Of a DNA stretch of 24,113 nt, positions 1 through 24,113 are shown one piece after another. The DNA lies in IMG/VR virus record IMGVR_UViG_3300049846_001062, positions 1 to 24,113 of that record; one strand, given 5' to 3'. Positions within the stretch are counted from its first letter, which is position 1. Every line of letters begins with the position of its first letter. The translations under genes and the position numbers were made by a program. The notes under the pieces were generated by a model, which did not search any database, was not told the origin of the DNA, and was given only the letters and a program-made list of their open reading frames with translations. The stretch is from a virus.

Positions 1-640
1 TCACCCTCCAGCCACGAGTGGCATCAACGTAGTAAAGAGTGACAGTGATGTCACCCTTGTCAATGGTCATGTTTTCCGCGAGAGACATAATGTTTGTGCC
101 GTTCCTGGCGATGGTTGTATCAGTAAATGTGCCGGCAACAGTTACCGCCACCTCATCTCCTGCTGTGGGCGATGCTGGTAACGTCAATGTCTGACCTGAT
201 GCCGTAATCGTGCATCGCTCCTTATTGGCGAGTGTTTTACTTGTTGATGTAACGGTGATAGTGAAACTGCCAGCGCTTGTCCAGCTCAGTGTTCCTGAGC
301 CATTTGTGCCCAATACTTGGCCACTTGTGCCGTCTGCTGCCGGCAGGGTCCAAGTGACATTGCTGGCGACACTTGATGGCGCTTGGAACGCTACATAGTG
401 CGATCCATTGGCGGTGGCCTCGCCTAGGCGAAGGTCAGCTTGATTGGTAAGAGTGACATTGCCTGAGGTGGTGAAATCCTGCGTTCCGCTTTCACGCATC
501 AACGGCACACCCCCAGCGGTTGTGCCGTCATGCACCACCACAGTCTTCTTCGTGGTGTCAACCGTCAGCTCGCCATTCGCACCCGTGAAGGTGCTGTGCT
601 CAGCAGTGGTGCCGCGACGGTTCTGTACTTGGGTAGGCAT
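1..640 (-). CDS. Tail fibre / receptor-binding protein, N-terminal part (runs off the left edge)
   Basis: The frame is open for 213 codons from an ATG at 640-638 to the window edge, so only the N-terminal part is present. Residues 1-50 (MPTQVQNRRGTTAEHSTFTG, then GELTVDTTKKTVVVHDGTTA) match the small beta module found at the N-terminus of many phage fibres, of the Mtd N-terminal type. Residues 55-130 have fibre-like Thr/Ser/Gly-rich strands (NVTLTNQADLRLGEA, WTLPAADGTSGQVLGTNGSG). The rest looks like a beta-rich shaft or tip domain. The start overlaps the stop of the preceding gene as TGATG, so translation is probably coupled to it. A fibre role is well supported by style; the receptor is unknown. 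Confidence 0.75.
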   Translation of the reverse strand, partial: MPTQVQNRRGTTAEHSTFTGANGELTVDTTKKTVVVHDGTTAGGVPLMRESGTQDFTTSGNVTLTNQADLRLGEATANGSHYVAFQAPSSVASNVTWTLPAADGTSGQVLGTNGSGTLSWTSAGSFTITVTSTSKTLANKERCTITASGQTLTLPASPTAGDEVAVTVAGTFTDTTIARNGTNIMSLAENMTIDKGDITVTLYYVDATRGWRV

Positions 641-864
641 CAGGTGAGGGCGCCATAGTCCAACGTCCCGCTGGTGCTACCCGTGATCAGCCCATAGTCT
701 TGGTTCGCAAAAGCGATCCGCACGATCTCATCAGACCCTTGGTTGCGCTTCATATACAAAGCGCCGTCGTAGGTGTTGATGCCAAGCTCCCGCAGCGCCA
801 AGTCGCCGGTGGTTGGCACCTTGCCAGCAACTGCAGAACTCTTGAGCTTGATCGTGTTTGCCAT
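640..864 (-). CDS. Short fibre-module protein (74 aa)
   Basis: This small protein is little more than one fibre N-terminal module: MANTIKLKSSAVAGKVPTTG, then DLALRELGINTYDGALYMKR. It resembles the first about 45 residues of both neighbouring fibre genes. It ends in a Gly/Ser/Thr tail with no shaft. It could be an adaptor between the tail and the next fibre, or a reduced fibre. A 13-base motif copy lies 32 nt upstream, and a small imperfect hairpin (871-894) falls in the leader. The stop overlaps the ATG of the next gene (TGATG), suggesting co-translation. Such short virion proteins are common in marine phages, but I cannot name its position in the particle. Confidence 0.65.
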   Translation of the reverse strand: MANTIKLKSSAVAGKVPTTGDLALRELGINTYDGALYMKRNQGSDEIVRIAFANQDYGLITGSTSGTLDYGALT

Positions 865-896
865 GTGGCCGTCCGAGTGGCTATCTAGCCGGACTG

Positions 897-909
897 CCTA
901 AGTTGCCGG
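897..909 (-). promoter_or_regulatory. Start-associated 13-mer (copy upstream of 864)
   Basis: Reads CCGGCAACTTAGG on the minus strand, matching the window consensus at every position. It is 32 nt from the ATG at 864 and just after the TGA of the preceding fibre gene. Confidence 0.7.
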
Positions 910-916
910 CCGTCGA

Positions 917-1981
917 TCAATACGAACCGCCATCTATTTCAGAGCTGGGGCTGAGGTAATCGGTGCCGGCCACTGCTGCGGTAAACGCGCTGGTGCCGTT
1001 GCCTTTCACCAGACCGGTGAGGGTGGTGGCGCCAGTACCGCCGTAGGCCACGCCGATGGTGTTGGCGTTCCAGGTGCCGCTGGTTAGGGTGCCGACGCTG
1101 GTGAGGCTGGAGCCGGTGACACCGGTGCCAAGGCTGCTGCCAGTAAGAACCGTGATGCCGTTGACGCGGTAGACCTTGCCGCTGGCAACGTCGATGTCTT
1201 CGCTGGAGGTCCAGCTATCGGTGGCGTTGCTCCAGCTAAAGGTCTTGTCCGTTGCTCCCTTGAGGGTGATGCCACCGCCGTCTGCTGTGCTGTCGGTTGG
1301 CGAGGCAATATCGCCAAGGATGATGTTCTTGTCATCAACGGCAAGGGTGGTGCTGTTGATGGTGGTTGTCGTGCCGTTGACCGTCAGATCACCAGAGATC
1401 GTCAGGTTGCTGCTGATCGTGCCGCCACTGATCGGTAGATAACTGCCGGACAGATCAGGCAGATCGGCTGCCACCAAGGCGCGGAAGGTCGGCGCTGCAG
1501 CAGCACCGGTTGTCGGACCCGCCCAGACATAGTTGGCCGTCTGGTTATCGAGCGTGGCAGTGAGGGTGCCGCTACCGGTGACCGGCGAACCGGACACATC
1601 AAAGATGCTGGTGGGCAGGCTCAGGCCAACACTGGTGACCGTGCCGACGCCAAAGCTGCTGATGGCGTTCTGCACAAACGCCGTGGTCGCCACTTTGGTG
1701 CTGCTGTCGCCGTTGGTCGGCGTGGTTGCCGTAGCGCCGGAGCCGAGAGTGACGTTGCCGCTAAAGGTCTTGTCACCGGTGATCGTCTGCGTGCCGCTGA
1801 GGCCAACAAAGGCGCCGGGGCCAAACGCAGCAACCACGCTGGTTGCAGTTCCGCCTGCACCGCCGGTGCCTACCCCGATGTACCCAACGCCACTGCCCTC
1901 GGCGTAGGCAAGTTCCGCATTGGCCAGGCTCGCGGGTGCGCTGCTCCCCGTAGAGCGCTTAATGCGGATCGTTGCGGCCAT
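917..1981 (-). CDS. Tail fibre protein with phage fibre repeats (354 aa)
   Basis: Residues 1-45 (MAATIRIKRSTGSSAPASLA, then NAELAYAEGSGVGYIGVG) form the same N-terminal module as the next two genes. The body is Thr/Ser/Gly-rich. It includes the stretch TQTITGDKTFSGNVTLGS, the phage fibre repeat signature SSTKVATTAFV near residue 100, a segment NGTTTTINSTTLAVDDKNI around 205-225, and GVAYGGTGATTLTGLVKGNG near 310-330. These patterns are typical of trimeric beta-structured fibres, many from marine cyanophages. No peptidase or chaperone domain is seen at the C-terminus. It follows the collagen-like gene ending at 2028 and has its own upstream motif copy. A fibre identity is secure; host specificity is not readable. 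Confidence 0.85.
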   Translation of the reverse strand: MAATIRIKRSTGSSAPASLANAELAYAEGSGVGYIGVGTGGAGGTATSVVAAFGPGAFVGLSGTQTITGDKTFSGNVTLGSGATATTPTNGDSSTKVATTAFVQNAISSFGVGTVTSVGLSLPTSIFDVSGSPVTGSGTLTATLDNQTANYVWAGPTTGAAAAPTFRALVAADLPDLSGSYLPISGGTISSNLTISGDLTVNGTTTTINSTTLAVDDKNIILGDIASPTDSTADGGGITLKGATDKTFSWSNATDSWTSSEDIDVASGKVYRVNGITVLTGSSLGTGVTGSSLTSVGTLTSGTWNANTIGVAYGGTGATTLTGLVKGNGTSAFTAAVAGTDYLSPSSEIDGGSY

Positions 1982-2007
1982 GACTCCGGGCTAGACACTG
2001 CGTTGCG

Positions 2008-2020
2008 CCTAGGTTTCCGG
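2008..2020 (-). promoter_or_regulatory. Start-associated 13-mer (copy upstream of 1981)
   Basis: Reads CCGGAAACCTAGG, the exact modal sequence. It is 26 nt before the ATG at 1981. The bases upstream (CTGAGGTG, 2024-2031) partly mirror the right arm AACCTAGG, so this site may also be a degenerate dyad. Confidence 0.75.
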
Positions 2021-2027
2021 TGACACC

Positions 2028-2309
2028 TCAGAAATTGCCGCCGTCCGTCAGCGTGATCACGGTGTTGATGTCGTTGCCTTTCCACTCACCAGCAGCGGCG
2101 TCGTAATACAAGACGCTGCCACCCACCTTGGCGGTGGTGTTCACATCAGTCAGGTCATTCAGGCCAAGCGTTGCCGTTGGACCTTGCGGGCCAGCGGTTT
2201 GCACCTCAACCGTTAGCGGTGCGGTCGGTGCAGTGACCTCAATCGCTTGTGCCGCAACCTCAGCAACAAGGACTTGACCGGTGCTGCTGACCTCAACGAT
2301 GTTCGTCAT
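2028..2309 (-). CDS. Small appendage protein with collagen-like GPQGP segment (93 aa)
   Basis: The first half is Val/Ala/Thr-rich (QAIEVTAPTAPLTVEVQTAG). It is followed by one short collagen-like element, AGPQGP, at about residues 39-44. The C-terminal half, LNDLTDVNTTAKVGGSVLYY with DAAAGEWKGNDINTVITLTD, is a segment frequently seen in cyanophage fibre proteins. Its ATG overlaps the TAA of the upstream gene (TAATG), so it is probably translated with it. The layout suggests a short fibre, or a connector between baseplate periphery and fibre. It is a real gene by position and composition; the exact role is inferred. Confidence 0.7.
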   Translation of the reverse strand: MTNIVEVSSTGQVLVAEVAAQAIEVTAPTAPLTVEVQTAGPQGPTATLGLNDLTDVNTTAKVGGSVLYYDAAAGEWKGNDINTVITLTDGGNF

Positions 2310-2653
2310 TACGCCGGTGCGGTGTAGCCCTCACTGGGGCGCACGATGCCCTGTAAGTAAAACTCCCGCAAACCGCTGCCATTGATCAGCATCACGTCGT
2401 AGCGGCACTCATCGGGCAGCGTTGCCGTCACGGTGTAGGGCAGCGTCAAGGTGACATTGCCGGTGGCGGCAGCAGTCACGCTCACCGTGAAGTCGCCGTA
2501 TTTCGTTGTCCGCGTCTTATCCCACACCTGGGCCAACACCGTCCAACCGGTGATGTTCATGCCAGTGCCGGCGCTGGTTTTGAACTGCACCGCCAGCGGA
2601 TAGTCAGCCCGCCGTTGCGGGCGGATGTTGTAGCTCGCGGGTGTGATCGCCAT
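2309..2653 (-). CDS. Baseplate/appendage protein, BppU-N-like (114 aa)
   Basis: I choose the ATG at 2653 (MAITPASYNIRPQRRADYPL). A TTG two codons earlier is in frame but lies inside the conserved upstream motif. The pattern of a polar N-terminus, then YPLAVQFKTSAGTGMNITGW with alternating strands and GNVTLTLPYTVTATLP, resembles the N-terminal domain of lactococcal baseplate upper proteins and other small beta-sandwich attachment domains. Its position directly before the collagen-like and fibre genes fits an anchor for side fibres. Only 2 nt separate the motif from the ATG, so a normal Shine-Dalgarno is absent. The fold assignment is tentative. Confidence 0.65.
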   Translation of the reverse strand: MAITPASYNIRPQRRADYPLAVQFKTSAGTGMNITGWTVLAQVWDKTRTTKYGDFTVSVTAAATGNVTLTLPYTVTATLPDECRYDVMLINGSGLREFYLQGIVRPSEGYTAPA

Positions 2654-2655
2654 AC

Positions 2656-2668
2656 CCAAGGTTTCCGG
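2656..2668 (-). promoter_or_regulatory. Start-associated 13-mer (copy upstream of 2653)
   Basis: Reads CCGGAAACCTTGG and ends only 2 nt before the ATG at 2653. A CCTGAGG about 14 nt upstream could pair with CCTTGGG in RNA. Confidence 0.7.
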
Positions 2669-2670
2669 CG

Positions 2671-3060
2671 CTATGCCTCAGGGTCGGTCTGGATGTCAAC
2701 GCGCATCTGCGATCTTGGCCCCACACCACGGGGGACATTGATCGCTACCGCATTACTGCCGGGGTACTGCGAGATCAGCACACCGCCCACTTCCTGAAGG
2801 CTGGTGTCACCGCTCCAATCCACCAGATACAGGGTCCAGCGGCTAAACGCTTGCTCGCGGCGGTACTGCCGCACCGGCACCAGTTCCGGCTCCCGCAGAA
2901 TCACTACCTCTAGCCCCCGCACGGCGGTGTTGGGAGGCAAGCTCTCACCGGCAGCACGCACCGAGATCGCCGGCGTCTTGACGCCATTGGCGAGCGTGTA
3001 TGCGCCCAGGTAGTTCACCAGGACGGTCTCTAGCTCGGTTCGCAGGGTGAGCACGTCCAT
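2671..3060 (-). CDS. Possible tail terminator / tail completion protein (129 aa)
   Basis: I do not recognise this firmly. Size and pattern resemble tail terminators of the lambda gpU group: an N-terminal helix (LRTELETVLVNYLGAYTLAN), a central strand pair (RGLEVVILREPELVPVRQY), then FSRWTLYLVDWSGDT and a second helix (EVGGVLISQYPG), ending in a strand with an acidic tail. It follows the frameshifting tail chaperone pair by 4 nt, which is tail-assembly context. In most siphophages the terminator precedes the tail tube gene, and no other candidate is visible there. A peripheral baseplate protein is the alternative. The ATG lies 3 nt after a motif copy. Confidence 0.5.
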   Translation of the reverse strand: MDVLTLRTELETVLVNYLGAYTLANGVKTPAISVRAAGESLPPNTAVRGLEVVILREPELVPVRQYRREQAFSRWTLYLVDWSGDTSLQEVGGVLISQYPGSNAVAINVPRGVGPRSQMRVDIQTDPEA

Positions 3061-3063
3061 GGA

Positions 3064-3076
3064 CCTAGATTTCCTG
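3064..3076 (-). promoter_or_regulatory. Start-associated 13-mer (copy upstream of 3060)
   Basis: Reads CAGGAAATCTAGG. The TAG inside it is the stop codon of the tail chaperone fusion, and the ATG of the next gene follows after 3 nt. Confidence 0.65.
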
Positions 3077-4236
3077 CGCGACGAGTAGGCAACCGGCTTC
3101 CATCCAGCCGAAGCCAGGGCGTTCCGGCAGCTTGAAGCGGAAGCTCAACAGTGGCTTGTCAAGGTCGCGTAGGACGACGGTGCCGCTGATCCGCCCACGA
3201 ACAAGCACCAATCCGCCGCGCACGTTGCTGCCCTCCCAGCTGGGGGCCAACACCCAGACCGCATCGTCATCACTGCGCAGTGCCCGTTGAGTGGGCACCT
3301 TTGTGCCGTCTTTGACGCTGGCCAACACCTGAGGCCAGCAGGTGATCAGCAGCGGTGGGGCCTTGTCTTCATGGCGCAGCTCTAGAGCAACGGCGGCTAC
3401 CTCGGGGCTGAGCACACCGTCTTCCTTGCGCTCCTCGGCAAACAGCGTGAAGTCATTGAGCGAGAACGGCTTGCCCTTTTTGGGGTCGCGGTTGACGTTG
3501 GCCAGCAGCGCCGCCAGCTGAGCGACGGGCAGCTCCTGCAGCTGCACCTGCTCGCGGCGGATGCGCTGCAACTCTTTCCACGCCCGCAGCACCACCACCC
3601 GCAACTCGTGGTTGTAGGTGTGCCTGGGGAACTGGCTGGGGTAGCCGTTGGCTAGGTCGTAGAAGATCGCCGCCCAGTCCGTTTCGCCCCGGCGCCATCC
3701 GCCGGCGGCTGCTTTCCCAGCTCCTCCTCCGTGGGCGGCTCATTCGGCATCGCCTCCGCTTCCTGCTCCTCCTGCGCCAAGGCCCAGATCGCGTTGAACA
3801 GGGCGCGGTGCATCTGGCGCGTGTCTTCCACACCCCAATCGCTGAGGTTGCAGCGGCAGCGGATTAAAGCCGTGACGGTGGCCTCCATGTTGCGCTGGCC
3901 GGCACTGGCGTACACCCGAGCCACCTGCTCAATCTGTGCGGCATGGCGCGTGCGAATCGCTTCTGCTTCAGGCTCTAACGCTTTGCCGCTGATCGCGCTC
4001 TCAATGATGCTGAACGCCTCGCTGATGCTGATCTCTTCTGCCTTGGCAATCGCATCTGCAATCTGGGCACCTTTGACAAAGGCACTTTGCTCCGCAGCCA
4101 ATAGCTCACTGACGACTGCAGACTCACCCACCGTCAGACCGCCCAGCACCGGCATCTCCAAAATGCCGCTCGCTGGTGTGCCAAGCCGGCGCAGTGCTGG
4201 TGCCTCAGGCGCTTGAACAAAGGGAAGGGTCGGCAC
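3065..4236 (-). CDS. Tail assembly chaperone fusion (lambda GT-like), made by -1 frameshift (about 390 aa)
   Basis: The frame starting at GTG 4236 stops at 3652. The -1 frame stays open from upstream of the slip site to TAG 3065 and has clear coding character: after the shift it reads GWRRGETDWAAIFYDLANGY, PSQFPRHTYNHELRVVVLRA, then KELQRIRREQVQLQ. No suitable independent start exists at the beginning of this -1 frame. This is the arrangement of lambda gpG-T and its relatives, in which a minor frameshifted product recruits tail tube subunits to the tape measure. The T part also contains NRDPKKGKPFSLNDFTLF, as in many such proteins. It is followed by a beta-rich C-terminal domain of about 120 residues, larger than usual. 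Fusion length assumes one base is re-read at 3712. Confidence 0.75.
3652..4236 (-). CDS. Tail assembly chaperone, zero-frame product (lambda G-like, 194 aa)
   Basis: The GTG start is 4 nt after the stop of the 43-aa ORF. The protein is mostly helical: a Pro-rich N-terminus, a helix-rich body (GAQIADAIAKAEEISISEAF, then FSIIESAISGKALEPEAEA), a segment ATVTALIRCRCNLSDWGVED, and an acidic Glu-rich end. Acidic C-termini before the slip site are usual for gpG-like proteins. After the slip site the zero frame adds about 20 Gly/Arg/Ser-rich residues and stops. The gene lies far from the tape measure, separated from it by about 7 kb of distal-tail genes, which is unusual. The function is inferred from the frameshift architecture. 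Confidence 0.7.
   Translation of the reverse strand: MPTLPFVQAPEAPALRRLGTPASGILEMPVLGGLTVGESAVVSELLAAEQSAFVKGAQIADAIAKAEEISISEAFSIIESAISGKALEPEAEAIRTRHAAQIEQVARVYASAGQRNMEATVTALIRCRCNLSDWGVEDTRQMHRALFNAIWALAQEEQEAEAMPNEPPTEEELGKQPPADGAGAKRTGRRSSTT
3689..3718 (-). promoter_or_regulatory. -1 programmed ribosomal frameshift element
   Basis: On the minus strand the heptamer GGGAAAG (3718-3712) is phased G GGA AAG in the zero frame, the same slip sequence used by lambda G/T. After a 6-nt spacer (CAGCCG), a perfect 6-bp stem follows: CCGGCG at 3705-3700 and CGCCGG at 3694-3689, with loop GATGG. Spacing and strength suit a stimulatory hairpin. Slipping -1 here enters exactly the frame that is open to 3065. 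Confidence 0.85.
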
Positions 4237-4240
4237 AGGG

Positions 4241-4372
4241 TTAGCGAGACTTGAGTTGCTGTAAACGTAGCTGTATCTCTTTCTCTCGTTTCAGCCGCTG
4301 CTCACGGTTGAACTTGATCACCGCAGCCATCTGCTGCTTCAGTTTTTCTAGGGCTGCGTTGGCGGGGTTCAT
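4241..4372 (-). CDS. Small charged helical protein (43 aa)
   Basis: This ORF starts with MNPANAALEKLKQQMAAVIK and continues with a strongly basic, Gln/Lys/Arg-rich helix ending KSR. It starts with ATGA overlapping the TGA of the 500-aa gene and ends 4 nt before the GTG of the chaperone gene, so it sits tightly inside one translation unit. This spacing supports it as real despite its length. The whole chain could form a single amphipathic helix or coiled coil. I do not recognise a family. A chaperone accessory or a leader controlling translation of the frameshift gene are possibilities only. Confidence 0.6.
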   Translation of the reverse strand: MNPANAALEKLKQQMAAVIKFNREQRLKREKEIQLRLQQLKSR

Positions 4373-5871
4373 AGGACAAAATCAGACGACTTAAAGCCAA
4401 GCGCCAGCAGCTGCCGGCGGCAGTATTGCTCGTCATCCCAGTTCCAGCAGTACGCCAGCTGTGACGGCGGTGCGCCGTTGGCCGGGAACTTGTACTGGCT
4501 AGTCCAGATGAAATCCTCATAGCTCATGGGTGTGCCTGTGTATTTCAACGGTGCTTTCTTGGCAATGCCAAAGTTCTGTTGGTCGGGTCTGTAGGTGGGG
4601 GGAGGGTCACTTGGGAACCCAGCGACACTGGTGATGTAGCGCCCTGGGAAATCGGAAATTAGCGCTCTGATATAGCTGTAGTCTAAACTTTCCTCGTTCG
4701 ATAAGTCCATAGGCTTTGTCAGCCACTGGTAAACACTGCCGCTGAAATAGTCGCGACTGGCGGTGCCGTGAGTGTTATCCAAAAGACTGCCAATGCCGAA
4801 CTGAATTGCTAGCCCCATGCCGGGGCCTGTGTACGTTTGATTCCATTTGCTTGCCTGGAATCCCGCAACGCTTTGATACGTCCGCTGCTCTGGAATGGTC
4901 ACCTCGGTATCAACCAAGCTGCCCCAGAACAGAACTGTGTCTTTGGTCTGGTACGTGATCTTCTGAAGGACATCAATCGAGCCCGTCCTAGACGCGGTGG
5001 GCCGCCGGCTATACAAAGCGTTTAGGAACGCGGCAGGTGTAGCAATCGGCTTGACGCCCTTTGGCGTCACAAGAAAGCAAAGGGTGCTCCTTGCTACCTT
5101 GAAGTCGTCGTTGTTGTAGGTAAAGTCGTTTGTGTAGTCGTTGAGGCGGTTATATATTGTGCGGCCAAGCTCATCTTGTCGAGCATCAACAGCCTGCGAA
5201 GCTCGTTCGGTCTCTCTGGCCAAAATAACTTGATGCTTCGCTAAGTGATAGTCCCAAACAAAGATTGTCGCCTGCGCGTTGAGCGGTAGGCACAGCGGCG
5301 CACTAAGGTCATACAATCTTTCATCGCTGAAAGGGTAATAGTTAATTGTCAAGCCTGTTGACTGAAACACAGCCGGCGGAACCACCCCGCCAACAGTTGC
5401 CAGACCGGGGTTCACCCCACCGGCGGGCACATATACATCTGCTGGCAAATCAAGGTTTGTGTTGGCAGCTGTGGTTGGGTACTCAGAGAAAACATGTTCA
5501 GCCTTAAATTGAAGCCCTGGCACACCCACCGTGATCCTGCGCACACCAGACGGCGCTAGGTCGTAATCAACGATGTACTGAACACCGACGATGGACGGGG
5601 CGCCAAGACGCTGTGCTGCAGGGCGCCGTTCATTAAACGGTGACTCGCCTTTGGCGCGGCTGGGGTCCGTGCCCATGCTGCTCTGCCGAGCGACAGCGTT
5701 GGCTTGGGCCGCAGGATCATCCGCTGCGTTTTGATTACCTGCAGGGGTCAGCCCCGATTGCTGAAGGGCGTCTTCGCGTTCTTGGCGTTCGCGGCGGTTC
5801 TGCTCAGTGGCTTGACGGCTTTGCTCTTGCAGGCGCTGGAGCGTGACATCAACGCGGATGTTCGTGCTCAT
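4369..5871 (-). CDS. Unrecognised virion-associated protein (500 aa)
   Basis: I do not recognise this protein. Residues 1-90 are polar and Gln/Glu/Arg-rich (LQRLQEQSRQATEQNRRERQ, then low-complexity PAGNQNAADDPAAQAN) and look helical or disordered. From about residue 95 to the end there is a globular, aromatic-rich, beta-type sequence with many Tyr/Trp and few charges clustered together. There is no signal peptide, membrane segment or catalytic signature I can name. It is the third gene of a unit that begins at 6703 and leads into the tail chaperones. Its size and place among tail genes suggest a structural or host-contact protein. Base usage matches its neighbours. Confidence 0.6.
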   Translation of the reverse strand: MSTNIRVDVTLQRLQEQSRQATEQNRRERQEREDALQQSGLTPAGNQNAADDPAAQANAVARQSSMGTDPSRAKGESPFNERRPAAQRLGAPSIVGVQYIVDYDLAPSGVRRITVGVPGLQFKAEHVFSEYPTTAANTNLDLPADVYVPAGGVNPGLATVGGVVPPAVFQSTGLTINYYPFSDERLYDLSAPLCLPLNAQATIFVWDYHLAKHQVILARETERASQAVDARQDELGRTIYNRLNDYTNDFTYNNDDFKVARSTLCFLVTPKGVKPIATPAAFLNALYSRRPTASRTGSIDVLQKITYQTKDTVLFWGSLVDTEVTIPEQRTYQSVAGFQASKWNQTYTGPGMGLAIQFGIGSLLDNTHGTASRDYFSGSVYQWLTKPMDLSNEESLDYSYIRALISDFPGRYITSVAGFPSDPPPTYRPDQQNFGIAKKAPLKYTGTPMSYEDFIWTSQYKFPANGAPPSQLAYCWNWDDEQYCRRQLLALGFKSSDFVL

Positions 5872-5879
5872 GCGGCCCC

Positions 5880-6281
5880 TCAGTCATCCACAGCCAAGGT
5901 GATCGTGTAGGTCTTGGTTTGACCGGCGGCCATCGTGATGCTCGGCGTCTCTACCAGCAGGCTGTGCAGGTAGGTCGCGGTGCCGATCCTGATGCACACC
6001 GTGTCGTAGGTGTAGCCAGCACCGGTTGCCGTGAAGGTGGCATTGATCACTGGCAGCTCATAGCGAGCGTTGCCAGAGGAGTAAGCACCTGTTGCCACGG
6101 TGCCGGTGGCATCGGCATAGCCGTTGCCCGACATCTTGACTGCAATCCAGGCGCTGGCTGTGGATTCAGCGGTAAGAGTGCCGCTGTTTTTGGCCAAGAA
6201 GACCGTGTAGGTCTGACCTTCAAAGGCTGCAGCGGCTTGGCGTTGCAGTTCCTTGGTGCTAATCGTTGTCGTCAGTGCCAT
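5880..6281 (-). CDS. Small beta-rich virion protein (133 aa)
   Basis: Composition is Thr/Ala/Ser/Gly-rich with regular alternating strands. It begins MALTTTISTKELQRQAAAAF and ends in TKTYTITLAVDD. A central SGNGYADATGTVATGAY segment recalls the GNGYTAGGNTASVT segment of the preceding gene. That suggests the two share a fold, possibly by duplication, but the rest is too diverged to be sure by eye. Its ATG overlaps the stop of that gene (TGATG), so the two are probably made together in similar amounts. Decoration, tail-tip or fibre-base roles are all possible. Confidence 0.6.
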   Translation of the reverse strand: MALTTTISTKELQRQAAAAFEGQTYTVFLAKNSGTLTAESTASAWIAVKMSGNGYADATGTVATGAYSSGNARYELPVINATFTATGAGYTYDTVCIRIGTATYLHSLLVETPSITMAAGQTKTYTITLAVDD

Positions 6282-6703
6282 CAGGCCAGGGTCAGAACGC
6301 CGGTGGTCGGATCGAAGTCAACGGTGAAGGACTCACCAGCGGCCAAGGTCAGAGCGGAGCCGTAGTCCCACCAGCCGATCAGCTCCTTATTGGTTGCGGT
6401 GTCGTTGTAGAGAACGGCATAGCGGAAGGGGCCAATGCTGCCGCCGCTGGCTGTCCAAGTGGCCGGGTCGCCCAGCACCAGCTTGTAGGTGCCGGAGGTC
6501 TGCGCAGAACTGGTGACCGAGGCGGTGTTGCCACCGGCGGTGTAGCCGTTACCCGCGGAGATCTCTGTGATGTCTGCCTTGACGCTATTGGCAGCCACCG
6601 GGGCGGTGTTGGTGAGCATCACCTTCAAGGTGTCGCTGCCAAGGTTGTGAACCTTCTCTGCCAGCGCCTCCACAAAGCTATTGAACTTGTTGAACGCGGC
6701 CAT
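6281..6703 (-). CDS. Small virion protein of a widespread phage family (140 aa)
   Basis: The sequence FNKFNSFVEALAEKVHNLGS, then DTLKVMLTNTAPVAANSVKA and DITEISAGNGYTAGG is of a type that recurs in many phages and prophages, usually annotated as hypothetical, next to tail genes. A short N-terminal helix is followed by strands, ending SFTVDFDPTTGVLTLA. It is the first gene of a unit reaching to the tail chaperones and has its own motif copy 17 nt upstream. A structural role is likely from context; nothing in the sequence gives a precise function. Confidence 0.65.
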   Translation of the reverse strand: MAAFNKFNSFVEALAEKVHNLGSDTLKVMLTNTAPVAANSVKADITEISAGNGYTAGGNTASVTSSAQTSGTYKLVLGDPATWTASGGSIGPFRYAVLYNDTATNKELIGWWDYGSALTLAAGESFTVDFDPTTGVLTLA

Positions 6704-6720
6704 GTACGCAGGGCTTTGGA

Positions 6721-6733
6721 GCTAGGTTGCCTC
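6721..6733 (-). promoter_or_regulatory. Start-associated 13-mer (copy upstream of 6703)
   Basis: Reads GAGGCAACCTAGC, differing from the consensus mainly at the last base. It is 17 nt before the ATG at 6703 and just after the TAA of the hub gene. Confidence 0.6.
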
Positions 6734-6735
6734 CC

Positions 6736-9700
6736 TTAACGGAACGCCAAGTAGAAGTAAGAAACCCCGGAGCTATTGACGCTTGCTCCGCTTTCTAAAG
6801 TGAAGCCGTCGCTATCAAAGGTGATGTAATCGGTGGCCTGCTCAACTGCAGTGGTGTTCGCAAAAAAGCGTCCATCACGGCCGCTGGTGAACATCACCCA
6901 GTCACTGGTGCCGCCGCTGTAAGACTTCACCATCACAAAGCTCGGGGGGAAGCCAAGACCTGTGATTGCTTGCGTGGCGCTGCCGTTACCGGTGAAGGTG
7001 CCGATCTTGCTGATGCCGGGAGATGAAGCAAACGCCCAGCCGTAGGCCCACGATGCCTCTGCCCTGTTGATCCCAAAAAAGCTTCCAATGCCAATTGTCG
7101 TAGAGCTGAACGACTTAAATGAGCTGGTGAGGGTGCTTGCTTCCGCTGTGCTTCCATGCACAAGGTAGTTGTTGTCGCCAATGACGCTGCCACCGACATA
7201 GACCCCGGAGCTGTATCCCGCCACAAATGCGAACACAAGCTCTGGCGTGACACCAAGGCCGTGACCGATAGTAGTGGTAGATCCATTGGGGTCATACTTG
7301 AACTGTGAAAACTTGAGGGCACTGTTGACGCTTACTGTTGTGGCCAAGGCTCCGTCTGTGTTGCTTACCGCAGTGCCGCCTTCCTTGAAACACATGGCCC
7401 AATATTGAACGCCATTGGTATTGCTAAAAGAGCTTTGCTTTAATGTGAAGCCTGCGCTGTCGTAGGTCAGCCATGGCGTACCGGATGAATTAGCTCCTCC
7501 ATAGCTAGTCAGCAGGCCGTAGTACGAATCGCCAGACGCTATGGGGTTGGAAATTGCGTGGTAGAGGGCGTGGTGTTCGGCACTGCCTGAAATGCGTTTG
7601 CTCCAAACCAGACCTGGCTTGAAGCCCACACCTGTGATGGCGTTCGTGCTTGTGCCATTGCCGGTGTAAGTCAGGATCTTGAAGTTGGGAGACACGTAGG
7701 CCAGCGACGCACTTTGACCGCTTGCCGTCAGGGTGGCGACACCAGCCGCGAGTACAGACGACTGCAGCTTGCTGGCGCTCTGGCCGGTGAGGGCAAAGCT
7801 GCCGGCTGCCGCTGAGAGGTTGATGCCAACCCGTGATTGAGAGTCCTGGCCGCTCAGCACAACGCTGCCGGCTTCGGCATTGAGCGGGCTGTTGCTGCGC
7901 GTCAGCAGGGCCGTTTGGCCGCCGAGGTTGAACGCCCCTGCATTGGTTCCGATGCCGTAGGTGCGCACGCTGCCTGCACCCAAACCGCTGACAGCGAAGC
8001 TGCCTGCAGCACTCGCCAGGCGGTAGCCACGCTTGAGGCTGACCGCTTCTCCGCTTACTGACACGGCAGCGGCATCTGCCGCCAAGCGCGGGCCAACCGT
8101 CACCTTGGGCTTGGTGATCAGCGCCACCGTTGCGGTGGGCAAGGTCAGTGCGTAGTCACGCGGCAGCACCGACACGATGCTGCGTGTGCCTGCCACCACA
8201 CGCACGGTCTCCGTCACCACTGGCACACCACTGGTGGGGGCAATGCTGTTGGCGAACACCGGCGCTTGGCCCGTGGGCAGGCTGCTGAAGATCGCGCCCG
8301 GTGCCGCCGGATTGAAACCGTTGGGCGTGCTGGTGCTGTTGGCGGGTGCGGCCGTTGCGGTCGTCACCGCCGGATTGCTTGGCAAGGTCGTGATCCCTGG
8401 GGCAACGGGGAACCAGCGACTGCCGGTGCCACTGATGCCGCTGACAAACAACGCATCCATGGCGCAGAGGATGCCGTCGCTGTTAAACGACCAGCTCATG
8501 CCGTTGCTCTTGTAGCTGGCGGTCAGCCCGCCCGCTTGCAGGTAGACCGTGGACAACGGGTAGAGCGGCATCCCGGTGGCCGCCAGTTGCAGCGAGACCC
8601 CAGCGCGGTTGCCCCGCAACAGGGCATTAATGGTGCGGGCATAACGCATCGCCATCGAGGCGGCATTGCTGCCCTTGAACTCGTAGCCATTGCTAGCCGT
8701 CCACACCACGGCGTCGTCTGAGGCCAAGGGCATGGCCACTTCAGTTTTGGGAGCGGTTTCCACCGTGCTGTTTTTCTGCTCCAGCTCGGCCTTCTGTTGG
8801 CCTTGATCGTCCCCCGCCCCCACCGGGGCATCCTTTTCCTTGTCGTCGGCCTGGAGTTGTTCGGTGGTGGGCCGCTGCTGCAAGCCAAAGGTGCGGTCAC
8901 GCTGCAGGCTGACTTCGGTGTGGCTGAACACCAGCTGGATTGCTTGCTGCAGCAAACTGCTGAGCTGAGCGTTTGTTGTGACGTTCTTGCCCTTTTCAGC
9001 GATGTACTGCTGGCCGTCAATGCTCATGGCATAGGCCACGTAACGGTCCACCCGTGTTTTGGTTTGTCCGGTGGGCTCGTTGGTGTCGTAGTAAGTAATC
9101 GTCTGCTCTGACAGGTATGGCGTTTTCGGCAGACTGTTGAGGTTGTAGGTGCTGAAGTCGTAGCCGCTGATATTCATCTTCGCCAACATGCTGCACAGTG
9201 GCTCGTAGCGACTGACAACACTCTTCAGTTGCCGCTTCTCAACGGTCTTTGGTTTCTGCGCGTCTTCATCAACGACGCGCTGCTCACCAGCAGGGTCCGG
9301 GCACAGTTTGTCTGGTGGCAACGCTTGCGGTTCGCTGGTGGCTTCCTCTTTAACGTCCTCATACTCAAAGGTCTCCTCGGTTACGAACTCCAGCTCGCTT
9401 TCGGCTACCTGACGCAAAATCGTGTCAGCAGAACCGGTCTGCGCACCACCAATCTCATTGGCTGCAAACTTGGCGTTGATCACAGCCTGCAAAATTGTGC
9501 CAACCTCACTGGCCACAATGCGCTTCTCTACTGAGCGGCGCAGCTTGACGTAGTTGCTGTCGTCGTAGGTGGTCGTTGTCAGCGTGGTTGGGTTATGGCT
9601 AAAGGTGGCGCTATACACCGTGGCGCCGGCGTCATTCTCAACGGTGAACGTGTAGCGCTGATCGTAAGTAACACTTTGATCCTCTTCCCAGTTGCGCTGG

Positions 9701-10677
9701 CGTTCTGCCTGGCTAATGTTTTTGAGCTTTTGCTGGGCTGCCGCTTTCTGCTCTGCCGTGGCGTTGGGATCGTTAGCCGTCTGCTCAGCGCTTTGTTTCT
9801 CGTTCAGCTCATCTTTTGCTTTATCAGCAGCGGTGTCCTTCAGGCGCTTGTAGTCGAAGCTGACGCTGATCAGCTGGCCAGGGAGGATGCCTTGGTTAAT
9901 GCCGCTGAGGTCGATCAGGTCGTTGGTGGTGATCAGCGGCCCGCTGCCAAAGCCCTCAAAGCTGACGATCTGCAGCGTTTCGCTCTCGCTCAGGTAGCCA
10001 AACAGCGACTCACTGCTCAGCAGCTGATCAATGACGCTGACGTAGCCGGAGCTGAGATCAAAGTCGTCTTGGTAGACGTTGGTAAGCGGCAGGCCAGAGC
10101 GGGCCAAACCCAACGCGGCGCAGCACTTACTCAGCACCGACGATGCGCTGATGCCCAAGGGGGCACGCCCCATCACCTTGGCAGGGGCGAGCGCATACTC
10201 CTCCCGCACCGTCAGCTTGTTGGCTGCATCAGGGGTGGAAAAGTTGAACGGCTTGGCGCCCGCTTTGGGCAGGTAACAGGCGTTGGCTTGGTTGTAGGTG
10301 TAGTCGCTGCTGGGGTAGTCGGCTGGGTCGGGACCGTTGCTGCCGTCTTGCGCTGGGGTCTCCTCTTGCGCCTTCTTGCCCTTCAAATTGGCCAAGTAGA
10401 CAAGCTTGTCCCCCAGTTGCACCGTGGTGGTGCCGCGAAAGGGATCGGCAAAGCTGCTCAACACCCGCAGCGTGCGGGGGATGCGGGCAATCGTGTTGCC
10501 ACGGACCCAGCCAAAATTGACGATGCTGCCCACATCAGGGGTGCTGAGGCCGTTCAGCACTACTTGCCCCCGGCAAGTGATCAGCCCCTGGCCGGCACTG
10601 AGGGATTCATCGGCCAAGTTGCCTTGGATGACGGTGCCCAGGTTGCAGAAAACCTTGGCGCGAACATCAACCGTCAT
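6736..10677 (-). CDS. Tail hub protein fused to C-terminal display repeats (1313 aa)
   Basis: It follows the tape measure and distal-tail genes, where the tail hub normally lies. Residues 1 to about 270 are beta-rich with an OB-like start (MTVDVRAKVFCNLGTVIQGN). Residues 280-330 form a charged, probably coiled segment (KAKDELNEKQSAEQTAND). The region to about 800 ends with MDALFVSGISGTGSRWFP. Around 860-995 there are about six repeats of 21-23 residues with the theme AGSFAL-GQ-A-L. From 995 to the end there are three repeats of about 105 residues, each beginning like TYTGNGTSTNAITGVGF (QFKYDPNGSTTTIGHGLG and TFTGNGSATQAITGLGF in the others). Only the two-part architecture is certain; the hub call rests on context. 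The start overlaps the previous stop (ATGA). Confidence 0.65.
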   Translation of the reverse strand: MTVDVRAKVFCNLGTVIQGNLADESLSAGQGLITCRGQVVLNGLSTPDVGSIVNFGWVRGNTIARIPRTLRVLSSFADPFRGTTTVQLGDKLVYLANLKGKKAQEETPAQDGSNGPDPADYPSSDYTYNQANACYLPKAGAKPFNFSTPDAANKLTVREEYALAPAKVMGRAPLGISASSVLSKCCAALGLARSGLPLTNVYQDDFDLSSGYVSVIDQLLSSESLFGYLSESETLQIVSFEGFGSGPLITTNDLIDLSGINQGILPGQLISVSFDYKRLKDTAADKAKDELNEKQSAEQTANDPNATAEQKAAAQQKLKNISQAERQRNWEEDQSVTYDQRYTFTVENDAGATVYSATFSHNPTTLTTTTYDDSNYVKLRRSVEKRIVASEVGTILQAVINAKFAANEIGGAQTGSADTILRQVAESELEFVTEETFEYEDVKEEATSEPQALPPDKLCPDPAGEQRVVDEDAQKPKTVEKRQLKSVVSRYEPLCSMLAKMNISGYDFSTYNLNSLPKTPYLSEQTITYYDTNEPTGQTKTRVDRYVAYAMSIDGQQYIAEKGKNVTTNAQLSSLLQQAIQLVFSHTEVSLQRDRTFGLQQRPTTEQLQADDKEKDAPVGAGDDQGQQKAELEQKNSTVETAPKTEVAMPLASDDAVVWTASNGYEFKGSNAASMAMRYARTINALLRGNRAGVSLQLAATGMPLYPLSTVYLQAGGLTASYKSNGMSWSFNSDGILCAMDALFVSGISGTGSRWFPVAPGITTLPSNPAVTTATAAPANSTSTPNGFNPAAPGAIFSSLPTGQAPVFANSIAPTSGVPVVTETVRVVAGTRSIVSVLPRDYALTLPTATVALITKPKVTVGPRLAADAAAVSVSGEAVSLKRGYRLASAAGSFAVSGLGAGSVRTYGIGTNAGAFNLGGQTALLTRSNSPLNAEAGSVVLSGQDSQSRVGINLSAAAGSFALTGQSASKLQSSVLAAGVATLTASGQSASLAYVSPNFKILTYTGNGTSTNAITGVGFKPGLVWSKRISGSAEHHALYHAISNPIASGDSYYGLLTSYGGANSSGTPWLTYDSAGFTLKQSSFSNTNGVQYWAMCFKEGGTAVSNTDGALATTVSVNSALKFSQFKYDPNGSTTTIGHGLGVTPELVFAFVAGYSSGVYVGGSVIGDNNYLVHGSTAEASTLTSSFKSFSSTTIGIGSFFGINRAEASWAYGWAFASSPGISKIGTFTGNGSATQAITGLGFPPSFVMVKSYSGGTSDWVMFTSGRDGRFFANTTAVEQATDYITFDSDGFTLESGASVNSSGVSYFYLAFR

Positions 10678-11417
10678 TGAGCAACTCCAACGCTGAGCGA
10701 AACCGTGTACGTGATGACCTTCAAGCCGTTCACCACGTCATTGGCTGCTGTTGCTGTTGGTGCGCCCAAGGGAAAGTAGGCACCGGCTGCTGGTGTGGTG
10801 CCAACGGTGCTTTCAAACCACGTTTGCAGCGCTGTCCAACCCGCAGCATTGGTTTCACCTTCCAGCGCATATACCTTGGTTGCCGTCAACGGCCCGGTGA
10901 TGTAGCTGGTGCCTGCAGCGGTCAGCTGCATTTGCGGCACGTCTTGATAGGTCACCGGCGGACGCAGCAGGGTTAGCGTGCAGCCGCCAAGGGTGAACGT
11001 CCCAATTGCGGGTCTGTCTTCGGCGCTTTTACTCTTCTCTTTTTGCCGCAGTGCGACCTGCAGCGCTTGGGCTGCATCAACGAGTTCAACGCTGGCCTGG
11101 ATGTAGCGGCCGGCTTGCTCACCGCTGGGGGCACTGGTGAACCAGCAGCTGATGCCGCTCCAAGTGAGGCCATTGGCGCTGGCGGTCAAGCTGACGGTGG
11201 TGCCAATGCTGTTGGCCGCCACGCTGTCGGCGTCTTGGATGCGTGCATCGCGCCAAGTGTTGTAGACGCTGATCAGCGACTGCCACTCAGTGCTGGTCAG
11301 CAGGCCGCTGACGCGCCATGAGCGAGCGGTCAGGCCATCGCTAGTACCGGTCTCTTGGTAGCCGTAGGGCTGGGCCAAGAGCTTGCTGGTGGTGAAGGCT
11401 CCGATGGAAACGCTCAT
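10674..11417 (-). CDS. Distal-tail-like protein (247 aa)
   Basis: The gene lies directly downstream of the tape measure and overlaps the hub gene by 4 nt, the normal place of the distal tail protein (Dit). The sequence MSVSIGAFTTSKLLAQPYGY, then SWRVSGLLTSTEWQSLISVY is followed by a beta domain (SGISCWFTSAPSGEQAG), a Lys-rich linker near residues 125-135, and a second beta domain that again ends with a W-LQ-WF segment (GWTALQTWFESTVGTTP). The two halves look like tandem copies of a similar domain. An alternative is a lambda gpL/M-like tip protein. The ATG is 6 nt after a motif copy that overlaps the end of the tape measure gene. Confidence 0.6.
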   Translation of the reverse strand: MSVSIGAFTTSKLLAQPYGYQETGTSDGLTARSWRVSGLLTSTEWQSLISVYNTWRDARIQDADSVAANSIGTTVSLTASANGLTWSGISCWFTSAPSGEQAGRYIQASVELVDAAQALQVALRQKEKSKSAEDRPAIGTFTLGGCTLTLLRPPVTYQDVPQMQLTAAGTSYITGPLTATKVYALEGETNAAGWTALQTWFESTVGTTPAAGAYFPLGAPTATAANDVVNGLKVITYTVSLSVGVAQ

Positions 11418-11419
11418 GG

Positions 11420-14400
11420 CTAACCGAGGTTGACGGCGTAGTCGCCGGTGTTGGCATTGACCGATACGTTCACAGCCCAGTCTTTCTGGGCGAGGTTGTT
11501 GGTGGCGTCAGCTAGGGCAGAGTTGACCTTGACGAGAGATTCGCTAACAACAGCTAGGTCGTTGGTTGCTCTGGGAAGATCAATCTGCTGTGCCTGATTG
11601 AGGTCTTGGCCCATCCGTAGTTCTTGGCGAGCAGCTTTGATGAAGTCCAGCGTCTGCTGATTGATCTGCTCGCGGGTGCCACGTGTCTGGAAGCGAATGC
11701 CGAGCTGATTAGCAAGGGCATCAGCCTCAGGGCGCAACTGGTTACCAACAGCAGCTTGACGATCAGCGACCTGCTGCGGGCTGAGAAACTTATTGAGGCC
11801 ACTGCCGCCAGTGTTCTGCAGCTCTTGCAAGGCAGCCACACTGTCTTCAATGCCCCGGCTGATGCTCTTGACAGCATCCTGAGCTGACTTGAAGGCATCT
11901 TGTAGATCGGCCTTGGTTTTGGCAGCAGCCAGCTTGACGTTCTCGGCCGCGAGCTTGGAAGCATTCAGCAGATCGGTGCTGCCTGGGTTGGCGCGCAACG
12001 CAGCCTGAGCGTCCTGCTCAGCACGCTTGGCATCCTCTAGTGCCTTGACCGACTGCAGCGCACCAATGCCGGTGCCGGTGAGGCTGCCACGTTGCTGCTC
12101 AATCGCAATATCCTCTTGGATGCTCTTGAGCTGGTTGGCGGCAGCAATGTTCTGCGCCCAAGTCTCACGGTCGAAACGAGCAATGTCCTGCTTAAGCCTG
12201 TAGGTGTCCTCGGCCGCCTTGCGGTTGATCTCCGCAGAAGCATCTGGGGCAAGATCAGGCTTCGCTAGTGACTCGCGCCGCCGCAGCTCAACCGCTTCAA
12301 TCTCTTTCTCCAGCTTCAGCCGTCTGTTACCAAACGCCTCTGCATCAATCTGGCGGTAGCTGTTGGATCGCAGTTCCGCTTGGCGGCCGAGCGCTGCAAG
12401 GATCGCGTTCTCAGCATCAATAACTTGCTTTGTCTTGCCGTAGCGCTCATCAAGAAGACGATTGACTTCCTCGTACAACTTGCGAGGGTCGCCTCCGACA
12501 TTGTTGCGGGCCTCGGCAACTAGGGAGGTGCGTTCTGGAGTGCTCAGGCCGAGCTGCCGCACCCGCTCGTCAACTATCCCGCGTTGGCCAATCAGCTGGA
12601 AGATGAGCGCCAGTTTGTCGATAAAATCAGTTAGCGGCCCAGCTACAAACTTCACAAGTACCGCAGAAGCGCTCGCAAATGCCTTCTGCAACTCGTCTGA
12701 TGCACTGGCAAGCGCTTCTATTTCGGTACTGTCTCCGAACTGCTGCGCAATGTCCAGCTGTATGCGAGCAGCGGCCTCGGCTTCTTTCCCGTTGGCAATC
12801 AGGGCCGCAATGTTCTTCTCAAGGGCTTTTGAGGAGATTAAGCCAGCCTCAGCTAACTGCTGAAACTTGCCGATGGGGTCGTTCAACGCCGAACCAAGCA
12901 GGCTCAGACGCCCCACCGCCTGATCAACCTGCTGGCCCAGCGCAGTACCGATCAATGAGAGGCCAAAGCCAAACTGACCGCCCATCGCACCGCCAGCGGC
13001 GCCCAAAACGCCGCCGCCCACACTGGCGCCCAGTCCCTGGCCAAACAACAGCGGGAACGCGCCGCCGATTAGTCCGCTACCAACTGCACCCTTGAGTTTT
13101 TTCTTCGCGTCATCGTCTATGCCGAATAGCCTCGGTGATGGTTGGCTCTGGAGAAGAGCCTCACTGGCGAGTCGGGCGCGTTGCTTCCGATCCTGTACGC
13201 CTTGCGCCAGACGGGCGCGGGCGTCGCGGGAACGCTGCTCTTCCGCAGCGCGTAATTGCTGCTCAAGCGCCAGCTGGTCCTGCAACAGCTCGTTTTGAAA
13301 CTTGTAGCCCTGTGTCTGCTCTGCAACTAGCTCATTTAACGACTCCAGACTCAGCCCGATTTGGCCAAAGATCGGGGGCAGCTCACCACCTGCACGGGCT
13401 GCATTGAGTAGCTCGGCGGTGAAGTTCCGGGCGCTCTGGATGCCTACGTCAATCGCAGGTCCAACCTCAGGTGCCAAACGGCGAATGCCGCGGCCCTCTG
13501 CATTGAGCATCTGGCTGCTCGGCAGCGCCAGCGGGCCAGAGGGCTTGGCAGCGTCTAGCAGCTGCTGCGCGATACGCGCACGCTCACGCTCACTCACCAG
13601 CAGCGACTGATCTTGATAGAACTGCGCCTGCAGCTCCTCCTTAATCCGGCGCTGAATTTCTAGTAACTCTCGGCTGGCCTGGAGGTTTTCATCACTGCCA
13701 ACTGGATTGGCCTTAACCCGATCCGTAGCGTCCTTCTCAGCAATGCGGAGGTCTTGTAGCGATGCAATGCCGCTTGCTGCCTCTGATGCACGCGCTAATG
13801 CCTCAAGCAACGCCTGCGTGTCAGCCGTCATCCCCTTGAGGGCAGCCCGCGCTCCATCAACACCGGGCTTGAAGCTCTCGGCGATCAGGTCTTGGAAGCC
13901 GGCGAAGGTAAACGCCAGCGCACCGCCAACCGCAACCGCCTCAGGACCAAGAGCGCCAAGGGAGTTGGTGACCGCCTCAAGCGGGGCGGACAATGTTGAT
14001 AGTTCGCCCTGTGCTTGCAGAATGCTGGCCGCCCAGTTAGAGACTGCTTGGGCTCCACTGGCAAACACATCGTCTAATCCGCCAAGTCCCTTAAGTGGAC
14101 CTGGCAGTGAGGCCAGCGCCTGCTGTACCTGATTGAGGATGCCGGTGGTTTCGGAGGCTGCACCTCCGATCCCGCCAAGCACATCAATAACGCCTTTGGC
14201 AGCAACACCACCAGCGCCAAGTACAGCGACGCCTTCACTTAGGCGTGCGACCTTGCCGCTTGCTGTTTCAGCCTGCTTCTGCAGTCGCTCGATCTGAGCA
14301 CGCGCTTTATCAAATGTTCCCGTGACGTTCTTGGGTAGGCCAAAAATCGGCACCTTCAACGCTTCACCAACCCCCTTGGCGGCAAGACCGGCTACAGCTT

Positions 14401-14986
14401 TTGCAGCTCCCTCGGCCTGTTCCCGCATCCTGCGGAACTGATCAGCATTGGCTGCAGCTGCCTTCGCCTGTTCTCGCAGTCCGGCGGCAAAACCGCGGGC
14501 CTGTTCTGAAAACCGTTGCAGCGCAGCCTTATCGAGCGCTTCATTGAATCGCCGTTGCTCTGCAGTGGCTTCTGCGGTTGTTTGACGAGCTTGGCGTAGT
14601 GCGGCATCAACTGCGCCAAGTCGGTCAGTAAGTTGCTGAGTACCAGCTGCTGTTAGGTCAGTCCGGTCACGCAGGTTGCGTAACGCCCTGGCGTACTCCT
14701 CAAGCCCCTTAATCGAGTTCTTTGGCGTGAAGTCAAGCGCTTGCTGGAAACTGCCAAACTTAAGCTCCTTTGTCTGCTTCTTAACGCCATCAGCAAGCGC
14801 CTTGCCCGCTTTTTCACCTGCTGCTCTGGCGTCACCCTCGACTCCTTTGAACAGGCCGGAGGTGTCAGCAGTGCCGAGCGAACTCCTAACTTGGGCACGA
14901 AATGCGTCAAGTGCCACTAGCGCAGGGCCAGTCTCGACGCGGAGGCTTAGTACCGCTGTACCGAGATTTGACTCCGCCACCGGCAC
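11420..14986 (-). CDS. Tape measure protein (about 1188 aa)
   Basis: This is a long, Ala/Gln/Glu-rich, largely helical protein, the second longest of the window and typical of tape measures, whose length sets tail length. N-terminal and C-terminal thirds are coiled-coil-like (EQLQKQAETASGKVARL-type helices). Around residues 628-695 a Gly/Ala-rich hydrophobic stretch (GSGLIGGAFPLLFGQGLG, then GAAGGAMGGQFGFGL) looks like the membrane-active segment of many tape measures. Two GTG starts compete. The one at 14986 leaves only 3 nt after AGGAGG (14995-14990), while the GTG at 14980 leaves 9 nt and is better placed. The C-terminus AVNLG is encoded inside a copy of the start-associated motif belonging to the next gene. 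Confidence 0.9.
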   Translation of the reverse strand: MPVAESNLGTAVLSLRVETGPALVALDAFRAQVRSSLGTADTSGLFKGVEGDARAAGEKAGKALADGVKKQTKELKFGSFQQALDFTPKNSIKGLEEYARALRNLRDRTDLTAAGTQQLTDRLGAVDAALRQARQTTAEATAEQRRFNEALDKAALQRFSEQARGFAAGLREQAKAAAANADQFRRMREQAEGAAKAVAGLAAKGVGEALKVPIFGLPKNVTGTFDKARAQIERLQKQAETASGKVARLSEGVAVLGAGGVAAKGVIDVLGGIGGAASETTGILNQVQQALASLPGPLKGLGGLDDVFASGAQAVSNWAASILQAQGELSTLSAPLEAVTNSLGALGPEAVAVGGALAFTFAGFQDLIAESFKPGVDGARAALKGMTADTQALLEALARASEAASGIASLQDLRIAEKDATDRVKANPVGSDENLQASRELLEIQRRIKEELQAQFYQDQSLLVSERERARIAQQLLDAAKPSGPLALPSSQMLNAEGRGIRRLAPEVGPAIDVGIQSARNFTAELLNAARAGGELPPIFGQIGLSLESLNELVAEQTQGYKFQNELLQDQLALEQQLRAAEEQRSRDARARLAQGVQDRKQRARLASEALLQSQPSPRLFGIDDDAKKKLKGAVGSGLIGGAFPLLFGQGLGASVGGGVLGAAGGAMGGQFGFGLSLIGTALGQQVDQAVGRLSLLGSALNDPIGKFQQLAEAGLISSKALEKNIAALIANGKEAEAAARIQLDIAQQFGDSTEIEALASASDELQKAFASASAVLVKFVAGPLTDFIDKLALIFQLIGQRGIVDERVRQLGLSTPERTSLVAEARNNVGGDPRKLYEEVNRLLDERYGKTKQVIDAENAILAALGRQAELRSNSYRQIDAEAFGNRRLKLEKEIEAVELRRRESLAKPDLAPDASAEINRKAAEDTYRLKQDIARFDRETWAQNIAAANQLKSIQEDIAIEQQRGSLTGTGIGALQSVKALEDAKRAEQDAQAALRANPGSTDLLNASKLAAENVKLAAAKTKADLQDAFKSAQDAVKSISRGIEDSVAALQELQNTGGSGLNKFLSPQQVADRQAAVGNQLRPEADALANQLGIRFQTRGTREQINQQTLDFIKAARQELRMGQDLNQAQQIDLPRATNDLAVVSESLVKVNSALADATNNLAQKDWAVNVSVNANTGDYAVNLG
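11424..11436 (-). promoter_or_regulatory. Start-associated 13-mer (copy upstream of 11417)
   Basis: Reads CCGTCAACCTCGG, with one departure (T for G at position 4). It lies within the last codons of the tape measure, 6 nt before the ATG at 11417. Confidence 0.55.
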
Positions 14987-14989
14987 ACG

Positions 14990-14995
14990 CCTCCT
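14990..14995 (-). promoter_or_regulatory. Shine-Dalgarno that decides the tape measure start
   Basis: AGGAGG is one of the few full Shine-Dalgarno sequences in the window. Spacing is 3 nt to the GTG at 14986 and 9 nt to the GTG at 14980, favouring the latter as the true start. Confidence 0.6.
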
Positions 14996-14999
14996 GTAA

Positions 15000-15012
15000 C
15001 CGAGATTGCCCC
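15000..15012 (-). promoter_or_regulatory. Start-associated 13-mer, tape measure side of a divergent pair
   Basis: Reads GGGGCAATCTCGG on the minus strand, 13 nt before GTG 14986. With the plus-strand copy at 15011-15023 it forms a 24-bp dyad with arms CCGAGATT and AACCTCGG (7 of 8 complementary). Confidence 0.7.
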
Positions 15013-15023
15013 GGAAACCTCGG
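15011..15023 (+). promoter_or_regulatory. Start-associated 13-mer, neck-cassette side of a divergent pair
   Basis: Reads CCGGAAACCTCGG on the plus strand, 2 nt before the ATG at 15026. The CCGG is shared with the opposed minus-strand site. Confidence 0.75.
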
Positions 15024-15025
15024 TT

Positions 15026-15418
15026 ATGGCTTCAGCTCTCAGCGCACTCGCTAACGCCACTGCCACCTTCTATGTGGCCGCAACGGGGGTGGTGACTGAT
15101 ACCACCACTGGCAACGTCCTGCCCGCAACGGAATCCGTCACCGTTTCGCTCTTCCTCAAGTCCGACAAGATCAGTGGCACTTCATTCCCCGGCGTCGAAA
15201 TTCAAGAAACCGTCTTCGATGGCTACGCCCTCGATACCCTCGACGCACGGATCGTTGTCGGCACCACCGGAACCGTCAACTTCGCTAGTGAAGGTGTGCT
15301 GCCCTGCGAAGTCACTGGTGTACGCCTCCCTTACGGCAAAACCGGCCTGATTGGCAGCACCCTCAACGCAGCGCTGGGTGAGCGCATTCAACTGGCGTCC
15401 CGTGAGCAAATGGGATGA
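15026..15418 (+). CDS. Probable head-closure / stopper-type neck protein (130 aa), plus strand
   Basis: This small beta-rich protein (MASALSALANATATFYVAAT, then SVTVSLFLKSDKISGTSFPG and TLDARIVVGTTGTVNF) lies immediately before an HK97 gp10-like gene and overlaps it by ATGA. In many siphophages the head-closure protein precedes gp10 in this way, so I infer a neck role. I see no diagnostic residues. What is odd is the strand: this and the next gene run against the minus-strand block and lie between tail tube and tape measure. The ATG is chosen because it is the first start after the stop-rich leader, and it lies 2 nt behind an excellent motif copy. Confidence 0.6.
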   Translation: MASALSALANATATFYVAATGVVTDTTTGNVLPATESVTVSLFLKSDKISGTSFPGVEIQETVFDGYALDTLDARIVVGTTGTVNFASEGVLPCEVTGVRLPYGKTGLIGSTLNAALGERIQLASREQMG

Positions 15419-15900
15419 CTGTCACCTTTATCGAATGGAAGCCTGAGCGCATCCTCGACAAGGTGGCCGACACCTTGGAGCAGGCAGGCCCGGTCTACGC
15501 CCAAGCCACCATCCTCCAGATGTCCAATCCCGTCTGGAATTGGAACTGGGACACCCGCAGGCGCGTCAGCCTGCTGATGGGAGGTGAGCGTCAACAGGGG
15601 CAGCGTGGTGTCGTCGTGCGTGCTGGCCGCCGAGACATCGTGGATACCGGCCGCCTTTTGGACTCAATGACCGCACCAAAGGTGGTGCGGGAACAGGGTG
15701 CCATCACGCTGCAAATTGAGTGGAAAGCGCCTTATTCCGGCCGTGTCCTGGCAGGCGGCGATTACGGCACCTACACACCTCCTGGGCAGCGTGATGCGGT
15801 CTCGATGCCCAATCGCCCGGCACGCAACTGGATTGAAGCCGCCTTCCAGTCACAGCCGCCCCTAGACGTTTTCAGCAACATCTGGCGTGGTGGGTCATAG
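15415..15900 (+). CDS. HK97 gp10-like neck / tail completion protein (161 aa), plus strand
   Basis: An N-terminal helix (ERILDKVADTLEQAGPVYAQ) is followed by RRDIVDTGRLLDSMTAP, a strand (ITLQIEWKAPYSGRVLAGG), and then NRPARNWIEAAF. The order DTGRLLDS, Y-x-x-x-V-x-x-G and PARxW near the end is the pattern of HK97 gp10 / gpZ-like proteins that join head and tail. Length is in the family range. It overlaps the preceding gene (ATGA), so the two form a translational pair. The pair ends at back-to-back hairpins (15904-15963) before the convergent tail tube gene. I am confident of the family type, less of which neck ring it forms. Confidence 0.7.
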   Translation: MTVTFIEWKPERILDKVADTLEQAGPVYAQATILQMSNPVWNWNWDTRRRVSLLMGGERQQGQRGVVVRAGRRDIVDTGRLLDSMTAPKVVREQGAITLQIEWKAPYSGRVLAGGDYGTYTPPGQRDAVSMPNRPARNWIEAAFQSQPPLDVFSNIWRGGS

Positions 15901-15903
15901 CAA

Positions 15904-15935
15904 AAGCCCGGTCAGCCATCTAGCTAACCGGGCTT
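15904..15935 (-). terminator. Hairpin between convergent genes, terminator-like on the minus strand
   Basis: A perfect 9-bp stem, AAGCCCGGT (15904-15912) with ACCGGGCTT (15927-15935), and a 14-nt loop. On the minus strand the stem runs directly into TTTTG, so it should end transcription from the tail tube gene. On the plus strand no T-run follows, though the stem may still slow the neck-cassette transcript. Confidence 0.7.
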
Positions 15936-15963
15936 CCCTAGCACCACCACCCCAGCGCTAGGG
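15936..15963. other. Second hairpin adjoining the terminator
   Basis: CCCTAGC (15936-15942) pairs with GCTAGGG (15957-15963) across a 14-nt loop, abutting the first hairpin with no gap. No T-run on either side. It may help separate the two convergent transcripts. Confidence 0.45.
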
Positions 15964-15974
15964 GCGGCCGCTTA

Positions 15975-16454
15975 TCAGGCGTTGGTCTCAGCGCTCCAGG
16001 TGTAGGCGCCGTAACCGGTGAGGGTGAAGCTCACAGATGCCACGTTGCCGGCAGCAATCGACTCGGAGAAGTCGGTCACCCAAGCCACACCCGAGTGGTA
16101 CTCAGGGTTGCCAGCAGCGCTTTGCTCGGGGGATTCGCGATACCACTGAACCGTGACGCCGGTGGCAGCGTTGAGGGCGGCGTTCTTCAGTACCTGATAA
16201 CCGGCGTCATTGAGGTTCAGGTTCATCTGCATCGGGATGCTGTAGCTCTGGCGCTGCACCACCGTTGCGGTAAAGCCCAGGTCACTGCCGTAGTCCAGAA
16301 CGTCCTGGGTTTCGGTGGAACCCTGGATGCCGGCTTCAGTCAGCGACAGCACCTCGGTCAGGCCAGTGCTGTTGGTGGGGTGGGTGCTAGCGGTAGTACC
16401 AGCTTTAACCCAGAACCGATAGTTGAGCGAGTTAAAGAACGCACCCGTAGCCAT
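15975..16454 (-). CDS. Major tail tube protein (159 aa)
   Basis: The gene order and sequence fit a lambda gpV / HK97-type tail tube subunit. A start (MATGAFFNSLNYRFWVKAGT) is followed by strands through LDYGSDLGFTATVVQRQSYS and IPMQMNLNLNDAGYQVLKNA, a helix around residues 82-95, and a final strand pair (ASVSFTLTGYGAYTW). The pairs of strands with a late helix and the size are typical of tube proteins. It is probably made in large amounts; it has its own motif copy and its own terminator, so it forms a single-gene unit. Downstream, where tail chaperones normally lie, there is instead a plus-strand neck cassette. Confidence 0.8.
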   Translation of the reverse strand: MATGAFFNSLNYRFWVKAGTTASTHPTNSTGLTEVLSLTEAGIQGSTETQDVLDYGSDLGFTATVVQRQSYSIPMQMNLNLNDAGYQVLKNAALNAATGVTVQWYRESPEQSAAGNPEYHSGVAWVTDFSESIAAGNVASVSFTLTGYGAYTWSAETNA

Positions 16455-16477
16455 TGACCTGTTAAGCGTTGGTTGCT

Positions 16478-16490
16478 CCTAGATTTCCTC
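16478..16490 (-). promoter_or_regulatory. Start-associated 13-mer (copy upstream of 16454)
   Basis: Reads GAGGAAATCTAGG, 23 nt before the ATG. Its TAG is the stop codon of the sigma-like gene. Confidence 0.65.
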
Positions 16491-17030
16491 GGCTTCTAAG
16501 ACTTCGTACGGCGTAGGGCGCGGGCAAACATGTAGGTCGAAGCCGCGGATGTCGTGATCCGTGGGGCTCGTGGCTACTAAGGCGAGGCGCAGCGCCTCTT
16601 CAGTCATTTGGAGTTGCGTCAGCACTTCAGCTCTGCTGTAGCCCTTGTCTAGTAGCCGGCGGGCTAGCTGCCCGTTGCGGCGGACGGTGCCGGGGGCTTT
16701 GACGAGCCAGTTGTGGTCGCGAATGAAGTGCAGAACGTCGCCCTCCGCAAACACTGTCAGCAGGGTGCTGAACGTGCCCTTGGCGGGTTGCCACGCACGG
16801 CACGTCTTGATAAACGCCTGATCAATACAACTGAATACGTCCTCTGCGCTAACGAACGGGTATTTGCGGCATAGCTTTCGCCCCATCATCCGCAGAAGAC
16901 CTTGATGCTCCCGGTACATCGCAGCGATGCGCCGTTGCTCCTCTCGCGATAGCGGGGTCGCTAAGTAGCCCGTGCGGGGGCGGTGGCGCGTTGCAGAAGG
17001 CGCGTCTGTGGGCGGGGCACCCTGAGCCAT
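16479..17030 (-). CDS. Sigma-70-like protein, regions 2-3 without region 4 (183 aa)
   Basis: Residues 36-108 follow the region 2 pattern of sigma-70 factors: MYREHQGLLRMMGRKLCRKY, then AEDVFSCIDQAFIKTCRAW, QPAKGTFSTLL and DVLHFIRDHNW. They match the usual D-x-x-Q-x-A-F, F-x-P-x-KG-x-FST and IRD landmarks. Residues 109-150 (KAPGTVRRNGQLARRLLDKG, then SRAEVLTQLQMTEEALRLAL) look like a region 3 helix set. The C-terminus has no helix-turn-helix for region 4. If active, it would direct host RNA polymerase to phage promoters. Placement inside the structural module, between adaptor and tail tube, is odd. A diverged or inactive sigma fold, or a terminase-small-like DNA-binding protein, are alternatives. 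Confidence 0.65.
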   Translation of the reverse strand: MAQGAPPTDAPSATRHRPRTGYLATPLSREEQRRIAAMYREHQGLLRMMGRKLCRKYPFVSAEDVFSCIDQAFIKTCRAWQPAKGTFSTLLTVFAEGDVLHFIRDHNWLVKAPGTVRRNGQLARRLLDKGYSRAEVLTQLQMTEEALRLALVATSPTDHDIRGFDLHVCPRPTPYEVLEAEEI

Positions 17031-17078
17031 GAACTCGGTTCGGGCCTACCCAATGTAGTTGCGTATGGCTAACGCTAC

Positions 17079-17639
17079 CTAGCTGCGCTGAACCTGTACG
17101 ACGCCAAGCCCCGTTCGCGTCGTGCTGGTGGTTAAACAGCCGAGAATTGCTGCTAAGTGAGGTAGCACTGTTAAAGGAGTCACCGCTTCGGTGGTGGAAT
17201 TGCCAACGTCAGTGCGCCACTCAATCTCCATCACATCCAACTTCAGTCGGCGCAGGTCGCGGTTTGGAACGCCGGCCACAAGTGCTTTGGAGCTGGGGGT
17301 GCTGCGCAGCAGGGTGGGGTCGCCGAGTAGGGCGTTGGCGAGGTCGAAGGTAGCTAGCTCAACCTCTCGCGGTATTTGCGTTGCGGTGTAGTCCTTGTCG
17401 CCGCACTTTGCGTTGGACCTTGGCCACGCCAAAGCTTGGGTCGTCGTGGCTCTGGTGCCGATCCAGCCCAACGTCTCTAAACCGTTGGTGGCTGTGATCA
17501 AAGCACGGACCTTGTTATCGCTCGTTGCACTGCTCCAGGCCAGCGTCCCCACCATCCCGTCAGCAATGCTGTCCGCTCCAGCGACGCTTAAGTAGCTGTT
17601 GGCGTTGCTGGCTCCAGCAGTCGCAACGAGGGTGGGCAC
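17079..17639 (-). CDS. Head-tail adaptor / connector protein, DnaT-like fold (186 aa)
   Basis: The sequence pattern SNANSYLSVAGADSIADG, then DNKVRALITATNGLETLGWI, QALAWPRSNAKCGDK, and IPREVELATFDLANALLGD is that of phage adaptor proteins often labelled DnaT-like or HK97 gp6-like. The QALAWPRS element and the following helix are the most diagnostic part. These proteins form the ring under the portal. The start is GTG at 17639. A divergent gene begins at 17700, and the 60 bp between them hold two opposed motif copies. It follows the capsid gene with the plus-strand helix-turn-helix gene in between. Length is normal for the family. Confidence 0.75.
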   Translation of the reverse strand: MPTLVATAGASNANSYLSVAGADSIADGMVGTLAWSSATSDNKVRALITATNGLETLGWIGTRATTTQALAWPRSNAKCGDKDYTATQIPREVELATFDLANALLGDPTLLRSTPSSKALVAGVPNRDLRRLKLDVMEIEWRTDVGNSTTEAVTPLTVLPHLAAILGCLTTSTTRTGLGVVQVQRS

Positions 17640-17656
17640 TGGCTTCTGCGCGATTG

Positions 17657-17669
17657 CCTAGGTTTCCGG
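17657..17669 (-). promoter_or_regulatory. Start-associated 13-mer, adaptor side of a divergent pair
   Basis: Reads CCGGAAACCTAGG, an exact modal copy, 17 nt before GTG 17639. It overlaps the opposed plus-strand copy on CCGG, as at 15011-15014. Confidence 0.75.
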
Positions 17670-17680
17670 GGCAACTTTGG
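17668..17680 (+). promoter_or_regulatory. Start-associated 13-mer, helix-turn-helix side of a divergent pair
   Basis: Reads GGGGCAACTTTGG on the plus strand, 19 nt before GTG 17700. The same GGGGCAA variant is used on one side of the other divergent pair. Confidence 0.7.
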
Positions 17681-17699
17681 GTGTAACTGCATACCCACA

Positions 17700-18008
17700 G
17701 TGAGCGATCTAGCCCAAGAACAGCAGGACACTGCTGTAGAAGCGTGTCCGGCAGAAAAGCCGGGGCGTAAAAAGAGCGCAAAAGCAGCAGAGAGTCTCGC
17801 TGCTAAAGGACCGCGTAAGTGGGAAGACGTGGTGCCCAAAATCCGTGAAATGAAAGATGCTGGGGCGACTGTCCCCGAAATCGCGGAGAAGCTTGAGCTG
17901 GGCTACGTGCTCGTGAATCAGGTGATCCTGCAGAGCTACAAGATGAGCGTGGATACCGTGGGCGTGTTTGAGCGGCAGGAGCGGGCGCGGTTGGGTATCG
18001 AGGGCTGA
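17700..18008 (+). CDS. Small helix-turn-helix protein (102 aa), plus strand
   Basis: A polar N-terminus with a basic patch (KPGRKKSAKAAESLAAKG) is followed by a helix-turn-helix of the Hin/resolvase or region-4 type, about residues 45-78: PKIREMKDAGATVPEIAEKL then YVLVNQVILQSYK. A short charged C-terminal helix ends the protein. The GTG start follows a motif copy; there is no clear Shine-Dalgarno. It is a single gene on the plus strand, converging with the capsid gene, and the strong terminator between them is polarised for the capsid transcript. A DNA-binding regulator, a small terminase-like DNA binder, or a partner of the sigma-like protein are all possible. No homologue is named. Confidence 0.65.
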   Translation: MSDLAQEQQDTAVEACPAEKPGRKKSAKAAESLAAKGPRKWEDVVPKIREMKDAGATVPEIAEKLELGYVLVNQVILQSYKMSVDTVGVFERQERARLGIEG

Positions 18009-18012
18009 ACGC

Positions 18013-18044
18013 AAAAAAAAAAAAGCCCCCTGCTTGAGGGGGCT
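18013..18044 (-). terminator. Strong intrinsic terminator after the capsid gene
   Basis: On the minus strand AGCCCCC and GGGGGCT arms (18044-18038 and 18030-18024) form a 7-8 bp GC stem with a 5-7 nt loop, and the distal arm runs into a tract of about 12 T (A-run 18013-18024 on the plus strand). It lies 20 nt after the capsid stop. Confidence 0.9.
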
Positions 18045-18063
18045 GTGATGCTCGCTATGGCGA

Positions 18064-19140
18064 TCAGGCGTAGACGCCGGCGTCATAGGGGGTGTTAACC
18101 AAGAGGCGCACCAGGGGCACGTTCTTGACGGTGTTGTAGGCCAGGCCCCAGGAGCCGGTTGCGCCCAGGTTGCCGGTGCTGGCGGCGTTGGTGGGGTTGT
18201 CACCGGCGGCGGCCCACTTGGTGCCCAGAACGTGGTAGCCGTAGTGCATGTCCACGATCAGCAGATCCTGGAAGCTGGACTTGTTGCGGTCGGTCTCGAC
18301 ACGCAGATCCTGCTGCACGCCCTCAGCCACAACGCCGGCGCCGAACAGGTACACGGGGTACTTGTTCAGGTGGGTGGCGGTGCCGCCGCTGATCACGCCG
18401 ATCTGGTCGTCGACGATGACGCGCAGACCGGCGAAGGTGTTGTAGGACACGCCGGTGAGGCCGGAGGCGCTTGAGAGGCTGCCGCCGCTTACTTGCACCT
18501 GCAGGTAGCCGGTCTCCTCCAGGTAGGCAGCCACGTTGCTGTGCATGGCGATGGCGGTCAGCTCGCTGCCGCGCTCACCCAGCTTGTTCTTGGCCTTCAC
18601 CACGTTGGCAGCGCTCAGATAGTTGGCGCTGGTTGCGGTGGTGGTGCCGGTGGCATCAAAGGTGTTGGCACCCAGGACGCCGGAGCCGGCGATGTTGCCG
18701 AACAGACCGCCGAGTTGAGCCAGCAGGGTGCCGGTCTTCTTCTTGGCAATGGCAGCAGCCAGCTGGTTCGCAACGTGGCCGAGAGGGTCGGCAGCGGAGC
18801 CGAGGCGGCTGAGGTCGTCGGTGGCGTACTGGAAGCCACGGTGCAGAATCGTCATGATCTGCTCGTCGGCCGTCACGTTCTGAGACGTGAGGTAGCCGGC
18901 GCCGCTGGTGCCCCAGCTGTTACCGCTGGTGATCACCTCCTCGGTGGGGTTGATCGCATCCAGCAGGGGGACGCGCACGCGGGTGCCGCCAGAGCGGGCG
19001 TCAAGGGCAGCGTTGCGCTGCACAACGCCGGACTGCACAAAAGCGCTCTGCTCAAAAATGCGCTCGGCTGTGTAGTCGAGGAACTGGGGCTTGACAATCA
19101 AGTTTGAGAGGAAGGTTCCTCCCATGTTCTGGAGAGACAT
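18064..19140 (-). CDS. Major capsid protein (358 aa)
   Basis: This is the first gene after the scaffold and is of normal HK97-fold coat length. Features expected for this fold are an N-terminal arm (FLDYTAERIFEQSAFVQSGV), an E-loop-like region (RVRVPLLDAINPTEEVITSG), a long spine helix (DPLGHVANQLAAAIAKKKTG) and a C-terminal beta region (AGLRVIVDDQIGVISGG, PVYLFGAGVVAEGVQQDL, DMHYGYHVLGTKWA). It resembles the coat family found with MuF-type head proteins and DUF4055 portals. A Shine-Dalgarno AAGGAG lies just 2 nt before the ATG, closer than usual. A weak motif copy (CGGTAAACCCCG, 19154-19165) precedes it. The strong terminator downstream fits high, separately controlled expression. Confidence 0.9.
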   Translation of the reverse strand: MSLQNMGGTFLSNLIVKPQFLDYTAERIFEQSAFVQSGVVQRNAALDARSGGTRVRVPLLDAINPTEEVITSGNSWGTSGAGYLTSQNVTADEQIMTILHRGFQYATDDLSRLGSAADPLGHVANQLAAAIAKKKTGTLLAQLGGLFGNIAGSGVLGANTFDATGTTTATSANYLSAANVVKAKNKLGERGSELTAIAMHSNVAAYLEETGYLQVQVSGGSLSSASGLTGVSYNTFAGLRVIVDDQIGVISGGTATHLNKYPVYLFGAGVVAEGVQQDLRVETDRNKSSFQDLLIVDMHYGYHVLGTKWAAAGDNPTNAASTGNLGATGSWGLAYNTVKNVPLVRLLVNTPYDAGVYA

Positions 19141-19169
19141 TGCTCCTTAAGGGCGGGGTTTACCGTGAA

Positions 19170-19895
19170 TTACCCGCGACTCGCCTCGGCCTTCATGGCG
19201 CGGGCGAGCTCGGGGTTTTCCGCTTCAAGCCGTAAAGCTTCGGTGAGGTTGAAGCTCTCGTTCTTGTACGGATTGCGAAGGCCGGCGCTGGTGGCGCTGG
19301 CAGTCGCGCCCATGCCTCGGGCTGCAGTTGCTGCAAAGTGGTGGTCCCAGCCACTGCCCGCTGACTTCAACGTCTGCAGGTGGGCGTCGAGCGGTTGCTC
19401 GATGCCGTTCACGACCACCATCGGGGTGCCGTTGGTTTCGCGAAGCTGGGGGGCAAGAAGGCCGTAGAGCTGCTCGGGTGCAAGGGCGTTGGCGGCGCTG
19501 ATCGCGTTAAGCGCGGTGGCGCGGAGGCGTTCGGCGCTGATGGCGCTGTCCTTTTCGTTGAGCTGGGCCTCTAGTTCGCTGATGCGCTGCACCAGCCGGG
19601 CGTTCTCTGCGGTTGCGTCAGTCCACAACTGTTTGTATTCGCCGGAGTCCTCCAGCGATTTTTGAGTTGTGGTCTTGAGCTTTGCCTCTAACTCGCGAAG
19701 ACGCTTTTCGGAATCGCCAAGACGCTCGTTGAGCGCTTTGTTTGCTTCGCCTTTTGCGAGATTGTCGCGTTGGACAAGCTCTAACTTGGCGCGAAGGGCG
19801 GAGGCGTCGTCGCTTGCTGGGGCGGTGGCGGGTTGCTGAGTCACGGACTCAACTGACTCCTCCACTGGAGGAGTCCCCACGACTTGCTCAGGCAT
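19170..19895 (-). CDS. Capsid scaffold protein (241 aa)
   Basis: Immediately upstream of the capsid gene and of typical scaffold composition. It has an acidic, disordered start (PVEESVESVTQQPATAPASD), then a long coiled coil at about residues 30-125 (LRAKLELVQRDNLAKGEANK, EKRLRELEAKLKTTTQ, RISELEAQLNEKDSAISAER). A basic and Asn-containing C-terminal part follows (GLRNPYKNESFNLTEAL, RLEAENPELARAMKAEA), similar to the coat-binding tails of other scaffolds. No protease signature is visible. The ATG lies 20 nt after a motif copy. Confidence 0.85.
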   Translation of the reverse strand: MPEQVVGTPPVEESVESVTQQPATAPASDDASALRAKLELVQRDNLAKGEANKALNERLGDSEKRLRELEAKLKTTTQKSLEDSGEYKQLWTDATAENARLVQRISELEAQLNEKDSAISAERLRATALNAISAANALAPEQLYGLLAPQLRETNGTPMVVVNGIEQPLDAHLQTLKSAGSGWDHHFAATAARGMGATASATSAGLRNPYKNESFNLTEALRLEAENPELARAMKAEASRG

Positions 19896-19915
19896 GGGGT
19901 GAAGTAAATGTACGC

Positions 19916-19928
19916 ACTAAGTTGCCGG
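19916..19928 (-). promoter_or_regulatory. Start-associated 13-mer (copy upstream of 19895)
   Basis: Reads CCGGCAACTTAGT, with a single departure at the last base, 20 nt before the scaffold ATG. The CCGGCAACTTAG core equals that at 897-909. Confidence 0.65.
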
Positions 19929-19950
19929 CGGCTACGCCGTGTCCGTGTGA

Positions 19951-20817
19951 TTACGGCGGCGTTGGTATAGGAAGGATGCGGCACCTGCACCGTGGATGGA
20001 CGGGTGGGATGTAGGGGAAGCCGGTGGCGCGGTCGCTCGTGAGACCATCAAGGGGGCGGCACACTGGGCAGGTCTTGGGGTCCAAAGTGGCGTGATAGCG
20101 CCAACCAGCACTTGCAAAAGCTGGGGCGTCTGGGGTAACTGGGTACTGGCGGGTGAGGTAGTCCTTTCGCTGGAAGACTGCGCGCTCCGCGTAACCACTT
20201 ACCTCCCAAATCGCGTTGGCGATTAAGGCTGTGTCCCGGTTGCGGAGAGCGCTGTAGATCGTGCCGCGGGAGTTAATGGGCTGGATGTAGCCGCGGCGCG
20301 TGCGCTCGGCGACGATGGTGCGGGCGATCTCAATTGTCGGGTCGCCGCGCATCAAGCCGGCGAGGATCTTGGCGCGGATGGCGCGGAGGTGGGCGCGGGT
20401 GTAAGGGCTAAGGCCGGTGGTGGGGTCGGGCGCGAATAGCTCCAGCAGGGTCAGGCCGCCGCTGCGGGCCGTGCGCAGGAGGTCGTCACCGCGGCGCGGG
20501 CGGTAGTCGCGGGCCGTAATCGCTAGTCGCGCATACTCGGCGGCGCGGCGGGCGTGTTGGGCGTCGACCTCCTCCAGCTGCAGCAGCAGGATGCTGCGGA
20601 ACTGGGCGCTGTAGTCCTGGAGCTCACGCGCGAAGGGAGCAAGCAGTGCTTCTAGAACCAGCTGGCGGCTGATGCCGGTGTTTGGGAGCGATGCAATCAG
20701 CGATTGGCGTAGGCGCCACAGCAGCAGAAGTAGGAGCGCTTTGGTGTCGTCCTCGACGCTCTTTTCGTTGCGGCGTAGGGCCGCTTGGGAGGCGTAGAGG
20801 TACTCGTCTGGGGTCAC
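19951..20817 (-). CDS. Mu F-like minor head protein (288 aa)
   Basis: The C-terminus (residues 250-288) contains CPVCRPLDG and PPVHPRCRCRI, the Cys/His pattern that marks Mu gpF-like head morphogenesis proteins. The N-terminal two-thirds are helical (SVEDDTKALLLLLLWRLRQS, LQLEEVDAQHARRAAEYARL). Proteins of this group lie next to portals, enter the head and may be ejected with DNA. A GTG start overlaps the stop of the preceding Cys4 gene (GTGA), so the two are translated together. No toxin or peptidase domain is fused at the C-terminus. Length is normal. Confidence 0.85.
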   Translation of the reverse strand: MTPDEYLYASQAALRRNEKSVEDDTKALLLLLLWRLRQSLIASLPNTGISRQLVLEALLAPFARELQDYSAQFRSILLLQLEEVDAQHARRAAEYARLAITARDYRPRRGDDLLRTARSGGLTLLELFAPDPTTGLSPYTRAHLRAIRAKILAGLMRGDPTIEIARTIVAERTRRGYIQPINSRGTIYSALRNRDTALIANAIWEVSGYAERAVFQRKDYLTRQYPVTPDAPAFASAGWRYHATLDPKTCPVCRPLDGLTSDRATGFPYIPPVHPRCRCRILPIPTPP

Positions 20818-21074
20818 TTGCGCGTCTGCCTTGCGATCAGTCGACCGGTGCGCTCTTCCGGTAGGTAGTCAGTCGTCCACTCGCCGCATACATCCGTTTC
20901 GGCGCTCGTGGTGGGCCAGCCTTGCGTACTAGGGGCGTATCGGTGGCACTTACCTACGGCTGCGGCTGGTGCGGGTGGGTGCCACCAACGACACGTTGCA
21001 CAGGTGGCGTCTAGGGGCACCGTGTTCTTCATAACTTCTGCTTTGACTTCGCTCCAGCTGGGGTGGTGACGCAT
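20814..21074 (-). CDS. Small Cys4 (probable zinc-binding) protein (86 aa)
   Basis: It has four cysteines: CATC at residues 25-28, C43 in GKCHRYAP, and C63 in DVCGEW, with conserved-looking aromatics. This spacing suggests a small zinc knuckle. Similar short proteins with CxxCxxW, xCHRxxP and CGxW elements recur next to phage portal and head genes, usually without known function. Start is ATG 21074; the ATG at residue 15 (21032) is a shorter alternative that keeps the whole zinc domain. It lies 14 nt after the portal stop and overlaps the MuF gene start, with no motif copy of its own, so it belongs to the portal unit. Confidence 0.7.
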   Translation of the reverse strand: MRHHPSWSEVKAEVMKNTVPLDATCATCRWWHPPAPAAAVGKCHRYAPSTQGWPTTSAETDVCGEWTTDYLPEERTGRLIARQTRK

Positions 21075-21088
21075 GGCTGTTTTCGCCG

Positions 21089-22660
21089 TCAGGCGGGGTT
21101 GCGGCCGGGGCGCATGGGGGTGGGGAGGGTCTGGCTGCTCAGTGATTCCCCTTGGCCGGCGCGCATCTCGTTGGTGCGGGGGATGGCGTCGGGATCCATC
21201 GCCAACGGGTCGAGGCCCAACGCCGTGTTCTGCTCGTTGACGTAGTCGCGCGTGCGGGTGACTTCCTCTTCGATGTCCAGGCCCGCGGGGAGGACTTCGC
21301 CCTGCTGCAGCACGTCCAACAGCGTCTCTTGGCTGATGGCGTTTTGCATGAACAGCTGCAGCATGGCGGTGATGCTGTTGCCGTCCAGCAGCTTGTTGTC
21401 GTAGTCCTGTTCAATCACAACCTGCGGGGGCTCGATGCCCACGTACTGGGCGGCCACCTCCAACATTGAGGTCAGGGCGTTGGCGAGGTCAGCGCTGATC
21501 AACGCCATGATCGAATCGCTGTCGATGCGGTCCATTCGCTTGGACTCGGCAGCGGCGTTTGTCGTGTTCTGGCGGGTGAGGGTGTTGATGCCCAGGCGGG
21601 AGATTTGCTCTTCGAGGGCTTCGAGGCACTTGAGCTGGGAGTCGAAGGCGTCGGTGGTGGGTTGCACGAACTCCGCGCCGCCGTCCACTGGGAGCAACAC
21701 CGCGGTGTTCACGGAGATGCCGATGGGGCTGTCGGCATCGGGGTCGAAGCCGCGCATCGTCAAAATGGGCATGGCGCCGACGTGCACGGAGTGCATGAAG
21801 TCGCAGAAGCGCTGCGCATAGGCGATGTTGAGGTACGCCACCTCCAGCAGGGGTGGGGTGCTCATGAGGGTGGCGGCGCGGGAGCCGTAGACCGTTACGA
21901 ATGGGAGGCCGTTGAGGTCGGTGGTGCCGCTGTCGTACAGCGCCCAGTTGCCTGGGGTGTCCTTGCGCCAGATCTCGTACCGGCCGGGCTCTAAGACGCG
22001 GATCTGCTCGACCTGGCGCTCGCCAAAGCGCCCTTCTTCTTCGAGCGCCAACTCGTGGATGCGGACTTGCGTCAGCTCCGCTTGGGGGTTGTTGCCGGCG
22101 GTGCGCCAACCGCGGATCGTCTGGGGGTTGACGTGGATTAGATACGGCTTGGCGTTGTTGCGGCGTTGCTCCGCAAGCGTGCGGGCCGGGGTGGGGGTGT
22201 AGTCAACGATGGCGCTGCTGTGGCCGTAAAGCAGGGCGGTTTCGAGTTGCTGGCGGGCGAAGCTGTTGAGGCTGGTGCCGTCGCCGCAGACGTTCTTGGC
22301 CCACTCGTCCCAGTAGGGGTCGCCTTGGAGTTGAATGCCCTTGCGCAGGATCAGGCCAGCGGCTTGGCTCGCAAGGCGCTGGAGGAATGGGGGGAGGACG
22401 GCGTGGAAGATGCGGCGTTGGTACGCGCCGTCGTCTTCGCGGGGTTCCTGCGGAATCAGGCGCTTGGCGTCGGCGCGGAGGGCGCTGGTGCCGCCCATGC
22501 AGATGTTGATGGGATCCCAGCGCGGGAGCATCGAGAGCACAGCAGCGCTAAAGACGCTTGGGTCGTCCGCCGCGCCAGGGGGTGCAAGGGCAGGGAGCGG
22601 GGTGTACTTGCGGGCGGTGGTGAAGTCGTAGCCGGTGTAGGTGCTGTTATTGGCCGCCAC
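21089..22660 (-). CDS. Portal protein, DUF4055-type (523 aa)
   Basis: Portal position follows from its place directly after the large terminase and before the MuF gene. The central region (RIFHAVLPPFLQRLASQAAG, then LYGHSSAIVDYTPTPA, QTIRGWRTAG) and the helix-rich segment LGINTLTRQNTTNAAAESKR with DSIMALISADLANALTSML are characteristic of the DUF4055 portal family. The end (AGQGESLSSQTLPTPMRPG) is disordered, as usual. The dodecamer forms the DNA channel and docks the terminase. Start is GTG at 22660, 23 nt after a motif copy, with no Shine-Dalgarno visible. Confidence 0.9.
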   Translation of the reverse strand: MAANNSTYTGYDFTTARKYTPLPALAPPGAADDPSVFSAAVLSMLPRWDPINICMGGTSALRADAKRLIPQEPREDDGAYQRRIFHAVLPPFLQRLASQAAGLILRKGIQLQGDPYWDEWAKNVCGDGTSLNSFARQQLETALLYGHSSAIVDYTPTPARTLAEQRRNNAKPYLIHVNPQTIRGWRTAGNNPQAELTQVRIHELALEEEGRFGERQVEQIRVLEPGRYEIWRKDTPGNWALYDSGTTDLNGLPFVTVYGSRAATLMSTPPLLEVAYLNIAYAQRFCDFMHSVHVGAMPILTMRGFDPDADSPIGISVNTAVLLPVDGGAEFVQPTTDAFDSQLKCLEALEEQISRLGINTLTRQNTTNAAAESKRMDRIDSDSIMALISADLANALTSMLEVAAQYVGIEPPQVVIEQDYDNKLLDGNSITAMLQLFMQNAISQETLLDVLQQGEVLPAGLDIEEEVTRTRDYVNEQNTALGLDPLAMDPDAIPRTNEMRAGQGESLSSQTLPTPMRPGRNPA

Positions 22661-22683
22661 GCGCAGACAAAACTCTGGGTACG

Positions 22684-22696
22684 CCTAGGATTCCGC
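22684..22696 (-). promoter_or_regulatory. Start-associated 13-mer (copy upstream of 22660)
   Basis: Reads GCGGAATCCTAGG, with departures at positions 7 and 8, 23 nt before the portal GTG, directly after the terminase stop. Confidence 0.65.
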
Positions 22697-22699
22697 GCG

Positions 22700-23998
22700 T
22701 TACTTGAATTGGAAGTTGCTGCCGCCTGTTTGATAACGGCGTAGGCCGGCGAGGCTGTAGATCACGTAGCCCATGGCGTCGACGGGGCCGGATTTGTCGT
22801 CAAGGCCGGTGCCGCTTTTGTCGGGGGTGCCCTTCTGGTTGTAGGTCTGCGTTTCGAGGGCGCGGATGAGGTATTTGCAGCTGGGGTGGATGCGGAGGCG
22901 GTTGTGGAGGAGGAGCATTTGGACGGCGTTGACGCGGTCCTCCACTAGCGGGTTGGCGTTTTGGACCTTGATGCGGAGGCCGCTGCGTTTGAGGATGGCG
23001 AGGTCGCTCTCGCTGGCGTTGGTGGTGGTGCGGTGCTTGCTGGCGGCGTCGGGCACCACCGTGAGGAGGCCGCGTTCGATGTGCTGGGCGTATTGCTCCT
23101 TCAGGCGGGTGGCGATGTTGGGCGTGTCCTTGACGTGGTACTCGTCGAGGAAGTGGAACACGTCGCCGCGCCGGATGCAGATTTCGATGAAGCAGGTGCC
23201 GACGTTGAAGTCGCAGCCCGCGTAGATCATGTCGTCGGGGCGGAGCTCTTCGTCGCTCCAGTGCACGTCACGGTCGAAGTACGAGTAGACGGTGGTTTTG
23301 TCGAGGGCGGTGAACTGGCCCTGGAGGTAGGCGGCGAGGAGCTGGGGTGGGTAGTTGGCGTACAGGCTGTCGATGAAGCCTGGGGGGAGGTGGGGGTTGT
23401 CCTGCGTCTTCGCGCGGATTAGGTGGCGGTCGGCGCCTGCTTTTTGGTCGAAGGTGTTCCACATCCAGCCGTAGCCCTCTGGCGTGCTGGCGACGGCGAA
23501 CTGGGGGTGGGCACCGCCGCGCAAGCGGGCGAGGATCATCTCCGAGGCTTTCTGCGCTAGCTCGTACTTGCTGGTGTCCAGCTCGTCAGCGCAGCTAAAT
23601 GCGAGGTTGGTGCCTCGGATGCGTCCCCATGCTTCGAGCGTCCGGCACAGGATCGTGCAGGTGCCGTGGGGGAGGTGGAGGGTGTACTCGGGCTGGGGGC
23701 TGGCGCGGTAGTCGTACTGGATGTCGAAGCGCTCCAGGAACTCGTCGAAGCTACGCACCCAAACGTCGAGCACCATCTGAAACGTGGGCTCAAACACTGC
23801 TCCGACCTTGCCAGGGTTGTCCATGGCGAGAAACACCGTCTTGGCGCACAGGGCGACGGTCTTTCCGGCGCCGAATCCGGCGCAGAGGCCGAGGAGCAGG
23901 TGGTCGGTGTCGTCGACGAATGCGCGCTGGTGCGGCAGAAGCGTGTCGTAGATCGCTTGGCGCAACGCGCTGTAGGTCGTGCTACACCGCGTGCTCAC
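22700..23998 (-). CDS. terL: Large terminase subunit (about 432 aa)
   Basis: With the GTG at 23998 as start, ATPase motifs are Walker A AGFGAGKT at residues 40-47, Walker B LAFSCADEL with D138 E139, and a coupling motif STPEGYG at 171-177. The nuclease half has D263 in GCDFNVG, D317 in VVPDAAS and D407 in DKSGPVDAMG, the expected RNase H-like acidic triad. It cuts and pumps DNA through the portal. The frame extends upstream to GTG 24091, but that would add 31 residues without family character and overlap the end of an upstream frame, so I prefer 23998. A degenerate motif-like stretch is present at 24013-24030. Length of about 430 is normal. Confidence 0.9.
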   Translation of the reverse strand: MSTRCSTTYSALRQAIYDTLLPHQRAFVDDTDHLLLGLCAGFGAGKTVALCAKTVFLAMDNPGKVGAVFEPTFQMVLDVWVRSFDEFLERFDIQYDYRASPQPEYTLHLPHGTCTILCRTLEAWGRIRGTNLAFSCADELDTSKYELAQKASEMILARLRGGAHPQFAVASTPEGYGWMWNTFDQKAGADRHLIRAKTQDNPHLPPGFIDSLYANYPPQLLAAYLQGQFTALDKTTVYSYFDRDVHWSDEELRPDDMIYAGCDFNVGTCFIEICIRRGDVFHFLDEYHVKDTPNIATRLKEQYAQHIERGLLTVVPDAASKHRTTTNASESDLAILKRSGLRIKVQNANPLVEDRVNAVQMLLLHNRLRIHPSCKYLIRALETQTYNQKGTPDKSGTGLDDKSGPVDAMGYVIYSLAGLRRYQTGGSNFQFK

Positions 23999-24069
23999 GT
24001 TGATGGGGGCATCAAGGCACTTTCCCCCGGGAACAATGCCAAGAATTCCCACGTAATCACGCAGCCGTT

Positions 24070-24113
24070 TCAATACATAGGGTACGCACACTCGTCGGGG
24101 GTTGGCATAAGCC
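24070..24113 (-). CDS. C-terminal end of an upstream gene (partial)
   Basis: A frame open from the right edge ends with PTPDECAYPMY and TGA at 24072-24070. The place is right for a small terminase subunit, but 14 codons do not allow identification, and it could be noise. Confidence 0.3.
   Translation of the reverse strand, partial: LMPTPDECAYPMY

Follow-up and report, generated by a model that had tools for sequence, protein, structure and literature searches.

The 11-bp sequence GGMAAYYTNGG, which lies before most structural gene groups across a family of phages, is very probably a single-element late promoter that is read by a short phage sigma factor devoid of region 4. The window, the whole stretch of viral DNA analysed here (24,113 nucleotides), comes from a family of siphophages that have not been cultured and are related to known cyanophages; the members of the family are probably freshwater cyanobacterial viruses. 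The unit, as defined from all copies, is asymmetric; it is present in 14 of 18 relative records, and a control with the reversed pattern was near nil.

Two 24-bp sites, each between divergent genes, carry the motif in pairs: site A on the minus strand at 15000-15023 (CCGAGGTTTCCGGGGCAATCTCGG) and site B on the plus strand at 17657-17680 (CCTAGGTTTCCGGGGCAACTTTGG). The sequence bears out both positions and the stated identity at 20 of 24 nucleotides, and the tape measure and helix-turn-helix (HTH) genes do lie on the GGGGCAA side. The two sites have the exact 15-mer AGGTTTCCGGGGCAA in common, for which 4 matches with up to three mismatches were found against 0.61 expected. The arms had been thought to overlap on a shared CCGG; in fact they abut, each site consisting of two GGMAAYYTNGG copies that face outward with a 2-bp gap between them, and the CC flanking the 11-mer is weakly favoured (41-46%). 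Such back-to-back pairs number two in the window, compared with one in total over 300 dinucleotide shuffles. The spaced pattern GGAAACCTNNNNGGGGCAA gave zero matches because the arms sit on opposite strands. The four arms are as follows:

15000-15010, minus strand: motif GGCAATCTCGG, left arm of site A, facing the tape measure gene; predicted transcription start at about 14997
15013-15023, plus strand: motif GGAAACCTCGG, right arm of site A, facing gene 15026-15418, which is predicted leaderless with its ATG at motif position 14
17657-17667, minus strand: motif GGAAACCTAGG, left arm of site B, facing the head-tail adaptor gene Ad1 and then the sigma gene; predicted start at about 17654
17670-17680, plus strand: motif GGCAACTTTGG, right arm of site B, facing the 102-aa HTH gene; predicted start at about 17683

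In relatives, the motif occupies the same place before the tape measure gene, whose start codon is at motif position 31-35, and the counterpart of the right arm of site A has its ATG at position 14-15. Besides sites A and B, the 11-mer stands as a single copy before at least seven other genes of the window, which holds 11 relaxed matches compared with 1.8 in shuffles. These copies, with the sigma gene and a terminator-like element, are:

897-907, minus strand: single motif GGCAACTTAGG, before gene 640-864
2008-2018, minus strand: single motif GGAAACCTAGG, before gene 917-1981
2656-2666, minus strand: single motif GGAAACCTTGG; gene 2309-2653 is predicted leaderless, its ATG falling at position 14
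3064-3074, minus strand: single motif GGAAATCTAGG, gene 2671-3060 being predicted leaderless, with its ATG at position 15
6721-6731, minus strand: single motif GGCAACCTAGC, before gene 6281-6703
16478-16488, minus strand: single motif GGAAATCTAGG, ahead of the gene for the major tail protein, with the ATG at position 35; overlaps the stop codon of the sigma gene
16479-17030, minus strand: sigma-70-family protein of 183 aa, regions 2 and 3 only; proposed motif reader
18024-18044, minus strand: terminator-like hairpin with a T run, from a consensus scan, behind the capsid gene and upstream of the putative Ad1 promoter
19916-19926, minus strand: single motif GGCAACTTAGT, ahead of the scaffold and then the capsid gene
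22684-22694, minus strand: weaker candidate motif GGAATCCTAGG, with one departure at position 5, before the portal gene

The full motif precedes the portal gene in relatives, and the copy before the major tail protein gene recurs, down to 54% sigma identity, in almost every sigma-positive relative whose printed region extends that far. For gene 2309-2653, the ORF tool gives an earlier TTG at 2659. Matches inside the capsid gene (18164 on the minus strand and its equivalents) were judged to be coding-sequence coincidences.

The original prediction, in which a protein binds the 24-bp site as a symmetric or paired complex, named variable arm spacing in related phages as the outcome that would speak against it, and this is what those phages show. 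An operator with fixed arm spacing, bound for example by the HTH protein, might be supposed from the equal spacing and common 15-mer of the two window sites and from the fact that 2-3 bp is the commonest gap in relatives (34 of 51 distinct back-to-back pairs). However, a dyad operator has two half-sites at fixed spacing, and the gaps in these pairs range from 1 to 19 bp; in L006/G001, for example, the arms are even some 165 bp apart with a small ORF in between. Most copies, moreover, occur singly and point towards a gene. Motif-free phages carry the HTH gene, and 10 motif-bearing phages yielded no homologue of it, a distribution that excludes the HTH protein as the binder. The variable gaps refute both a fixed geometry and a symmetric binder, which makes an operator very unlikely; the "exact shared geometry" noted earlier is a coincidence of the window genome, as the gaps are 3 and 2 bp in its close relative G009. 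What stands is the notion of a bidirectional control element, in that each arm is an independent, outward-facing, promoter-like copy serving its own gene. The earlier observation is thus partly confirmed, being real but mis-framed: the 24-bp sites are back-to-back pairs of the start signals usual in the phage.

Among 210 dereplicated gene-linked sites, with start codons called by a simple rule rather than taken from curated genes, the start codon falls at motif position 14-15 in 24, at 16-24 in 2 and at 25-47 in 180. The predicted leaderless arrangement accounts for about 11% of sites, which is high for cyanobacteria; leaderless transcripts have been reported in Synechococcus elongatus (PMC6091082). 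An A-rich patch occupies motif positions 14-17, also at sites with a distant start codon. The profile of these sites, whose invariance at fixed motif positions is partly built in because they were chosen by pattern, has zero information from -45 to -5 and hence no -35 element, and sigma-70-type promoters near the sites number 0, compared with 0.9 in shuffles. The gene-linked motifs of the 48-kb relative G002 occur only on the structural and lysis side (17.8-43.9 kb), and there is none in the part encoding integrase, polymerase, primase and exonuclease. From these features, we infer that the motif behaves as a single-element promoter. Its position within 14-47 nt of start codons would also suit a translation or processing signal acting in the mRNA leader. 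However, the motif precedes gene clusters and not each gene, the start-codon distance is bimodal and broad, unlike that of a ribosome-binding site, and none of the Rfam families matched at the sites; paired sites would in addition require transcription to start inside the opposite arm, and the link to the sigma gene would be left unexplained. A leader signal is, on these grounds, extremely unlikely.

That link is found throughout the phages compared. Each of the 12 sigma-positive records carries 6-10 motifs, whereas nine sigma-negative records with homologous capsid or adaptor genes have 0-2. When the relaxed motif, too noisy in short loci, was replaced by gene-linked counts, 484 sites were found in 100 sigma-positive loci (every locus having at least one), and the 37 sigma-negative loci, 394 kb in all, held 2. 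Sigma status switches four times on the capsid tree, at least three of these changes being forced, and the motif never moves against sigma: sigma-positive phages with very distant capsids retain it, and the close relatives L026, L027 and L034 lack both. An independent-pairs test of co-occurrence comprised only three pairs, with a median p of 0.25. Furthermore, the motif drifts with sigma, since in the most divergent sigma group position 6 changes from C to A and A at position 9 rises from about 60% to 97%. Of the two candidate binders first put forward, the sigma-like protein is thus strongly supported by its distribution as the probable reader.

Because the sigma gene is invariably accompanied by those for the major tail protein and two plus-strand products, this co-occurrence holds at the level of the module. 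The joint gain and loss of sigma, tail tube and the two plus-strand genes would be expected if the motif marked the lineage neutrally, hitchhiking with the module and unlinked to the sigma protein. However, copies many kilobases outside the module, before portal, scaffold, tail and lysis-side genes, vanish when the module is absent, and we give this explanation almost no credence. It is also unlikely that the motif is a promoter for a T7-like single-subunit RNA polymerase, for a second, full-length RpoD-like phage sigma or for a host sigma. T7-like enzymes typically use short promoters close to the start site, and many of these genomes encode a full-length phage sigma. However, the single-subunit polymerase of T7-like promoter systems was not found in 11 records, which may be incomplete, although the positive control, Syn5, was detected (E 4e-77). 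The full-length sigma also occurs in the motif-free phages G016 and KBS-S-2A, and was rejected as the reader for this reason; a host sigma would leave unexplained the loss of the motif in relatives without the short sigma.

The short sigma itself models as a protein of domains 2 and 3, similar to SigB, SigF and FliA, with no detected domain 4. Pfam Sigma70_r2 was matched in 28 of 32 homologues (best 1e-5), with the window protein at 22.1 bits, just below the curated cut-off of 24; Pfam detected no region 4 in the 32 homologues, and its r3 family gave no match. Profile matches to SigB (8x6g_H, E 2.7e-5) and, more weakly, to sigma-F (1l0o_C, E 0.023) cover only residues 46-151, and thus run into region 3. 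An AlphaFold model of modest confidence (pLDDT 71, pTM 0.54) aligns to domains 2-3 of FliA and SigB, with helices 114-153 corresponding to domain 3, after which the protein ends at residue 183. Foldseek E-values were weak (best 3e-3), but sigma factors made up nearly all of the top matches. The portion that recognises the second of the usual promoter elements therefore seems to have been lost from the protein, and the missing domain 4 fits the missing -35 element. Sigmas that lack domain 4 ordinarily depend on a substitute, which in T4 is gp33.

We propose that host RNA polymerase together with the phage sigma would read the 11-mer as, in effect, an extended -10 box, and a sigma without detectable domain 4 would need no -35 element. 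Aligned to a normal -10 box, GG would correspond to the extension (region -14/-13), the invariant positions A4 and T8 would lie close to the conserved -11A and -7T, and NGG would form the discriminator. Transcription would start near motif position 14-16, so that some genes would begin exactly at the transcription start and others after a leader of 12-30 nt. Since such a promoter is only about 11 bp long, two of them could stand back to back between divergent genes, separated by 2 bp, as at sites A and B. The left arm of site B would drive the operon containing the sigma gene, which would create a positive feedback loop. Tentatively, and with slightly less than an even chance of being right, we suggest that a self-sufficient two-domain sigma runs the whole late programme from 11-bp promoters, partly leaderless, and that sigma and promoter, gained or lost together across the late genome, have been exchanged as a unit and have drifted together.

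The searched literature holds no description of GGMAAYYTNGG or of late-gene control in these cyanosiphophages. The proposed pair is compact and testable, comprising a sigma without domain 4, one short element and natural relatives that have lost both, and it would explain how divergent promoters are packed into about 25 bp. In cyanobacteria it might serve as an orthogonal promoter/sigma pair, and sequence alone could suffice to map the operons of uncultured phages. The pair further raises the question of how a sigma works without domain 4 or a known substitute.

The cyanophages KBS-S-2A, S-H1 and MED4-117 have homologous terminase, capsid and adaptor genes but no short sigma, and their 0-1 motif matches are not above chance. 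The only sequence matches of the sigma in cultured phages (31-36% identity) are the "type III" sigma ORF003 of P-SS2 and the "SigF" gp20 of S-CRES1, both cyanosiphophages; these proteins lie beside the terminase, can be aligned over domains 2-3 and have no Pfam region 4, but they are longer (213 and 244 aa), differ at the C-terminus and have no enrichment of GGMAAYYTNGG nearby. In the genome collection a single match was obtained, on a 3.3-kb contig binned with Rhodoferax that is likely misbinned phage DNA.

The T4 late promoter consensus is TATAAATA, which is not matched by the GC-rich motif found here. T4 gp55 is a very small divergent protein of the sigma-70 family, and T4 late genes are transcribed from promoters without a -35 element (PMC2988020). 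A small divergent phage sigma and single-element promoters lacking a -35 element are likewise seen here, the genes served being presumably late ones, and the best reading is that the short sigma would work like gp55, a likeness in mode and not demonstrated homology. No gp55 structure or family was among the sigma matches. Moreover, gp55 has been modelled on domain 2, whereas the window sigma has both domains 2 and 3, and gp55 works with gp33, a sigma-4 mimic, and the sliding clamp gp45, whereas no such partner was identified here. The likeness to the group 3 sigmas SigB, SigF and SigG, and to FliA, is one of profile and fold over domains 2-3, and the stretch EGDVLHFIRD of the phage sigma aligns with GEIKRYLRD of SigB. 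Group 3 sigmas also possess domain 4 and use a -35 element (GTTTAA in the case of SigB), neither of which was found in the phage system, but the -10 element of SigB is GGGTAT (PMC9847131), and a -10 element led by GG is thus common to SigB and the phage motif.

The two 24-bp sites, 15000-15023 on the minus strand (site A) and 17657-17680 on the plus strand (site B), lie and are oriented as claimed in the original prediction and are identical at 20 of 24 positions; their divergent neighbors are likewise borne out, with the tape measure gene (minus) and 15026-15418 (plus) flanking the first and the head-tail adaptor gene Ad1 (minus) and a 102-aa helix-turn-helix (HTH) gene (plus) flanking the second. 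The window contains two exact copies of the 15-mer AGGTTTCCGGGGCAA, and allowing up to 3 mismatches yields 4 matches versus 0.61 expected. The GGAAACCT arm is also found singly, ahead of other window genes, and the recurring unit is GGMAAYYTNGG, present in 14 of 18 relatives in an 18-record search in which the reversed control almost never appeared. In this frame the two arms at either site share no bases, contrary to the proposed overlap on CCGG, and instead lie 2 bp apart, each pointing outward to its own gene. Among 51 distinct back-to-back pairs in relatives, the gap is 1 bp (1 pair), 2 (19), 3 (15), 4 (2), 5 (6), 6 (2), 8 (2), 9 (1), 17 (1) or 19 bp (2), and if a small ORF separates HTH from Ad1, L006/G001 being an example, the arms are ~165 bp apart. 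Because the gap varies, an outcome the original prediction had itself named as refuting, a fixed paired binding complex is contradicted; tight, though inexact, packing of the arms is favored. A further match, at 18164 on the minus strand, falls within the capsid coding sequence, as do its equivalents in relatives, in codons of the conserved peptide TGNLGAT, and is probably a coding coincidence, albeit a recurrent one.

The window is an entire IMG/VR record of 24,113 bases and probably a genome fragment. Judged by terminase, cyanophages S-H1, MED4-117, and KBS-S-2A are its closest named relatives (43-46% identity), and this kinship would make freshwater picocyanobacteria the host.

The anatomy of the motif was profiled over 210 dereplicated gene-linked sites, with gene starts assigned by a simple rule; the sites were picked by pattern, and that choice itself accounts for part of the invariance at the pattern's fixed positions. 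The start codon falls at motif position 14-15 in 24, 16-24 in 2, and 25-47 in 180 of the 210 sites, and positions 14-17 are A-rich even when it lies far downstream. Information is absent from -45 to -5 in this profile, and therefore there is no -35 element. Transcription would start at about position 14-16, so that genes with ATG at 14-15 are predicted to be leaderless and the remainder to carry leaders of ~12-30 nt. In a standard -10 box register, invariant A4 would lie near -11A and T8 near -7T, with GG as a putative extended -10 and NGG as discriminator.

Each of the 12 records encoding a homologue of the 183-aa short sigma (16479-17030, minus) contains 6-10 motifs, versus 0-2 in 9/9 records whose capsid and adaptor genes are homologous but which have no short sigma (including KBS-S-2A, S-H1, and MED4-117; G012, whose sequence ends at the sigma place, was left out). 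Strict motif density per 10 kb is 3.15 with sigma vs 0.20 without (controls, 0.08 and 0.15), over loci that in part overlap and, for metagenomic ones, are partly redundant; gene-linked sites number 484 in 100 sigma-positive loci (at least one in each) vs 2 in 37 sigma-negative loci. Traced on a capsid-protein tree, the sigma label switches state four times, at least three of them on supported branches, and there the motif follows sigma or shows no difference, never the reverse; the tree offers just 3 independent pairs and by itself is not significant. The major tail protein gene always accompanies the sigma gene, and therefore the association, as read from sequence comparison, is with the module containing the sigma gene. 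Motifs far outside this sigma/tail module vanish along with it, and in the most divergent sigma group the motif letters are shifted. Close capsid relatives (L026, which is G008:42496-45268, as well as L027, L028, and L034) lack sigma, tail tube, and plus-strand genes, whose place in L026 is occupied by other tail genes; the motif was not found in their available sequence. A 3.3-kb contig of a Rhodoferax MAG (L196) encodes this short sigma at 84% identity and is probably misbinned phage DNA.

PHROGs annotates the 183-aa protein as a sigma factor, and its sigma matches in Pfam and NCBIfam are below threshold. A PDB profile search matched residues 46-151 to SigB at E 2.7e-5 and less strongly to sigma-F at E 0.023, and an alignment of 32 members has a conserved region-2 stretch, RAWxPxKGTFSTL...EGD[IV]xHFIRDHNW. 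The AlphaFold model (pLDDT 71, moderate confidence) shows four helices forming domain 2 (29-106) and a helix-turn-helix forming domain 3 (114-153), followed by a short helix and the end of the chain, and by structural alignment fits domains 2-3 of FliA, SigB, and RpoD-type sigmas. Domain 4 was not detected in any member of the sigma family, an absence that agrees with that of the -35 element from the putative promoter.

As motif readers, the HTH protein and the full-length phage sigma (regions 1.2-4) were rejected because their distributions do not track the motif, and no single-subunit RNAP was found in a search whose positive control worked. The second, full-length RpoD-like sigma (regions 1.2, 2, 3, and 4) is encoded at G002:44072-45187 minus (= L091:4072-5187), with homologues in G003, G004, G007, G009, G010, G012, G013, G016, and KBS-S-2A; the presence of two sigmas in one phage suggests a cascade in some of these phages.

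In G002, a 48-kb relative, gene-linked motifs span 17.8 to 43.9 kb and precede portal, scaffold, adaptor, tail, and lysis-side genes, whereas the initial 17.7 kb, which carries the integrase, DNA polymerase, primase, SSB, and exonuclease genes, has none; by gene content only, the putative promoter is therefore termed "late". The integrase gene (G002:1201-2064, minus) hints at a temperate lifestyle in at least one relative. One feature of the window bears on the Ad1 promoter:

18024-18044: terminator-like hairpin, behind which the Ad1 promoter (site B) lies

This promoter would head the operon containing the sigma gene, and sigma acting on its own operon is predicted to give positive feedback. 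A GC-rich inverted repeat at 15900-15960, between the convergent ends of 15415-15900 (plus) and 15975-16454 (minus), is a possible bidirectional terminator.

The closest functional parallel to the short sigma is T4 gp55, a small phage sigma serving late promoters without a -35 element, aided by gp33 and gp45 (PMC2988020), although the present system is not classed as T4-type. Distant short SigF-like sigmas adjoin terminase in P-SS2 (L197:2091-2732) and S-CRES1 (L198:12308-13042); Pfam region 4 was not found in either, and both align with the 183-aa family over domains 2-3. The closest sequence relatives are SigB/SigF, and the SigB -10 element begins with GG (PMC9847131), a GG-led element being common to it and the phage motif.

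Follow-up and report, generated by a model that had tools for sequence, protein, structure and literature searches.

The gene on the minus strand at positions 16479-17030 of the window, the 24,113-base stretch of DNA analysed here, which is a linear IMG/VR record, encodes a sigma factor of 183 residues that we read, with a probability of about three in four, as a phage late sigma. Consisting of domains 2 and 3, it would direct the host core RNA polymerase to a promoter with a single element. We also consider it reasonably probable that this undescribed late system is common to four or more cyanosiphophage lineages; in it, a group-3 sigma minus region 4 is combined with the motif GGMANNCTAG as a long promoter of one element, present ahead of many virion genes, and a sigma-70-type box on the sigma gene itself, often near-leaderless, would create a two-sigma cascade. 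The host of the window phage is probably a cyanobacterium, since the nearest cultured phages are cyanophages.

The initial annotation placed a sigma-70-like gene inside the structural block, which was confirmed. The gene is real, and is flanked by the genes of the head-tail adaptor Ad1 and of the major tail protein, both named from PHROG matches:

16479..17030, minus strand: short sigma gene; region 2 at about residues 38-108, SigB/SigF-like region 3 at about 109-153, conserved tail at 154-183, no region 4
17079..17639, minus strand: head-tail adaptor Ad1, upstream neighbour of the sigma gene (phrog_477, 5e-27)
15975..16454, minus strand: major tail (tube) protein, downstream neighbour of the sigma gene (phrog_38654 / 1407)

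The terminase, portal, MuF-like, and capsid genes share the strand of the sigma gene. The opposite, plus strand of the window carries two small genes at 15026-15900 and orf17700. The two small genes are inverted within the tail block, and the inversion is kept in all seven genomes compared. The product of orf17700 (17700-18008) has 102 residues, and the gene is preceded by its own late motif; among the seven genomes, it was called in just two, the window and G001, which is close to the window. The idea that orf17700 encodes a region 4 separated from the rest of the sigma was dropped because of this restricted occurrence and because its product has no sigma match.

A scan of IMG/VR yielded 94 stretches that encode a relative of the sigma, and 80 loci were kept. 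At one of them (L076, 3423-3964) the sigma copy has a disrupted frame or contains an assembly error; with this locus excluded, the remaining 79 loci and the window provide 55 distinct sigma proteins. Intact copies are 171-187 residues long, and the 55 distinct sequences share 48 invariant columns, many of which fall in regions 2.3-3.0. The sole relative found in a scan of genome contigs is 84% identical and is located on a low-coverage, 3.3-kb contig of a Rhodoferax MAG (L202, 1602-2147), which is probably a misbinned phage fragment.

The window protein belongs to the sigma-70 family and contains region 2 and a SigB/SigF-like region 3, without region 4. Pfam Sigma70_r2 matches residues 38-108 (E=1.3e-4; 22.1 bits, below the curated cut-off of 24), the PHROG 351 profile, 'RNA polymerase sigma factor', matches residues 33-153 (3e-8), and Sigma70_r2 is matched at E<=1 by 38 of the 41 aligned family members, which bears out the initial placement of region 2 at residues 36-108. 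The placement of region 3 at residues 109-150 is supported by a profile alignment to SigB, but the window protein has no match to Pfam region 3. In this alignment, the best of the PDB profile search, columns 80-152 of the family profile pair with SigB of S. aureus (8x6g_H, 4.3e-5). Second among the sigmas is 1l0o (0.043), listed as 'sigma factor', which we take to be SigF. The sequence of regions 2 and 3 is closest to SigB/SigF among solved structures, and the region 4 of group-3 sigmas is absent, as initially proposed: none of the 41 members matches Pfam region 4, and the proteins stop at 171-187 residues.

A phmmer search of the PDB with the single window protein gave nothing useful, and the family profile was needed. 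The AlphaFold model of the window protein has a moderate mean pLDDT of 71.6 and superposes on domain 2 of many sigma factors with Z scores of about 7-9; some of the alignments extend to residue 160. Because such middling Z scores are common for helical folds, the consistency of the list of fold matches outweighs the score. Sigma factors were preferred in both the profile and fold searches, and no other fold was preferred. The putative clamp-binding helix of region 2.2 is predicted by the model at residues 62-79, and its sequence, SCIDQAFIKTCRAW, has diverged from those of related cyanophage sigmas. The family can be aligned by hhalign to the short sigmas of phages S-CRES1, P-SS2, and S-CBS2 over 149 columns (E 1.2e-12), and these proteins likewise have no Pfam region 4.

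The repeated start-linked motif of the initial annotation is real. Both the window and six near-complete relatives contain the consensus CCGGMAACYTAGG, derived from the upstream sequences of the window and a Gibbs search, mostly 15-24 nt ahead of start codons. A PWM trained on 13 of the same window sites that it scores has 15 matches of at least 12 bits in the window, compared to 1.4 expected, and 14 of the 15 are non-coding or at gene starts, which make up 12% of the sequence. Four sites are only 0-4 nt ahead of the likely start codon. The motifs are:

895..909, minus strand: CCGGCAACTTAGGCA, 30 nt before orf640
2006..2020, minus strand: CCGGAAACCTAGGCG, 24 nt before orf917
2654..2668, minus strand: CCGGAAACCTTGGGT, abutting the ATG (2653-2651) of orf2309
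3062..3076, minus strand: CAGGAAATCTAGGTC, 1 nt before orf2671
6719..6733, minus strand: GAGGCAACCTAGCTC, 15 nt before orf6281
11422..11436, minus strand: CCGTCAACCTCGGTT, 4 nt before orf10674
14998..15012, minus strand: GGGGCAATCTCGGTT, 11 nt ahead of the tape measure gene and facing the motif at 15011..15025 head to head
15011..15025, plus strand: CCGGAAACCTCGGTT, immediately before orf15026
16476..16490, minus strand: GAGGAAATCTAGGAG, 21 nt ahead of the gene for the major tail protein; includes the TAG stop of the sigma gene
17655..17669, minus strand: CCGGAAACCTAGGCA, 15 nt before Ad1, at the head of the Ad1-sigma operon
17668..17682, plus strand: GGGGCAACTTTGGGT, 17 nt before orf17700, overlapping head to head with the Ad1 motif
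19914..19928, minus strand: CCGGCAACTTAGTGC, 18 nt before a scaffold-like gene
22682..22696, minus strand: GCGGAATCCTAGGCG, 21 nt before the portal gene

The overlapping head-to-head motifs of the divergent gene pairs at 14998-15025 and 17655-17682 form near-palindromes. The motif before Ad1 is also present in G001, G002, G003, G005, and G006.

Scanned with the PWM from the 13 window sites, the six near-complete relatives, which are 42-48 kb long, carry the motif before the same genes and on the same strand; the gene starts of uncultured genomes were called mechanically, and some are wrong. The six genomes contain 73 matches of at least 12 bits, compared to 15.2 expected from Markov sequence, and 58 of the 73 fall outside coding sequence or at starts, which account for 15-19% of the sequence. 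The motif density of G005 is low, with eight matches. The matches at the two ends of G006 (L115 and L117) show a constant offset of 47,422 bases, which suggests that this genome has a terminal repeat and is complete, circular or permuted. The 80 sigma loci (878 kb, redundant) contain 336 matches of at least 13 bits, compared to 21 in Markov sequence, and 79 of them have at least one; because the loci are related, the clade counts are not independent, and part of this evidence is shared descent. In the clade, GGMANNYTNG occurs near 58 of 142 structural starts in the sense orientation and 17 in antisense, and near 26 of 269 other starts (13 antisense). No -35 element is conserved: with 48 sites aligned, the 45 nt upstream contain no position with more than 0.21 bit of information.

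In the fetched parts of S-CBS2, S-CRES1, and P-SS2, the window PWM has little excess of matches, because the flank of the motif differs there. An unseeded Gibbs search of 26 virion starts of S-CBS2 and 25 of S-CRES1 identified TNGGMA[TA]NCTAG, 17-21 nt before most starts, with scores of 111 (39-44 for shuffled sequences) and 103 (42-50), respectively. The same search of 37 starts of P-SS2 resulted in GGAANGCTAG, with a score of 116 (38-54). The control phages KBS-S-2A, S-H1, MED4-117, and S-2L, which have no short sigma in the parts fetched and, across the entire collection, no match to the window protein at E<=10, scored at or barely above the shuffled level (37-40 and 30-43). The regular expression GGMANNCTA was found within 60 nt of the annotated starts of 20 of 41, 14 of 37, and 9 of 36 late genes of S-CBS2, S-CRES1, and P-SS2 (43 of 114 in sum, 1 antisense), 'late' being the virion and lysis block as assigned by gene content, and at 2 of 60, 2 of 60, and 1 of 59 other genes (5 of 179). 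The mixed block of P-SS2 at positions 1-22147, kept outside these sums, has 4 of 30. Three adjacent P-SS2 genes have identical 60-nt upstream sequences (L083 9488, 10140, and 10792), the product of a recent triplication.

Seven cyanosiphophages without the short sigma have GGMANNCTA at none of their 188 late genes, 94 of which belong to KBS-S-2A, S-H1, MED4-117, and S-2L, and 94 to S-CBS1, S-CBS3, and S-CBS4, the last of which was read over 50 of its 69 kb (Fisher 1.6e-21 for 43 of 114 versus 0 of 188). Since the expression was fixed after the Gibbs output, the seven controls provide the fairer test. A scan for similar capsids, with the smaller alignment as the query, as an alignment of nine capsids had no conserved stretch, returned 80 loci, of which 74 were entered and 51 extend 2.5 kb past the capsid gene; the 50 without sigma have 0.36 motif matches per 10 kb, and the one with sigma has 4.8. 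Only two of 167 gene families, SIGMA and MTP (the major tail protein), are present in all seven clade members and all three motif-positive phages while being absent from all seven negatives (E 1e-3).

The motif could be a promoter read by a canonical sigma of the phage or host, while the short sigma has another role, for example competition with the host sigma. A second sigma is indeed encoded in 10 of 13 clade records, canonical in the two examined, and P-SS2 and S-CBS2 have two sigmas each. However, KBS-S-2A and S-CBS1 encode canonical phage sigmas with regions 1.2-4 (in S-CBS1, region 3 matches below the cut-off), and one is annotated in S-CBS3, yet the motif is found at none of the 77 late starts of these three phages; possession of a canonical sigma is thus not enough for the motif to be present. 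Furthermore, the promoters of a complete sigma, region 4 included, could be expected to carry a -35 element, and none is conserved. We regard this explanation as unlikely, and judge the same of the motif being an operator, or an RNA or translation signal of late mRNAs, instead of a promoter. Its link to starts, 0-30 nt upstream, and the operator-like near-palindromes at the two divergent pairs fit such a role, but the spacing is variable and too distant for a Shine-Dalgarno sequence, the motif is asymmetric, oriented with the gene, and mostly outside coding sequence, and it tracks the presence of the sigma gene in four lineages.

The relatedness of the clade loci and the phyletic pattern of MTP, which is the same as that of the sigma, would also be expected if the sigma and motif were inherited features of a lineage without a functional link. 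This is improbable, because S-CBS2, S-CRES1, and P-SS2 have few genes in common with the clade, whereas KBS-S-2A, S-H1, MED4-117, and S-2L, which are nearer relatives by portal and capsid, have neither sigma nor motif. It is even harder to credit that the protein is some other helical protein, or the product of a degenerate gene: the weak match of the single sequence and the diverged region 2.2 would allow it, but the invariant columns of the family, many in regions 2.3-3.0, and profile and fold matches mostly to sigmas speak for a working sigma.

As a late sigma, the short protein would bind the host core RNA polymerase through domain 2, which would read the element. The promoter would have the consensus CCGGMAACYTAGG, with GGMANNCTAG as the core common to the distant phages. 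Group-3 -10 elements include GGGTAT of SigB and GCCGATAA of FliA, and from the resemblance to them we interpret CGGMAA as a group-3-like -10 element and CYTAGG as a conserved discriminator, without a -35 element. Transcripts would then start near the end of the 15-mer and have leaders of about 0-30 nt, mostly 15-24 nt. The absence of a -35 element agrees with that of region 4, as proposed for gp36 of phiEco32 (PMC8948821). The dedicated late transcription programme suggested in the initial annotation gains support from the enrichment of the motif at virion genes, its orientation with them, the lack of a -35 element, and its recurrence in distant phages with a related short sigma and absence from seven without one; polymerase binding, motif recognition, promoter use, start sites, and timing are the parts that we infer.

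By sequence, the window protein appears to group with SigB/SigF-type sigmas and with the short group-3-like phage sigmas of P-SS2 ('type III rpoS', ACT65565), S-CBS2 (gp077), and S-CRES1 (gp20). SigB and SigF have region 4 and -35 elements, whereas the window family, although they are its best PDB profile matches, ends before region 4. The three cyanophages have the same GGMANNCTAG late motif as the window, but its flank is TNGG or GGAA and not CCGG; their sigma genes adjoin terL, whereas that of the window is located between the adaptor and tail tube genes, and the proteins have an additional C-terminal stretch. In its working, the window protein may resemble gp55 of T4 and gp36 of phiEco32. 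T4 gp55 is a sigma domain-2 protein for late promoters, with similarity to sigma-70 limited to domain 2 (PMC2988020); unlike the mechanism considered here, it acts with gp33 and the sliding clamp gp45 via a C-terminal clamp motif. The phiEco32 gp36 is a phage sigma without region 4, and its middle and late promoters share one conserved element and lack a -35 (PMC8948821), but the element is tAATGTAtA, the host and sequence are different, and gp36 is biochemically proven, while the window system is sequence-based.

The group-3 sigma of P-SS2 was published in 2009 with no target known, and the promoters described in the available text of that paper are BPROM sigma-70 promoters only (PMC2784084). 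A search of the openly accessible literature, including the available parts of PMC2784084, PMC3751600, PMC6157547, PMC10452541, PMC8948821, and PMC2988020, did not find a description of the motif. A promoter and regulon can now be assigned to the P-SS2 sigma by sequence, and since the cultured phages have culturable hosts, the prediction is directly testable. The system would join T4 gp55 and phiEco32 gp36 as a further, independent example of a region-4-less sigma paired with -35-less promoters. In contigs of uncultured cyanophages, the motif can serve to flag late genes, and the sigma and its promoter are a candidate orthogonal pair for cyanobacteria.

The sigma gene itself has a different upstream signal. 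A TANNNT box ends 5-10 nt before its ATG in 49 of 50 distinct upstream sequences, and is found at the same position before none of 133 structural genes; the late motif is present in 2 of the 50. The sole exception is the window's own copy, the upstream sequence of which (17031-17105) has no near-start TANNNT box. On mechanically called starts, the sigma gene scores TANNNT in only four of seven genomes. The box suggests that, in most relatives, the sigma gene has a sigma-70-type, near-leaderless promoter. Because the late motif precedes Ad1 and the sigma gene is downstream of Ad1, the sigma may boost its own operon and thus be autoregulated. The likely order of events would be that a host or canonical phage sigma transcribes the short sigma gene, and the short sigma then the virion genes.

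A second sigma, above the Pfam cut-off, is encoded in 10 of 13 relatives, and the three without it are partial records:

early region of G001-G008, G010, and G013 (loci L089-L098): second sigma, open frames of 299-421 residues

The two second sigmas examined contain regions 1.2, 2, 3, and 4 and are canonical, with one region 3 match below the cut-off. The early genes of G001 (L101) and G002 (L103-L105) have sigma-70-like promoters, for example TTGACC-17-TACTAT. A motif search of early genes gave no clear signal in G004-G006, and weak signals in G001 and G002, where an inverted repeat, CTTAC-TAAG, recurs within or close to the spacer of the early promoters and is possibly the operator of a phage repressor.
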